This document shows positions 1-60,000 of a stretch of DNA of 60,000 nucleotides, piece after piece; the first letter of the stretch is position 1, and each line of letters starts with the position of its first letter. A program made the translations under genes and the position numbers. The stretch lies in assembly GCF_021295395.1 (NCBI RefSeq), contig NZ_JAIWOU010000001.1:1-60000 (forward strand), in the 5' to 3' direction. The notes under the pieces were generated by a model. It saw only the letters and a list, made by a program, of their open reading frames with translations, was not told where the DNA came from and made no database searches. The DNA comes from Komagataeibacter sp. FNDCR2 (GTDB taxonomy: Bacteria > Pseudomonadota > Alphaproteobacteria > Acetobacterales > Acetobacteraceae).

Positions 1-1455
1 ATGACGGGCGGACTGGAAGGCTATGACGCGGTTGCGGAAGCCAACGCACAGAAAAGCGTGCTCGCCATTCATTGGTCGCGCATCTGCCAGCGGCTGAAGG
101 CGGAAGTGGGTGAGGTCGAATACCGCACCTGGCTGCGCCAGATCACGGTCGGCCCGGTGGAGGAAGACGAAATCACCCTCTATCTGCCCACCCGCTTCCT
201 GCGCGACTGGGTGCGTGGGCAGTATGGCGACCGGCTGGGTACGCTGTGGAACGCGGAAGTGCCCGGCATCCGCCGTGTCGAGTTGCAGGTCGCCCGCGCG
301 GACGCCGCCCCGGCCGCGCCGGAAGGGGATGAAACGCCCGTGCCGCTCCCGCCCGTGGCGCGTGAAAAGGCGGCGGCCGTACCAGCCGCGCCAGTAGTGG
401 ATGAGCCACGGCAGGCGGAAGTGCGCACCGACCTGGCGGCGCCGCTGGATCCGCGCTTTACGTTCGATACCTTTGTGGTGGGCAAGCCGAACGAGTTCGC
501 CTATGCCTGCGCCCGCCGTGTGGCCGAACGCCCGTCCAGTCCCGGTTTCAACCCGCTGTTCCTGTATGGTGGGGTGGGGCTGGGCAAGACGCACCTCATG
601 CATGCGATCGGGGCCGAACTGCTACGCGAAGGGCGGGTCTCGGTGGCCTATATGTCGGCCGAGAAGTTCATGTACCGCTTCATCGCGGCCATCCGCTCTC
701 AGTCCACCATGGAGTTCAAGGAACAGTTGCGCTCCGTCGATGTGCTGATGATCGACGACCTGCAGTTCCTGATCGGCAAGGACAATACGCAGGAAGAATT
801 CTTCCACACCTTCAACGCGCTGGTCGATGCCGGGCGGCAGATCGTGGTGTCCGCCGACAAGTCGCCTTCCGACCTGTCGGGGCTGGAGGACAGGCTGCGC
901 ACGCGGCTGGGCTGCGGCATGGTGGCGGACATCCATGCCACCACGTTCGAGCTGCGCATTTCCATTCTGGAGGCCAAGGCCACGGCGTCCGGCGTGGTGG
1001 TTCCCGCCAAGGTGCTGGAATTCCTGGCGCACAAGATCACGTCGAACGTGCGTGAGCTGGAGGGCGCGCTGAACCGGCTGATCGCGCACGCCAACCTGTT
1101 TGGCCGCCCCGTCACGCTGGAAGCCACGCAGGATGTGCTGCATGACATCCTTAAGGCGCATGACCGGCGCGTCACCATCGAGGAAATCCAGCGCAAGGTG
1201 GCCGAGCACTGGAACATCCGCCTGACCGATATGTCCTCGGCCCGCAGGGCGCGGGCGGTGGCGCGGCCCCGGCAGGTGGCGATGTATCTGGCCAAGCAGT
1301 TGACCAGCCGTTCCCTGCCCGAGATCGGGCGCAAGTTCGGCAACCGTGACCATACCACCGTCATGCACGCCGTCTCGCGCGTGACGGAGCTCATGGAGCA
1401 GGATCCCGCCTTTGCCGAGGACGTGGAACTCCTGCGCCGCATGCTGGAAAGCTGA
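1..1455 (+). CDS. dnaA: Chromosomal replication initiator DnaA
   Basis: Initiator protein that binds DnaA boxes at the origin, loads the helicase and also acts as a transcription factor. The 484-residue product has the usual layout: an N-terminal helicase-interaction domain, a low-complexity Pro/Ala linker (about residues 95-140), then an AAA+ domain with Walker A GGVGLGKT at about 190-197 and Walker B LMIDD near 249-253. It ends in a helix-turn-helix DnaA-box reader containing RDHTTVMHA at about 448-456. The window begins on its ATG, so its promoter is not visible. It is followed by dnaN, recF and gyrB, the canonical order. Family length and motifs are normal. Confidence 0.98.
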   Translation: MTGGLEGYDAVAEANAQKSVLAIHWSRICQRLKAEVGEVEYRTWLRQITVGPVEEDEITLYLPTRFLRDWVRGQYGDRLGTLWNAEVPGIRRVELQVARADAAPAAPEGDETPVPLPPVAREKAAAVPAAPVVDEPRQAEVRTDLAAPLDPRFTFDTFVVGKPNEFAYACARRVAERPSSPGFNPLFLYGGVGLGKTHLMHAIGAELLREGRVSVAYMSAEKFMYRFIAAIRSQSTMEFKEQLRSVDVLMIDDLQFLIGKDNTQEEFFHTFNALVDAGRQIVVSADKSPSDLSGLEDRLRTRLGCGMVADIHATTFELRISILEAKATASGVVVPAKVLEFLAHKITSNVRELEGALNRLIAHANLFGRPVTLEATQDVLHDILKAHDRRVTIEEIQRKVAEHWNIRLTDMSSARRARAVARPRQVAMYLAKQLTSRSLPEIGRKFGNRDHTTVMHAVSRVTELMEQDPAFAEDVELLRRMLES

Positions 1456-1556
1456 GCGGCATTTCCCGCGCGGGCCTCTTTACCGTTATCGTCCCCGCCT
1501 GCTAGATGTGTCAGCCCTGCGGCTAAATGCGGTGGGGCATGGAGGATATCGTACCA

Positions 1557-2681
1557 ATGAAGTTGAAGGCTGACCGCGTAACGCTGCTCAAGGCCCTGGC
1601 CCATATCCAGAGCGTTGCCGAGAAGCGCAATACCATTCCCATTCTGGCCAATGTGCTGATCAAGGTGGTCGATGGCGCGACGACGCTGACGGCGACCGAC
1701 ATGGAAATCGCGGTTGTCGAGAGCGTGGTGGCCGAGGCCCTGCGCGATGGCGCGGTCACGGCCCCGGCCGCGGTCCTGTATGAAATCGTGCGCAAGCTGC
1801 CCGATGGGGCGGAGGTCGAACTGGACCACGCGGGCGGCGACGCCCCGCTGGGCCTGCGGGCGGGACGGTTCGCCACCAGCCTGAATGTGCTGGACGTGGA
1901 CGATTTCCCGTCCATGATGGCGGGAAGCCTGCCGCATGAATTCCGCATTCCCGCGCCGACCCTGCGCGGGCTGATCGACCGGACGCGCTTTGCCATCTCC
2001 ACCGAGGAGACGCGCTACTACCTCAATGGTATTTTCCTGCATGTGGCCGAAGGGGATGCCGGCGCGGTGCTGCGCGCGGTGGCGACCGACGGCCACCGCC
2101 TTGCCCGTGTGGAGACCGAACTGCCCGCAGGCAGTTCGGGCATGCCGGGCGTGATCGTGCCGCGCAAGACCGTGGCCGAACTGCGCAAGCTGCTGGAGGA
2201 AGGGGCGGAACAGGTCGATGTTTCCCTGTCCGATACCCGTATCCAGTTTTCGATCGGCAACATCACGCTGACATCGAAGCTGATCGACGGCACCTTCCCC
2301 GAATATGAGCGGGTGATCCCGCACGGGAACGACAAGGTGCTGCGCGTGAACAAGAAGATTTTCTCCGATGCGGTCTCGCGCGTCGCCGCCATCAGCCAGG
2401 AGCGTTCGCGCCCGGTCAAGCTGAGCATGTCGCGCAACCTGCTTACCCTTTCCGCCGCCAGTCAGGATCAGGGCACCGCGACGGAGGAACTGGACGAAAA
2501 CAACGTGTCCTACGATTCCAGCCCCATCGAGATCGGCTTTCAGGCCCGTTACCTGAACGACATTACCGATCAGGTGGAAAAGGAAGTGGAATTCGTCTTT
2601 TCCGACAGTTCGGCGCCGACCATCGTGCGTGATGTGGATAGCCCTTCCGCCCTGTACGTGCTGATGCCGATGCGCGTGTAA
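1557..2681 (+). CDS. dnaN: DNA polymerase III beta subunit (sliding clamp)
   Basis: The ring-shaped processivity clamp of the replicative polymerase; it also recruits repair polymerases, MutS and Hda. The 374-residue product matches the family length and its three repeated clamp domains. It begins MKLKADRVTLLKALAH and ends with the typical YVLMPMRV tail. An in-frame ATG exists at 1527, but GGAGG at 1541-1545 lies 11 nt upstream of the ATG at 1557, and the protein homology begins there, so 1557 is preferred. It lies 101 bp after dnaA and 22 bp before recF. Confidence 0.97.
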   Translation: MKLKADRVTLLKALAHIQSVAEKRNTIPILANVLIKVVDGATTLTATDMEIAVVESVVAEALRDGAVTAPAAVLYEIVRKLPDGAEVELDHAGGDAPLGLRAGRFATSLNVLDVDDFPSMMAGSLPHEFRIPAPTLRGLIDRTRFAISTEETRYYLNGIFLHVAEGDAGAVLRAVATDGHRLARVETELPAGSSGMPGVIVPRKTVAELRKLLEEGAEQVDVSLSDTRIQFSIGNITLTSKLIDGTFPEYERVIPHGNDKVLRVNKKIFSDAVSRVAAISQERSRPVKLSMSRNLLTLSAASQDQGTATEELDENNVSYDSSPIEIGFQARYLNDITDQVEKEVEFVFSDSSAPTIVRDVDSPSALYVLMPMRV

Positions 2682-2703
2682 GGGCACGCGGTCACCCGGT
2701 TGC

Positions 2704-3828
2704 ATGGCGGCCATAACGCGGCTGGTGCTTACGGATTTCCGTAATTACCAACACCTGTCATGGCGGCCGGAGCAGCCGGTTACGGTCATTACCGGGCCGA
2801 ATGGCAGCGGCAAGACCAACCTGCTGGAAGCGGTTTCCATGCTGGTGCCGGGGCGGGGGCTGCGCGGCGCGCGCATGGATGAACTCCCCCGGCACGGCAC
2901 CACCCTGTGGGGGGTTGCGGCACAGGTGGCCGGGATGGGGGGGGATGAAGCCCTGTCCGTAAAACTCGCCACCGGCGCCAACCCCGTGCGGCCCGAGCGG
3001 CGGGTGTTTCATGTCGATGGGCAGGCCCTGCGCAACAGGGATGCCATTTCCGAATATTTTTCCGCCGTATGGCTGACCCCGCAGATGGACCGCCTGTTTC
3101 AGGAGGGGCCGGGCGCGCGTCGCCGCTTCCTGGACCGGCTGGTGCTGGCCCTTGAGCCCGGCCATGCCCGTGAACTGGCGGCGCATGACCGCGCCATGAT
3201 CCAGCGCAACCGGCTGCTGGCCCAGCGCGGGGCCGATACCGACTGGCTGGCCGCGCTGGAGCGGACCATGGCGCGCCACGCGGTTGCCGCCGTGGCGGCA
3301 AGGGTGGATATGCTTGCCCGCCTCAATGCCGATGAACAGGCCATGCATGATGGGTTTCCCGCGGCCCATCTGGAACTGGACTGCGTGATCGCGGCCCGGT
3401 TGCATGACCAGCCCGCCCTGGCGGTGGAAGACTGGCTGGTGGAGCGGATGGCCCATGCCCGCAGCCTTGACCGCCAGCGGGGCGGCAGCCGGTTTGGCGC
3501 GCACCGGACCGATCTGCGCATGGCGGACCGGCTGACGGGCCGTGCCGCCAGCCAGTCCAGTACGGGGCAGCAGAAGGCGCTGCTGCTGGGTATCGTGCTG
3601 TCCCACGCGCGCACGCTCGCGGCCTGTCGGGGGCAGGCGCCGATGCTGCTGCTTGATGAACCGCTGGTGCATCTGGACAATACCCGGCGCGGCGCGCTTT
3701 TCCGGGCTCTCGGGCAGATGGGAACGGGGGTGATGCTGACCGGAACGGATAAAGAACAGTTCGCGCCGCTGCAGGCCCACGCCGAATTTGTAACGCCGGG
3801 TCAGGGTAATCTTTCCGCTGACGCATGA
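2704..3828 (+). CDS. recF: DNA replication and repair protein RecF
   Basis: SMC-like ATPase that helps load RecA at single-strand gaps together with RecO and RecR. The 374-residue product carries Walker A GPNGSGKTN near residues 30-38, an ABC-type signature region SSTGQQKALLLG around 283-294 and Walker B MLLLDEP near 313-319. The family-typical start AITRLVLTDFRNY lies right after the ATG. It sits 22 bp after dnaN and upstream of gyrB, the conserved bacterial arrangement, and is probably cotranscribed with dnaN. Confidence 0.97.
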   Translation: MAAITRLVLTDFRNYQHLSWRPEQPVTVITGPNGSGKTNLLEAVSMLVPGRGLRGARMDELPRHGTTLWGVAAQVAGMGGDEALSVKLATGANPVRPERRVFHVDGQALRNRDAISEYFSAVWLTPQMDRLFQEGPGARRRFLDRLVLALEPGHARELAAHDRAMIQRNRLLAQRGADTDWLAALERTMARHAVAAVAARVDMLARLNADEQAMHDGFPAAHLELDCVIAARLHDQPALAVEDWLVERMAHARSLDRQRGGSRFGAHRTDLRMADRLTGRAASQSSTGQQKALLLGIVLSHARTLAACRGQAPMLLLDEPLVHLDNTRRGALFRALGQMGTGVMLTGTDKEQFAPLQAHAEFVTPGQGNLSADA

Positions 3829-6387
<2,559 letters not shown>

Positions 6388-6391
6388 TGTT

Positions 6392-7069
6392 TCAGGCGGG
6401 CACGAGTTCGCCCGCCAGATACGCGATGTCGGAAATGGAATCGGCCCCGACCGTGGCGCCCGCTTCCATTTCCGGCCGGCCATAGCCCCAGCGGGCAAAA
6501 ATGGCCGGGACATGCGCGCCGTCAGCCGTGGCCATGTCATTATGGTGGTCGCCTGTCATGAACGCGTGCTTCGGGTTTCCCCGCGCCAGTTCTATGGTGC
6601 CCAGCAGGTGGCGCGGGTCAGGCTTGCGCACGCTGAAACTGTCCCCACCGCCCACGGCCACGAACCAGTGTTCCAGATCCAGCACCCTGAGGATATGCCG
6701 TGCGGCGGCCACCGGCTTGTTGGTGCATACGGCCATGTGCCAGCCCGACGCGCGCAGGCTTTCCAGCATCCCGACCGTGCCGGGAAACGGGCGGGACAGG
6801 TCGGTGGAATGCGGCGTGTAATCGGCCATGTAGCGCGTGGTGGCCTCGGCGCGGTCAATCCCGGCGGCGGGCGCGCCCGCATGGGCAAGCAGGCGGCTGA
6901 CAAGGGCGCTCACGCCATCGCCGATCATGGGGCGGACCTGTTCGGAGTCTATGGGGGGCAGGCCGTAATGCGACAGGAGCCTGTTGGCGCAGGCGGCAAG
7001 ATCGGGAAGACTGTCGATAAGGGTGCCGTCCATGTCGAATACGGCCAGACGGGGTAGGGAAGCGGGCAT
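6392..7069 (-). CDS. gph: HAD-family phosphatase, phosphoglycolate phosphatase-like
   Basis: A 225-residue HAD hydrolase. The nucleophile motif DMDGTLIDS is at residues 12-20, motif II is CTNKP, and motif III/IV lies around KPDPRHLL and the TGDHHNDMATA loop. This architecture fits Gph, which dephosphorylates 2-phosphoglycolate arising from DNA repair or oxygenation. Family-level function is firm; the exact substrate is inferred. The ATG is preceded by GGAG at a good distance. It is transcribed towards gyrB, away from glmU. Confidence 0.85.
   Translation of the reverse strand: MPASLPRLAVFDMDGTLIDSLPDLAACANRLLSHYGLPPIDSEQVRPMIGDGVSALVSRLLAHAGAPAAGIDRAEATTRYMADYTPHSTDLSRPFPGTVGMLESLRASGWHMAVCTNKPVAAARHILRVLDLEHWFVAVGGGDSFSVRKPDPRHLLGTIELARGNPKHAFMTGDHHNDMATADGAHVPAIFARWGYGRPEMEAGATVGADSISDIAYLAGELVPA
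6395..6416. terminator. Candidate bidirectional hairpin between gyrB and gph
   Basis: Arms GGCGGGC (6395-6401) and GCCCGCC (6410-6416) form a 7-bp stem with an 8-nt loop at the convergent gene ends, inside the last codons of gph. There is no T run on either side, so it is a weak terminator candidate. Confidence 0.3.
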
Positions 7070-7092
7070 CCACGGGCTCCTTCGGGTGTTGG

Positions 7093-7098
7093 ATTATA
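7093..7098 (-). promoter_or_regulatory. Candidate -10 element for gph
   Basis: Read on the minus strand this is a perfect TATAAT, 23 bp upstream of the gph start. The best -35 (TTAGAA at 7115-7120, spacer 16) is only a partial match. Confidence 0.45.
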
Positions 7099-7147
7099 AA
7101 GTAGCAATCGGAAATTCTAAGTGATGGTAGCGCGCGTGCATAAGGGT

Positions 7148-7153
7148 TTGACA
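7148..7153 (+). promoter_or_regulatory. Candidate -35 element for glmU-glmS
   Basis: A perfect TTGACA lies 33 bp upstream of the glmU start at 7187. The -10 region is poor (TACGCG at 7172-7177, spacer 18). If real, the transcript would have a very short leader. It forms a divergent promoter region with the gph -10 at 7093-7098. Confidence 0.4.
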
Positions 7154-7186
7154 GGGCCATCTGGTGGGGAGTACGCGCACAATGCG

Positions 7187-8554
7187 ATGAATACCCAGAC
7201 AGATCCCGCACCATCTTCGGCTGCGTTGCCCATGTCGACCGCCGTCATCCTGGCCGCTGGCCGGGGCACGCGCATGAAATCGGAACGGCCCAAGGTCATG
7301 CACCCGCTGGCCGGGCAGCCCATGCTGCGCTACCTGCTTGATAACGCGGCGCAGGTCTTTGACCGGATCGTGGTGGTCGTCGGTCCCGGCATGGACGATG
7401 TGGCGGCCCTTGCCGCGCCCCACGGGGTGGTGATCCAGCATGAACGCCTTGGTACGGGCCATGCGGCACGGCAGGCGGCGGCGGAGTTCGGGACGGGCGA
7501 TGTCGCGGTGCTGTATGGTGATAATCCGCTGATCACACCGGGCACGATGCGCGCGCTGCTGGCGCAGCGGCGGTGTGATGATACGGGGCTGGCGCTGCTG
7601 GCCATGGAACCGGCCGACCCGGCGCGCTATGGCCGTGTCGTAACACAGGACGGGCAGGTAACGCGCATTGTCGAGTGGGCGGACGCCACGGCGCGGGAGC
7701 GGGACATCGGGCTGTGCAACGCCGGTGTGCTATGCGCCGATGCCGCGGATTTCCGGCGCTGGCTGTCCGAAATCGACAATACGAACGCACAGGGCGAATA
7801 TTATCTGGGGGATGTCGTGGCCCGCGCCGTGGCCGAAGGGCGGAGCGTGCGGGCCGTCGTCGCACCCGAGGACGAACTGCGCGGCATCAATTCCCGCACC
7901 GAGCTGGCCATGGCGGAAGCCTGCGTGCAGGCCCGCCTGCGTCAGGCGGCCATGGCGGGTGGGACGACCCTCATTGCCCCCGATACCGTGTTCCTGTGCG
8001 CCGATACCCGGCTGGAGCCCGATACGGTGGTACACCCCCATGTCGTGTTCGGGCCGGGCGTGCATGTCAGGCGGGGGGCGGAAATCCACGCCTTTTCCCA
8101 TGTTGAGGGCGCTGTTGTCGGCCCTGACGCCCGGATCGGTCCCTATGCCCGCCTGCGCCCCGGCAGCGATGTGGGGGAGGGCGCGCGCGTGGGCAATTTC
8201 GTGGAACTCAAGGCCACGACACTCGGCGCGGGGGCCAAGGCCAGTCACCTGACCTATCTGGGCGATACATCGGTGGGGTGTAACGCCAATATCGGCGCGG
8301 GCACCATCACCTGCAATTACGACGGGGTGTTCAAGCACAGGACCGAAATCGGGGCCGACAGTTTCATTGGCTCTGATTCCGTTCTGGTCGCCCCCGTGCG
8401 GGTGGGCACGGGCGCGATTACCGCCGCCGGTAGCGTCATTACGCACGATGTACCCGATGGCGCCATGGCCTTTGGCCGGGCGCGCCAGTCCAACAGGGCG
8501 GACTATGCCCTGTCATTTCGCGAGCGGCTGACGAACAGGAAGGAACAGGGCTGA
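7187..8554 (+). CDS. glmU: Bifunctional GlcN-1-P acetyltransferase / GlcNAc-1-P uridyltransferase
   Basis: Makes UDP-GlcNAc, the precursor of peptidoglycan and lipid A, in two steps. The 455-residue product has an N-terminal nucleotidyltransferase domain with LAAGRGTRM at residues 22-30 and the downstream lysine of KVMHPL. The C-terminal left-handed beta-helix (about 260-455) shows hexapeptide repeats and NIGAGTITCNYDG. The frame is open from 7121, but the ATG at 7187 gives the family length (456 in E. coli). A later ATG at 7232 would begin just before the catalytic loop with no ribosome site. The stop overlaps the glmS start by one base (TGATG). Confidence 0.96.
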   Translation: MNTQTDPAPSSAALPMSTAVILAAGRGTRMKSERPKVMHPLAGQPMLRYLLDNAAQVFDRIVVVVGPGMDDVAALAAPHGVVIQHERLGTGHAARQAAAEFGTGDVAVLYGDNPLITPGTMRALLAQRRCDDTGLALLAMEPADPARYGRVVTQDGQVTRIVEWADATARERDIGLCNAGVLCADAADFRRWLSEIDNTNAQGEYYLGDVVARAVAEGRSVRAVVAPEDELRGINSRTELAMAEACVQARLRQAAMAGGTTLIAPDTVFLCADTRLEPDTVVHPHVVFGPGVHVRRGAEIHAFSHVEGAVVGPDARIGPYARLRPGSDVGEGARVGNFVELKATTLGAGAKASHLTYLGDTSVGCNANIGAGTITCNYDGVFKHRTEIGADSFIGSDSVLVAPVRVGTGAITAAGSVITHDVPDGAMAFGRARQSNRADYALSFRERLTNRKEQG

Positions 8555-10377
8555 TGTGTGGCATTGTAGGGGTTGTGGGCGGCAATCAGGCCACACCGGT
8601 CATTCTGGACGCCCTGCGGCGGCTGGAATATCGCGGCTACGATTCCGCCGGGATCGCCACGCTGGAACACGGACAGGTCGAACGGCGGCGCGCGGCGGGC
8701 AAGCTGGATCACCTGGCCACCCTGCTGGCGCGGATGCCGCTGCCCGGCGTGACCGGCATCGGCCACACGCGCTGGGCCACCCATGGCGCCCCCACGGAAA
8801 ACAACGCCCACCCGCACGGGACGGAGCGGGTCTCGGTTGTCCATAACGGCATTATCGAGAATTTCGAGGCGCTGCGTCAGGAGCTTGAAGAAGCGGGGCA
8901 GGTGTTTTCCACCGAAACGGATAGCGAGACCATAGCCCAGCTTGTCGATTATCACCTCCAGCGTGGCCTTTCCCCGCGTGAGGCGGCGCATGCCTGCCTC
9001 AAACGGCTGGAAGGGGCCTATGCGCTCGCCATGATCTTCGCCGGGCATGACGGCATGGTGATCGGCGCGCGCCACGGCGCGCCGCTGGTGGTGGGCTTTG
9101 GCGATAACGAGATGTTTCTGGGCTCGGACAGCCTGGCGCTTGCCCCGCTGACCCGCCGCATCGCCTATCTGGATGATGGCGACTGGAGTGTCATCACCGC
9201 CGCCGGGGCCGAGTTCTTTGACATGGCGGGCAACCCGGTCGAACGCCCGGTCAAGGTCACCGCCCTGATCGCGGCCTCGGTCGGCAAGGATGGCTACCGC
9301 CATTACATGGAAAAGGAACTGCATGAACACCCGGTGGTGATCGGGCAGACGTTGCAGCGCCTGATCGACCCCGCCACCCGCCGCGTGGTGATGCCCGACC
9401 TGCCATTCGATCTCGCGACCGTGCCGCGTGCCGTCATTACCGCCTGCGGCTCCGCCTTCTACGCGGGCATGATCGGGCGCTACTGGATCGAGCAGTATGG
9501 CCGGCTTCCGGTCGATATCGACGTGGCGAGCGAGATGCGCTACCGCAACCCGCCCCTGGCGCAGGGTGGTTTGGGGCTGCTGATTTCCCAGTCGGGTGAA
9601 ACGGCGGATACGCTGGCGGCCCTGCGTGGCATGCGCATGGCGGGGCAGCACATCGTCTCCGTGCTCAATGTGGAACAGAGCACCATGGCGCGTGAAAGCG
9701 ACGCCGTGCTGGGCACCGTGGCCGGTCCCGAAATCTCGGTGGCCAGTACCAAGGCCTTCACCGCCCAGCTTTCGGTTCTGGCGTGCCTGACCATCGCCCT
9801 TGGCCGGGCGCGTGGCCTGCTGGATGCCCGGCAGGAGGAACAGATGGTGACAAGCCTGCTCGACCTGCCCAGCAAGGCGACGGAAGTGTTCGAACGCCAT
9901 GACGAGATCCGCCGCATGGCTGCTATCGTGGCGCAGGCGCGCGATGTTCTCTATCTGGGGCGCGGCGCGATGTTTCCCGTCGCCCTTGAAGGCGCGCTGA
10001 AGCTGAAGGAAATTACCTATATCCACGCGGAAGCCTATGCCGCAGGGGAAATGAAGCATGGCCCGATTTCCCTGATCGACAGCACGGTGCCGGTCGTGGC
10101 GACCGTGCCGTCGGGGCCGTTGTTTGAAAAAACCCTGTCCAACCTGCAGGAAGCCCGGGCGCGTGGCGGCCGGCTGCTGGTATTTACGGATATGGAAGGC
10201 GCGCCGCGCCTGCGTGACATCGCGGAATGCGTGGTCGCGATTCCCACGGTGGATGAATTCGTGGCCCCGATCCTGCAGACCATCCCGGTGCAGATCCTGG
10301 CCTATGAGGTCGCGTTGCTGAAGGGCACGGATGTGGACCAGCCACGCAACCTCGCCAAGTCCGTGACTGTTGAATAG
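8554..10377 (+). CDS. glmS: Glutamine-fructose-6-phosphate aminotransferase (isomerizing)
   Basis: Makes glucosamine-6-phosphate from fructose-6-phosphate and glutamine, feeding GlmM and GlmU. The 607-residue product starts MCGIVGVVG, giving the N-terminal nucleophile Cys after Met removal. The glutaminase domain has HTRWATHG and the two SIS isomerase domains include SQSGETADT (about residue 345). The C-terminus LAKSVTVE is the invariant GlmS tail. Translation is coupled to glmU through a one-base overlap. I saw no glmS ribozyme; the junction leaves no room for one. Confidence 0.97.
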   Translation: MCGIVGVVGGNQATPVILDALRRLEYRGYDSAGIATLEHGQVERRRAAGKLDHLATLLARMPLPGVTGIGHTRWATHGAPTENNAHPHGTERVSVVHNGIIENFEALRQELEEAGQVFSTETDSETIAQLVDYHLQRGLSPREAAHACLKRLEGAYALAMIFAGHDGMVIGARHGAPLVVGFGDNEMFLGSDSLALAPLTRRIAYLDDGDWSVITAAGAEFFDMAGNPVERPVKVTALIAASVGKDGYRHYMEKELHEHPVVIGQTLQRLIDPATRRVVMPDLPFDLATVPRAVITACGSAFYAGMIGRYWIEQYGRLPVDIDVASEMRYRNPPLAQGGLGLLISQSGETADTLAALRGMRMAGQHIVSVLNVEQSTMARESDAVLGTVAGPEISVASTKAFTAQLSVLACLTIALGRARGLLDARQEEQMVTSLLDLPSKATEVFERHDEIRRMAAIVAQARDVLYLGRGAMFPVALEGALKLKEITYIHAEAYAAGEMKHGPISLIDSTVPVVATVPSGPLFEKTLSNLQEARARGGRLLVFTDMEGAPRLRDIAECVVAIPTVDEFVAPILQTIPVQILAYEVALLKGTDVDQPRNLAKSVTVE

Positions 10378-10443
10378 ACACGGGCGCGGAACCGGCACAA
10401 ACATCGCTCGTAAACATGATAATAAACAGGGGGTACGGCGCAG

Positions 10444-11439
10444 ATGGAAGCACAAACGGCATTTTCCGGCGGGACGGGTCCATCTGTCCTTGTGCGGGGG
10501 GCGGGCGTTTCCGGCCTGACCGCCGCCGTCACCCTGGCGGAGCGCGGGGCGCGGGTTCATGTGCATGAATCCGGGCCACGGATCGGATCGGGCGCGTCGT
10601 GGCAGGCAGGCGGCATGCTTGCCCCGTGGTGCGAGGCGGAATCCGCCCCCAGGGAAGTGACCGCGCAGTCCCTTGCCTCGCTCGACTGGTGGGACGCGCA
10701 TGTGCCCGGCGTGGTGCGCAATGGCACGCTTGTGCTCGCCCCCGCGCGCGATGTGGGGGAAGTGGCGCGCTTCGGGCGGCGTACCTCGCATTTTTCCACG
10801 ATAGGCGAGGCCGAGGTGGCCGATCTCGAACCCGACCTGGCCGACCGCTTTTCCCGCGCGCTGTTTTTTGCCGGAGAAGGCCATGTGGACCCGCGCGATG
10901 CCCTGCGCGCACTCGCGACCCGGCTTGTGGATCTTGGTGGCCAGATCGCACTGGATGTCCCTGTTGACGCGGCGACGGGTGGCTATGACTGGGTGGTGGA
11001 CTGCACCGGTATCGCCGCGCGCGACCAGGTAGCGGATATGCGTGGTGTCCGGGGCGAGATGCTGCTGCTGCGCTGCCCCGATGTGACGCTGCACCGTCCG
11101 GTGCGGATGCTGCATCCGCGCATTCCCATCTATATCGTGCCGCGTGCCGACCATGTTTACATGGTGGGGGCGACGATGATCGAAAGTGAGAACGCAGGCC
11201 CGATGACGCTGCGGTCGATGGTGGAGATGCTGGGCGCGGTCTATGCCCTGCATCCGGCCTTTGGCGAGGCCGAGATCCTGGAAACCGGCACCGGCCTGCG
11301 CCCGTCCTATCCCGACAACATGCCCGCCGTCAGGCGGGAGGGACGCCATATCCACATCAACGGCATGTATCGGCACGGCTTCCTGCTTTCACCCGTCCGT
11401 GCCGCCGACGCGGCCGATATCGTGTTCGGTAATGCCTAA
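10444..11439 (+). CDS. thiO: FAD-dependent glycine oxidase ThiO
   Basis: Oxidises glycine to dehydroglycine for the thiazole half of thiamine. The 331-residue DAO-type protein has a dinucleotide-binding VRGAGVSGLTAAVTLAERG at the N-terminus, and a C-terminal TGLRPSYPDNMPAV and HGFLLSP typical of D-amino-acid oxidase folds. The assignment to ThiO rather than another DAO-family oxidase rests on thiS, thiG and thiE directly downstream. AGGGGGT lies upstream of the ATG. The 66-bp gap from glmS has no room for a TPP riboswitch. Confidence 0.9.
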   Translation: MEAQTAFSGGTGPSVLVRGAGVSGLTAAVTLAERGARVHVHESGPRIGSGASWQAGGMLAPWCEAESAPREVTAQSLASLDWWDAHVPGVVRNGTLVLAPARDVGEVARFGRRTSHFSTIGEAEVADLEPDLADRFSRALFFAGEGHVDPRDALRALATRLVDLGGQIALDVPVDAATGGYDWVVDCTGIAARDQVADMRGVRGEMLLLRCPDVTLHRPVRMLHPRIPIYIVPRADHVYMVGATMIESENAGPMTLRSMVEMLGAVYALHPAFGEAEILETGTGLRPSYPDNMPAVRREGRHIHINGMYRHGFLLSPVRAADAADIVFGNA

Positions 11440-11463
11440 ATTCCTCCCGCAAAGGAGATGACC

Positions 11464-11664
11464 ATGCAGATTCTGGTGAATGACCAGCACCATGACGTGA
11501 TCGCCCCCACCCTGGCGGCGCTGCTCGAGGAACTGGGCTATGACGGCACCGCCCGTCTGGCCACCGCGATGGATGGCAGTTTTGTCGCCGCTGCGAAGCG
11601 TGCCGCCGTGTCCCTGCATGAAGGCGCGCGGGTCGAAATTCTGGCTCCCATGCAGGGAGGGTGA
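11464..11664 (+). CDS. thiS: Sulfur carrier protein ThiS
   Basis: Small ubiquitin-like protein whose C-terminal glycine is thiocarboxylated and donates sulfur to the thiazole ring on ThiG. The 66-residue product ends in the required Gly-Gly (MQGG), and [12 protein letters not shown] is family-typical. The ATG at 11464 is placed 6 nt after AAAGGAG (11451-11457). An in-frame ATG at 11458 abuts that site and is less likely. It ends 4 bp before thiG. Confidence 0.93.
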
Positions 11665-11668
11665 GGCC

Positions 11669-12439
11669 ATGACCCTTTTTTATGGCACCGAGCTTTCATC
11701 GCGCCTCATGCTGGGCACGGCGCAGTACCCTTCACCGGAAATCCTGATGGATGCCGTGCGCCGGGCGGGCGCGGGGGTGGTGACCGTATCGCTGCGGCGT
11801 GAGGCGGCGGGTTCGCGCGCGGGGCATACGTTCTGGGAGATGATTCGCGCGCTGGGCGTGCCGGTGCTGCCCAACACGGCGGGCTGCCATACGGCGCGGG
11901 AAGCCGTGACCACCGCGCAGATGGCGCGCGAAGTATTCGGCACCGACTGGATCAAGCTGGAGGTGATTGGCGAATCCGATACGCTCCAGCCCGACATGTT
12001 CGCGCTGGTCGATGCCGCCCGCATCCTGGTCGAGGACGGATTCAAGGTCTTTCCCTACATGACCGAGGATCTGGTGGGCGCCGAGCGTCTGCTGCGCGCG
12101 GGGTGTGAGGTGCTCATGCCCTGGGGCGCGCCCATCGGTTCGGGCAAGGGGCTGAACAACCTGTTTGGCCTGCGCGCCCTGCGCGCGCATTTTCCTGATG
12201 TGCCGATGGTGGTCGATGCGGGCATCGGCGTGCCGTCCCATGCCGCGCAGGCCATGGAACTGGGCTATGACGCGGTGCTGATCAATACGGCGGTGGCCAA
12301 GGCCGGGGACCCGGCGGAAATGGCCCGGGCCTTCGCCATGGCGGTGGAGGCGGGGCGCATGGCCTACCTGGCCGACCCCATGGAAATGCGCGACATGGCC
12401 GTGCCGTCCACGCCGGTCATCGGGCAGGCGGTGTTATGA
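11669..12439 (+). CDS. thiG: Thiazole synthase ThiG
   Basis: Condenses deoxyxylulose-5-phosphate, dehydroglycine and ThiS thiocarboxylate into thiazole phosphate. The 256-residue TIM-barrel protein shows the Schiff-base lysine in [10 protein letters not shown], the phosphate-binding loop region [12 protein letters not shown] and [18 protein letters not shown]. The ATG at 11669 follows GGGAGGGTGAGG and lies 4 bp after thiS. The stop overlaps thiE by ATGA. Length and motifs are typical. Confidence 0.96.
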
Positions 12440-13071
12440 GTTTCACACTTCCCTCACGCATCTATCCGGTGGTGGACGCGGCGCGGTGGGTCGCCCGTCT
12501 TGGCCCGGCGGGCGCGCGCCTGATCCAGTTGCGCCTGAAGGACATGGCGGCGGACGACCTGCGCCGTGAAATCCGCGCGGGCGTTCACCATGCCCGCCAG
12601 CATGGAGTCAACCTGGTCATCAATGACCACTGGCGCATCGCGATCGAGGAGGGCGGGGATTTCATCCATCTGGGGCAGGAGGATCTGGACACGGCCGATC
12701 TGTCCGCCATCCGGGCGGCGGGGCTGCGCCTGGGTATCAGCACCCATAGCGAGGCGGAGCTTGACCGCGCCCTGTCCGTTGCGCCGGATTACGTGGCGCT
12801 GGGACCGATCTGGCCGACGATGCTTAAAAAAATGCCGTGGGGGCCGCAGGGGACGGAGCGGCTGACGGTATGGAAGCGGCGCGTCGGTTCCATACCGCTG
12901 GTGGCCATTGGCGGCATAACGCTGGCGCGCGCACCGGAATGCATCACCGCCGGGGCGGACTGTGTATCCGCCGTGTCGGCCTTCATTCGCATGCCTGACC
13001 CCGAAGAGCAGGTAAAGGCATGGCTTGCCGCGACGGATCAGGCGGCCGCCCTGCAAAATCAGGACTTATGA
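12436..13071 (+). CDS. thiE: Thiamine phosphate synthase ThiE
   Basis: Joins the pyrimidine (HMP-PP) and thiazole-phosphate moieties to give thiamine phosphate. The 211-residue TIM-barrel shows [36 protein letters not shown] and the phosphate-binding AIGGI. It overlaps thiG by 4 bp (ATGA). It completes a thiOSGE operon; thiC and thiD, needed for the pyrimidine, are not in the window. Confidence 0.94.
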
Positions 13072-13279
13072 GACAAGATATATGTGTTGTTAATGCAACG
13101 CGTGTGTGGCTTTATTGATACTTGATGCAACGGCGCGGGCGGAACGGCTTTAATCCGTTGGAGCCAGTGCCGTAAACCAGAATTATGGCGGCGCCGTAAC
13201 AGGAAGGACATAATCTGTTCATGGTCGGCTGTTAGACCGGGCCTGCAGGCATGATACGATCGGGAATCGAGGGTTTTGA

Positions 13280-15904
13280 ATGGAGATAGCGGGTCTGGCA
13301 GCAATTCTGATGGCGATTGCCGTGCTGCTTGTCGTTGTCAGCGCGGTCCAGCCGCTTGCCCGCCGTCTGGAACTGTCGGAAACCGTCCTGCTTGCCGTGG
13401 CGGGCATCGTGATCGGGGGCGCGGCCGACCTGGTGCTGCGCAACACCCATCTGGAAATATTCAGTGGGGCGGCGGAGACGCTGCTGGATTTTCCGCTCAA
13501 TAGCGAAGCCTTCCTGCTGATCTTCCTGCCCATACTGGTGTTTCAGGGCGCGCTGGGCATCGATGTGCGCAGGCTCGCGCATGAAACCGCCACCGTGCTG
13601 CTGCTGGCGGTGGTGGCCGTGGCCGTGTCCACCGCGACCATCGGGTTCGCGCTGTATCCCTTTGCCGGGGTCCCCTTGGTGGTCTGCCTGCTGCTGGGCT
13701 CCATCGTCGCGACCACCGATCCTTCGGCCGTTGCGGGGATCTTCAAGGAAATCGGCGCCGCCAGCCGCCTGACCCGGCTGGTGGAAGGCGAGGCGCTGCT
13801 GAATGACGCCGCCGCGATTTCCATTTTCACCATCCTGCTTGGCTCCATTACCTCGCACCACAAGATCATGCTGGGCGGGGCGATGCTGGAGTTCCTCGTC
13901 TCCTTTATCGGCGCGCTGATCATCGGCATTGTGTTCGGGCGGCTGACGCTCATGATGATCCCGGCGCTGGGGGCGGCCCCGGCGGCGGAGGTCACGCTTA
14001 CGGTGGCGCTGCCTTACCTGTCCTATATCGTCTGTGACGAATTTTTCGGGTTTTCCGGGGTGGTGGCCACGGCGGCATCCGGGCTGACCATATCGATCTA
14101 TGGCCCCTCCACCTTCCGGCCACAGACATGGCGGTTCCTTAACGAGTTATGGCAGCAGCTTGTCTTCTGGGCGGGATCGCTGGTGTTCGTGCTGGCGTCC
14201 ATGCTGGTGCCGCGCCTGCTGGTGGGCATGACACGGTGGGATTGCGTGCTGATCCTGCTTGCGGCCGGCGCCGGGCTTCTGGCGCGCGGGGCGGTGGTCT
14301 TTGGCATGCTGCCCATCCTTGCGGCCACCAAGCTTTCCCCCCCCGTGCCGACACCGTTCAAGGTGACAATGGTATGGGGTGGGCTGCGGGGCGCCATTAC
14401 GCTGGCGCTGGCGCTGGCGGTGACGGAAAACGAGCATGTCTCCAGCAGCATCGCGCATTTCATCGGTATCATCGCCACGGGCTTCGTGCTGATCACCCTG
14501 TTCGTCAATGGCCTGTCGCTGCGTTATCTTGTGCTGTTCCTGAAGCTGGACCAGCTTCCGCTGATAGATCAGGCATTGCGCCACCAGATCCTTGCCATCG
14601 GGTTGGGGGAAGTACGCGATCAGACGCGCGACGTGGCGGGCGAGCTTGGTTTCTCCCCCACCGTGACCAGCACGGTGGTGGAAGTGCTGGATCGCCGTGT
14701 CCATGCGGAAGAACAGGCCAATACCTTCGATACCGCGCTGGGCGACCGCCAGCGCGTGACGCTGGCGCTGATTGTCATCGCCAACCGCGAACGCTCCATC
14801 CTGCTCGACCTGTTCCGTATCCAGGGCCTGTCGCGGCGGGTGATGGAAACGCTGCTGCGCTCGGCCGAGGCGATGGTTGATGGCGCGCGGCTGGAAGGGC
14901 GCTTTGGCTACGTGCGCGCCCTGCGGCGCAGGCTGCGGCCGTCACTGCGCTTTCGCGTGGCGCAGATGATCCATCACCGGTTCAATTTCGACGCGCCCCT
15001 CATGTATTGCATGATGGAGCGGTTCGAGATGCTGATGATCGCCTATTTCGTCTCCCTTTCGCTTACGCGCTTCATGCGCCAGCGCATGGAACCCACGCTG
15101 GGCCACCGCATAAGCGATATCGTGGGCGAGGTGCTGGACCGCCAGTGCAAGCTGCTGGACGAGGCATTGCAGACGCTGCGCCTGCATTACCATGGCTATT
15201 CGGAAGCACTTGAAAACCGGATGCTGCGCCAGATCGCCCTGCGGCTGGAAGAGGAAAAATACGATAACCTGATGTCCGAATCGCTGCTGAGCGAGGAACT
15301 GCACCGCGAACTGCACCGTGACGTGGAACACAGGCGCGAACAGCTTGATTTCAGGCTGAAATTCAACATCCGCGCCGGGATCGAAAGCCGCATCCACAAT
15401 TTCCCCCTGTTTGAGGGGGTGGCCGATGGCGTGCTGCATGACATCGCCATGAAAATGTCCATCCACTTCTCCTCCCCCGGGGAGCGGCTGTACCGGAACG
15501 GGCAGAAGGTGCGCACGGTCTATTTCATCAGCGCCGGACTGGCGGAGACACATTACCCGAAACACGATGTCCGCTTTGGCGCGGGCGCGGTGCTGGGCGC
15601 GCAGGAGGCGCTTGAGAACGGGCGGGTGAACGCCACCAGCCGGTCCCTGCAGTTCGGGCATTTCATGACCATGAGCGCGCGCGATTTCCGCAAGCTGGTC
15701 GAGGATTATCCCCGGATCGGTGAGAACCTCGAACGTCTCACGCAGGCCCATGCCAAGGGCGAAATGCCCGATGCGCAGCTTCTGCCGGTCGAGGGCGAAG
15801 AGGCGAAGGGCGCCCTGCCGTCCTACGACGCCATCGATCTGGCCACCGCCCCCGTCAATCGCGCCCTTCCGGCCCACCAGCCCGACCAGACGACCGACGC
15901 CTGA
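13280..15904 (+). CDS. CPA1-type cation:proton antiporter with C-terminal cNMP-binding-like domain
   Basis: An 874-residue membrane protein. The first roughly 420 residues are hydrophobic, fit a dozen helices and carry CPA1 Na+/H+ exchanger motifs (TTDPSAVAGIFKEIG and EGEALLNDAAAI with its Asn-Asp pair). A long charged cytoplasmic region follows. Residues about 708-820 resemble a CRP-like sensor domain (FPLFEGVADGVL, then GERLYRNGQ and a beta-barrel-like stretch). The phosphate-binding cassette is degenerate (LGAQEALENGRVNATS), so cyclic-nucleotide binding is uncertain. The likely role is pH or Na+ homeostasis at the inner membrane. It stands alone between thiE and a convergent DUF4175 gene, with 208 bp of AT-richer DNA upstream. 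Confidence 0.85.
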   Translation: MEIAGLAAILMAIAVLLVVVSAVQPLARRLELSETVLLAVAGIVIGGAADLVLRNTHLEIFSGAAETLLDFPLNSEAFLLIFLPILVFQGALGIDVRRLAHETATVLLLAVVAVAVSTATIGFALYPFAGVPLVVCLLLGSIVATTDPSAVAGIFKEIGAASRLTRLVEGEALLNDAAAISIFTILLGSITSHHKIMLGGAMLEFLVSFIGALIIGIVFGRLTLMMIPALGAAPAAEVTLTVALPYLSYIVCDEFFGFSGVVATAASGLTISIYGPSTFRPQTWRFLNELWQQLVFWAGSLVFVLASMLVPRLLVGMTRWDCVLILLAAGAGLLARGAVVFGMLPILAATKLSPPVPTPFKVTMVWGGLRGAITLALALAVTENEHVSSSIAHFIGIIATGFVLITLFVNGLSLRYLVLFLKLDQLPLIDQALRHQILAIGLGEVRDQTRDVAGELGFSPTVTSTVVEVLDRRVHAEEQANTFDTALGDRQRVTLALIVIANRERSILLDLFRIQGLSRRVMETLLRSAEAMVDGARLEGRFGYVRALRRRLRPSLRFRVAQMIHHRFNFDAPLMYCMMERFEMLMIAYFVSLSLTRFMRQRMEPTLGHRISDIVGEVLDRQCKLLDEALQTLRLHYHGYSEALENRMLRQIALRLEEEKYDNLMSESLLSEELHRELHRDVEHRREQLDFRLKFNIRAGIESRIHNFPLFEGVADGVLHDIAMKMSIHFSSPGERLYRNGQKVRTVYFISAGLAETHYPKHDVRFGAGAVLGAQEALENGRVNATSRSLQFGHFMTMSARDFRKLVEDYPRIGENLERLTQAHAKGEMPDAQLLPVEGEEAKGALPSYDAIDLATAPVNRALPAHQPDQTTDA

Positions 15905-15987
15905 AGGGGGGGGCCTTCGTCCCAAACCTGCCCTACGCTAGCCCCGCTGGCTCTTTCCTTCGTATGGCCGCAGCCTGAACGCGGTTG

Positions 15988-18726
15988 TTAGAACGCACGC
16001 AGCAGCCGGTCGAGGTATTCCAGCTCCTCCGGCGGGCGGGTGCGGTCCGCGTCGCGGCGGCGGAGTTCCTGTTCGATTTCCCGCGCCCGCTCGCGGCTGG
16101 CGTTATCGGGCACATGGGTGTCGTTATCCATGCCCTGTCGTGTATCGCCGGTCTTGCGGCCCAGCGGGTCGCGATCGTTCCTGCTGTCCGTGGGCTGCTG
16201 GTCGGCGTCGTCGTCATCGTCCTCTTCGCCGGGGCGGTTGCCACCGCTGCCATGGCTGCCCTGCCCATTGCCCTGTGACAGCATGGGCAGGAAAACGGTC
16301 ATGCCACCATGCGCGCCCTGGTTGCGGATGGACTGGCGCATCTGCTGGTCGCCCTGCTGCAGGTCGGCCAGCACCTTTTTCTCGGCATTCGCCGCATCAG
16401 GATCCCCGCCGGTGGCCAGCGCGGCACGAACCGCCTTCATATCCGTCTGGGCCTTGTCGAGGGCGGGCGTATCCTTGCCGGAGAACTGCTTGAACTCATG
16501 GCGTAATTCATGCAGGGCGCGGGCGAGCGCGTGCTGCACGGCGCGGTCGGCATGCTGCTGGGCCGTGCGCGCTTCCGGTGTCATGCTTTCGGGCGACGGA
16601 GGGGGGGATGCCGGGGCCGGCGCGCCACCGGGCGGCGTGATGCCCAACTGGCGCAGCAGGTCCGCCGTGGACAGGGCGGACAGGTCGGATCCGTCCTCAT
16701 CCATGTCCGTCTGGTGTTTCGCGGCGTCGCGTTCCTGCTCGCGCCGGGCCTGATCCAGACGCGACTGGGCATGGTCGAGCAGTTGCGACTGGCGGGCTGT
16801 CAGGTCACGCAGCGCGTGGCGCAGTTCCCTGGCGCGCTGGCGGGCCTGCATCTGCTGGGCAAGCTGCACCATGTCCTGCGGGGTCGCGTTGCGCATGCTC
16901 TCGGCCATGTCCTCCATCTGCTGGAGTTTCTGCATGGCGTCGGCATTGCGGCCACCGGCGGCGTCATCCTGCAACTGCTGCATCATGCGGCCCAGATTCT
17001 GCTCCCCGCGTGCGGTCATTTCCGGAATGGCGGGCATGGCGGAATGTTCGCGCATGGCCTGCTGGGCAAGGGCCTGCATCTTGCGCGAAATCGCATCCTT
17101 CAGCGCCTGCATGCGGTGCTGGAGTTCGGCCTGCTGGTCGGGGCCCTGTCCCGCCGGTCCCATCTGGCGCATGTGTTCAAGCTGCTGCCGCACGGCTTCC
17201 TGCGCGGCCTGCACGCCAAAATCAGCCTGTTCGTTATTGATGTCGTGGCGGTTGTGCTCGATATCGAGTGCTAGAAACCATAGCCGTCCCGTGGCCTGGG
17301 TTATGGCATAGTCATCGGGCACGTCCTCGCTGTCCAGCATCGCCGCCGTGCTGGTAAGGGCCAGAAGCAGCCCGACCTGATGGGTCAGCATGGTATCGGC
17401 CTGCCCCAGCGCAAGCAGTTCACGCATGCCCTGCGTGCGGTTCTCCCGCCGCAGGGCGATGCGCTTGCGGATATCGAGTATCGCCTTGGCCAGCGGGTTG
17501 CGGAAGCTCCGCGCGCCGATACGCAGTCGGACCGGCGCGGATGTGGCCGTGACCCCGCTGCTGCTCGTGGCGACAAGGCGCGCGGTAACATCCTCGCCCG
17601 CCCATGGGTTTTCAGACAGGTCGGGTGTGGCCACGTCATCCGCCATGCGCGGGTGGCCGTTCAGCGGGATCGGGACATCAAGCCTGTCGCGCGGGCTGTC
17701 CGGCATGACCAGTTCCGCATGCATGCTCGCGATGCCGTAGGGCTGGGAGACATGATAGGGCAGGCGGGTCCGCCATTCGCCATCATGGCTGCCGGGGTCT
17801 TTCCCCCATGCGATTTCCGGGGCGGGGTTGGGGGTAACCTTCAGGTTCCACCGGGTAAGGACGCGCCCCCGGCCGCGCAGGGTCAGCGTGCCGCTGGCCA
17901 GCAGGGTTGCCTGCGCGCTCCAGCTTGCATTGCCCAGCGACCGGAAATCATGTGGCCCCAGCGCCGGGTCCTGTGCGCCGCGCATGCGCAGGGCGGGGTG
18001 GCCGTTCAGCCCGTTCAGGGTAACGGTCAGTTGCGCGCCTGCGGGAATGGTGGCGTCCGTATGCGCGGCGTCAAGGAAGACCGGCGCGCCCGGCGCGTAA
18101 TCCGGCATGGTGATCCATGCATTGACCTGTGCCGCCGGGGTATCGGCATCATCCATGCCGGGCAGGAAGGCGGCGGCGATGCGGCTGGGGGCATGCCCCC
18201 CGGACCAGAGCAGCCCCCCCGCCAGCAGCACGCCCAGCGCCGCAGTGACCTGCCAGCGTCCGGCCGCGTGCAGGCGGGGCCGTGGCCAGCCGCCGCGCAG
18301 GTGGCCAAGTTCCGCCGTGACGCGCTGGAGGTGCCTTTGCCAGAGAAAGACGATCTCCGGCGTCCGCGGGTTGGCGGGCCGGTCGTACAAGGTGCGCAGG
18401 GGCTGGCCGGACAGGCCGGAAGCCTGTTCCACCCGCCGGTCGGTTTCCTGCGCGGTGGGGGGGCGGATGCGCTCTCCCGCCCGCCATGTCGCATAACCCG
18501 CCCCGGCGGCGATGGCCGCCAGCAGGAGCGTATGAACGGCGTCGGGCAGGGACTGGGGCAGGCGTGCCAGCCCCAGCACGCCAACGCCGAGGGCCGCATC
18601 GGCCCCCGGCAGCATGAGCGGCCACAGGCGTTCCACCCACAGGGCGCGACGGGCCTGCTGGCGGGCATGGGCCAGACGTTGCGGCAGGTCGCCGCCGGGC
18701 TGGGTGCTGTCCTGCCCGGTCGTCAT
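15988..18726 (-). CDS. DUF4175 / TIGR02302-family large membrane protein
   Basis: A 912-residue protein of unknown function in a family found in alphaproteobacteria, often next to lysA. Two hydrophobic segments near residues 25-75 and a third near 140-160 anchor it. A central region looks like a beta-rich extracytoplasmic domain. The second half is rich in Gln, Met and Asp and looks helical or coiled-coil, with repeated QQM-type stretches and an acidic C-terminal tract. Its ATG at 18726 overlaps the lysA stop (ATGA), so it is translationally coupled to lysA. The frame is open to 18765, but that start would lie inside lysA. Confidence 0.8.
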   Translation of the reverse strand: MTTGQDSTQPGGDLPQRLAHARQQARRALWVERLWPLMLPGADAALGVGVLGLARLPQSLPDAVHTLLLAAIAAGAGYATWRAGERIRPPTAQETDRRVEQASGLSGQPLRTLYDRPANPRTPEIVFLWQRHLQRVTAELGHLRGGWPRPRLHAAGRWQVTAALGVLLAGGLLWSGGHAPSRIAAAFLPGMDDADTPAAQVNAWITMPDYAPGAPVFLDAAHTDATIPAGAQLTVTLNGLNGHPALRMRGAQDPALGPHDFRSLGNASWSAQATLLASGTLTLRGRGRVLTRWNLKVTPNPAPEIAWGKDPGSHDGEWRTRLPYHVSQPYGIASMHAELVMPDSPRDRLDVPIPLNGHPRMADDVATPDLSENPWAGEDVTARLVATSSSGVTATSAPVRLRIGARSFRNPLAKAILDIRKRIALRRENRTQGMRELLALGQADTMLTHQVGLLLALTSTAAMLDSEDVPDDYAITQATGRLWFLALDIEHNRHDINNEQADFGVQAAQEAVRQQLEHMRQMGPAGQGPDQQAELQHRMQALKDAISRKMQALAQQAMREHSAMPAIPEMTARGEQNLGRMMQQLQDDAAGGRNADAMQKLQQMEDMAESMRNATPQDMVQLAQQMQARQRARELRHALRDLTARQSQLLDHAQSRLDQARREQERDAAKHQTDMDEDGSDLSALSTADLLRQLGITPPGGAPAPASPPPSPESMTPEARTAQQHADRAVQHALARALHELRHEFKQFSGKDTPALDKAQTDMKAVRAALATGGDPDAANAEKKVLADLQQGDQQMRQSIRNQGAHGGMTVFLPMLSQGNGQGSHGSGGNRPGEEDDDDDADQQPTDSRNDRDPLGRKTGDTRQGMDNDTHVPDNASRERAREIEQELRRRDADRTRPPEELEYLDRLLRAF

Positions 18727-20093
18727 AGGCCTCCGCCAGCGGGGATGAGGGACGCCCCCGCCCACTCGGGAATGCGGTCAGCGGCCCATAGATCCGCGAT
18801 CTCCTGGCGTTCACGGATGACGGACCAGCGACCGCCATCCACCATCACCTGCGCTGCGAGCGGGCGGGCGTTATAGGTGGAACTCATGACCATGCCATAG
18901 GCCCCGCAATCCAGCAGCGCGAGGCGCGATCCGGCCTCCATGCGGGGCAGGGTGCGGTCATGGCCGAACGTATCCCCACTTTCGCATACCGGCCCCACCA
19001 CATGCACCTGCTCGGTCGGGGCCGTGGCGCCAGCGGCGGAAAGGGGCAGGATGCCGTGCCACGCATCATACAGGCTGGGCCGCATGAGGTCGTTCATCGC
19101 CGCATCAAGCACAAGGAAAGGCGGCATGCCGTCATAGCCCCGCTTGCGCAGGATCACGGTACTCAGCAGCACCCCGGCAGGGCCGGCCAGCCAGCGGCCC
19201 GGTTCGATGGCAAGGCGCGTGCCCAGCGCCCCCAGTTCGGCATGGATGGCGGCGGCAAGCGCCTCGGGCGCGCCCTCGCTTTCATCGCGGTAGGAAATGC
19301 CCAGGCCCCCCCCGCAGTCCAGCACGTCTATGGCAAGGCCACGCGCGCGGATGGTCCGCACCAGATCCGCCAGCTTCGCATAGGCGGTACGGTAGGGCTG
19401 CATGCGGGTGATCTGGCTGCCGATATGCATGGCGAGCCCGACGGGCCGGATGCCGGGCAGGGCGGCGGCATGGGCGTAAAGATCGACCGCGCGGTTGTAG
19501 GGAATGCCGAATTTGTTGGTGGCGAGGCCGGTGGTGATCTTGGCGTGGGTGCCGGCATCGACATCGGGGTTGATGCGCAGGGCGACGGGCGCGTCCGCCC
19601 CTTCGGCGCGTGCGATGGTGGAAAGGAGGTCGAGTTCCTCCGCGCTTTCGACATTGATCTGGCCAATGCCCGCGCGCAGGGCCATCCGCATCTCATCGGG
19701 CGTCTTGCCCACGCCGGAAAAGACGATCCGGCCCGCCGGGATGCCCGCCATCATGGCGCGGCGCAGTTCACCGCCGCTGACCACATCCGCTCCGGCTCCT
19801 TCGGCCGCCAGCACGCGCAGCACGGCCAGATGGTCATTGGCCTTGACCGCGAAATGGATCGAAACCGGGCGGCCCGTGGCGTCGAATGCCGCCGCAAGGC
19901 GCCGGTAGCGCGCGCGCAGCGTGCCCGCGCTCATGACCCATGTGGGGGTGCCCAGCGCATCCGCTATGGCGTTGAGGGGCACATCCTCCAGCACAAGTCC
20001 GTCCATGGCGTGCATGGACAGCGCCGGACGGGCGGCCAGAAGGTCGGCAACGGAAGGATCCTGTCCGGGACAGGTGAGGGGAGCATGAGCCAT
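18723..20093 (-). CDS. lysA: Diaminopimelate decarboxylase
   Basis: Last step of lysine synthesis: PLP-dependent decarboxylation of meso-diaminopimelate. The 456-residue product shows the PLP lysine in HFAVKANDH, the phosphate loop LDCGGGLGISY, EPGRWLAGPAG, the catalytic Cys in CESGDTFGHDR and DCGAYGMVMSSTYNAR. The ATG at 20093 is chosen because the segment before the usual LysA start (SVADLLAARPALSMHAMDG) looks like coding sequence. A start at the internal Met 27 is possible. It is followed by the DUF4175 gene (ATGA overlap) and divergent from cdd. Confidence 0.95.
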   Translation of the reverse strand: MAHAPLTCPGQDPSVADLLAARPALSMHAMDGLVLEDVPLNAIADALGTPTWVMSAGTLRARYRRLAAAFDATGRPVSIHFAVKANDHLAVLRVLAAEGAGADVVSGGELRRAMMAGIPAGRIVFSGVGKTPDEMRMALRAGIGQINVESAEELDLLSTIARAEGADAPVALRINPDVDAGTHAKITTGLATNKFGIPYNRAVDLYAHAAALPGIRPVGLAMHIGSQITRMQPYRTAYAKLADLVRTIRARGLAIDVLDCGGGLGISYRDESEGAPEALAAAIHAELGALGTRLAIEPGRWLAGPAGVLLSTVILRKRGYDGMPPFLVLDAAMNDLMRPSLYDAWHGILPLSAAGATAPTEQVHVVGPVCESGDTFGHDRTLPRMEAGSRLALLDCGAYGMVMSSTYNARPLAAQVMVDGGRWSVIRERQEIADLWAADRIPEWAGASLIPAGGGL

Positions 20094-20172
20094 GATGGCG
20101 TGCAGGATACCGTCTTGCACCGTCCCTTCCAAGGTGCTTGACGCAGGAAAGGCGGGGAAGCACAAATCAGTC

Positions 20173-20571
20173 ATGGAAAATGACCCTCTGGTGCGGGCGG
20201 CGGTCGATGTGAGGCTGCGGGCCTATGCGCCGTATTCGCGCTTTCTGGTCGGTGCGGCGGTCGAAACCGTGGACGGACGGATTTTTGCCGGGTGCAATGT
20301 CGAAAATGCGGCCTATCCGGAAGGAACCTGTGCCGAGGCCGGGGCCATCGCGGCCATGGCGGCGGCGGGCGGGCGGCGCATCCGCCGCGTGGTGGTGTGT
20401 GGCGGGCTGGACGCTCCCTGCACGCCATGTGGGGGATGCAGGCAGAAAATAAGGGAATTCGCGGCGCCGGATACCGCCGTCATCATGGTCTCGCCACAGG
20501 GGGAGACGCTGCTGGAGCGTACGCTATCCGACCTGCTGCCCGACAGTTTCGGGCCGGGCAGCCTGTCCTGA
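20173..20571 (+). CDS. cdd: Cytidine deaminase
   Basis: Zinc hydrolase that deaminates cytidine and deoxycytidine for pyrimidine salvage. The 132-residue product is the short homotetrameric type: zinc ligands Cys53 (CAEAGA, with Glu55 as proton shuttle), Cys86 and Cys89 (PCGGCRQ), plus PYSRFLVGAA and the NVENAAYPEG substrate loop. It is the only plus-strand gene in an otherwise minus-strand argH-lptM-lysA block. It ends 4 bp from the stop of the small lptM-like gene. Confidence 0.95.
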   Translation: MENDPLVRAAVDVRLRAYAPYSRFLVGAAVETVDGRIFAGCNVENAAYPEGTCAEAGAIAAMAAAGGRRIRRVVVCGGLDAPCTPCGGCRQKIREFAAPDTAVIMVSPQGETLLERTLSDLLPDSFGPGSLS

Positions 20572-20575
20572 CCGC

Positions 20576-20743
20576 CTATCTGTCGGAACTGGGATAGCTC
20601 CGGTAATAAGCGTTTGAATGCGCGGGCTGGCGGGGCGTGCCGATGCGGCCACAGGCGTCGAGCGTGGTGGCCATGACCGCCAGAAGGCCGGTCAGCAGCA
20701 TGAGCATGGCCGCGCGCCGGTGGCGGGTGGTGAAGCGGGTCAT
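20576..20743 (-). CDS. lptM: Small LptM-like lipoprotein
   Basis: A 55-residue gene easily missed because of its size. The product has an arginine-rich N-terminus, a hydrophobic helix ([18 protein letters not shown]) and a Cys followed by GRIGTPRQP. This resembles the LptM/YifL lipoprotein family (Cys-Gly-x-x-Gly-Pro pattern), which helps mature the LPS translocon LptDE in enterics. The lipobox LDAC has an atypical Asp before the Ala. Its ATG overlaps the argH stop (ATGA). The argH-small lipoprotein-lysA order matches other proteobacteria. The function here is inferred. Confidence 0.72.
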
Positions 20744-22170
20744 TTCTGCGCTCCCAGAATATCAAGCCAGCGCGCGGACTGCGCGCGCACGTTGTCACTC
20801 GCGGTGCCGCCATGGCTGGTGCGTGAGGCGATGGAGGAATCGACATCGAGTACCGAGAAGATGTCCCGGGTAATGCCCGGTTCCTCGGCCTGCATCTCCT
20901 CCAGCGTCAGGTCCGCCAGGCCCACGCCACGTGCTTCCGCCCTGCCGACCAGACGGCCCGTGACATGATGGGCGGTGCGGAACGGAACCTTCAGCACGCG
21001 CACCAGCCAGTCCGCCAGGTCGGTGGCGGTGGAAAAGCCCGAACCGGCATAGGCGCGCATCTGTTCGGCGTTGACGCTCAGATCCCGGATCATGCCATCC
21101 ATGGCCGCAAGGCTCAGGGCGGCGGCGTCGGTCGCCGCGAAAACGGGCTCCTTGTCCTCCTGCATGTCCTTGGCATAGGCCAGCGGCAGGCCCTTCATGA
21201 CCGTCAGCAGCCCCACCAGCGCGCCGGTGATGCGCCCGCCCTTGGCGCGGACCAGTTCGGCCGCGTCGGGGTTGCGCTTTTGCGGCATGATGGAGGAGCC
21301 GGTGGTGAACGCATCCGACAGGCGGATGAAGGAGAAGGGGGCGGAACACCAGATCACGATTTCTTCCGCCAGCCGCGACAGATGCACCGCCATGATGGAC
21401 AGGGCGGACAGGTATTCCAGCGCGAAATCGCGGTCGGACACGGCATCGAGCGAATTGGCGGTCGGGCGGTCGAAGCCAAGGGCCTTTGCCGTCATGTCCC
21501 GGTCGATGGGAAACGACGTGCCCGCAAGGGCCGCCGAACCCAGCGGGGATTCGTTGAGCCTGCGCCGCGCATCCGCCAGCCGCCCCCGGTCACGGGCCAG
21601 CATTTCCACATAGGCCAGCAGGTGGTGGCCGAAGGTGACGGGCTGTGCCGTCTGCAGGTGGGTGAAGCCGGGCATCGGGGTCGCGGCATGTTCCTGCGCC
21701 CGGCGGGCCAGCGCGCGCATGAGGGAGGCCGCCTGCTGGTCCAGCCCGTCGATCGCGTCGCGCACCCACAGGCGGAAATCGGTCGCGACCTGGTCGTTGC
21801 GCGAACGCGCGGTGTGCAGGCGCTTGCCCGCCTCGCCAATGCGGTCGGACAGGCGGGATTCGATATTCATGTGAATATCTTCCAGCGCGGTGCTGAACGC
21901 GAACGTGCCCGCCGCGATCTCGCGCCCGATCTCGTCCAGCCCATCGGTAATGGCGCGCGCGTCCTCGGCGGAGATGATGCCGGTCCTGGCCAGCATGGCG
22001 GCATGGGCCTTGGATCCCGCGATATCCTGCCGCCACAGCGCCCTGTCAAAACCGATGGAGGCGTTGATGTCCTGCATGATCGCCGCAGGCCCCCCGGCAA
22101 AGCGTCCGCCCCATTGCGCGTTGGCCCCGTTCGCGTCCTGATCCGTCAGCGTTTTCGCATTCCCCGGCAT
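20740..22170 (-). CDS. argH: Argininosuccinate lyase
   Basis: Last step of arginine synthesis, splitting argininosuccinate into arginine and fumarate. The 476-residue fumarase/aspartase-superfamily protein shows the signature [25 protein letters not shown] and [15 protein letters not shown]. It is transcribed away from the N-formylglutamate amidohydrolase gene and coupled to the small lipoprotein gene downstream by a 4-bp overlap. Confidence 0.96.
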
Positions 22171-22204
22171 TCTGTGTTCCAGCTACCCCAAAGTGTGATT
22201 AAGG

Positions 22205-22228
22205 ACCATGTTGGCGTAACGCCATGGT
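22205..22228. promoter_or_regulatory. Interrupted palindrome in the argH divergent region
   Basis: ACCATG (22205-22210) and CATGGT (22223-22228) flank a core in which TGGCG and CGCCA pair around TAA. It lies 35 bp upstream of argH, in the 199-bp gap shared with the divergent amidohydrolase gene. A perfect CCCACGTGGG follows at 22243-22252. Either could be an operator; no regulator is identified. Confidence 0.25.
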
Positions 22229-22369
22229 TGCCGCGCACCCTACCCACGTGGGCCGTCAGATACAATCATTCCTGCGGGATGTGGGTTGTCGTGCGGGGTC
22301 TTTTACTCATGCGGCAGGGGCTGTAGGGTCGTTGCGCAATCCGCCCACGGCCAGAGGACGCCCCGCACA

Positions 22370-23218
22370 ATGCCGCACGCAGCCCTTGCGCAAGAGCCGT
22401 CACGTTTGCTGACGCAGGATGATCCTCCGCCCGTTATCCAGTTCGGTCCATCGGCCGCCGGAAACCCCGTTACAGCCTCCACCCTGCCGTTCGTGCTGGC
22501 CAGCGACCACGCCGGCCGGGCCATTCCCGCGGCACTGGGGGATCTGGGGGTGGGCGCGGCCGATCGGGCGCGCCACATCGCCTGTGACCTCGGCATGGCC
22601 GAGACGGGTCGCCTGCTGGCGCAGCAGTTGGGCTGTGTGCTGGTCGAGCAGGCCTATTCCCGTCTTGTAATCGACTGCAACCGTGCGCCGGGGCATCCGA
22701 CATCCATCGTGCGGCGCAGCGATGGCACGGATGTGCCCGGTAATGTCGATATTACCGCAGCCCAGGAGGGCCGGCGCGTCGATGAGATATTCCTGCCCTA
22801 CCACCAGCGGATCGAGAGTGAAATCTCGGCCCGGCTGGAGGTGGGCCTGCCGGTCGTGCTGGTTTCCCTGCACAGCTTTACCGAATGCATGAACGGACAG
22901 GTGCGTCCGTGGCATACGGGCGTGCTGCACAACCGCAATCCCGCATTCGGGCTGCGGGTGCGTGACCTGCTGGCGGCGGAGGAAGGGCTGGTCGTGGGCA
23001 GCAACGAGCCCTATGCGCTGACGGACGCCAGCGATTATACCGTGCCGGTGCATGCCGAAGGGCGGGGCCTGCCCTATCTTGAAATCGAGATCCGCCAGGA
23101 TCTGGTGTCCACCGCGCGGGGGCAGGCGGAATGGGCCGCGCGCCTGGCGCGCATCCTGCCGCGCGCATGGGACGAATTCAGCCGCCAGAGTGCCGGTTCA
23201 CGTAAACAGACAGCCTGA
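22370..23218 (+). CDS. N-formylglutamate amidohydrolase family protein
   Basis: A 282-residue protein of the FGase family, which hydrolyses N-formylglutamate or related N-acyl amino acids, often in histidine breakdown. Visible family motifs are PFVLASDHAG, VIDCNRAP, VSLHSFT, HNRNPAFG and GSNEPYAL. No hut genes are nearby, so the physiological substrate is open. The ATG at 22370 follows AGAGG. The frame is open further upstream, but the earlier start lacks a ribosome site. The stop overlaps aroE by one base (TGATG). Confidence 0.85.
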   Translation: MPHAALAQEPSRLLTQDDPPPVIQFGPSAAGNPVTASTLPFVLASDHAGRAIPAALGDLGVGAADRARHIACDLGMAETGRLLAQQLGCVLVEQAYSRLVIDCNRAPGHPTSIVRRSDGTDVPGNVDITAAQEGRRVDEIFLPYHQRIESEISARLEVGLPVVLVSLHSFTECMNGQVRPWHTGVLHNRNPAFGLRVRDLLAAEEGLVVGSNEPYALTDASDYTVPVHAEGRGLPYLEIEIRQDLVSTARGQAEWAARLARILPRAWDEFSRQSAGSRKQTA

Positions 23219-24105
23219 TGGACCTTATGCAAAAAACAACGCAGCGCACGCCGCGCATTGATGGGCATACGCTTCTGGCCGGGGTGATCGGCTGGCCGGT
23301 CGCGCATTCGCGCTCACCGCTCATGCATAATTTCTGGCTGCGCAAATGCGCGATCAATGGCGCCTACGTGCCGCTGCCTGTCCGGCCGGGCCAGTTCGAT
23401 ACGGCGGTCCGTGGCCTTCAGGCGGCAGGATTCCGGGGTGTGAACGTCACCATCCCGCATAAGGAATCGGCCTACGGAATCGTGGACCGGCTGGACCGTT
23501 CGGCCGAACGCTCCGGGTCGGTCAATACGCTGGTTTTCACTGACGACGGCCGGATCGAGGGCTATTCCACCGATGGGGATGGATTCGTCGCCAATGTCGA
23601 GGCGCACGGGATCGCGGTTCACGGCGGCTTCGCCCTGCTGCTGGGCGCGGGGGGGGCTGCCCGCGCCATCGCGGCCAGCCTGCTGGACCGGGGGGTGAGC
23701 GTCATCATCGCCAATCGTACCCGCGCGCGCGCCGAAACGCTTGCGGCCTCACTTCCCGGGGTCAGGGTGATCGACTGGGCGCGGGCTGGCGAGGTGCTGA
23801 CGGAGTGCACCCTGCTGGTCAATACCACTTCCATCGGCATGGAAGGGGCGGCGGACGGGGCATTCCCACTGGATCTGGGGCAGGCCGACAGGGCGCTGGT
23901 GGTGTGTGACATCGTTTACGTGCCCCGGCAGACCGCGCTGCTCAGGCTGGCCGCGGCGCACGGCCTGCGTCATGTTGACGGGCTGGGCATGCTGATCCAC
24001 CAGGCGGGGCTGGGATTTCACAAATGGTTTGGTGTGACACCGGAAATCGGGCCGGATGTCGAGGCCCTGCTTGATGCGGACCTGCATGCCTCCCGCACGG
24101 GCTGA
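23218..24105 (+). CDS. aroE: Shikimate dehydrogenase
   Basis: NADPH-dependent reduction of 3-dehydroshikimate in the aromatic amino acid pathway. The 295-residue product has the substrate loop SRSPLMHNFW, the catalytic lysine in VTIPHKE, STDGDG, the nucleotide-binding LLGAGGAARAI and the NRTRARAE segment typical of NADPH specificity. It starts on the last base of the upstream stop and is followed 10 bp later by coaE; the aroE-coaE-dnaQ order is common in alphaproteobacteria. Confidence 0.95.
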   Translation: MDLMQKTTQRTPRIDGHTLLAGVIGWPVAHSRSPLMHNFWLRKCAINGAYVPLPVRPGQFDTAVRGLQAAGFRGVNVTIPHKESAYGIVDRLDRSAERSGSVNTLVFTDDGRIEGYSTDGDGFVANVEAHGIAVHGGFALLLGAGGAARAIAASLLDRGVSVIIANRTRARAETLAASLPGVRVIDWARAGEVLTECTLLVNTTSIGMEGAADGAFPLDLGQADRALVVCDIVYVPRQTALLRLAAAHGLRHVDGLGMLIHQAGLGFHKWFGVTPEIGPDVEALLDADLHASRTG

Positions 24106-24115
24106 CCGGCGGCGC

Positions 24116-24745
24116 ATGCGGGTGCTGGGGCTGACCGGGGGCATCGGCATGGGCAAGTCCACCACCGCCACCCTGTTCCGCCGGGCGGGTGTGCGGGTGT
24201 TCGATGCGGATGCGGAGGTCCGCGCCCTTCAGGCGCCGCATGGCCGCGCGCTGCCCGCCATTGGCAGGCTGGTGCCCGGTTCGGTGCATGACGGGGTGCT
24301 GGACCGGGGAATGCTGCGGCGCGTGGCGCTGTCGGATCCCGCCATCATTCACGGCCTGGAGGGGATCCTCCACCCGATGGTGCGCAGGGCGCGTGAACGC
24401 TTCCTCCAGCGCGCGCGGCGCGATGGCTGCCGCTGGGTCGTGCTGGACATCCCCCTGCTGTTCGAGACCGGGGCCGAACGGGCCTGTGACGCCGTGGTCG
24501 TTGTCAGCGCGCCCGCGCGGGTCCAGCGCGCGCGGGTCATGCGGCGCGGCAGGATGACGCCTGAGCAGCTTGACGCCGTGCTGGCCCGCCAGATGCCGGA
24601 CGCCCACCGCCGCCGCCGGGCCGATGTGGTGATAGAAACGGGACTGTCGCGCCATGATACGGTGCGCCAGGTCCAGCGCCTGCTGCGCGCCATGCGCGCG
24701 GGCACGATGGCCACACGGGCGCGGGCCGGAAGGAAGCAGACATGA
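24116..24745 (+). CDS. coaE: Dephospho-CoA kinase
   Basis: Final step of coenzyme A synthesis, phosphorylating the 3'-hydroxyl of dephospho-CoA. The 209-residue P-loop kinase starts MRVLGLTGGIGMGKSTT, with the Walker A GGIGMGKST directly after the start, then FDADAEV and VVLDIPLLFETG. The ATG at 24116 is the family-typical start; an in-frame ATG at 24086 overlapping aroE is possible. The stop overlaps dnaQ (ATGA). Confidence 0.94.
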   Translation: MRVLGLTGGIGMGKSTTATLFRRAGVRVFDADAEVRALQAPHGRALPAIGRLVPGSVHDGVLDRGMLRRVALSDPAIIHGLEGILHPMVRRARERFLQRARRDGCRWVVLDIPLLFETGAERACDAVVVVSAPARVQRARVMRRGRMTPEQLDAVLARQMPDAHRRRRADVVIETGLSRHDTVRQVQRLLRAMRAGTMATRARAGRKQT

Positions 24746-25422
24746 AACGCACGATCCTGTTCGATACGGAAACCACCGGGCTTGATCCGCTCAAGGGCGA
24801 CCGGGTGATCGAGATCGCGGCGCTGGAGCTGATGGGCGACCTGCCCACGGGGCGGAATTTCCATGTCCTGATCGACCCCGAACGCGACGTGCCCGAGGAA
24901 GCCTCCCGCGTGCATGGCTTCACCCGCGCCGACCTGGAAGGCAAACCCAAATTCGCCCAGATCGCACAGGAGTTCACGGCGTTCATCGGCAGTGACGCCC
25001 TGATTGCCCATAACGCACGGTTCGACTTCGGCTTCCTGAACGCGGAACTGACCCGCGCCGGCCTGCCGGAACTGGATATGGGCCGCATGGTCGATACGCT
25101 CGACATGGCGCGGGAGCGGTTTCCCGGCATGCCCAACAGCCTCGATGCGCTGTGCAGGCGTTTTTCCATCGACCTGTCGGAACGTACCACCCATAACGCC
25201 CTGCTGGACTGCAAGCTGCTGGCGGCGGTCTATCTGGAACTGACCGGCGGCAGGCAGCGCGGGCTGGGCCTGGCGGTGGAGGAGGACGGCGGCGGCATCG
25301 CCAGTTACAATTACGTGCGCCCGCCGGGGCACGTGCCGGTGCGGGTCAGGCCCGATGAAGCGGAAATCGCGGCCCACCGGGCGTTTATCGAACGTCTGTC
25401 CGATCCGCTATGGCTGGGTTGA
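24742..25422 (+). CDS. dnaQ: DNA polymerase III epsilon subunit (proofreading exonuclease)
   Basis: The 3'-5' editing exonuclease of the replicative polymerase core. The 226-residue product has all DEDDh motifs: FDTETTG (Exo I), HNARFDFGFLN (Exo II) and HNALLDCKLL (Exo III). The C-terminal tail for binding the polymerase alpha subunit is short, as in other alphaproteobacteria. Translation is coupled to coaE by a 4-bp overlap. A 96-bp gap follows before the Mla-like operon. Confidence 0.94.
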   Translation: MKRTILFDTETTGLDPLKGDRVIEIAALELMGDLPTGRNFHVLIDPERDVPEEASRVHGFTRADLEGKPKFAQIAQEFTAFIGSDALIAHNARFDFGFLNAELTRAGLPELDMGRMVDTLDMARERFPGMPNSLDALCRRFSIDLSERTTHNALLDCKLLAAVYLELTGGRQRGLGLAVEEDGGGIASYNYVRPPGHVPVRVRPDEAEIAAHRAFIERLSDPLWLG

Positions 25423-25518
25423 ACCATATGCAGGCCATAAAGGGTTTGGTCGGCGCGGTATGTCTGGTCTAGGGTCTGCAAACACACCGTACCTGATGTC
25501 TTGAACAGGAAGAGAGCA

Positions 25519-27864
25519 TTGTCCACGGACGAGATTGTCGATCCCACGATTGCCCCTTCCGACCAGTTCCGGCGCTTCCTGTTTCATATTGGCATTCCCG
25601 TCGCCGGGGTGGTTTCGGTCATCGCCATTATCGCGGGGGTGGGGTGGCATTCCTACCAGACGGCCCGCACGGGCGCGCTCGCCCTGACGCATGACCTGCT
25701 GGTCAGCCAGCAGGATTATATCGCCAAGGAAGTCAGTTCCTTCCTCATGCCGGCCTCGGCCGGGGCCATCGTGGCGCGCGACATGCTCGAACATGGCGCA
25801 CCGGTCGTCGAGCAGAAAATATTCAATGGCTACAGCAGCACCATGCTGCGCAACGTGCCGCAGATCCAGTCCTTCTACCTGGCTGATAGCGACGGAAATT
25901 TCAGCACGCTCGAACGTGGTGAAAACAATCAGGGCGTTGCCGTCACCACCCTGCAGAACCGCGGAACGGGCAAGGCCACGTTCGCCCACGAACTGCGCGA
26001 CGCGCAGGACAAGGTCATACGGCAGTGGCAGACGGCGGCGGGTGATTACGACCCGCGCGGCCATAGCTGGTTTGCCGATACGGTCAAGGCCGGGCAGGAG
26101 TTCTGGACACACCCCTACGTGGTAGAAGTCACCCGCCAGCTGATCCTCACCTCCGCCGTGCCGTATAAGGGGCAGGATGACAGGACGCATGTCTATGCCA
26201 TCAACATCTCCCTCGATCACCTGAACAAATTCCTGAACTCGCTCAAGATCGGGGAAAGCGGTAACGCCATCCTGCTGGACCATGACGGCCACGTCCTGGC
26301 CGGGCACGGCATGGAGGAAACGCTGGTCCGGGCCAATGGTGACCCGATGAAGATGGTGATCGACCCCACCCGCTTTCCGGTCATGACCAAGGCGTTCGAT
26401 CAGTACCGCGTCCATGGCTTTGGCGCGCGGACGGTGCGCGTAAACGACAGGAGCTATGTCACCATTACGGCGAACCTGCCGGTGGGCAAGGATAGCTGGG
26501 TGCTGCTGCTGGTCGCGCCGGAGGATGATTTTTCACGCTTCGCGCTGGCGTCGGGGCGGCAGAATCTCCTGTTTTCCATTCTTGTCGTGCTCATGGCGTC
26601 GGGGCTGGGGTTCATGCTGTTCCTCCAGGCCCGCAGGAGCGAGCGCCTGCGCCGCGAGATCCTGCAGTCCCATGCCGTGGCCAATTACGAGAGCCATGCC
26701 CTGCAATCCGTCGCCGCGTATCCCGAACTGTTCAACCCCGAGGATAACGCCCTTATCCTGACCGAGGCGCTGGCCGACCAGTCCCATGCCCGTCGCGCGG
26801 CCATATGGCGCATCCTGCATGATGGGCGCACGCTCATGTGCATCGATTCCTATGACCGGCAGCAGGACGTGCATTCCGGTGGCTTCGAAATGGGGACGAC
26901 CGACCTCAAGAGCTTTTTCGACGCCGTATCCCATGGGGATCCGCTGGCGATCACCAGCGCGGCGGATGATGGGCGCACATCCGCCTTCTACCGCGTGTAC
27001 ATGCGCAGCTTCGGCAGCAAATCCCTGTTCTGCAACCCCATTCAGGGCGCGAGCGGGCCCGTGGGCGTCATCACGCTGGAAGATGCGCCACGGGCGGATA
27101 TGGTGTCGCATTTCGTGGACATGATCGCCGGTGTCGCGGCGGCCCGTTTTTCCGCCCAGCATTACACGGCCGTCGCCGCGGCGAAGGAGGAGCTGGAAGG
27201 CGAACCCACGGTCGATGAGGAACCGCACGACCCCAGCCAGGGCTTCCTGCTGGCGCCCGGCGCGCTGGCCATGAGCGGCCAGCAGCAGGCCCCGGCCGAC
27301 CTGAGCGGGGTGGATGGTTTCTATCCCGCCGTCGGCATCATGGTCATCAGCCTGTCCGATATGGTGATGACGGCCCAGAACGACCCCACCGCCAACATCA
27401 AGCTGATTGATACGATGGCGGGCCTGTTGCAGGACATTGCCCATCAATGCGGGCTGTATTCCATCCGTATGCTCGGGCACCGGGTGGTCTGTGTCGCGGG
27501 CTGCTCGCGCACGCCGGACAAGGGGGCCGCGTACCGTATCGCCAACGCGGCGCTGATGATGCGCGAGAACACGCTGTCCATGCTGGCCAAGGCGGATCTG
27601 GACCCCGTATTCCGTATCGGGATTGATGTGGGGCCGGTCTTCGGCGGCATGCTGGGCAAGGAGCCGCAGGCGTTCAACCTGTGGGGCGACGCCATGGGCA
27701 TGGCCGAGATGATGGCGCAGGGCGCGCCCGATGTCGGCACCATCCAGGTGACGGAGGATGTCTATCTCGCCTTGCGGCAGAACTTCCTGTTCCGTGAGCG
27801 CGGGCGCTTCTTTATCCCCGGCGTGGGCCTGACCCGTACCTATGTGCTGGCCGGGCGGCGATGA
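25519..27864 (+). CDS. Cache-type membrane receptor with degenerate class III cyclase domain
   Basis: A 781-residue membrane protein in this order: N-terminal transmembrane helix (IPVAGVVSVIAIIAGVGW), a long periplasmic Cache-like sensor, a second helix (LLFSILVVLMASGLGFMLFL), a GAF-like cytoplasmic stretch and a C-terminal adenylate/guanylate cyclase fold. The fold is clear (RIGIDVGPVFGG, FNLWGDAMGMAEMM), but catalytic residues are lost. Asp614 remains; the second metal Asp is His654, the substrate Lys is Arg650, and the transition-state Asn and Arg are Gly727 and Met731. It is probably a signalling pseudo-enzyme. The TTG at 25519 is chosen as start because AGGAAGAG lies just upstream; an in-frame TTG at 25501 is the alternative. 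The stop overlaps the permease gene by ATGA. Confidence 0.8.
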   Translation: MSTDEIVDPTIAPSDQFRRFLFHIGIPVAGVVSVIAIIAGVGWHSYQTARTGALALTHDLLVSQQDYIAKEVSSFLMPASAGAIVARDMLEHGAPVVEQKIFNGYSSTMLRNVPQIQSFYLADSDGNFSTLERGENNQGVAVTTLQNRGTGKATFAHELRDAQDKVIRQWQTAAGDYDPRGHSWFADTVKAGQEFWTHPYVVEVTRQLILTSAVPYKGQDDRTHVYAINISLDHLNKFLNSLKIGESGNAILLDHDGHVLAGHGMEETLVRANGDPMKMVIDPTRFPVMTKAFDQYRVHGFGARTVRVNDRSYVTITANLPVGKDSWVLLLVAPEDDFSRFALASGRQNLLFSILVVLMASGLGFMLFLQARRSERLRREILQSHAVANYESHALQSVAAYPELFNPEDNALILTEALADQSHARRAAIWRILHDGRTLMCIDSYDRQQDVHSGGFEMGTTDLKSFFDAVSHGDPLAITSAADDGRTSAFYRVYMRSFGSKSLFCNPIQGASGPVGVITLEDAPRADMVSHFVDMIAGVAAARFSAQHYTAVAAAKEELEGEPTVDEEPHDPSQGFLLAPGALAMSGQQQAPADLSGVDGFYPAVGIMVISLSDMVMTAQNDPTANIKLIDTMAGLLQDIAHQCGLYSIRMLGHRVVCVAGCSRTPDKGAAYRIANAALMMRENTLSMLAKADLDPVFRIGIDVGPVFGGMLGKEPQAFNLWGDAMGMAEMMAQGAPDVGTIQVTEDVYLALRQNFLFRERGRFFIPGVGLTRTYVLAGRR

Positions 27865-28757
27865 CGGACGGCCTCCCCCCCGGCAGCGCGCAGGCGGGCA
27901 AGGGCGCGCCCGCGTCGCCCGTGGCCTCGCCCCCGTCCGATGAGGGCGGTCGCATCGTGCTCATGCTGCGGCGTTTCGCGCCATGGCTGGCCAGCATCGG
28001 GCGGCTGACGCGCCATCAGGTCCGTTTCACGCTGCTGCTGATCGGGGCCGGGTGGGGCACCCTGCGTGAAAGCCTGCGCCCCAATTCATGGCGCAGGCCG
28101 GTTCTGTACGAATTCCGCGCAACGCTGCGGCAGGTGATCGGCGGTGGTTTCCTGAGCATCGTGATCACGGCGACGCTGACGGGCCTTATGGTCGTATCAC
28201 AGGCGGCATACTGGCTTGGCTATGCCGGAATGGCGCAGATGACGGGCTCCATTCTCGTTTCGGTGCTGGTGCGCGAAATCTCGCCCATTCTTGTGGGCAT
28301 CATCCTGATGGGGCGTAGCGGCATGCTGTCGCTGACCGAGATCGGGATGCTGGTTCTGGGCGGCGAGGTGCGCAGCCTGCAGGCGCGCGGCATCGACCCC
28401 TTCCTCGCGCTGGTCATGCCGCGCACGTTCGCGTTCACGGTGGGCGGTTTCACGCTGGGCATGATCTTTTCCGTCGTGTCGCTGCTCATGGGGTTCGTGG
28501 TGGCCCATGCCAATGGCGCCATCACATCATCGGTATGGACATTCTTCTTCAACGTCCTTGCCGCTATGACAACGTGGGATTACCTGGTCATTCCGCTGAA
28601 ATTCGTGCTGGTCGGGTTCTTCGTGGGGCTGGGCGCGTGCATCACGGGCCTGACGGTCAGCAGCAATGACACGATGGCCACCATCATGCCACGCGGCTTC
28701 GCGCGCGGGATCATGCTGGTGCTGGTGGTCAATATCCTCTTCATGCTGGATTTCTGA
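27861..28757 (+). CDS. MlaE-type lipid ABC transporter permease
   Basis: Inner-membrane permease of an MCE/Mla-type phospholipid transport system. The 298-residue protein has about five hydrophobic segments and the family block VREISPILVGIILMGRSG, TEIGMLVLGGEVRSL, ARGIDPF and VMPRTFA, the hallmark of MlaE (conserved Arg-Glu-x-x-Pro and Glu-Ile-Gly). An N-terminal Pro/Ser/Gly-rich extension of about 30 residues precedes the first helix. It is coupled to the upstream receptor (ATGA overlap) and 2 bp from the ATPase-like gene. The substrate is inferred to be a glycerophospholipid or other envelope lipid. Confidence 0.88.
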   Translation: MTDGLPPGSAQAGKGAPASPVASPPSDEGGRIVLMLRRFAPWLASIGRLTRHQVRFTLLLIGAGWGTLRESLRPNSWRRPVLYEFRATLRQVIGGGFLSIVITATLTGLMVVSQAAYWLGYAGMAQMTGSILVSVLVREISPILVGIILMGRSGMLSLTEIGMLVLGGEVRSLQARGIDPFLALVMPRTFAFTVGGFTLGMIFSVVSLLMGFVVAHANGAITSSVWTFFFNVLAAMTTWDYLVIPLKFVLVGFFVGLGACITGLTVSSNDTMATIMPRGFARGIMLVLVVNILFMLDF

Positions 28758-28759
28758 TC

Positions 28760-29455
28760 ATGACAGCGAACGCTCCCCTGCTGGAACTGCGCGACGCCGT
28801 GCCCACGTTCGAGGAAAGCGGCCTGATGCCCGCGCCCTACAACCTGCGCATGATGCCCGGTGAATGCGTGGTGATCGACTGTCGCGACAGCGCGCGGGCC
28901 GCCATATTCGCGGATCTGTGCTCGGGCATGGTTTCGCTTGCGCAGGGCAGTGTCAGCTTCATGGGGCTGGACTGGAGTACGCTGCGCGACAGGCAGCTTA
29001 ACGCCCTGCGGGGGCGCATCGGCCGCATTTCGCGCCACGGGAGCTGGCTCAACCTGTTCGGCACGCATCTCAACATCATGCTGCCGCAGCTCTACCATAC
29101 GACCGATACGTTCGAGGATGTCGTGGAGCACGCGACCCGGCTGGGGCATGCCTTCGGCCTTCCCGGCCTGCCTATTACCGCGCCGGACCGCCTTTCGGCC
29201 GCCGATCTGGCGCGCGCGGCCTGTGTGCGGGCCTTCCTCGGGCGGCCGGAGCTGCTGGTGCTGGAAGATATATCCGACACCCTGCCCGAAGAGAGCGTGC
29301 TGCCGTTTTTTGAAACGATCACCGCCGCGCGGGACCGGGGCTGTGGCGTGTTATGGTTCGTCCGCTCCGCGGCGGCCTGGCGTGAATATCGCAAGGCGGT
29401 GAATCTCCACATGCGCCTTCTTGACGAAGGTCTTTTTTCCATGCGGGTGGTGTAA
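28760..29455 (+). CDS. MlaF-like ABC ATPase homologue lacking Walker A (pseudo-ATPase)
   Basis: A 231-residue protein in the position of the ATPase of an Mla operon. Overall length, strand pattern and spacing fit an ABC nucleotide-binding domain, but every catalytic motif is eroded. Where the P-loop (GxxGxGKS/T) should be, around residues 40-48, it has DCRDSARAA with no Lys. The LSGGQ signature is LSAAD (145-149), Walker B is LLVLED (165-170), and the H-loop region reads WFVRSAAAW without His. The frame is intact and coupled on both sides, so this is a conserved-looking degenerate subunit and not an obvious pseudogene. How the complex would be powered is open. Confidence 0.78.
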   Translation: MTANAPLLELRDAVPTFEESGLMPAPYNLRMMPGECVVIDCRDSARAAIFADLCSGMVSLAQGSVSFMGLDWSTLRDRQLNALRGRIGRISRHGSWLNLFGTHLNIMLPQLYHTTDTFEDVVEHATRLGHAFGLPGLPITAPDRLSAADLARAACVRAFLGRPELLVLEDISDTLPEESVLPFFETITAARDRGCGVLWFVRSAAAWREYRKAVNLHMRLLDEGLFSMRVV

Positions 29456-30402
29456 TGGTCCAGAAACAACAGTCAGACGGGCTCCGGCAACTGGTGCGTG
29501 TCCGTTACGCGGATGAATGGGTCGGGGTTCTTGTCCTGGTCTCCCTTGTCATCCTGTTCGGCGCCGTGATCGAGGCCGGCGTACTGCATGACTGGCTTAC
29601 GCCAGCGGGCCGGTTGCGGATCGTCCTGCCGGAAAATGGCGTGAGCGGCCTGTCCGTGGGCGATGATCTGGAGGTGATGGGCATTCACGCCGGGACGGTG
29701 CGGCGCGTGCGCATCAATCCCTCGGGCGGCATGTACGCCATTGCGGAAATCGACCCCGATATCGAACCCTATATCCGCCGTGACAGCACGGCCATCATCC
29801 GCAAGCGTTTCGTGGTGGCCGGGGCCAGCTATATCGACATCTCGCGTGGGGTGGGCGACAAGCTGAACTGGAGCTATGCCGTGCTGAGCGCCACCAACGC
29901 GCCCAACCCGGCGGACACCATCACCCAGACCTTCAGCGATATCCGCGATCGCGTCATTCCTGTTCTCGATAACGCCCAGCACATGATGGCGACACTGGAT
30001 GCGACCATTACCGACATGCATGCGGGCAAGGGGTCCATCGGGCGTCTCATGACCAATGACGACCTGATCCGCCAGGCCGAGCAGATGATCACGACGCTCG
30101 ACGCCACGATCGGCCAGCTCACACCCATTGAAAAGCAGCTTGCCAGTGTGATGGACAAGGCCAATGCCAGCATGACCAACGTGCAGAAAGCCACGGGTGA
30201 CCTGAGCAACGCAACGCCCGCCATCACCCGCAACCTGCAGGATGCCAGCCAGCAGCTTCCGGTCCTTCTGGTGCAGGCGCAGAGTACAGTCAGCAGCTTG
30301 GAAAAGCTGGTCGATCAGATGCGCGGGCTGTGGATACTGGGTGGCAGTTCGAAAAAAGTGACGCACGGGCACCGCCTCCCGGCGCAGAGGGTGCAGCCAT
30401 GA
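29455..30402 (+). CDS. MlaD-type MCE domain protein
   Basis: Periplasmic substrate-binding component of an Mla-type lipid transporter. The 315-residue product has one N-terminal transmembrane anchor (WVGVLVLVSLVILFGAVIEA) and one MCE domain at about residues 50-125 (GVSGLSVGDDLEVMGIHAGTVRRV, then KRFVVAGASYIDISRG). A long helical region (about 140-290) with regularly spaced hydrophobics resembles the coiled needle of larger MCE proteins. It starts on the last base of the preceding stop (TAATG) and overlaps the next gene by ATGA. Confidence 0.88.
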   Translation: MVQKQQSDGLRQLVRVRYADEWVGVLVLVSLVILFGAVIEAGVLHDWLTPAGRLRIVLPENGVSGLSVGDDLEVMGIHAGTVRRVRINPSGGMYAIAEIDPDIEPYIRRDSTAIIRKRFVVAGASYIDISRGVGDKLNWSYAVLSATNAPNPADTITQTFSDIRDRVIPVLDNAQHMMATLDATITDMHAGKGSIGRLMTNDDLIRQAEQMITTLDATIGQLTPIEKQLASVMDKANASMTNVQKATGDLSNATPAITRNLQDASQQLPVLLVQAQSTVSSLEKLVDQMRGLWILGGSSKKVTHGHRLPAQRVQP

Positions 30403-31283
30403 CCATGAAAAAGGACTATGCGGCCGTGGTGTTCGTCCTTGCGCTGGCGGGATGTGGCGGGGGGCAGCAGTCTTCCGCCCCCACGGACACGACGCTGTCG
30501 CAGGCCATGGATACGGCGGGTGAAGCCGTGAGCCTTGACCGCCTTGCGGTGGCGGAACAGCAGTATCGCACCGCGGGCGAGCGTGCGCTGGCACGTGACG
30601 ACGTTACGGCGATAGGGGATTCGGGCTATAATCTGGCCACGGTCCAGCTTGACGCCAACCGGCCGCAGGACGCGCTGGGCACCATCGCGGCGACGCGGGC
30701 GGCGCTGGTGGTGCGCGGGCAGTCCGGCGATGATGCCGGGCTGGATCTGGTGCAGGCTGGCGCGTTGCACCGTCTTGGCCGCGATCCGGAAGCCGCCGCC
30801 GCCGCCACCCGGGCGGCGGGCGCGCAGGATTCGGATATTGCGGAAAAGGGTCAGTTCATTCGTGGCCTGATTGCCGATGACAGTGCGGACCATGCAACAC
30901 TGGCCTCCGTCGCGGCCTATTTCGCGACGCTGGCAGGCAGGATCCCCCCGAACTGGAACGCGGATGCGAAGGAAATCGCGGCCCGTAACCTGCTGGCGAC
31001 CAATGGCGATGCGCGAACCGCATGGCAGGACGCCCTGCAGGCCGCCACGATCCGCCAGCAGCAGGTGGCGTATCGCGACATGGCCCGTGCGCTGGGTGTT
31101 GCGGCCCGCGCGGCTGACAGGGCGGGCGACGGGCAGGCCGCCTTACAGCTTTATGCCCGCGCCAGCCAGAGCGCGCGGCAGGCGGGCGATACCGTCATGG
31201 CGGATCGCTGGGCCAAACTGGCCGGTGCATCAGCGGGGGTGGACCCCTTCGCCCGGCCCGAACCCCCGGCGCATACCAAATAG
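30399..31283 (+). CDS. TPR-like lipoprotein of the Mla-like operon
   Basis: A 294-residue predicted lipoprotein: MTMKKDY start, hydrophobic segment VVFVLALAGC with lipobox LAGC at residue 19, then a mature part rich in Ala, Asp and Gln. Helical repeats (YNLATVQLDANRPQDALG, DALQAATIRQQQVAYRDMARALG and similar) resemble tetratricopeptide units. It does not look like the PqiC/DUF330 auxiliary lipoproteins. Overlap with the MCE gene (ATGA) places it in the same operon, so I infer a role as outer-membrane or periplasmic partner of that transporter. The start is set by the overlap and the lipoprotein signal. Confidence 0.75.
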   Translation: MTMKKDYAAVVFVLALAGCGGGQQSSAPTDTTLSQAMDTAGEAVSLDRLAVAEQQYRTAGERALARDDVTAIGDSGYNLATVQLDANRPQDALGTIAATRAALVVRGQSGDDAGLDLVQAGALHRLGRDPEAAAAATRAAGAQDSDIAEKGQFIRGLIADDSADHATLASVAAYFATLAGRIPPNWNADAKEIAARNLLATNGDARTAWQDALQAATIRQQQVAYRDMARALGVAARAADRAGDGQAALQLYARASQSARQAGDTVMADRWAKLAGASAGVDPFARPEPPAHTK

Positions 31284-31309
31284 GACGGCATGCCCCAGGA
31301 GATGGGGGA

Positions 31310-32770
31310 TTAGCCCTGTGACTGCAGGGCGGTATGGCGTTCGAGCAGGGAAGTGCTGGCGCGGTTCAGGCCGGTCAGCCGTACCTGCTTGCCCTGGGCT
31401 TCCAGCCTGCCCACCAGTTCCTCCAGCGCGCTCACGGCCGTCATGTCCCACAGATGGGCCTGTGTCAGGTCGATGGTGATGGTGCGCGCCGTGTCATGCA
31501 GGTCGAAGGCATCGGTAAAGCTGTCGGATGAGGCGAAGAAGACCTGCCCGTCCACCTTATAGGCCCGGCTGCCGCCATCGGCGGAAAGCGTGCTGCTGAC
31601 AGACAGCATGCTGGAAACCTGAAAGGCGAAGAACAGGCCGTTGAGCAGTACGCCCACCGCGACGCCCGCCGCCAGGTCATGCGTGCCGACAACGACCGCG
31701 ACGGTCGCGAGCATGATAACGCTGGTGGTGCGTGGATGGTGCGCCAGATCCCGCAGCGATGACCATGAAAACGTGCTGGCCGACACCATGATCATGATCG
31801 CGACCAGCGCCGTTACCGGCACTTGCGCCACCCATGGCCGCAGCACGACCATAAGCAGCAGCAGGAACGCCCCCGCTACAAAGGTGGACAGTCGGCCCCG
31901 TCCGCCGTAGCGCAGGTTTCCCACCGTCTGCCCGATCATGCCACAGCCCGCGATGCCGCCAAACAGGCCGACGGCGATGTTGGCCACCCCAAGCCCCACG
32001 CATTCCTGCCGCTTGCTGCTGTGGGTTTCGGTCATGTCATCCACCACGCGGGCGGTCATCATGGATTCGAGCATGCCCACGCTGGCCATGGCCAGCGCGT
32101 AGGGCGCGATCACCTCAAGCGTGGCAAGTGACAGCGGCACGTCCGGCCAGATCAGGTGCGGCAGGCTGTCGGGCAGGCGGCCAAGGTCGGCCACGGTATG
32201 CAGCGGCATGGGATAAAGAACGGACACCGCCGTCAGCACCACAATGCAGATGAGGGGCGAAGGAATGGCGGAGAAGACGCGCGGCACGGAATAAATGATC
32301 ACGAGCCCCAGCGCGATCATGGCGTAGCTGTGCCACGTTACATGCAGCATGTGCGGGATCTGCGCGGAAAAGATCAGGATGGCCAGCGCGTTGACAAACC
32401 CGGTGCGCACGGGGCGCGAGACGTAGCGCATGAGCACATGCAGCCGCAGGATGCCGAATATGACCTGCAACAGCCCGCACAGCAGGGTCGCCGCCAGCAG
32501 GTACTGCACGCCATGCGCGCGCACCATGGCCGCGGCCACGAGGGCGACCGAACCCGCGGCCCCCGAGATCATGCCCGGCCTGCCGCCGGTCAGGGCGATC
32601 ACGACGCTTATGACAAACGATGCATACAGCCCGACCGCGGGGTCCACGCCCGCCACGAACGCGAATGCGATGACCTCCGGTATCAGCGCGAACGTCCCGA
32701 CCATGCCGGCCAGCGTGTCACGCGTGATGTTGCCAAACCATTCCTGACGATAACGGGCAAGAGCTGACAT
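31310..32770 (-). CDS. SulP family inorganic anion transporter with STAS domain
   Basis: A 486-residue member of the SLC26/SulP family, which carries sulfate, bicarbonate or dicarboxylates across the inner membrane. About ten or more hydrophobic helices precede a C-terminal STAS domain (ARTITIDLTQAHLWDMTAV and following) at about residues 390-480. Substrate cannot be read from the sequence. The ATG at 32770 is preferred; a TTG at 32818 would overlap queD. Convergent with the lipoprotein gene of the Mla-like operon, 26 bp apart. Confidence 0.85.
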   Translation of the reverse strand: MSALARYRQEWFGNITRDTLAGMVGTFALIPEVIAFAFVAGVDPAVGLYASFVISVVIALTGGRPGMISGAAGSVALVAAAMVRAHGVQYLLAATLLCGLLQVIFGILRLHVLMRYVSRPVRTGFVNALAILIFSAQIPHMLHVTWHSYAMIALGLVIIYSVPRVFSAIPSPLICIVVLTAVSVLYPMPLHTVADLGRLPDSLPHLIWPDVPLSLATLEVIAPYALAMASVGMLESMMTARVVDDMTETHSSKRQECVGLGVANIAVGLFGGIAGCGMIGQTVGNLRYGGRGRLSTFVAGAFLLLLMVVLRPWVAQVPVTALVAIMIMVSASTFSWSSLRDLAHHPRTTSVIMLATVAVVVGTHDLAAGVAVGVLLNGLFFAFQVSSMLSVSSTLSADGGSRAYKVDGQVFFASSDSFTDAFDLHDTARTITIDLTQAHLWDMTAVSALEELVGRLEAQGKQVRLTGLNRASTSLLERHTALQSQG

Positions 32771-32804
32771 GGGTGCGACGGGGCCTTTCAGCGGTGGGGA
32801 TGGA

Positions 32805-33332
32805 TCAGGTATCGGCAATGGTCATGTCCGCGCGTTGCCACCAGCAGCGCGCGGCGGGGCGGGGCTGGGGCAGTACGGCCAGGGGATCGCCGCTGTAGCG
32901 GACGGTGTTGGTGGGCGTTTCCTCGATTTCGAGGGTGGCGCAGGTCAGTATGCCCCCGTCATGGGCAAGGAAGGTGTTCAGCTTGGCCATGAGCAGGCAG
33001 GCCACCAGTTCGGTCGTGGGGTCGCCGGGTGTGACCAGTATGCGCCGGGCGCGCTGCGGTTCATGCCGGGCGAACCAGTCCAGCAGGGGGTCATGTTCAG
33101 CCAGTTGCAGCGCGTGATCGACATGGCCGTCTATGAAGCCATGCCACGTTTCCTTCGCGCGCTGGAATGGCAGGACCATGTTGGCGTGACCGTCGAGCGG
33201 CCGGGGGTTCGTGGCGCGCAGGCTGGCGCGGATATATTCGTTATGGCCGTGGGGCAGGGCGCAGCGCTCGCTCCCCCCGGCCAGCAGGCGGTGCGCCATG
33301 GAAAAACGGCGGGTAAAGACCAGTTCAAACAT
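32805..33332 (-). CDS. queD: 6-carboxytetrahydropterin synthase QueD
   Basis: Second step of preQ0/queuosine synthesis, converting dihydroneopterin triphosphate to 6-carboxytetrahydropterin. The 175-residue T-fold protein has zinc His residues in FSMAHRLL and the catalytic Cys plus two His in [11 protein letters not shown], then HVDHALQL and [10 protein letters not shown]. The ATG at 33332 is inside the end of queC (8-bp overlap), so the two are coupled. It is longer than the 120-residue E. coli enzyme, as in several alphaproteobacteria. Confidence 0.9.
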
Positions 33333-34062
33333 GGTGGTGTTCCGCCATGAAGCGTTCCCACCCCGCCTTGCGCAGCAGGCAGGCCGGGCAGGTGCCGCAG
33401 CCATGGCCCCATGCATGCAGCGTGCCGCGCGTGCCGAGATAGCAACTATGGCTTTCACGGTTGATGAGCCGGACGAGGGCGTTGCCGCCAAGCTGGAGGG
33501 CCAGTTCCCATGTCTGGGCCTTGTCGATCCACATGAGCGGGGTCTGGATGATGTAGTGGCTGTCCATGCCCAGATTGAGCGTAACCTGCAGGGACTTGAT
33601 CGTATCGTCGCGGCAGTCGGGGTAGCCTGAATAATCGGTTTCGCACACGCCGGTCACGATATGGCGGATGTTGCGCCGGGCCGCGAGGGCGGCGGCGAAG
33701 GTCAGGAAAATAAGGTTGCGACCGGGTACGAAGGTGTTGGGCAGCCCCCCTTCGGCCATGGCGATCTCGGATTCACGGGTCAGCGCGGTGTCCGATACGG
33801 TGCCAAGGGCGGCCAGATCGAGCGTGTGGTCAGCACCCAGGCGCTGCGCCCATGTGGGGTTTTCAATCGCCATGCCGTCACGCAGTGTGGCGCGGCATTC
33901 CAGTTCGACCGCGTGGCGTTGCCCGTAATCGAAACCCAGCGTTTCCACCCGGCCAAAACGCGACAGCGCCCATGCAAGGCAGGTGGCGGAATCCTGCCCG
34001 CCGGAGAACAGGACCAGCGCGGCTTCGTTTTCAGGGTGGGAAGGGGGCGGGGGAACGCTCAT
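33325..34062 (-). CDS. queC: 7-cyano-7-deazaguanine synthase QueC
   Basis: ATP-dependent conversion of 7-carboxy-7-deazaguanine to preQ0, the third-from-first intermediate of queuosine. The 245-residue protein has the PP-loop [11 protein letters not shown] and a zinc site formed by a Cys near residue 213 plus [12 protein letters not shown]. It starts 1 bp after the queE stop, and overlaps queD. Together queE-queC-queD make an operon for preQ0; queF and tgt are not in the window. Confidence 0.95.
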
Positions 34063-34063
34063 G

Positions 34064-34699
34064 TCAGGGTATCCCGATCAGCTTGTGGGTCTGCAATGAT
34101 AGACGCCATTGCGGGTGATGCATGCAGTAATCGACCGCCGCCGCGGTATTGAGGTCACGATGGGCGTTATCCATCGGCTGGAGCCAGAACTGCCTGAAAT
34201 CCAGATCCGCGACACGATCGGGCGGCAGGCCGGGTTGCGGGTAGACGAGTTTCAGCTCATCCCCGCTTTTTAGCACAAGGGCCGCCCCGGCCTTGGGGCT
34301 GACACAAAGCCAGTCGATTCCGGCGGGAGCCGGAAGGGTGCCGTTGGTTTCCACCGCGATTTCAAGGTTGAGCGCATGCAGCGCGGTAATCAGCGGCGCG
34401 TCAAGCTGGAGCAGCGGCTCGCCCCCGGTAAAGACGACAAAGCCCGGCTCATCATCCTGTCCGGGCCAGGTGGCGGCTATGGCATCGGCAAGCTGCGCGG
34501 CTGTGGCGAAGCGACCGCCACCCATGCCATCGGTACCGATAAAATCCGTATCACAGAACCGGCAGGTCGCCTTGTCACGGTCCCGTTCAAGGCCGGACCA
34601 CAGGTTGCACCCCGCGAAACGGCAGAATACCGCCGTGCGGCCAGCCTGTGCCCCTTCCCCCTGAAGGGTGGGGAAAATTTCCTTTACCGTGTAGGACAT
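34064..34699 (-). CDS. queE: 7-carboxy-7-deazaguanine synthase QueE
   Basis: Radical SAM enzyme that rearranges 6-carboxytetrahydropterin to 7-carboxy-7-deazaguanine. The 211-residue product begins [16 protein letters not shown]. Its cluster motif is the long-spaced variant Cys-x14-Cys-x2-Cys (from AGCNLW to TCRFCDTDF), typical of one QueE subclass, followed by FTGGEPLLQ. The ATG at 34699 gives the family start; an in-frame ATG 21 bp upstream is possible. It lies 83 bp after bioB on the same strand. Confidence 0.93.
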
Positions 34700-34782
34700 G
34701 TTCCAGATTTCGTAATGCACGCGACCGGACAGGGCCAGCGCGGGAACATGCCCCTGCCGGCCCCGCGCCGGCTGCGTCGGGT

Positions 34783-35802
34783 TCAGCCCTGTTTATGGGA
34801 TGTATGCATGCCCAGCCGGTCAAGCAACTGCCGGTCGCGCGTGGCGGCGGGATTGGGGGTGGTGAGCAGGCGTTCGCCATAGAAAATGGAATTGGCCCCC
34901 GCCATGAAGCACAGGGTCTGGGCCTCGTCACTCATGTCCTCGCGCCCGGCGGCAAGACGCACGCGGCTGGCGGGCATGGTAATGCGGGCGGCGGCGATGG
35001 TGCGCACGAATTCGATCGGGTCCACCGTCTCATCCGTCTGCTGGGCCAGAGGCGTGCCCTCCACGCGCACCAGCATGTTGATCGGCACGCTTTCGGGGTG
35101 CTGGGGCAGGGTGGCGAGTGCTGCGATCATGCCCGCGCGGTCGGTGCTGTTTTCCCCCATGCCAACAATGCCGCCACAGCAGACATTGATGCCGGCGTCA
35201 CGCACGTTATCGAGCGTGTCGAGCCGGTCCTGAAAGGTGCGGGTCGAGATGATGTCGCCATAGTATTCGGGCGAGGTGTCGATATTGTGGTTGTAGTAAT
35301 CCAGCCCCGCCGCCTTGAGCCTATGCGCCTGCCCGTTATCGAGCATGCCCAGGGTCACGCAGCTTTCCAGCCCCAGTTCCTTCACGCCCTTCACCATGGC
35401 GCATACGGTCTGCAGGTCGTGGTCCTTCGGGCTGCGCCATGCCGCCCCCATGCAGAAGCGCGTGGCCCCGGCGGCCTTGGCGGCGCGGGCTTCCTTCAGC
35501 ACCGCCTCCACCGCCATGAGGCGGCTGGCCTTGACGCTGCCGTCTTCATGCTGCGCGCTCTGCGGGCAATAGGCGCAGTCTTCGGGGCAGCCGCCGGTCT
35601 TGATCGACAGCAGGGTAGAAATCTGCATTTCCGTGGGGTCGAACCGGGCGCGATGCACGGTCTGCGCACGGTAGAGCAGGTCGGGAAAGGGCAGCGCCAT
35701 CAGGGCCGCGACTTCATCACGCGTCCAGTCTGTCCTTACGGGGGGCAGGCTGGTGTGGCCAGCGTGCGCGTGCAGGGTGTCCGGGCGGCTCCCATCGGGC
35801 AT
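34783..35802 (-). CDS. bioB: Biotin synthase
   Basis: Radical SAM enzyme inserting sulfur into dethiobiotin. The 339-residue product shows the cluster motif [28 protein letters not shown] and GGIVGMGE. The ATG at 35802 is chosen because AGAGGA lies about 10 nt upstream; in-frame starts at 35826 and 35856 lack a ribosome site. No other bio genes are nearby. Possible control is described for the BioR-like site at 35878-35887. Confidence 0.94.
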
Positions 35803-35877
35803 CGGTCGTGATCCTCTGGCGGTCATGATGTGAAAAAACCGTTCTGCCTGTGCCATATAACCGGGCCGAACACCATC

Positions 35878-35887
35878 ATATTTATAA
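35878..35887 (-). promoter_or_regulatory. Weak BioR-like site upstream of bioB
   Basis: Minus-strand TTATAAATAT matches 8 of 10 positions of the alphaproteobacterial BioR consensus TTATMKATAA and lies about 75 bp upstream of bioB in an AT-rich patch. Two mismatches break the palindrome, so it may only be promoter DNA. Confidence 0.2.
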
Positions 35888-35907
35888 TTTATGGCACGGC
35901 GCGACGC

Positions 35908-35933
35908 GACCGGGGCGGTGGTCCGCCCCGGTC
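35908..35933. terminator. Strong inverted repeat downstream of sucD
   Basis: A perfect 11-bp GC-rich stem (GACCGGGGCGG / CCGCCCCGGTC) with a TGGT loop lies about 36 bp past the sucD stop. Outer arms GGCACGG (35894-35900) and CCGTGCC (35933-35939) extend the structure. No T run follows on the minus strand, so it may be a terminator or a 3'-end stabiliser for the sucCD message. Confidence 0.5.
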
Positions 35934-35969
35934 CGTGCCCGGTTCATGATGGCTGCGGTACTGCCGGGT

Positions 35970-36842
35970 TCAGCCCAGTACGCGCGCCAGCGTGGTGCCC
36001 AGTTCCGCCGGGCTGGGTGAGACATGCACACCGGCTTCGTGCAGGGCTTCGATCTTCGCGCTGGCGGTTTCGTGGCCGCCGGTAATCACGGCGCCCGCAT
36101 GGCCCATGCGGCGGCCGGGCGGTGCGGTGGCGCCGGCGATGAAGCCGACGACCGGCTTGCGCGTGCCGCTGGCGCGGATCAGCTCCGCGCCCTCGATTTC
36201 CGACGTGCCGCCGATTTCCCCGATCATGACAATGGAATGGGTGTCCGGATCCGCGATCATGCGCTCCAGCACATCGGTAAAGTCCATGCCCTTGACCGGG
36301 TCGCCGCCGATCCCGACGCAGGTGCTCTGCCCCTGGCCAATGGCGGAGGTCTGGGCCACGGCCTCATAGGTCAGGGTGCCGGAGCGCGAGACGATGCCCA
36401 CATGCCCGCGGCGGTGGATGGGGCCGGGCATGATGCCGATCTTGCATTCATCGGGCGTGATGATGCCGGGACAGTTCGGGCCGATCAGCAGGCTGTCCGA
36501 CTGTTCCAGGGCGGCGCGCACGCGCACCATGTCCTGCACCGGAATCCCTTCGGTAATGCACACGATCAGCGGGATGCCGGCTGCTATGGCCTCCAGAATG
36601 GCGTCGGCGGCCCCCACGGGCGGCACATAGATGACGGAGGCCTCGGCCCCCGTGGCCTCACGCGCCTGGACGACGGTGTCGAAGACCGGCAGGCCAAGGT
36701 GAAGGCTCCCCCCCTTGCCGGGGGTGACGCCACCGACCATGCGGGTGCCGTAGGCAATGGCCTGCTCGGTGTGGAAGGTGCCCTGCGCGCCGGTAAAGCC
36801 CTGCGTGATCACCTTGGTGGAACGGTTGACGAGAATGGACAT
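35970..36842 (-). CDS. sucD: Succinyl-CoA synthetase alpha subunit
   Basis: The alpha subunit binds CoA and carries the phosphohistidine. The 290-residue product has [13 protein letters not shown] near the N-terminus, [18 protein letters not shown] and the active His in [11 protein letters not shown]. It lies 4 bp after sucC in the usual order. The malate-CoA ligase of methylotrophs is homologous and cannot be fully excluded, but no serine-cycle genes are near. Confidence 0.94.
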
Positions 36843-36846
36843 TCAC

Positions 36847-38046
36847 TCAGGCTCCGGCATTACGGACGGCGGTTACGATCTTGCGGGCGGCGTCGCCCAG
36901 ATCGTCGGCGGGGATGATCGTCAGGCCGGATTCAGCCAGCAGCGCCTTGCCGCGTTCGACATTCGTGCCCGCCAGACGGACCACCAGCGGCACGTTCAGA
37001 CCCGTTTCGTGCGAGGCGGCGATGATGGCTTCCGCGATCACGTCGCAGCGCATGATGCCGCCGAAGATGTTGACAAGAATGCCACGCACCTTGGGGTCGC
37101 CGATCAGGATGCGGAAGGCGGCCGCCACCCGCTCCTTCGATGCGCCACCGCCGACATCGAGGAAGTTGGCGGGCTCTTCGCCCTCCATCTTGATGATGTC
37201 CATCGTCGCCATGGCCAGGCCCGCGCCATTGACCATGCAGCCGATATTGCCATCCAGCCCCACATAGGCCAGCCCGTATTCGGCGGCTTCGCGCTCGCGG
37301 GGGTCTTCTTCATGCTCGTCGCGCAGGTTCGCCACTTCAGGGTGGCGGAACAGGGCGTTGTCATCGAAAGACATCTTGGCGTCGAGCGCCAGCAGGTCGC
37401 CCGCCCCGGTCACGACCAGCGGGTTGATTTCCACAATCGCGGCGTCAAGGTCGGTAAAGGCGGTGTAGGCGGCGCGCACCACGTTCTGGAACGCACGGAT
37501 TTCGCGGCCCTTCAGCCCAAGGCGCACCGCCAGGCCACGGGACTGGTAATCACACAGGCCCTTCGCGGGGTCGATGTTTTCCTTGAAGATACGCTCGGGC
37601 GTATGGGCGGCCACTTCCTCGATTTCCATGCCGCCATCAGGCGAGGCGACGATGACCAGCCGCCCGGTCGAGCGGTCCACCAGCAGGGAAAAATACAGCT
37701 CACGCGCAATGTCGCAGCCGGATTCGACATACAGCGTGCGGACAAGACGGCCCGCAGGTCCGGTCTGCTGCGTGACCAGCACCTGACCCAGCATGGCATA
37801 AGCCGCGTCCGTGACCTCATCGATGCTGCGGGCCAGACGTACGCCGCCCTTGCCTTCGGGCTTGCCGGCAAAATGTCCGGCACCACGCCCCCCGGCGTGA
37901 ATTTGTGCCTTGACCACGGTAACCGGCGCACCAAGTGCGCGGGCGGCCGTTACAGCTTCATCCGTGGTGGTGGCAGCACGTCCTTCAGGCACGGGCATGC
38001 CGTAGGAGCGCAGCAGCGCCTTTGCCTGATATTCGTGAATGTTCAT
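36847..38046 (-). CDS. sucC: Succinyl-CoA synthetase beta subunit
   Basis: The beta subunit binds nucleotide (ATP-grasp fold) and succinate. The 399-residue product begins [16 protein letters not shown], then [42 protein letters not shown] and [10 protein letters not shown], all typical. The frame is open far upstream, but the family start is at 38046. sucC-sucD form an operon; sucAB are not adjacent. Some acetic acid bacteria replace this enzyme with a succinyl-CoA:acetate transferase, so an intact pair is metabolically informative. Confidence 0.95.
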
Positions 38047-38229
38047 ATGGCGACCCAATCTGTCTTTCTTATTGGCGGTGTCGGGCAACGCCCCTAGCAC
38101 GATATGGGACCGCTGTGACAGGGGGAGAGCGCGCGGGATTGGCGTAAACGTGAAACATGTGTCATGTCCTCCCTGGCAAAGGCAGGTGCCCGATGCCGTT
38201 ATTGGAGAACATGCAGAAGACAGGTCGCG

Positions 38230-39057
38230 ATGAAACACTGGCGCATTGAACAGATGAACTGGGACCGTTTCGACCCGCAGCGGGTGGACCCTGAAATCGT
38301 CCCCTTGGTCAAGGCCGCTTCGGTCGTTGAGCGCAACAGTCTTGACTATGCCCACTACCTGAAGAACGTGTTCGCCGATGACCCTGATTTCAGTCAGGCG
38401 GCGGATAACTGGGCGCAGGAGGAGGTCCAGCATGGCGACGCGCTGGGCCGGTGGGCGATGCTGGCCGACCCGTCATGGGATTATATGGCGGCGTTCACGC
38501 GCTACCGGCAGTCCTACCGGCTGGATGTGGACGTGGATGCGTCCATACGCGGCTCACGCACGGGGGAACTGATCGCGCGCTGCATGGTGGAAACCGGGAC
38601 TTCGTCTTTCTATACCGCCCTGGCCGACGCCACGCACGAACCGCTGCTGGAGGCGATATGCAGGCAGATCGCGGCGGATGAATACCGCCATTTCAAGCTG
38701 TTCTACGACCATATGCAGCGCTACCTGCGGCGGGAGCATCTGGGTGTGTGGCAGCGCACCCGTATCGCCATGGGCCGTGTGACGGAAAGTGAGGATGATG
38801 AACTCGCCTCCGCCTTCCATACGACAAACGAACCCCCCGGCATGCCCTATGACCACAAGCGCTGCATCGCGGGCTATATGTCGCGCGCGCTGCGTTTTTA
38901 CCAGCCGCGCCATGCCGCGCGGGTCACGGGCATGATTCTCAAGACAATCGGCTGGACACCGCATGGGCGGCTGCATGCCCTGCTGGCGGCGGGGATGTAC
39001 CACCTGCTGCAGATGCGCCAGCGCAAATTCGCCCGGCTCAGGGCCGCTACGGCCTGA
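38230..39057 (+). CDS. Ferritin-like di-iron protein of unknown role
   Basis: A 275-residue soluble protein with the full ligand set of a ferritin-like di-iron four-helix bundle: Glu34, Glu65-x2-His68, Glu121 and Glu151-x2-His154, with the usual spacing. No signal peptide. I do not recognise a specific enzyme; di-iron oxygenases, desaturases and rubrerythrin-like proteins share this pattern. The ATG at 38230 is chosen because the upstream open stretch has no domain-like content. It is divergent from sucC; the 183-bp gap contains ACATG-TGT-CATGT at 38155-38167. It is followed 40 bp later by the Dabb gene. Confidence 0.7.
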
Positions 39058-39097
39058 TGGTGTCACCCCCTTGATGACAGGAACAAAGACGGACAGG

Positions 39098-39730
39098 ATG
39101 ACGGTTCAGTACATAAAAACGCATGCCGCCGGGCTACTGGCCGCAGGCGGCGTGTTGCTGGGGGCTGCCGCGCATGCGGATACGCTGCCCACCTCCGCCC
39201 CGGCGGCCCAGGTCGCCCCGGCCGACTCCCCGCTCAGCGACGCCACGCGCGCCCAGCGGCTCATGGCGGCACGGATCGGGCTGCGTACCTTCACCTCCGC
39301 CGGTTTCCATGCGGGCACCGTGCGTCATATCGTCCTGCTGCGTTTCCTGCCGACCATAACCGACGCCCAGCGCGCCGAAGTCGTGCGGCGGTTCATGGCG
39401 CTGCGCCAGATTTCGCGGCGCGAGGACGGCGCCCCCGTCATCAGCACCATCGAGACCGGCGCCCAGATCAGTGGCGAGGGCGCGGATGAAGGGTTGCAGC
39501 AGGCCTTCGTGGTCACGTTCCGCTCGGAAGGGGACCGTAATTATTACGTTGGCCGCCCGGTGGTGACCGACCCGGCCTATTTCGACCCCGCGCATGAAGC
39601 GTTCAAGAAATTCGCCGCACCCTATGTCATCGCGACCGTGGTGTTTGACTATGCCGTCCCGCCCGCCGCCCCCCAGCGCGACGCGCCCATAAAGCCGGTG
39701 CGCGCGCAGGCGCCCCAGCCGCAGGGCTGA
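39098..39730 (+). CDS. Exported Dabb-domain (stress-responsive A/B barrel) protein
   Basis: A 210-residue protein with a Sec signal peptide (THAAGLLAAGGVLLGAAAHA, cleavage before DTLP). The mature part contains one Dabb-type ferredoxin-like barrel (VRHIVLLRFLPTITDAQRAEV, then FVVTFRSEGDRNYYVG and a FKKFAAPYV stretch). A Pro-rich tail follows. Dabb domains occur in stress proteins and small cyclases; function here is unknown and the periplasmic location is unusual for the fold. The ATG at 39098 follows GGACAGG; an ATG at 39074 is the alternative. Confidence 0.7.
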   Translation: MTVQYIKTHAAGLLAAGGVLLGAAAHADTLPTSAPAAQVAPADSPLSDATRAQRLMAARIGLRTFTSAGFHAGTVRHIVLLRFLPTITDAQRAEVVRRFMALRQISRREDGAPVISTIETGAQISGEGADEGLQQAFVVTFRSEGDRNYYVGRPVVTDPAYFDPAHEAFKKFAAPYVIATVVFDYAVPPAAPQRDAPIKPVRAQAPQPQG

Positions 39731-39766
39731 CAGGCCAGGCCTATCCCCTTCAAGGAATGAAATGAC

Positions 39767-40525
39767 ATGACAACCGTGACCCTCGGGCATCTGGACACGA
39801 CCGTACAACAGGCATCCGCCGCCGCCGTGGCCCGCGTGCTGGAAGCCTACGAGCTTGAAATAGAATACGTTGTGACCCCGCACGCGGAAATGCTGGAGCA
39901 TATGCGCCGCGGCGACGTGGATCTGTTCGTCTCCGCCTGGCTGCCAGAGGTGGATGCCGCCTTCCTTGCCCCCGATCTGGGCATGCAGGCGTTCGGGCAA
40001 CTGTACCGTCCCGTCTTTGGCTGCGGCGTGCCCGACGCGGCGGGGACCGGCATCACGTCGCTTGCGGATCTGGCGGCGGCGGGTGACGTGATCGGGCGGG
40101 AAATCGTGGCCCCGGCTTCGGTCCTGGATCGCGTCAGGCAGGTGGTGGCGGCCTATGACCTGACGGAGGCGGGCTACACCATCGCGGCCCGCCCCGATGA
40201 GGAAGCGTTCGGACATGCGGCGCATGTGCTGGAAAAGGGCCTGCCTGAAATCATTCCCGCATGGCAGCCTTCCTTCGTGTATTACGGCAACCGCCTGACC
40301 CAGCTTGAAGACCCCAAAACCGCCTGTGGTCCGGAACAGGAGGCGCGGATCCTGATCCGTTCGGCCATCCGTGCAGATATGGATTCGGACCTGCTGGACG
40401 AACTGGATGAACTGACGCTGGGCAACAAGGTGGTGAGCGCGCTGGACCACGCCATGCGCAATGACGGCATGAGCGCCGAGGACGCCGCCGAAGCATGGCA
40501 GCGCGGCAGGCTCCTGCCGCGCTGA
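39767..40525 (+). CDS. OpuAC-type glycine betaine-binding domain protein without signal peptide
   Basis: A 252-residue protein whose sequence (MTTVTLGHLDTTVQQ, GDVDLFVSAWLPEVD, IIPAWQPSFVYYG) fits the OpuAC/ProX substrate-binding family for quaternary ammonium compounds. Unlike transport-associated members, it has no signal peptide or lipobox: the domain starts at the first residues. No permease or ATPase gene is adjacent. It may be a cytoplasmic ligand-binding protein, or the true start may have been lost. The ATG is preceded by AAGGAATG. A methyltransferase gene follows after 10 bp. Confidence 0.7.
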   Translation: MTTVTLGHLDTTVQQASAAAVARVLEAYELEIEYVVTPHAEMLEHMRRGDVDLFVSAWLPEVDAAFLAPDLGMQAFGQLYRPVFGCGVPDAAGTGITSLADLAAAGDVIGREIVAPASVLDRVRQVVAAYDLTEAGYTIAARPDEEAFGHAAHVLEKGLPEIIPAWQPSFVYYGNRLTQLEDPKTACGPEQEARILIRSAIRADMDSDLLDELDELTLGNKVVSALDHAMRNDGMSAEDAAEAWQRGRLLPR

Positions 40526-40535
40526 GGCCCGTATC

Positions 40536-41810
40536 ATGACCAGCCACGAAAGCGATGCCACCGGCCCGGGGGATGCGCGTGACGCCGGGTTGCAGGCCCA
40601 GTACGAGCATTACCCCTATCCCGCCCGCGACCCGCGTGAGGAGAAGGGCAGGCTGCTGATCGGCAGTCCCAGCCACCTGCGTGAGATCGATTACTGGGTA
40701 TTCGGCGCGACCCGCCCCCGTTCCCTGCCGCTGCGCGTGCTGGTGGCGGGTTGCGGCACGGGTGATGGCGCGATCATGCTGGCCACCCACATGGCGCGCG
40801 CGGGGCGGGAGGGGGAGGTCGTATGCCTTGACCGATCGGTGGCGGCGCTGGACACGGTCCGTGCCCGCGCTGCGGTGCGGGGGCTGGAGAACATGCGCTT
40901 CGTCCGGGGGGATCTGACGGATCTCGCCGCCACGGTGTCCGGCCCGTTCGATTATATCGACTGCTGCGGCGTGCTGCATCACCTGCCCGACCCGGATGCC
41001 GGGCTTGCGGCCCTTGTGGGCGTGCTGGCGCCCGGGGGCGGCATGGGGCTCATGGTCTATGCCCCGTACGGCCGTACGGGTGTGTACATGCTTCAGAACG
41101 CGCTTGAACGGCTTGCCCCCGTGGCGGAGCCGCCAGCCCGGCGGCTGGATATGGCGCGCAGGCTCATGCGGCATCTGCCCGCCACGGCATGGCTGCGGCA
41201 GAATGGCAATTTTGGCGACCACCTGACCGGGGGGGACGCGGGGCTGTATGACCTGCTGCTCAACCCGCGTGACCGGGCTTATGACATCACCGCCTTTCAC
41301 GGCCTGCTGGACCGGGCGGGGCTGGCCGCTGCCTGCCTGATGGAACCGGCGCGCTACGATCCCGCCCTGCTGCTGCCCGACCCGCGGCTGCGTGAACGCA
41401 TCGCGGCCCTGCCCGAACGCGCGCGGCAGGCCGTGGCGGAAGATGCGGCGGGGAACATGGCCACTCATGTCGCCTATGTGCGGCGCGCGAGCGAGCCGGT
41501 CCGGCGGGCCGATCCGCATGCGCCGGACGCCGTGCCGGTCATGCGCGAAATCCCCGGTCTCGAACTGGCCCGCATGATCGGGCCGGATGACCGGCTGCCC
41601 TTTGCTTTCGGCACGTTGCAGGTGTCCATTCCGCTGCCGCCGCAGGCACGCGGTATCCTGCCCCTGATCGATGGCGTGCGGCGCGTGGCCGACATCGCGG
41701 CGATCGTGGAAACGCGGGGCCTGTCAGCCACACGGTTCGCCCGGGTGTGGGGGCAGATCTTCACCACGCTGGAATCGCTCAACCGGGTGCTGCTGCGCGC
41801 GCCGGACTGA
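40536..41810 (+). CDS. SAM-dependent methyltransferase with C-terminal extension
   Basis: A 424-residue protein. Residues about 65-190 form a class I methyltransferase fold: motif I VLVAGCGTGDG, post-I acidic VVCLDRS and motif IV YIDCCGVLHHLPDP. A middle helical part follows, then a C-terminal segment of about 100 residues (IPLPPQARGILPLIDGVRRV and on) that looks like a small helical or winged-helix module, similar in style to domains at the end of other bacterial methyltransferases. The substrate is unknown. It starts 10 bp after the OpuAC gene and is followed 5 bp later by a DUF218 gene, so the three may be cotranscribed. Confidence 0.75.
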   Translation: MTSHESDATGPGDARDAGLQAQYEHYPYPARDPREEKGRLLIGSPSHLREIDYWVFGATRPRSLPLRVLVAGCGTGDGAIMLATHMARAGREGEVVCLDRSVAALDTVRARAAVRGLENMRFVRGDLTDLAATVSGPFDYIDCCGVLHHLPDPDAGLAALVGVLAPGGGMGLMVYAPYGRTGVYMLQNALERLAPVAEPPARRLDMARRLMRHLPATAWLRQNGNFGDHLTGGDAGLYDLLLNPRDRAYDITAFHGLLDRAGLAAACLMEPARYDPALLLPDPRLRERIAALPERARQAVAEDAAGNMATHVAYVRRASEPVRRADPHAPDAVPVMREIPGLELARMIGPDDRLPFAFGTLQVSIPLPPQARGILPLIDGVRRVADIAAIVETRGLSATRFARVWGQIFTTLESLNRVLLRAPD

Positions 41811-41815
41811 CCGCC

Positions 41816-42343
41816 ATGCCCCGTGGGGATGCGACGGCCCTGCCGATTGTCATATTTGGCGCGAAACTGCGACCCGACGGCACGGCGGGCCGCACGCTGC
41901 GGTTACGGGTCGCCGCCGCCCGGGCCTTTGGCGCGGGGCGGGGCGATGCGGTGGTGTATATGCCCACCGGCGGCCTGCCGGGACCGTCGGGCCTGACGGA
42001 AGCCGCGGTCATGACCCGGCTGCTGCTGGAAGCCGGTGTGCGGCCCGACGCCGTGGTGGAGGAAGGGACGGCGCCCGATACGCTGGCCTCGGTCATCGCA
42101 TGTTCGCAGCTGCTGCGGCAGGCGGGGCATGCCGGGCCGGTCGCGGTGGCCAGCAGCGCCTATCACCTGCCGCGCTGCCTGCTGCTCATGCGCATGATGG
42201 GGTGGCGGGTCATCCGCGTGCCGCCGCCCGGTGTTCCCGCCGCGCGTGGATGGCGCGGGCGATGGTTCTGGCGCCTGCGCGAAGGGGCGGCGCTGCCATG
42301 GGATGCGCTGCTGCTCGCGTGCCGACGGTTGCGGGGTGATTGA
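41816..42343 (+). CDS. YdcF/DUF218-family protein
   Basis: A 175-residue protein of the DUF218 fold, seen in YdcF, ElyC and SanA: IVIFGAKLRPDGTAG, the TGG-containing stretch VYMPTGGLPGPSG, a TEAAVMTRLLLEAGV helix and SSAYHLPR. It lacks the N-terminal membrane anchor of SanA/ElyC. Family members are linked to envelope or SAM-related functions, but none is certain. The ATG at 41816 lies 5 bp after the methyltransferase stop. Confidence 0.75.
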   Translation: MPRGDATALPIVIFGAKLRPDGTAGRTLRLRVAAARAFGAGRGDAVVYMPTGGLPGPSGLTEAAVMTRLLLEAGVRPDAVVEEGTAPDTLASVIACSQLLRQAGHAGPVAVASSAYHLPRCLLLMRMMGWRVIRVPPPGVPAARGWRGRWFWRLREGAALPWDALLLACRRLRGD

Positions 42344-42409
42344 CACTGCCAGCCATAGCCCGCATCACGCGGGGGAGTTGAAGAAACAATATTAGTCTGG
42401 ATGGAAGCC

Positions 42410-43387
42410 ATGCCTGTGCAAGCCTTTGTTTTCCCCGGTCAGGGAAGTCAGTCAGTTGGAATGGGGCACGATCTGGCCCAGGCATTCGCGCCTGCGCGGG
42501 AAGTGTTTCAGGAAGTCGATGACGCACTGGGCCAGCACCTCTCGAAGCTGATTTTCGAAGGGCCGATGGACGAACTGACCCGGACCGATAACGCCCAGCC
42601 CGCGCTGATGGCGGTCTCCCTTGCGGTGCTGCGGGTGCTGGAGCGTGAGGGCGGGCTTGACCTGAAGCGTGACGTGGCGCTGGTGGCCGGTCACTCGCTG
42701 GGTGAATATTCCGCCCTGGCCGCGACCGGCGCGCTGGGCGTGGCCCAGACCGCGCGCCTGCTGCGCCTGCGCGGCAACGCCATGCAGAAGGCCGTGCCGC
42801 CGGGTGAGGGGGGCATGGCCGCCCTGATCGGCGTGGGCATGGACCTTGAGCGCGCCACCGCCCTGTGCGCGGAAGCCGCGAATTTTACCGATGAGGCGGG
42901 CCTGACCCACCGGCAGGTGCTTGAGGTCGCCAATGACAATGGCGGCGGGCAGGTGGTCGTGGCGGGGGAGATGGCGGCGATAGACCGTGTGATCGTGCTG
43001 GCGAAGGCGCAGGGCGTCAAGCGCGCGCTCAAGCTGCCGGTTTCGGCCCCGTTCCACTGCTCCATGATGGAACCCGCCGCCGTGGAAATGCGCGAAGCCC
43101 TGGCCGAGGCCCCGATCAGCCCCCCCGTCGTGCCGGTGGTGGCGAATGTCACGGCGGCCAAGGTGACCCAGCCCGACATGATCCGTGACCTGCTGGTGCG
43201 CCAGATCACGGGCACGGTGCGCTGGCGCGAAAGCGTTGACGCGATGGTGGCCATGGGCATCGACAGTTTTGTCGAAATCGGGGCGGGCAAGGTGCTGGCG
43301 GGGCTGGTGCGGCGCATCAATGGTGATGTCGCCACCTGCTCGGTCGGCACACCCGCCGATATCGAGGCCTATCTCGCCGCGCGCTGA
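42410..43387 (+). CDS. fabD: Malonyl-CoA:ACP transacylase
   Basis: Loads malonyl groups onto ACP for fatty acid synthesis. The 325-residue product begins MPVQAFVFPGQGSQ, has the nucleophile Ser96 in GHSLGEYSAL, and the catalytic His in SAPFHCSMM. GGAAG at 42404-42408 supports the ATG at 42410 over the in-frame ATG at 42401. It heads a fabD-fabG-acpP-fabF block. Confidence 0.95.
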   Translation: MPVQAFVFPGQGSQSVGMGHDLAQAFAPAREVFQEVDDALGQHLSKLIFEGPMDELTRTDNAQPALMAVSLAVLRVLEREGGLDLKRDVALVAGHSLGEYSALAATGALGVAQTARLLRLRGNAMQKAVPPGEGGMAALIGVGMDLERATALCAEAANFTDEAGLTHRQVLEVANDNGGGQVVVAGEMAAIDRVIVLAKAQGVKRALKLPVSAPFHCSMMEPAAVEMREALAEAPISPPVVPVVANVTAAKVTQPDMIRDLLVRQITGTVRWRESVDAMVAMGIDSFVEIGAGKVLAGLVRRINGDVATCSVGTPADIEAYLAAR

Positions 43388-43440
43388 ATGCGCGCGGCAT
43401 CCTGTTTCATTGATGGATAGCTGAAAGGGACGGACGGTTC

Positions 43441-44196
43441 ATGTTCAGACTGGACGGAAAAATTGCGCTGGTTACCGGCGCGTCGGGCGGAATCGGGCGC
43501 GAGATTGTCCGCGCGCTCCATGCGCAGGGGGCGACGGTGGTGCTGTCGGGCACCCGGCTGGCAGTGCTGGAGGAAGTCGCGGCCAGCGTGGGCGCGCAGG
43601 GCGGGGCCGAGCGGCTGCATGTCTGCCCCGCCGACCTGTCCGATGCCGCCGCCGCCGATGTGCTGGTCGCCAGCGCGGAGGAAAAGGCGGGCGCGCCGCT
43701 GGCCATTCTGGTCAACAATGCGGGGCTGACGCGCGACACGCTTGCGATTCGGATGAAGGACGACGACTGGAACCGCGTGCTGGACGTCGATCTGGCGGCA
43801 CCCTTCCGCCTGTGTCGCGCCGTGCTCAAGGGCATGCTGCGCCGCAGGGCGGGGCGGATCGTCAACATCGCCTCCGTCGTGGGGGTGACGGGCAATGCCG
43901 GGCAGGCCAATTACGCCGCCGCCAAGGCCGGCATGATCGGGATGGGCAAGTCCCTGGCGCAGGAAGCGGGCGCGCGCGGCGTGACCGTGAACACCGTCGC
44001 CCCCGGCTTCATCCAGACCGCCATGACCGACGTCCTGCCTGATGCGCAGAAGGAAAAGCTGATCGGCGCCATCCCGCTTGGCCGCATGGGCCAGCCGGGC
44101 GATATCGCCCCCGCCGTGGTTTATCTCGCATCCGATGAGGCGGCGTGGGTCACGGGCGCCACCCTGCACGTCAATGGCGGCATGGCGATGCCCTGA
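43441..44196 (+). CDS. fabG: 3-oxoacyl-ACP reductase
   Basis: NADPH-dependent reduction of 3-oxoacyl-ACP in each elongation cycle. The 251-residue SDR protein has the cofactor loop TGASGGIGRE, NNAGLTRD, the catalytic Ser in NIASVVG and YAAAK. The C-terminal GGMAMP end is typical. Gene order and spacing (53 bp after fabD) support the fatty acid assignment over another SDR. AAAGGGA precedes the ATG. Confidence 0.95.
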   Translation: MFRLDGKIALVTGASGGIGREIVRALHAQGATVVLSGTRLAVLEEVAASVGAQGGAERLHVCPADLSDAAAADVLVASAEEKAGAPLAILVNNAGLTRDTLAIRMKDDDWNRVLDVDLAAPFRLCRAVLKGMLRRRAGRIVNIASVVGVTGNAGQANYAAAKAGMIGMGKSLAQEAGARGVTVNTVAPGFIQTAMTDVLPDAQKEKLIGAIPLGRMGQPGDIAPAVVYLASDEAAWVTGATLHVNGGMAMP

Positions 44197-44452
44197 CGGA
44201 TGTGATATTTTGCTGGACAGCAGGCCGGAAGTGACAAAAAAGATAGGCCTGACAGCCCGGCTGTCCCCTTAAATTCGGGGCGAACGGACACGAAATGCAA
44301 TCGCTGCCTTGGCGATGGCATCAAAACCGTGCTAATCGCCCGCAGCTTCGTCCGAAGCAGGCCGGTGTGCAACGCCGGTGCGCAGGGACGTTACACGACG
44401 AACACGTTTCGAACCGCCCGTTCTTTCAGGGGCAGACAGGAAGCAGAGACAG

Positions 44453-44692
44453 ATGAGCGAAATCGCCGATAAGGTTAAGAAGATCGTAGTCGAGCACCTT
44501 GGTGTGGACGAAAGCAAGGTCACCCCGGATGCGTCTTTCATCGACGACCTGGGCGCGGACAGCCTGGACACGGTTGAACTGGTCATGGCTTTCGAGGAAG
44601 CTTTCAGCGTCGAAATCCCTGAGGACGCCGCCGAGAAGATCACGACCGTGAAGGACGCGATCGACTATATCGAGAAGCAGAAAGCGGCCTGA
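44453..44692 (+). CDS. acpP: Acyl carrier protein
   Basis: Carrier of acyl intermediates for fatty acid and lipid A synthesis. The 79-residue acidic protein has the phosphopantetheine Ser37 in [15 protein letters not shown]. The ATG at 44453 has AGGAAG about 9 nt upstream; the frame is open earlier but the extra sequence is not ACP-like. A 256-bp gap separates it from fabG, which contains GACAGCC-C-GGCTGTC (near 44250-44265) and a weak promoter-like TTGGCG (44309) / GCTAAT (44331). This suggests acpP has its own promoter. It is followed directly by a terminator-like hairpin. Confidence 0.97.
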
Positions 44693-44717
44693 TCGGCCTT
44701 CAGCCGATCACGTTTTT
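44691..44717 (+). terminator. Rho-independent terminator or attenuator after acpP
   Basis: A 7-bp stem GATCGGC / GCCGATC with a CTTCA loop overlaps the acpP stop codon and is followed by ACG and five T residues. It is the best terminator in the window. It would end most acpP transcripts and limit read-through into fabF. Confidence 0.75.
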
Positions 44718-44765
44718 ATACGAATTCAGTCAGGTATCGTTACTTTCAGGGAGCAGGACGGGTTG

Positions 44766-46049
44766 ATGCAGTCTACCGGATTGACGTCTGGACAGCGGCG
44801 CGTTGTCGTAACCGGTATGGGCATGGTCAGCCCTCTCGGACTGGGTGTTGAGCGTAACTGGTCACGTCTCGTGGCCGGGGAAAATGGCTTCGGCCGTATT
44901 TCCGCGTTCGATGCGTCCGACCTGCCGGCACAGGTCGCGGGCGAAGTGCCCGAAGGGCCGACGGGAAGTGGCGGCCTGACCCTTTCGGACTGGGTGCCGG
45001 TCAAGGACCAGAAAAAGATGGACCGCTTTATCCATCTTGGTCTCGTGGCGGCGACCGAAGCGGTCGAGGATTCGGGCTGGAAGCCGGAATCGGAGGAAGA
45101 TCGCTGCCGCACCGGCGTCATGATCGGTGCGGGTATCGGCGGCCTCCAGACAATTTACGAGGCATCCGTGACGGTAAAGGAAGGCCGGGCCCGCCGCCTG
45201 TCGCCTTTCTTCATCCCGTCCGCCCTGATCAATCTCGTATCCGGGCATGTCTCCATCAAATACGGTTTCAAGGGGCCGAACCATTCGGTCGTCACGGCCT
45301 GCGCCACGGGCGTGCACGCCATTGGCGACGCCGCGCGCATGATCATGCTGGGCGATGCGGAGGTTATGGTCGCCGGTGGGGCCGAGGCCGCGGTCTGCCC
45401 GCTGGGTATCGCCGGGTTCTGCTCCGCCAAGGCTCTTTCCACCCATTTCAACGACACGCCGGAAAAGGCGTCCCGTCCATGGGACAGGGATCGCGACGGC
45501 TTCGTGATGGGTGAAGGCTCCGGCATCGTGGTGCTGGAGGAATACGAACACGCCAAGGCCCGTGGCGCCAAGATCTATGCCGAGGTGATCGGCTACGGCA
45601 TGTCGGGTGACGCCCATCACATCACCGCACCCGCGCCGGGGCATGAAGGTGCGTATCGCGCCATGCAGAACGCCCTGCGCAGCGCGGGTCTGACCACGGC
45701 GGACATCCAGTATGTCAACGCCCATGGCACCTCCACCATGGCGGATGACCTTGAGCTGGAAGCGGTCGAACGCCTGTTCGGTGATGACGCGCGCGGGCTG
45801 GCCATGTCCTCCACCAAATCCGCGACCGGGCATCTGCTTGGCGCGGCGGGCGCGATCGAGGCGATTTATTCCATCCTCGCCATTCGCGACAACGTCGCCC
45901 CGCCCACGCTCAATCTGGACAATCCATCACGTGAAAGCGTGATCGACCGCATTGCCCATACGGCGCAGGAGCGCAGGATCGACACGATCCTGTCCAACAG
46001 CTTCGGCTTTGGCGGCACCAACGCCAGCGTGATCCTGCGCGGCGTGTAA
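44766..46049 (+). CDS. fabF: 3-oxoacyl-ACP synthase II
   Basis: Elongating condensing enzyme of fatty acid synthesis. The 427-residue thiolase-fold product begins with VVVTGMGMVSPLG and has the catalytic triad: Cys in VVTACATGVHAIGDA, His in NAHGTSTM and His in KSATGHLLGAAGAIEA, then NSFGFGGTNAS. The ATG at 44766 follows GGGAGCAGGA; a TTG directly before it is unlikely. It lies 73 bp after acpP, beyond the terminator hairpin. Confidence 0.95.
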   Translation: MQSTGLTSGQRRVVVTGMGMVSPLGLGVERNWSRLVAGENGFGRISAFDASDLPAQVAGEVPEGPTGSGGLTLSDWVPVKDQKKMDRFIHLGLVAATEAVEDSGWKPESEEDRCRTGVMIGAGIGGLQTIYEASVTVKEGRARRLSPFFIPSALINLVSGHVSIKYGFKGPNHSVVTACATGVHAIGDAARMIMLGDAEVMVAGGAEAAVCPLGIAGFCSAKALSTHFNDTPEKASRPWDRDRDGFVMGEGSGIVVLEEYEHAKARGAKIYAEVIGYGMSGDAHHITAPAPGHEGAYRAMQNALRSAGLTTADIQYVNAHGTSTMADDLELEAVERLFGDDARGLAMSSTKSATGHLLGAAGAIEAIYSILAIRDNVAPPTLNLDNPSRESVIDRIAHTAQERRIDTILSNSFGFGGTNASVILRGV

Positions 46050-46054
46050 ATGGT

Positions 46055-46077
46055 GGTGCCTGCGGGCACCTCCTTTT
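46055..46077 (+). terminator. Rho-independent terminator after fabF
   Basis: A 6-bp stem GGTGCC / GGCACC with a TGCG loop is followed by TCCTTTT. It lies 6 bp past the fabF stop and 22 bp before mltG, so it may act as an attenuator between them. Confidence 0.55.
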
Positions 46078-46098
46078 GAAAATACGTAAGGAGACGGG

Positions 46099-47097
46099 GT
46101 GCGCAGGGTTCTGACGGCCCTGGGGCTGGTATTCCTGCTGCTGGTCCTGTCAGGTCTGGGCATTGCTTTTGTGGGGGTGCGGCAGTACGACGCCCCCGGT
46201 CTTCTGGCCGAACAGCGCACGGTTGTCATTCCCCATGGCGGCGTGGCGCAGGTCTTCGCCACCTTGCAGCAGGCCGAAGTGCTTGATCGCGGCCTGCTGA
46301 CGCAAAAAGTGTTCATGGTGGCGACGGCCCTGACCCGTGTTGACGGGTCGTTCCATGCCGCCGAACTGGTCTTTCCCGCCCATGCCTCCATCCGTCAGGT
46401 GCTGCTGGTGCTGCGGCATGGCAAGCCGGTCGTGCATCGGCTGACCGTGCCGGAGGGGCTGTCCGCCATCCAGATCGCGACCCTTCTGGAGCGTGCGCCA
46501 TATATGGACGGCAGCTTCCCCTTCCCGGCGGAGGGATCGGTCATGCCCCTGACCTATGATTACGAATGGGGCATGCCGCGTGCGCAGATACTGCTTCGCA
46601 TGCAGCATGGCATGGACCGTGCGCTAGATCAGATATGGCAGGGGCGCGAAGTTGATTCCGCCATAGTGGACCGGCATAACCTGCTGGTTCTGGCCTCGAT
46701 GATCGAACGCGAAACAGCACTTGCGGATGAGCGCCCCCTGGTCGCGCGCGTGTTCCTTAACCGTCTCCATCACGGGATGCGGCTTCAGTCCGACCCGACC
46801 GTGGTGTATGGGCTGAACAAGGGGGAGGGGCCGCTTGGCCATGCCCTGTCGCGCGCCGATCTTGCGCAGCCCACACCCTATAATACCTATCTTATCGCGG
46901 CCCTGCCGCCGGGGCCGATCTGCTCACCGGGTATGGCGTCCCTTTATGCGGCAGCACACCCGGCGCAGGGCGACCAGCTTTATTTCGTGGCGAATGGCCA
47001 TGGCGGCCATGACTTTGCATCCTCTCTGGATGATCATAACCGCCATGTCTCGGTCTTCAGGGCCGCGAAGCACGCGCAGGAAGCACCGCCCAGATAG
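46099..47097 (+). CDS. mltG: Endolytic murein transglycosylase MltG
   Basis: Inner-membrane lytic transglycosylase that cuts nascent glycan strands and sets their length. The 332-residue product has an N-terminal membrane anchor (LTALGLVFLLLVLSGLGIAF), a LysM-like region, and the YceG domain with catalytic Glu203 in SMIERETAL. VARVFLNRL and QSDPTVVYGL follow. It uses GTG as start, with AAGGAGA upstream. The acpP-fabF-mltG order is typical in alphaproteobacteria. Confidence 0.93.
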   Translation: MRRVLTALGLVFLLLVLSGLGIAFVGVRQYDAPGLLAEQRTVVIPHGGVAQVFATLQQAEVLDRGLLTQKVFMVATALTRVDGSFHAAELVFPAHASIRQVLLVLRHGKPVVHRLTVPEGLSAIQIATLLERAPYMDGSFPFPAEGSVMPLTYDYEWGMPRAQILLRMQHGMDRALDQIWQGREVDSAIVDRHNLLVLASMIERETALADERPLVARVFLNRLHHGMRLQSDPTVVYGLNKGEGPLGHALSRADLAQPTPYNTYLIAALPPGPICSPGMASLYAAAHPAQGDQLYFVANGHGGHDFASSLDDHNRHVSVFRAAKHAQEAPPR

Positions 47098-47120
47098 CGA
47101 CCCGTTCCGTCAGACGGGAC

Positions 47121-47945
47121 TTACTGGGGCGGCAGGCTCTGGCTCGTGACCGTGCCGGTGGGGGCCGGGGTCATGGGCTGCGCCTGCGTGGCGGGGGCGG
47201 TCGTCGTGGTTGCTGCCTGGCCGTTCCTGCCCGGGCGGCTCTGGGCCGTGGCCAGCACTTCCGACAGGGCGGCGCGCAGCGGGTCCGCACCGGAATTATT
47301 GACCCGCATGGAGATGACAATATCCTCCGGGCCGACAATCTGGTTGTAATAGGCGCGGTTGGCGGCGCTGTTCACCCGCATCTTGGAGCCGCCAAGGGCC
47401 GCCCCCGCAAACAGCCCCTTGGATTTCTGCACACCAAGAATGCTGGTGTTGTGCTCGCCCGCCGTGCCCCGTTCCAGCCCGGAACCGGACGAGGCGAAGG
47501 ACGTGCCGATATCGGCGCTGAGCTTGAACTGGCTGTCCAGCAGTGACTGCACGCCCTGGTCGGTCATGACGAACAGCATGACCTCCACATCCTGCATGCC
47601 AAGCTGAAGGCCGAAATTGGCCGAACTCATGCGGTAGAACGCCGGGTCGGACCAGGAACCATGGGCGTCACGGGTCAGGAATACACAACCGCCACCACCG
47701 CCGCCAAAGGCGATCGACATGCGAAAGACCGAGGGGCAGACAATCGCGCCACGGGCATCGGCCAGATAATGGGTGATCCGGCTGTCCGCCGTCGCGGTGG
47801 AGAACATGTCCCGGACGGTCAGGGTCGCGCGGTCAACCAGATTCTGTTCTTCCTCCATGCTTGCCGCCAGGGCGGCATGCAGCGGCATCATCAGGGCCAG
47901 AGCGGCGAGTGATGTCCTGATGAGATGAAACTTGTGCAAACCCAT
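47121..47945 (-). CDS. Exported lipid-binding SYLF-domain (Ysc84-like) protein
   Basis: A 274-residue protein with a Sec signal peptide (SLAALALMMPLHAALA, then ASMEEE). The mature domain spans about residues 28-225 and matches the SYLF/DUF500 fold: AIVCPSVFRMSIAFGGGGGGCVF, YRMSSANFGLQLGMQ and VMTDQGVQSLL. Eukaryotic members bind phosphoinositides; bacterial roles are unknown. A Thr/Ala/Gln/Pro-rich tail of about 50 residues follows and looks disordered. It converges on mltG with 23 bp between stops. Confidence 0.82.
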   Translation of the reverse strand: MGLHKFHLIRTSLAALALMMPLHAALAASMEEEQNLVDRATLTVRDMFSTATADSRITHYLADARGAIVCPSVFRMSIAFGGGGGGCVFLTRDAHGSWSDPAFYRMSSANFGLQLGMQDVEVMLFVMTDQGVQSLLDSQFKLSADIGTSFASSGSGLERGTAGEHNTSILGVQKSKGLFAGAALGGSKMRVNSAANRAYYNQIVGPEDIVISMRVNNSGADPLRAALSEVLATAQSRPGRNGQAATTTTAPATQAQPMTPAPTGTVTSQSLPPQ

Positions 47946-48067
47946 CCTCCCTTTCCGATTCGTAGCGGCGGATCCACCAAAACGGTCCGTGCGTTGGAGT
48001 GGCCCGTTTTCATGGCTGAATCATGGCCGGTTAGGCAAGCCCGTTCAGCGTCCTGCCGCCCGGATAA

Positions 48068-48853
48068 TTAAAAGGATACCCCCACCGCATCCGACAGCGC
48101 ATCGGCAATGCCGGGGGCGGCGGCGAGAATGCTGATTCCGTCCGTAAGGCCCCCGTCGCGCAGGAAGGGAGACACGCGCGCCCCGGCTTCCTCAAGCAGT
48201 ACGAGGGCAGCCGCCACGTCCCACAGGTTGATGCGGATTTCCAGATAGCCATCCTGCCGCCCGCAGGCGACTTCGGCCAGCGCGATGGCGCCCGAACCGC
48301 CCGAACGCGGCATGGCGCCCAGGTTCAGGATGGCGTCGATCTTTTCCTGGAACACGCCGGGCGGCACGCGGTTGCTCCATCCCATTTCAATCAGGGAGGA
48401 GGCGGTATCCGTCACCGGCGAGGCATGGATGCGCTGGCCATTGAGGAAAGCCCCGTGCCCGCGCACCGCCGTATAGGTCTCACCCAGGGCCGGGGCCTCG
48501 ATAATGCCGGCAACGGGGGTGTCGCCCTCCATCAGGCCAAGCGAGATGCACCAGCGGTTGCGGCCGCGCGCGTAATTGGATGTGCCGTCAATCGGGTCCA
48601 CCACCCAGCGCAGGGCGCCCGTGCGGGTGCGGCCTTCTTCCTCGCCCTGAAAGCCATCTTCCGGGAACAGGGCGCCGATTCGCTCTGAAATGAAGGACTC
48701 GACCGCGCCATCGGTTTCCGTCAGCCAGTCCTGCGCGCTTTTCTGGGTGCCCTTGGGGCCACCGGGGGCGGGGCGCATTTTCATGGCCATGGCGGCGGCG
48801 TCGCGCACGACCGAGCGTGCGGCTTCAAAACGGCTCAGAATGGCCTGTGTCAT
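48068..48853 (-). CDS. Inositol monophosphatase family protein
   Basis: A 261-residue Mg-dependent phosphatase. Metal ligands are visible in the Glu of GEEEGRTRTG, in VVDPIDGTSNYARG and in the distal WDVAAALVLLEEAG. Family members hydrolyse inositol-1-phosphate, histidinol phosphate or PAP, or act on ribosomes as SuhB; the substrate here is not clear. Possible link to envelope lipids is only positional. A 122-bp gap separates it from the SYLF gene; mmcB lies 26 bp upstream. Confidence 0.85.
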   Translation of the reverse strand: MTQAILSRFEAARSVVRDAAAMAMKMRPAPGGPKGTQKSAQDWLTETDGAVESFISERIGALFPEDGFQGEEEGRTRTGALRWVVDPIDGTSNYARGRNRWCISLGLMEGDTPVAGIIEAPALGETYTAVRGHGAFLNGQRIHASPVTDTASSLIEMGWSNRVPPGVFQEKIDAILNLGAMPRSGGSGAIALAEVACGRQDGYLEIRINLWDVAAALVLLEEAGARVSPFLRDGGLTDGISILAAAPGIADALSDAVGVSF

Positions 48854-48879
48854 CTAGCTAACCTTTCCTGTCTTAAAAT

Positions 48880-49380
48880 CTATTCCACGCGTAGCGCCGT
48901 TTTCACCGCGTGTTCCACCTGCGGCATCTCGATCCGGTTCAGGCGCGCGGCGGCCTGCATCGCGAACTGGAGCATCAGCCGTCGCCTGCGGGCCGGGGCA
49001 AGAGGCGTGTGGGGTGGGTGGCGGATAATGGCACAGTCCAGGCATGTGGTCATGCCATCCACGCCATGACCCGTCGCCGCCACGATCAGGCCGGTGCCTT
49101 CAGGCAGGATATCGGAAGGGAAATCCTGACTGACCGCGAAATACATCTGGTCGCACCAGGGCAGGTAATCCCGCCATTTATGATCGGCGCGGAAATCCGG
49201 CAGGCCCGACTTGATCTCGATGCAGATGAGATGCCCCGCGGGCGTCAGGGCCATGATGTCCGCCCGTCTGCGGTCGGGCAGGGTGAATTCATGAAGCACG
49301 GCCCATCCATGCAGCCTGCACATCTGGCTTGCGCCGGTGCGGATGGCGGCCTGGACCTGCGGCGCGGAAGGACGGGACAT
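48880..49380 (-). CDS. mmcB: MmcB family DNA repair protein
   Basis: A 166-residue protein with a PD-(D/E)xK nuclease-like core: the Asp of RRRADIMAL and the Glu-x-Lys of ICIEIKSG, then DFRADHKWRDYLPWCDQMYF. In Caulobacter MmcB belongs to a damage-inducible mutagenesis and repair response under LexA. I did not find a clear LexA box in the 19-bp gap upstream. It lies between the IMPase gene and the NTP transferase gene on the same strand. Confidence 0.82.
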   Translation of the reverse strand: MSRPSAPQVQAAIRTGASQMCRLHGWAVLHEFTLPDRRRADIMALTPAGHLICIEIKSGLPDFRADHKWRDYLPWCDQMYFAVSQDFPSDILPEGTGLIVAATGHGVDGMTTCLDCAIIRHPPHTPLAPARRRRLMLQFAMQAAARLNRIEMPQVEHAVKTALRVE

Positions 49381-49399
49381 CAGGTGGGGGCGGGGCCGG

Positions 49400-50167
49400 T
49401 CAGCCTGCCGGCGCGGTGGACAGAAGGCGCGTCACGAGTTCCAGATCGGCTGGCTTGTCCACATCCACGGCGGCGCGGCCGAAGGGCAGGGGAATCAGGG
49501 CGACGCGCGCACCGGACAGACGGCCGATGCGGCGGCAGACATCCGCGCGGGTCAGGCGCCGCAGCACAAAGCGCAGCAGGATGCCAAGGCCCAGGATACG
49601 CGCCATCCTGAGCGGGTTCTTGCGCTCGGCCTCCAGCTTCTGCCACAGCCGGATCACGCCCTGGGCGGCAGGCGTGCGGAACAGGAACATGTTGCAGCCC
49701 GAAAAGGCGCCATCCGCCAGCCGGATCATGGTGCGGCGGGTGCCCGGCACATCGCGCAGGATGTCCGGCTCCATCGCGATGCCCGCCGCCACGTCGCACC
49801 CGCTGTCCTGTGCCGCCTGCACGAAGGCGCTGACCCATTGCGGTTCAAGCAGGGCATGGTCGGCGGTCGTGACCAGCAGCGGCGTGCCCAGCGTATCCAG
49901 CGCCTTCAGCACACTGGCGCTGGGGCCTGCCGCGGGCGCGATGAAGGTGACGTCATCCGGCACGAGCCCGTCAAGTACTTCGGGCTTTTCAATGCATATG
50001 GCGATCCGACCGATGGTTTTTACCGCCTGCAGCGCCTTTATGACGCGGCTGATCATGGGGATGCCGCACACCGGAAGGGCGGCCTTGTGCGACAGCCCTG
50101 CCGCCTGGGCCATCGGGTCGGCGCGGCCGGGCCGGCTGCCTGCCAGTATGAGTACGTTCAGCCCCAT
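49400..50167 (-). CDS. NTP-transferase (MobA-like) family protein in the sphingolipid locus
   Basis: A 255-residue GT-A-type nucleotidyltransferase: MGLNVLILAGSRPGRADP start loop, the Lys of LSHKAALPVCGIPMI, and the metal Asp in VTTADHALL, then GCNMFLFRTPAA. It resembles MobA/IspD-like enzymes that activate a small phosphate with CTP or GTP, but has no MobA partner here. It follows the hydroxylase gene in an ATGA-linked operon, so a role in lipid head-group activation is inferred. A GTG at 50179 that overlaps the upstream stop (GTGA) is an alternative start. Confidence 0.72.
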   Translation of the reverse strand: MGLNVLILAGSRPGRADPMAQAAGLSHKAALPVCGIPMISRVIKALQAVKTIGRIAICIEKPEVLDGLVPDDVTFIAPAAGPSASVLKALDTLGTPLLVTTADHALLEPQWVSAFVQAAQDSGCDVAAGIAMEPDILRDVPGTRRTMIRLADGAFSGCNMFLFRTPAAQGVIRLWQKLEAERKNPLRMARILGLGILLRFVLRRLTRADVCRRIGRLSGARVALIPLPFGRAAVDVDKPADLELVTRLLSTAPAG

Positions 50168-50175
50168 TGTCCCGT

Positions 50176-50958
50176 TCACGCCGCGTTGCGGGTGACATTC
50201 GCCCCATCGGGCCGGTCACGCGGCGGGGCGCCGGTTTCTTCCATGACCCAGGGGTACTGCTGTGCTTCCTTTACGTCGTAGCCGAGGTTGAACACGCTCG
50301 GGCTGCGCGGGAAGCTGCGGGCATCGACATAATAGCTGCCGAACAGCCGGTCGGCCACGAAGCTGGTGATGCCGTAATTGCCGTTCTCGTTATGGAAATG
50401 GTGCAGGACGTGGCGCTGCTTCATGCGCTGGATCCAGCTCATGCGGGGCTTGTAGTTCAGGTGCTGGATGCAGTGAAAGAATTCATAGATGCAGGTAATG
50501 GTCAGCCCCGCGCCAAAGGCGGCGGCGGCCCCGGCAAGGTTGCCGATGGCGTAGCCGATGGGCACGGTCACGATGGCGATGGTGGGAACGGTGTTGGCGG
50601 GGGAGCCGAACAGCACGTCCAGCAGGTGGGGGTCCTGATGATGGTCGAAGTGGATGCGCTTCCACAGCGATGCGCTCCATTTCATGCGGTAGAGAAACCG
50701 GCCATGCAGGATGAAGCGATGAATCCCGTACCATACCAGTGGGTAGACGAGCATGACCGCCACTATGCTGATCGCGACCGGAAGCAGTGAGGTATGGGCA
50801 TACACCATGATCGCATAACTGATGATGGCGAGGGCGAAATACAGCATGATGGTGGGGTAGGTCAGATAGGCAATCCAGAGCTGACGAAGGTTCATCTTGC
50901 CCAGGTCGAAGCTTCGGCCCGTACGGATGGAACTGTTCTTCAGGGTGTTCGTAATCAT
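50176..50958 (-). CDS. Fatty acid hydroxylase superfamily (sterol desaturase-type) protein
   Basis: A 260-residue integral membrane di-iron enzyme. Histidine boxes: His80-x4-His85, His103-x2-His106-His107, His162-x3-His166 and His183-x2-His186-His187, the pattern of the FA2H/sterol desaturase superfamily, with several transmembrane stretches between. Given the adjacent sphingolipid genes, ceramide or fatty-acid 2-hydroxylation is a plausible reaction. Acetic acid bacteria are known to make ceramides with 2-hydroxy acyl chains. The ATG at 50958 overlaps the lptG-like stop (ATGA). Confidence 0.82.
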   Translation of the reverse strand: MITNTLKNSSIRTGRSFDLGKMNLRQLWIAYLTYPTIMLYFALAIISYAIMVYAHTSLLPVAISIVAVMLVYPLVWYGIHRFILHGRFLYRMKWSASLWKRIHFDHHQDPHLLDVLFGSPANTVPTIAIVTVPIGYAIGNLAGAAAAFGAGLTITCIYEFFHCIQHLNYKPRMSWIQRMKQRHVLHHFHNENGNYGITSFVADRLFGSYYVDARSFPRSPSVFNLGYDVKEAQQYPWVMEETGAPPRDRPDGANVTRNAA

Positions 50959-52064
50959 CGCTCTTCGATCCTCAGTAGCACGGTAATGACGCCAAGGATG
51001 AAAATCAGAATCCCGACGCATATTGCCATAAGAGAGGGCAAGGTTCCCGCATTGCCCAGGGCGCGCAGAAGTCCCTGGAACACCACAAATAGCAGACCCG
51101 CGCCCAGACACCATATCGGAAGCCAGCTACGCGCACCGGCACGGGGGGGGATATAGACCACTGGCACCGCCAGTAACAGCATAACCGTAAATGTCACGGG
51201 TAACATGATGCGTCCCAGTATTTCCGTCAGGAAAAAGGACGGGGACTGGCTGGAGGCAAGCGTGCCCCGCTGTTCATCAAGCATGGTGCCGATCGACTGG
51301 GTGAAGCTGACCGTAAGCTGCATGATGTAGCCGGGGGTGAGGGACGCGGGCCAGTCCACCCGCACGACCTGGCCCGGCGGGACGTCCAGCAGGTCAACGC
51401 GCGTCGGGCTGATCACGCTCAGGATGCGCGATGGCGTGCCATACCAATGCCCATGCACGTAGTGCATATCAGCCAGTGTCGTGACCTTCTGCAGCAGGGA
51501 CTGCCGGTCACGGTGGTAGACGGTCACGTTTTTCATGTGCGTGCCGCCACTATCCAGATAGTTGATGTTGATCAGGTCGTCACGCGAACGGATCCAGTAA
51601 TTGCGCCATGTATCCCCGGCATTGGGGGACGTGCGGTTCCACCATTGCGCCAGGGCGAGTTCGCTGCGGGGCGTGACCTGATCATCCACGATTCCGCTCA
51701 GCACGCCCAGCGCGAGTATGGTGGGCAGGAACAGCTTGATCAGCCCCGGCGTGGACAGGCCGGCCGCGCGCATGATCGAGATTTCATTCGACGTGGTAAG
51801 CTGCAGCAGCGTCAGCAGCGAGCCGATCAGAACAGCGATCGGCATGGCGTTGCCGAACAGCAGCGGCAGGTGCATCACCGCGTAATACAGCACGCCCGAC
51901 AGCCCCAGATGGCGGTGCATGATTTCCGTGACCTGCTCCAGCAGGGCCAGGATTTCCATGAGCGCCACCACGATGGCGGTCGTGGTGAACACCTTGCCCA
52001 GAAGTTCGCGCGACAGGTACCCGATCAGCACCGTGCCGCAGGCCATGCGGAGCCTGTGCTTCAT
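50955..52064 (-). CDS. LptG/YjgP-YjgQ family permease
   Basis: A 369-residue inner-membrane protein of the LptF/LptG family: MKHRLRM start, six predicted helices (three N-terminal, three C-terminal) and a central periplasmic jellyroll-like domain. N-terminal IGYLSRELLGKVFTTT and EISIMRAAGLST are typical of the coupling region that touches the LptB ATPase. In LPS export LptF and LptG extract LPS from the inner membrane. Here there is no lptD or lptC next door, and downstream genes belong to sphingolipid chemistry, so it may be a paralogue for another lipid. It overlaps the lptF-like gene by ATGA. Confidence 0.85.
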   Translation of the reverse strand: MKHRLRMACGTVLIGYLSRELLGKVFTTTAIVVALMEILALLEQVTEIMHRHLGLSGVLYYAVMHLPLLFGNAMPIAVLIGSLLTLLQLTTSNEISIMRAAGLSTPGLIKLFLPTILALGVLSGIVDDQVTPRSELALAQWWNRTSPNAGDTWRNYWIRSRDDLININYLDSGGTHMKNVTVYHRDRQSLLQKVTTLADMHYVHGHWYGTPSRILSVISPTRVDLLDVPPGQVVRVDWPASLTPGYIMQLTVSFTQSIGTMLDEQRGTLASSQSPSFFLTEILGRIMLPVTFTVMLLLAVPVVYIPPRAGARSWLPIWCLGAGLLFVVFQGLLRALGNAGTLPSLMAICVGILIFILGVITVLLRIEER

Positions 52065-53293
52065 GCCGGGCCTTGCGCAACGTGGCGCGGCAGGCCATCG
52101 GCCGAAAGTTCACGCGGCGGCAGGGCCGGGCCACGGATCAGGAGCGTGCGCAGCCCCCCCGCCTGCCGGATCAGCATGCCCACGCAGATGAGCGCGAACC
52201 CGGCGGTGGGCAGCCAGATGACCAGCAGCGGGGACATATGCATGTTGGCGACGAAGCTCAGGCCCATCTGGAGCGTATGGTCGAAGCCGACCAGCGTAAT
52301 GGCGGCGATGGCCAGCCCCGGGTTGCCGCGCTGGCGCTTGCGCACCCCCGCCAGGGCGCAGGCCAGGATGGGAATGAAGGGGATGGCGATGGTCCGCGCC
52401 AGACGGAAATGGAGTTCGGCCAGCATGTACGAATGGCTCAGCCCCTTGTACCCGTGGCGTATGCCCGCGTACAGCTCCGGCACCGTCAGTTCGCGTTCGG
52501 TTTCGCCGCGATTGCGGTAGGCCTCATCATCGATCTTGTGGTTGGGTGAGATCAACTGGGTGGTGCGGGTGAAGCCGGTAATGCTGGGGGGCTTGTCCTG
52601 GCTGTCGGTTATGATCGTGCCGTCCATCAGGTCAAGGCGTATGTTCGAGCCATCGGCGGGGTTATAGAGATACCCCTTCTGCGCGGAAATGAAGCGGACA
52701 TGCGCCTTGTCCGTATTGTCACGGATGAAGACGTGCCACATCCTTGAACCGGCATGGTCCACGTTTTCCGCCGTGAGCAGGATGTTGTCCGATGCGGCGA
52801 ACATCTTGGATTGCAGGTGTGGCGCCCATCCGGCATGGCTGGCGAAATAGAAGGCCGCACGGTAATCGTAGCGCGCGTAAGGCTGGATAAACCCGTACAG
52901 CGAGAATGCCAGCAGGCTGAATATCGCGCCGGTCAGCACGAAGGGCTGGCAGATGCGAAAGATCGAAACCCCGCTTGCCGTCAGCGCGTCGATTTCATGG
53001 TTCGCGCTCATGCGGCGGACGACGGAAAACACGCTGACGCACATGGCCGCGGGCAATGCCAGACCCAGGTAATGCGGGATCAGGTCGCTGAGCAGGCCGA
53101 AGAACGTCTTCATCGAACTGCCATTGGCGGCCAGTATGTCGAACAGCACCAGCAGCCGTTCCAGCAGCAGTGCCGCCATGACGACGCCAAGCGCAATGGA
53201 AAACGGCGGCACAACCTGACGCAGAAGATAGCGATCCATTGTGCTGGGGAGCAGTTTTCCCATTATCCCGTGCTGAAAAGACATACGGCTCAT
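52061..53293 (-). CDS. LptF/YjgP-YjgQ family permease
   Basis: A 410-residue partner of the downstream LptG-like protein, with MDRYLLRQVVPPFSIALGVV near the start, EIDALTASGVS for ATPase contact, a periplasmic beta-domain (residues about 120-280) and three C-terminal helices. The pair would form the membrane part of an Lpt-type exporter; LptB would come from elsewhere. The ATG at 53293 overlaps the phosphoesterase stop (ATGA); a start at Met19 is possible. Whether this is the LPS exporter or a sphingolipid-dedicated copy cannot be decided from this window. Confidence 0.85.
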   Translation of the reverse strand: MSRMSFQHGIMGKLLPSTMDRYLLRQVVPPFSIALGVVMAALLLERLLVLFDILAANGSSMKTFFGLLSDLIPHYLGLALPAAMCVSVFSVVRRMSANHEIDALTASGVSIFRICQPFVLTGAIFSLLAFSLYGFIQPYARYDYRAAFYFASHAGWAPHLQSKMFAASDNILLTAENVDHAGSRMWHVFIRDNTDKAHVRFISAQKGYLYNPADGSNIRLDLMDGTIITDSQDKPPSITGFTRTTQLISPNHKIDDEAYRNRGETERELTVPELYAGIRHGYKGLSHSYMLAELHFRLARTIAIPFIPILACALAGVRKRQRGNPGLAIAAITLVGFDHTLQMGLSFVANMHMSPLLVIWLPTAGFALICVGMLIRQAGGLRTLLIRGPALPPRELSADGLPRHVAQGPA

Positions 53294-54207
53294 GTGGGCG
53301 TGCTTATACCCGAAAAATGGCTGGATGGAGGGGTCTGTTCAAAAATAGTTTCCTGCGTTGTGTCGCCGTCCTGATCTGTTGGAAAGAAACGTCTTGTAAC
53401 GCCAAGCGTGAAGCCAGCCCCGCCCGGGGCCACGGTAATGCGATTCCAGGCCGCCGCGCGCAGCGGATCACGTGATCGTGCGGAGGCGGAGGCAATGCCA
53501 AGCACGGGCACGGCCCCATCCGGCCCGGGCAGGGAGGATATGGTGGACAGGTGGATATGGCCGTGCAGCACCATCTCGGCCCCTTCCTGCGCAATGCAGG
53601 CGGAAAAATCATTTATATCCGTCAGCGCCTTACGTAACGGCGTAAGACCCGCCACAGGTGGGTGGTGGATCATGACGATCCGGCACAGCCCCTGTCGCGC
53701 CGTCTCGCGCAGGATGGTGCGCAGGCGCTGCAACTGGCGCGCGCCCACCCTGCCTGTCGCCAGGAACCAGGGGACAGGCACACCGGAACTGACACCGATC
53801 AGCGCCACGTTTCCCACCCGGCGGACGAAGGGAAAGGGCAGGGGCCCCATCCATGGCGACCACAGGCCGACCGTATCATGCCAGTTGTCCTGAACAAGGG
53901 TGTCATGATTTCCGGGTATGACTGTACACGGCGCCGGCATCTGTTCCAGCCAGCGCCGCGCCTGCCGGCATTCTCCCGGCAGGCCCATGTTGGTCAGATC
54001 CCCGGTCACGGCGATCATGTCGACGGAACTGGCGCGGATGTCGGCCATCACGCGGGCCAGAATTTCCGGCCGGTGTATGAAACGGCGGCGCCTTTTCCAT
54101 GAAAGATGGCTGAACATGCGTTTGTTCAGTTGTTCCCCCAGGCGGGGGGGGACCATTTCGGTAGGCAGGTGAGGGTCTGAAAGATGGGCGATTGTGGTCG
54201 TGCTCAA
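53290..54207 (-). CDS. Metallophosphoesterase family protein
   Basis: A 305-residue calcineurin-like phosphoesterase with all metal motifs: HLSDPH near the start, TGDLTN, PGNHD, MIHHPP and HGHIH. This family includes cAMP phosphodiesterases, LpxH-type lipid pyrophosphatases and others; the substrate is not clear. It is the first gene of the minus-strand operon running to the NTP transferase. The start is TTG at 54207, with AGGGAAG 8 nt upstream and no ATG close by. It is divergent from the lipid kinase gene across 158 bp. Confidence 0.82.
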   Translation of the reverse strand: MSTTTIAHLSDPHLPTEMVPPRLGEQLNKRMFSHLSWKRRRRFIHRPEILARVMADIRASSVDMIAVTGDLTNMGLPGECRQARRWLEQMPAPCTVIPGNHDTLVQDNWHDTVGLWSPWMGPLPFPFVRRVGNVALIGVSSGVPVPWFLATGRVGARQLQRLRTILRETARQGLCRIVMIHHPPVAGLTPLRKALTDINDFSACIAQEGAEMVLHGHIHLSTISSLPGPDGAVPVLGIASASARSRDPLRAAAWNRITVAPGGAGFTLGVTRRFFPTDQDGDTTQETIFEQTPPSSHFSGISTPT

Positions 54208-54365
54208 GCTGGCGTCTTCCCTTGCCTCATACCCGGCATGGACGGGGCATGCGGTGTTATGCCTGCCTGCCCATCGGGGTGGTCCATCGTTTCGTGCCTT
54301 GCAATAGAAGGCAGATGGTTGCTTATGGCCTGTACGTCAAATTTCAGACAGGGATGGGATAATCA

Positions 54366-55343
54366 GTGACCGGACGTTTTGCGCTTGTTTACAACCCGCG
54401 CAGCCGGCGGAATGTGAAGGATGGGAGCCTGTACGCCCGGACAGCCCGCAGCCATCTGGGTGAGAATTTCATCGAACCCGCTGATCGTGCCCGTCTGGAT
54501 ACCCATATCGCGCAACTGGCCGCCCGCCAGATGGACTGCATTGCGATTGACGGGGGGGATGGAACCGTCAGTGATGTCATGACGGCGGTCCATCGCCATT
54601 ATGCCCCCGACAGGCTGCCTGCCCTCGCCATCCTGCCATCGGGCAACACCAACCTGATCGCGGGCGATGTGGGGTTTGGCATGCGCGGGATCACGGCGCT
54701 CGAGCATCTCCAGCACCTTGCCGCGTCCGGTATGCTCCGGCGCAATGTGCGCAGGCGGAGCGGGCTGGTTGTCGAATGGCCAGAAGGGGATGGACGCGCG
54801 CCGGTCGTGGGTATGTTCCACGGGGCGGCGGCATTCACGCGCGGGATCGAACTGGCCCATCAGCCCGCGATCCTGAACCACTATGCGCATGAAACGGCTG
54901 TTATTGTTTCGTTCCTGTCCTCGGTCGCGCATCTGCTGACCCGGCGCTCCCGTCAGGAATGGATGATGGGCGACCCCATAGGGGTGCGGGCCGGGGGGAC
55001 GGCACGGCAGGGAAACTGCTTTTTGTTCCTGTCCACCACGCTTCAGCACCTGCCCTACGGGATCTGGCCGTTCTGGACCGAGCATGGCGCGCGTGATGAT
55101 GTCGTCAATTACCTGCATGTGGCGGCCCGGCCGTCACGCCTGGTCGCGGCGGCGCTGGCGCTGCTGCGGGGGCGGCATCCCGGCTGGTTGCGCCGCAATC
55201 CCGATTACCACAGCGGATGCGAGGCGCGTATCGAAATGGCGCTGACATCTGATTTCGTGCTGGATGGGGAAGTTCTCTCGCCCGGCGCAAGTGGACGGAT
55301 CACCCTGTCATCGACCGCGCCCATCGACTTCATACAGGCCTGA
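54366..55343 (+). CDS. Diacylglycerol/ceramide kinase-like lipid kinase
   Basis: A 325-residue protein with the DAGK catalytic domain: FALVYNPRSRR, GGDGTVSDV at residues 63-71, and LPSGNTNLIAG at 90-100, plus a beta-rich C-terminal domain with FVLDGEVL. The family phosphorylates diacylglycerol, sphingosine or ceramide with ATP. Next to serine palmitoyltransferase genes, a ceramide kinase role is plausible (a DAGK-family ceramide kinase is known from Caulobacter), but not proven by sequence. The start is GTG at 54366. A TAM41-like gene follows after 12 bp. Confidence 0.8.
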   Translation: MTGRFALVYNPRSRRNVKDGSLYARTARSHLGENFIEPADRARLDTHIAQLAARQMDCIAIDGGDGTVSDVMTAVHRHYAPDRLPALAILPSGNTNLIAGDVGFGMRGITALEHLQHLAASGMLRRNVRRRSGLVVEWPEGDGRAPVVGMFHGAAAFTRGIELAHQPAILNHYAHETAVIVSFLSSVAHLLTRRSRQEWMMGDPIGVRAGGTARQGNCFLFLSTTLQHLPYGIWPFWTEHGARDDVVNYLHVAARPSRLVAAALALLRGRHPGWLRRNPDYHSGCEARIEMALTSDFVLDGEVLSPGASGRITLSSTAPIDFIQA

Positions 55344-55355
55344 GGAAGGGTCAGC

Positions 55356-56321
55356 ATGCCGCATTCCAGCCCGCTCCGCCTTGCCGCCGCAGGGCGCGTC
55401 GCCCATCTGCTGGCCGATGACCTGATCCAGCCGGTCGCGCCATCGGTGACCGAGTTCGTGATGCGGATGATTGGCAAGGCGCGCCCCATGGGGGTGCTTT
55501 TTTACGGCTCCGTCCTGCGCGAACCCGATCCTGAAGGCGTTCTGGATTTCTATGTCATTGTCGAGCGGCTGGAGGACTGGAACGCCGGTTACCTGGCGCG
55601 TGAAGCCAACCGCCTTCTGCCCCCCAATGTGGAATATCATGAGATCGCGGCAGGCGGGCAGGTCATGCGCGCCAAGGTGGCCATCCTGTCCATTGCCCAG
55701 TTCCGGCGCATGACGGGGCAGGCAACGCTCGATACCACCGTGTGGGCGCGTTTCTGCCAGCCCGTGCGGCTTGTGTGGGTGCGGGATCCGGGCGCGGCGG
55801 ACGCCATCCTCGCCTGTATCATCCGCGCGGTGGCGCAGGCCGGCCGGTGGGCCGCCGCACTGGGGCCGGAGCGGGGCACGGCGGATGAATTCTGGCTTGC
55901 CCTGTTCGCCCATACCTATGGCGCGGAACTGCGGGTGGAAAATGGACGCAGGCCCCGGACCCTGCTGGGTGGGGCGGAAGCACGCTACAGAACCCTGCTG
56001 CCTGACATATGGACAGCGGAAGGACTTGCATTCGACCGTGACGGCACGATCCTGACCCCCCATCTGTCCCCCACGCGTCGCCGCGCCCTACAGGACGGAT
56101 GGTGGTTGCGCGGGCGGCTGGGACGGGTTCTGAACGTAAGCCGCCTGTTCAAGGCCGCCTTCACCTTTGAAGGCGGCGCGCGCTATATCGCATGGAAAAT
56201 CCGGCGGCATTCCGGCATCGAACTGCCGCTGGGGCCATTTTCCGAACGGCACCCGCTGATCTGCCTGCCCTATCTGTTATGGAAGCTGAGACAGGCCGGT
56301 CTGTTCAGGCGGCGCGGTTGA
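55356..56321 (+). CDS. TAM41-like nucleotidyltransferase (putative lipid cytidylyltransferase)
   Basis: A 321-residue protein. The block VLFYGSVLREPDPEG (Gly51-Ser52), Asp64 in VLDFYVIV, then RAKVAILSIAQFRRM and WARFCQPVRLVW resembles TAM41/Mmp37, the mitochondrial phosphatidate cytidylyltransferase with a KNT-like fold (GS followed by an Asp 12-13 residues later). The match is by eye and the family call is tentative. Paired with a lipid kinase, it could convert a phosphorylated lipid to a CDP-activated form. Its 3' end overlaps the converging spt gene by 17 bp. Confidence 0.6.
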   Translation: MPHSSPLRLAAAGRVAHLLADDLIQPVAPSVTEFVMRMIGKARPMGVLFYGSVLREPDPEGVLDFYVIVERLEDWNAGYLAREANRLLPPNVEYHEIAAGGQVMRAKVAILSIAQFRRMTGQATLDTTVWARFCQPVRLVWVRDPGAADAILACIIRAVAQAGRWAAALGPERGTADEFWLALFAHTYGAELRVENGRRPRTLLGGAEARYRTLLPDIWTAEGLAFDRDGTILTPHLSPTRRRALQDGWWLRGRLGRVLNVSRLFKAAFTFEGGARYIAWKIRRHSGIELPLGPFSERHPLICLPYLLWKLRQAGLFRRRG

Positions 56322-57507
56322 TTCCCATTTCCGCCGCGACAACCGCGAATATCTCGACAGCGCGGTCGATCTGTTCGGGGGTATGCGTCGCCATGACGGA
56401 GGTGCGCAGCAGCGGGTGCTGGTCAGGTGTTGCGGGCGGAAGGCTGAGGTTGACGTAAACCCCCAGATCCAGCAGCCGGTTCCAGAACGCCACGGCAACC
56501 GGGATATCATCAAGCACGACGGAAACAACCGGGCTGGCCTGTGGCCCCGTACGCAGCCCGGCGGCCTGAAGGCCCGCATGCAGCCTGCGCGCATTGTCCA
56601 TCAACCGCACACGCAGTTCAGGCTGGCGCTCCATTTCCTCCAGCGCCGCCATGGTCGCGGCAATGACTTCCGGCGGGAGCGACGCGGTAAACATATAGGG
56701 GCGCGAACACAGACGGATCAGGTCCAGCCCGGCATGGTTGGAAACACAGTAGCCACCAACCGTGCCAAGGCTTTTGGAAAAGGTGCCGACGACAAAGTCC
56801 ACATCGTCTTCCACCCCGTCGGCTTCCGCCACGCCGCGGCCGTGTTCGCCCATGACGCCGACGGAATGGGCCTCATCCGCCAGCAGCCACGCACCCGTTT
56901 CCCGCTTGACCGCCGCGAACTCCGCCATGGGAACCACGTCGCCCATCATGGAATAGATGCCTTCGACCACGACCAGCTTGGCGCCCGGCGTGCCATCGAG
57001 CCGGCGCAGGCGCTTGCGCAGGTCATCGGCGTCATTATGGCGGAAACGGATCACCTGGGCATGGCCCAGACGGCTGCCGTCATAGATGCTGGCATGACTG
57101 TCCGCGTCAAGCAGCAGGTAGTCGTCCTTGCCCGCAAGGGCGGAAATCGTACCCAGGTTGGCTTGGTAGCCGGTGGAAAACACCATGCAGTGCCGCCGCC
57201 GGAAAAACGCGGCAAGACGCTCCTCCAGCTGGCGGTGCAGTCCCTGCGTGCCATTGGCAATGCGCGACCCCGTGGTGCCGACACCATAGGCCCGTGCCGC
57301 CGCCACGGCCGCTTCGATCGCGGCGGGGGACTGGCTCAGGCCAAGGTAGTTATTGGTGCCGAAAAGCAGGGTCTCGCGCCCTTCGATCAGCCCGACGGTG
57401 GAGGAAATGGGCTTTTCAATAACGACATCGAACGGATTGCGCCCGCCCCCGGCGGTCACGGTCGCCAGCGAGGCGGACAGTGCTTCATATTTGGAAAAAA
57501 TCGACAT
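56305..57507 (-). CDS. spt: Serine palmitoyltransferase
   Basis: PLP enzyme that condenses serine with a palmitoyl thioester to give 3-ketosphinganine, the first step of sphingolipid synthesis. The 400-residue alpha-oxoamine synthase has His138 in DADSHASIYDG, DEAHSVGVMG, the PLP Lys245 in GTFSKSLGTVGGY and the PPATP loop at residues 357-361 that marks bacterial SPT rather than KBL or BioF. The dedicated ACP lies 6 bp upstream, suggesting acyl-ACP as substrate. It converges on and overlaps the TAM41-like gene. Confidence 0.92.
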   Translation of the reverse strand: MSIFSKYEALSASLATVTAGGGRNPFDVVIEKPISSTVGLIEGRETLLFGTNNYLGLSQSPAAIEAAVAAARAYGVGTTGSRIANGTQGLHRQLEERLAAFFRRRHCMVFSTGYQANLGTISALAGKDDYLLLDADSHASIYDGSRLGHAQVIRFRHNDADDLRKRLRRLDGTPGAKLVVVEGIYSMMGDVVPMAEFAAVKRETGAWLLADEAHSVGVMGEHGRGVAEADGVEDDVDFVVGTFSKSLGTVGGYCVSNHAGLDLIRLCSRPYMFTASLPPEVIAATMAALEEMERQPELRVRLMDNARRLHAGLQAAGLRTGPQASPVVSVVLDDIPVAVAFWNRLLDLGVYVNLSLPPATPDQHPLLRTSVMATHTPEQIDRAVEIFAVVAAEMGINRAA

Positions 57508-57513
57508 GGCGCG

Positions 57514-57765
57514 TCAGGACGCCTGCTTGAGAGATACGATACACGCAGCCAGATCATCAATCGTGCGGATATCGGCCAGCCGGTCAAGCGGCACGGAAAC
57601 ATCGAGGGTATCCTCGATCTCCATGACAAAATTCATGACGGCCAGTGAATCAAAGGCCAGATCCTCGACGATCTTGCTGCTGCCATTGATATCACGGGGA
57701 ACCTTGGGGTTCGCCAGCAGCGTCTTCACGATCAGCGCGGAGACGCTCGCTACCGTTTCAGTCAT
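57514..57765 (-). CDS. Sphingolipid-associated acyl carrier protein
   Basis: An 83-residue ACP with the phosphopantetheine Ser40 in LAFDSLAVMNFVMEIED. It differs from the housekeeping AcpP at 44453-44692 and matches the ACPs found beside bacterial serine palmitoyltransferase genes. It likely takes an acyl chain from the fatty acyl-AMP ligase and presents it to SPT. It lies 6 bp before spt; the ATG is preceded by AAGGATGTAGGA. The 192-bp gap to the ligase includes AAAAAC-AG-GTTTTT at 57888-57901. Confidence 0.9.
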   Translation of the reverse strand: MTETVASVSALIVKTLLANPKVPRDINGSSKIVEDLAFDSLAVMNFVMEIEDTLDVSVPLDRLADIRTIDDLAACIVSLKQAS

Positions 57766-57957
57766 TCCTACATCCTTATGGCACGTCCTGCCTGCCTGAG
57801 CAGGGGATCAGCATGAATGGCCAGCCCGCGATCCATAAATCGTGGGTGGGGCTGCAATCCGCCCCCTAACCGGAAGTCTTATGATCGAAAAACAGGTTTT
57901 TGGCCAGTCCCGCGTTACAGTCCCGACCGTGCGGGAAGGCGGGCTGACGCTATCCTG

Positions 57958-59697
57958 TCAGACAACCGGGACAGATGTCGCCTCAAGCGGCTGGAATGCG
58001 CCCGAAAGCAGCATGGCTTTCGCCCGCGCGCGGGTCAGCTTGCCTGAAGATGTCTGCGGCAGGGTATGCGGCGGCACGAGGATAATGGAAACATCCACCC
58101 CATGCTGCCGACGGAACAGGCTGGCGGTTTCCGTTTTCAGCGTCTCGCGCGCTTCGGGGGAGGAGGCGCGGCACTGAACCAGCGCCACGATCTTTTCTCC
58201 CTCGTCCTCATCAACGGAGAAGACGGCCACATCGCGGCTGCGCAGGGTGCTGATTTCGGTTTCGGCCGACCATTCCAGATCCTGCGGCCAGATATTGCGA
58301 CCATTGATAATGATTAGATCCTTGGCCCGGCCGGTCACGACAATCTGCCCGTCCAGCATGTAACCAAGATCACCCGTGTTCAGCCATCCATCGGAATCGA
58401 GCGCGCGCGCGGTTTCCTGCGGCCTGCGGAAATATCCCTGCATCAGGCTCGGGCCACGTACGAAAATGGTGCCGATCTGGCGGTCCTGCAACACGCGGCC
58501 CTGTGCGTCGCGTACTTCAAGCTCATGCTGCGGCAGCACCTCGCCACAGATGACAAAGGTGCGCAGCGCGCGTGCCGGGTCGTTGGCGGCAATGGCCTCG
58601 CCGCGTGTTTCCAGTGCGCGCAGGTCGATCGTATCCGTGCGAATGCCCGAACCCAGCGGGGCGAAGCTGATGGCCAGCGTGGCCTCGGCCATCCCGTAAC
58701 TCGCGGTAAACGCCCGGCTGTCGAAGCCGGAGGCCGCGAATCGCTGCCCGAAATCCTCAAGGATATGGTAGCGGATCATATCCCCGCCAATCCCCGCGAT
58801 CCGCCATGATGACAGGTCGAGTTCGATCGAGGTGGCGCGTCGTGCGCAGAGCTCGTAACCGAAGGAGGGGCTGTAGGAAATCGTGCCACGGTTGCGGCTG
58901 ATCAGGTCAAGCCAGACATGCGGCCGCCGCGCGAACTCACGGGTCGGCAGCATGTCAACGCTCAACTGACAGGTCATGGGAGTCAGGAAGAAGCCAACCA
59001 GGCCCATATCATGGTAAAGCGGCAGCCATGACACGCAGCGATCACCCGTCTCGCGCACCTTCAGGCCGTTCAGGGCAATGGCATGCGCGTTGGCCATGCC
59101 CGAGCGCTGGGTTACCGCGATCCCCATCGGGAAGCGGGTGCTGCCCGAGGAAAACTGGAGATAGGACAGGTCATCCGGTCCGATGGCGGGCAGTGTCTCA
59201 ACCGTAATCGGGGTTTCGAGCAGTTCGCCCGGCGTGCCCGCGAATTTCAGGTTCAGGCCTGCCGTGATCTCATCGGTCCATGACGAGATGATCGAGGCGA
59301 TCACCACGGCTGAAGCCGCAGCGCCTTCGATCATGCCCCGCAGGGTGCCGACATAGCCCTCGCGGCCACCAAAGGCCACGGGCAGCGGCAGCGGGGCCGA
59401 CACCAGCCCCGCATACTGGCAACCGAAGAAGATGCGCGCGAAATCACCATCGCTTTCCGCCACGATGGCCACCCGATCACCCGGTTTCAGCCCCAGCGAC
59501 AGCAGGCGTTTGCCGGTCTCGATCGCCTGCTCACGCAGCACGCTGTAGGGCAGTGTTTCGAGCAGTACACCCTTGCCGGAATAGATATTGAATCCGCTAT
59601 GGCCCTGCGCGGCATAATCCAGCGCCGCGGGGAACGATGGAAAATCGCCGTAACGACGGGGCAGACCAGAATCGGAGGGGGTCGGGAGGCTTGTCAT
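57958..59697 (-). CDS. Fatty acyl-AMP ligase / acyl-ACP synthetase of the sphingolipid locus
   Basis: Activates a fatty acid with ATP and transfers it to an ACP. The 579-residue product is an ANL-superfamily enzyme of the FAAL type: P-loop LQFSSGSTRFPMG, YGMAEATLA, NTGDLGYMLDGQIVVTGR, KDLIIINGRNIWPQDLE and the C-terminal SSGKLTRARAK with the catalytic Lys. It probably loads the ACP encoded just downstream. The ATG at 59697 is used; a TTG at 59754 overlapping the upstream stop (TTGA) would add 19 residues and couple the genes. Confidence 0.88.
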   Translation of the reverse strand: MTSLPTPSDSGLPRRYGDFPSFPAALDYAAQGHSGFNIYSGKGVLLETLPYSVLREQAIETGKRLLSLGLKPGDRVAIVAESDGDFARIFFGCQYAGLVSAPLPLPVAFGGREGYVGTLRGMIEGAAASAVVIASIISSWTDEITAGLNLKFAGTPGELLETPITVETLPAIGPDDLSYLQFSSGSTRFPMGIAVTQRSGMANAHAIALNGLKVRETGDRCVSWLPLYHDMGLVGFFLTPMTCQLSVDMLPTREFARRPHVWLDLISRNRGTISYSPSFGYELCARRATSIELDLSSWRIAGIGGDMIRYHILEDFGQRFAASGFDSRAFTASYGMAEATLAISFAPLGSGIRTDTIDLRALETRGEAIAANDPARALRTFVICGEVLPQHELEVRDAQGRVLQDRQIGTIFVRGPSLMQGYFRRPQETARALDSDGWLNTGDLGYMLDGQIVVTGRAKDLIIINGRNIWPQDLEWSAETEISTLRSRDVAVFSVDEDEGEKIVALVQCRASSPEARETLKTETASLFRRQHGVDVSIILVPPHTLPQTSSGKLTRARAKAMLLSGAFQPLEATSVPVV

Positions 59698-59750
59698 TTC
59701 CGGTAATGTGACTTCCACAGACGTATCTTGAAACGGCGAATGGGCGGTCT

Positions 59751-60000
59751 TCAACCAATTACCCTCAAAAAGTCAACAATCGATTTCGCGCCCTTGGCCG
59801 CCGTATCGACCGGCGCCGCAAACCCGAATGTATTGCGTATATACTCTTTTTGCCGATCAAGGAAATTTGCATGCGAGCGAAAAGAACTGTCAAGCTTGGC
59901 CTCCAGAGCGTCCACATTTTCCTCCACCGGCCCCAGCGTCCAGTTTTCATAATCGGCATTGCCGCGCCATCGGGTCTGGTGCGCATCCAGGAACAGGCAG
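59751..60000 (-). CDS. C-terminal part of an unidentified CDS cut by the window edge
   Basis: The minus strand is open from base 59999 to a TGA at 59753-59751, giving 82 residues that end in KSIVDFLRVIG. The visible part (DAHQTRWRGNADYENWTLGP, then VDALEAKLDSSFRSHANFLD) is hydrophilic and mostly helical. The closing pattern vaguely resembles the C-terminus of GT-B glycosyl- or glycerophosphotransferases, but I do not recognise a family. It lies directly upstream of the acyl-AMP ligase with a possible TTGA overlap, so it is probably in the same operon. Confidence 0.6.
   Translation of the reverse strand, partial: CLFLDAHQTRWRGNADYENWTLGPVEENVDALEAKLDSSFRSHANFLDRQKEYIRNTFGFAAPVDTAAKGAKSIVDFLRVIG

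Follow-up and report, generated by a model that had tools for sequence, protein, structure and literature searches.

The locus raises the question of how an MCE-type transporter whose ABC subunit lacks a recognisable ATP site might be controlled, and why its genes are joined to that of a membrane receptor. The energy source of MCE systems and the direction of lipid transport by them are much debated, and an MCE-MlaE machine that naturally lacks an ATP site and has a dead-enzyme sensor would offer a direct test of gated passive channels; the hosts are acetic acid bacteria that are tractable and serve to produce cellulose and vinegar. The window, the whole stretch of 60,000 nt analysed here, is from Komagataeibacter sp. 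FNDCR2 (contig NZ_JAIWOU010000001.1, positions 1 to 60,000, forward strand). It contains five ORFs, all on the plus strand, at 25519..31283, for a receptor, an MlaE permease, a degenerate ABC ATPase, an MCE protein and a TPR lipoprotein (Table 1). The initial annotation had given ATGA for junctions 1/2 and 4/5, TAATG for 3/4 and 2 bp for 2/3, all of which are present in the sequence. A simple scan of positions 25300-31600 detected no sigma-70-like promoter (1.6 in shuffled sequences) and seven terminator-like sites (against 3.6 in shuffled sequences), of which, on the plus strand, five lie within the genes and none follows gene 5.

Table 1. Coordinates of the five genes and of their junctions in the window.
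Feature	Position (nt)	Strand	Basis
Gene 1, membrane receptor	25519..27864	+	Pfam; alignment to mycobacterial Cya and PctA Cache domain; catalytic columns
Gene 2, divergent MlaE-type permease	27861..28757	+	Pfam; NCBIfam TIGR00056; alignment; tree
Gene 3, pseudo-ATPase, ABC-ATPase fold	28760..29455	+	Pfam; alignments; AlphaFold model
Gene 4, single-MCE-domain protein	29455..30402	+	Pfam MlaD; alignment of window and 26 relatives
Gene 5, TPR lipoprotein	30399..31283	+	Sequence; lipobox LALAGC; predicted structure
ATGA start/stop overlap, genes 1 and 2	27861..27864	+	Sequence; -4 in 69/76 evaluable named loci
Gap, genes 2 and 3	TGA stop 28755-28757, ATG at 28760, 2 bp between	+	Sequence; spacing -4 to +4 in 62/76 loci
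TAATG overlap, genes 3 and 4	29453..29457	+	Sequence; -1 in 60/77, -4 in 12/77 named loci
ATGA overlap, genes 4 and 5	30399..30402	+	Sequence; -4 in 63/76, -1 in 10/76 loci

The five genes form a genuine unit that is well conserved. The five-gene order is held in 75 of the 77 named loci, from two phyla, the remaining two being interrupted by contig ends, and a chance arrangement was rejected because both gene order and junctions recur across loci. An orthologue of the ATPase (E 1e-20 or better) was found in 46 of 150 genomes of the family to which the window belongs. The initial annotation had proposed a coupled five-gene unit and had named separation of receptor and transporter in other genomes as evidence against it; the gene-neighbourhood check did not refute the proposal, since the receptor is in the same locus in all 46 of these genomes. 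The receptor itself occurs in 48 family genomes, the extra two (G108 and G091) having it on contigs that end inside it. Using trimmed profiles, all five genes were recovered in order and on one strand in 45 of the 46 family loci, and the other one (G094) is interrupted by a contig end inside the MCE gene. The genes flanking the unit in the window co-occur only in the closest genera, and the unit persists with changing flanks. Alignments A4, A5 and A6 included, besides the window, 45 of the 77 named loci and 32 and 26 of the 34 tabulated loci, respectively, and the four-gene tree covers 29 of the 77 loci.

The unit is also present in Skermanella, in Rhodospirillales MAGs and in the Desulfobacterales, distant sulphate reducers, of which 11 of 194 genomes have it. 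Its distribution is patchy, 6 of 398 Pseudomonadota genomes having a clear orthologue; absences are not proof in these searches, which scored few candidates per genome (7 for the 398 Pseudomonadota, 14 for Desulfobacterales and 3 in another search). Among 294 genomes of Planctomycetota the query locus alone stood out, the next match reaching 72 bits, and an ORF with a P-loop is present in each of the 14 further loci examined. Plasmid-borne spread was rejected, as the receptor had no match at E 1e-20 in 72,556 plasmid records. All five genes are under purifying selection, with dN/dS values of 0.06-0.35 in pairs of Komagataeibacter and Novacetimonas.

In Escherichia coli the ATP site of MlaF is needed, because variants K47A or E170Q do not complement (available text of PMC7367683). 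Gene 3 matched ABC_tran with only 13.7 bits, under the Pfam cut-off of 25, and its product is devoid of the P-loop, the signature glycines and the H-loop His. None of the ATPases from the 77 named loci has a P-loop, which was detected in both canonical MlaF controls (2/2) from the genome of the window; the whole P-loop stretch is absent from the G126 row of the first ATPase set. In a 46-row alignment the H-loop His is missing throughout (0/46), the position of the Walker B Asp is Glu in 44 rows, that of the catalytic Glu is Glu in 6, and the signature glycines are kept in 2 and 3 rows. The AlphaFold model (pLDDT 91.6) nonetheless has the ABC NBD fold, its best PDB matches including YbbA, MlaF, LolD and FtsE with TMq values of about 0.8, and sequence and fold matches taken together are scattered among FtsE, LolD, MacB, BceA, DppD and MlaF. 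The top residue has a mean frequency of 0.77 at ALRGRIGRISRHGSW, 0.78 at LNIMLPQLYHT and 0.91 at VRAFLG, versus 0.52 in the P-loop stretch. The old ATP site is partly conserved, with 0.74 for the Walker B stretch and 0.69 for the signature stretch, where an Asp is found in 45 of the 46 rows.

The product of gene 2 contains an MlaE domain (PF02405, 114.7 bits, cut-off 22.5), scores 79.8 bits with NCBIfam TIGR00056, under its cut-off of 212.2, and had no match to a STAS domain in Pfam even at E 10. The segment that reads DQIDAL and EEIDAL in the two canonical MlaE proteins of the genome aligns with GGEVRSL in gene 2 and is altered in the MlaE of most members. The MlaE tree has 46 rows, of which row L234 is the MlaE of L240.

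Gene 1 starts at TTG 25519, with AGGAAGAG just 5′ of it, or at TTG 25501, and its product is arranged as TM, periplasmic dCache_1, TM, GAF and a degenerate class III cyclase domain, with TM segments located by eye. Pfam matches above cut-off were obtained for dCache_1, GAF and Guanylate_cyc, the latter (PF00211, 75.2 bits, cut-off 21.9) establishing that a cyclase homology domain is present. The window receptor has His, Gly and Met at the columns that we take to be those of the second metal Asp, the transition-state Asn and the Arg, respectively, the alignment being ambiguous at the first metal Asp. None of 71 receptors (the window plus 70 of the 77 loci, leaving out L166 and receptors missing or shorter than 650 aa) has the full catalytic set in these columns; the second metal Asp is found in 3, the Asn in 2 and the Arg in 1, with Asn and Arg never together. 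Moreover, no other class III cyclase domain was found in the genome of the window, leaving the receptor without a catalytic partner there. Two of the five proteins are thus degenerate enzymes, as had been noticed from the sequence alone. Two base-pocket residues, a Lys and an acidic one, are often kept in the cyclase-like domain, so that, together with the conserved Walker B and signature stretches of gene 3, residual nucleotide binding by the pseudo-ATPase or the cyclase-like domain may remain.

At the positions equivalent to Y121, R126, W128, Y129, Y144 and D173 of PctA (available text of PMC10104139), the window receptor reads YHWFYN, which departs from the dCache_1AA amino-acid motif, whereas 8 of the 71 receptors read YRWYYD. 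For members with an intact dCache_1AA motif we infer amino acids as ligands. The amine-binding Asp of the motif is Asn in acetic acid bacteria, whose receptors would bind a non-amino-acid ligand, perhaps a carboxylate.

Gene 4 codes for a protein with one MlaD/MCE domain (PF02470, 40.9 bits, cut-off 25.1), an N-terminal TM segment, identified by eye, and a long C-terminal half. Gene 5 starts at ATG 30399 or 30405 and specifies a lipobox (LALAGC); the lipobox pattern occurs in gene 5 of 69 of 75 relatives, the Cys being visible by eye in four of the six misses and lacking in L136 and L166. Matches of gene 5 to TPR were all under the Pfam cut-off and there was no match to ABC_trans_aux (PqiC-like lipoprotein); its AlphaFold model (mean pLDDT 91.2) is a 13-helix repeat forming a TPR superhelix, and among solved structures it comes closest to TPR proteins, the scores being modest (best Foldseek E 2e-4).

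The reading that we favour, at roughly even odds (a probability of about 0.5), is that of an MCE lipid conduit that is unpowered by its own ATPase and controlled via a cyclase-fold sensor. The five genes would encode one envelope machine, in which a conduit between the membranes, for lipids or another hydrophobic substrate, would be made up of the inner-membrane MlaE, an MCE ring, probably hexameric by analogy, that is prolonged by a long helical part, and the lipid-anchored TPR protein. The ABC subunit, having kept its fold and presumably not normal ATP binding or hydrolysis, would sit beneath the permease as an adaptor, either fixed or allosteric. The Cache domain would sense a small periplasmic ligand, and GAF would relay the signal to the dimerised cyclase-like domain, which would no longer make cAMP or cGMP and might control the pseudo-ATPase and MlaE by contact, so that the conduit is opened, closed or re-oriented; flux would then follow the gradient of the substrate or depend on another motor. 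This arrangement suggests that control of the channel has passed from fuel to sensing.

No description of this five-gene composition was found in the PMC literature, among the matches listed, in line with the initial annotation, whose author knew of none. The MpcEFDA (Mpc) system of Brucella abortus, proposed as a periplasm-spanning bridge, also has an MlaE-type permease, an ABC ATPase, a long single-MCE protein and a lipoprotein, but, according to the available text of PMC12436622, its operon has these four genes only, MpcF is a homologue of MlaF, a STAS domain is found at the N terminus of MpcE, and the lipoprotein resembles PqiC. The genome of the window has a separate Mpc-like operon (L185), comprising STAS-MlaE, ABC_tran, MCE and ABC_trans_aux, with a weak STAS_2 match. 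The Mla system of E. coli (MlaFEDB) shares the MlaE and MCE/MlaD domains and an ABC-fold subunit, although its pathway includes MlaB (STAS), MlaC and MlaA in place of the receptor and the TPR lipoprotein. PqiABC and YebST (LetAB) of E. coli are MCE-based conduits of the envelope for which no ABC ATPase subunit is known; they combine multi-MCE proteins with a membrane partner of the PqiA type, and differ from the five-gene unit, which has a single MCE domain, MlaE and a remnant of ABC fold. Receptors of the Cache type whose output domain is a class III cyclase show the same order of sensor, TM, GAF and cyclase as gene 1, which has lost the catalytic residues and overlaps a permease gene.

Outlying relatives allow the favoured reading to be extended, if tentatively. 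Three MlaE-ABC-MCE-TPR units (L225, L226 and L240) have a P-loop and no cyclase within the 14-15 kb examined, whereas outlying units without a P-loop have a cyclase in or beside the operon, with differing sensors attached; the cyclase fold is retained next to the transporter although the sensor varies. This correlation between P-loop and cyclase rests on six outlying loci, and the cyclase of L224 is convergent and outside the operon. It is possible, though we would not count on it, that ATP hydrolysis was lost and sensory control came instead, the cyclase-fold sensor and the pseudo-NBD yielding a signal-gated, nucleotide-independent MCE conduit, and that the relatives preserve the steps, from P-loop units without a cyclase, through an intact-looking cyclase with a dead ATPase, to both being dead. 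Such a series would suggest how two different enzymes encoded in one operon may have evolved into adaptors.

The transporter could still be driven by ATP if the pseudo-ATPase formed an asymmetric NBD dimer with the active MlaF of another operon, and the genome of the window does contain two further MlaE loci with P-loop MlaF proteins. Each composite site of a mixed dimer needs, however, a P-loop from one subunit and a signature from its partner, and the losses of P-loop, signature glycines and H-loop His from the pseudo-ATPase would leave no complete site; additionally, the MlaE segment expected at the NBD contact is unlike those of both canonical MlaE proteins, which makes this alternative unlikely. 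Receptor and transporter are tied by genetic linkage, and might simply be co-regulated, with the receptor signalling elsewhere by a weak remaining activity or by protein contact. We find this rather doubtful, given that the -4 overlap of genes 1 and 2 is common to most loci despite changing flanks, and that the outlying relatives swap the sensor yet keep the cyclase fold beside the same transporter.

The signal might also run in reverse, the transporter/MCE part sensing envelope lipids and the receptor integrating this with a small ligand. Transport-coupled sensors do exist, such as BceABS, and BceABS and BceA were among the matches in structure/sequence searches; nevertheless, a receptor without recognisable catalytic output could signal by contact only, and we judge this course decidedly unlikely. 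That the unit is a decaying remnant of an Mla operon, as its two dead enzymes and the interrupted copies in a few genomes could indicate, is hardly credible and was rejected in view of the dN/dS values of all five genes and of the identical losses and gene order across phyla. Receptor copies are broken or split in G126, G136, G181 and G046, which, with the patchy occurrence of the unit, suggests that the system is dispensable for some bacteria.

The five open reading frames and four junctions that the initial annotation had proposed as a coupled unit, within a window that opens contig 1 of a 3.29 Mb genome, were borne out in the sequence (domain matches in the table). When the receptor-MlaE-ATPase-MCE-TPR order was sought in other genomes, it was kept in 75 of the 77 loci from a scan of named genomes, the two exceptions (L091 and L151) being cut by contig ends, and the receptor/MlaE junction was an overlap (-4) in 69 of the 76 loci that could be evaluated, all five of the Desulfobacterales type among them. 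The 77 loci include Komagataeibacter, Novacetimonas, Gluconacetobacter, Acetobacter, Asaia, Gluconobacter and Commensalibacter, among others, as well as Skermanella aerolata, one Candidatus Anammoxibacter, and MAGs of Rhodospirillales, other Alphaproteobacteria and Desulfobacterales. Among named genomes, gene 3 has its best matches in Komagataeibacter species (82-87% identity), which places the source genome in that genus or very close to it.

Domain content of the five genes in the window and of six outlying relatives
Feature	Coordinates	Content
Gene 1		Pfam: dCache_1, GAF, Guanylate_cyc
Gene 2		Pfam: MlaE
Gene 3		Pfam: ABC_tran only, 13.7 bits, below cut-off
Gene 4		Pfam: MCE/MlaD
Gene 5		Pfam: weak TPR
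L166 (Ca. Anammoxibacter)	4976-10454	zinc ribbon-GAF-cyclase-PilZ protein, then MlaE, P-loop-less ABC, MCE, TPR
L220 (same order as the Desulfobacterales MAG L155)		receiver + cyclase protein, then MlaE, ABC-like, MCE, TPR
L224		MlaE, P-loop-less ABC, MCE, TPR; a convergent cyclase protein adjoins
L225	6707-11216	MlaE, P-loop-bearing ABC (APVASGKS), MCE, TPR
L226	6370-10013	MlaE, P-loop-bearing ABC (GGGGSGKT), MCE, TPR
L240	4036-7513	MlaE, P-loop-bearing ABC (GGDGAGKS), MCE, TPR

Within the family of the source genome, sampled with 150 genomes (102 genera by the count of the tool), 46 genomes carried an orthologue of gene 3 at an E-value of 1e-20 or better, and in every one of the 46 that locus also holds the receptor, which is thus conserved with the transporter. 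Trimmed profiles recovered all five genes, in order and on one strand, in 45 of these loci; the remaining one (G094) is cut by a contig end inside the MCE gene. At the same threshold the receptor was found in 48 genomes, the contigs of the two additional ones (G108 and G091) ending inside the receptor gene. An order-wide draw contained it in 119 of 200 genomes and 28 of 51 genera. The system is also retained in genomes of around 2 Mb, in some of which (G126, G136 and G046) stops interrupt the receptor, so that the system is being lost in places. Elsewhere (G181:C5:25692-28030), the receptor consists of two ORFs with a 4-base overlap, one for the sensor half and one for the GAF-cyclase half, and may naturally be made of two proteins.

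Seven genes flanking the unit in the window, which we take to be argH, aroE, coaE, dnaQ, sulP, queD and queC, mostly judging by their sequences (Pfam matches back dnaQ and sulP), were sought in 76 loci. The set argH, aroE, coaE and dnaQ was near the unit only in Komagataeibacter, Novacetimonas and Gluconacetobacter, with coaE and dnaQ also in locus L143; a sulP gene was close by in seven loci of Acetobacter and one of Commensalibacter; within the flanks covered, the other loci contained none of the seven. Since the flanking genes change, the five genes are the unit. In the window, a SulP-STAS transporter gene (31310-32818) converges on it. Pairwise dN/dS for the five genes was 0.06-0.35 between the window and three Komagataeibacter and one Novacetimonas loci, and 0.06-0.29 for four other pairs, where saturation left the value of one TPR pair undefined. 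Over 75 loci, the correlations between the pairwise distances of the five proteins were 0.89-0.97, as expected of genes inherited together.

Both proteins that had been described as degenerate enzymes proved to be so. Aligned to the two canonical MlaF of the same genome, gene 3 has CRDSARAA in place of the P-loop GGSGTGKS. The pattern [AG]xxxxGK[ST] was absent from all 77 named loci and from the first family set of 46, in which G126 lacks the stretch altogether, and was present in both canonical controls. In a 46-row alignment, the P-loop Lys was Lys in no row, the signature glycines were kept in two and three rows, the Walker B Asp was Glu in 44, the catalytic Glu was Glu in six and Asp in 28, and the H-loop His was His in none and Arg in 32. 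Nevertheless, the predicted ABC fold is intact: the AlphaFold model (pLDDT 91.6, pTM 0.90) has YbbA, MlaF, LolD and FtsE among its closest solved structures. Mean top-residue frequency was highest for VRAFLG (0.91), LNIMLPQLYHT (0.78) and ALRGRIGRISRHGSW (0.77), followed by Walker B (0.74), the signature (0.69), the H-loop (0.56) and the P-loop (0.52), indicating that part of the old ATP site is retained in altered form. The MlaE segment that we take to be the coupling helix reads GGEVRSL in the window versus DQIDAL/EEIDAL in the canonical MlaE proteins of the genome; most relatives have GG or xG plus Arg, the exceptions being L150, L152 and L166. Gene 2 scores weakest of the three MlaE proteins in the genome, which has MCE domains at six places. 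One MlaE-MlaF pair (L184:2231-3895) lies between a TonB-receptor-like and a radA-like gene, with no adjoining MCE gene.

Apart from the one in gene 1, no class III cyclase domain was found in the genome. Among 71 receptors, the second metal Asp was kept in three, the transition-state Asn in two and the Arg in one, and Asn and Arg never occurred together; for the first metal Asp, HMMER and MAFFT give different alignments, so that its position is ambiguous. The base-pocket Lys and acidic residue are retained in many. The Cache domain can be aligned to that of PctA, an amino-acid receptor, and at the six amino-acid motif positions taken from PMC10104139, YRWYYD, as in PctA, occurs in 8 of 71 receptors (three unclassified Acetobacteraceae MAGs, one alphaproteobacterial MAG, three Desulfobacterales and Skermanella). 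The amine-binding Asp position is Asn in 59, Asp in 10 and Ser in two, and Komagataeibacter, Novacetimonas, Gluconacetobacter entanii and Acidomonas additionally carry His in place of the carboxylate-binding Arg. These residues suggest that in acetic acid bacteria the ligand would have shifted away from amino acids.

Canonical MlaF function in Escherichia coli requires the ATP site, according to PMC7367683. Because the family has lost this site throughout and selection persists, it should work in some way other than canonical MlaF. The parts of the system are already known, and we file it with the MCE-MlaE transporters, as a variant. PMC12436622 proposes a periplasm-bridging role for the MCE proteins of Mpc, which have long C-termini; the gene 4 product, whose long C-terminal part is probably helical, is of comparable length, and the TPR lipoprotein occupies the place of the PqiC-like protein of Mpc. 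A survey of MCE neighbourhoods (PMC5561183, main text) gives a permease, an ATPase and a DUF330 lipoprotein as partners, and a term search of that text retrieved neither 'TPR' nor 'cyclase'. The initial annotation knew of no described system of this composition; likewise, among the matches listed in a literature search with most subscription journals outside its scope, we found no description of the five-gene composition, of family-wide loss of the ATP site or of pairing with a dead cyclase receptor.

A class-level search (289 genomes, at most three candidates scored per genome) found a full-length receptor in four genomes of the family and in one from another alphaproteobacterial family (G315), whose locus (L179:6149-12009) keeps the full five-gene order and lacks a P-loop. 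Two congeners gave only partial receptor matches in that search, and horizontal transfer is possible. At the phylum level, 6 of 398 genomes had a clear ATPase orthologue (>200 bits), the next match being at around 95 bits. Among 194 genomes from the order to which the Desulfobacterales MAG L155 belongs, 11 have the system, one with two copies, giving 12 loci. Two of the 12 are L155 and L159 themselves; the other ten were freshly read, three of them duplicating L154, L156 and L160. All ten keep the order, with L214 truncated ahead of its TPR gene, and none has a P-loop. In the phylum of L155, only G930 itself among 297 genomes reached the same level, with three others at 100-108 bits. The five Desulfobacterales-type loci, one of which its submitter assigned to a different delta group, form one clade (100/100) in a four-gene tree of 29 loci; either transfer or old inheritance could account for it.

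Six outlying loci, all matched by the four transporter profiles, form a series (see table). The L166 cyclase looks intact, and nothing close to this locus was found among 294 genomes of its phylum; L220 has a hybrid kinase upstream and an ABC-like protein that matches no Pfam family, and the cyclase protein next to L224 is CHASE2-like by eye. No cyclase domain was detected at an E-value of 0.01 in the 14-15 kb read around L225, L226 and L240, with a profile that does detect those of L155, L166, L220 and L224. A 46-row MlaE tree places 27 system rows on one side of a branch (100/99), L220 first, and L166, L224, L225, L226 and L240 (a long branch) between these and 14 canonical rows (100/98). 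The tree and the series suggest that P-loop loss may have happened repeatedly, in each case close to a cyclase domain; with six loci found through high scores, this is a lead. In the input gene the cyclase fold is constant and the sensor is not, which suggests that contact with the transporter is made by the cyclase-like domain. By eye, the signature and Walker B of the L225 and L226 ABC proteins already look degenerate, and a receiver/histidine kinase gene follows the L225 unit. L240, a second MlaE-ABC-MCE-TPR unit of the Anammoxibacter genome containing L166, adjoins what look by eye like TRAP-type transporter genes.
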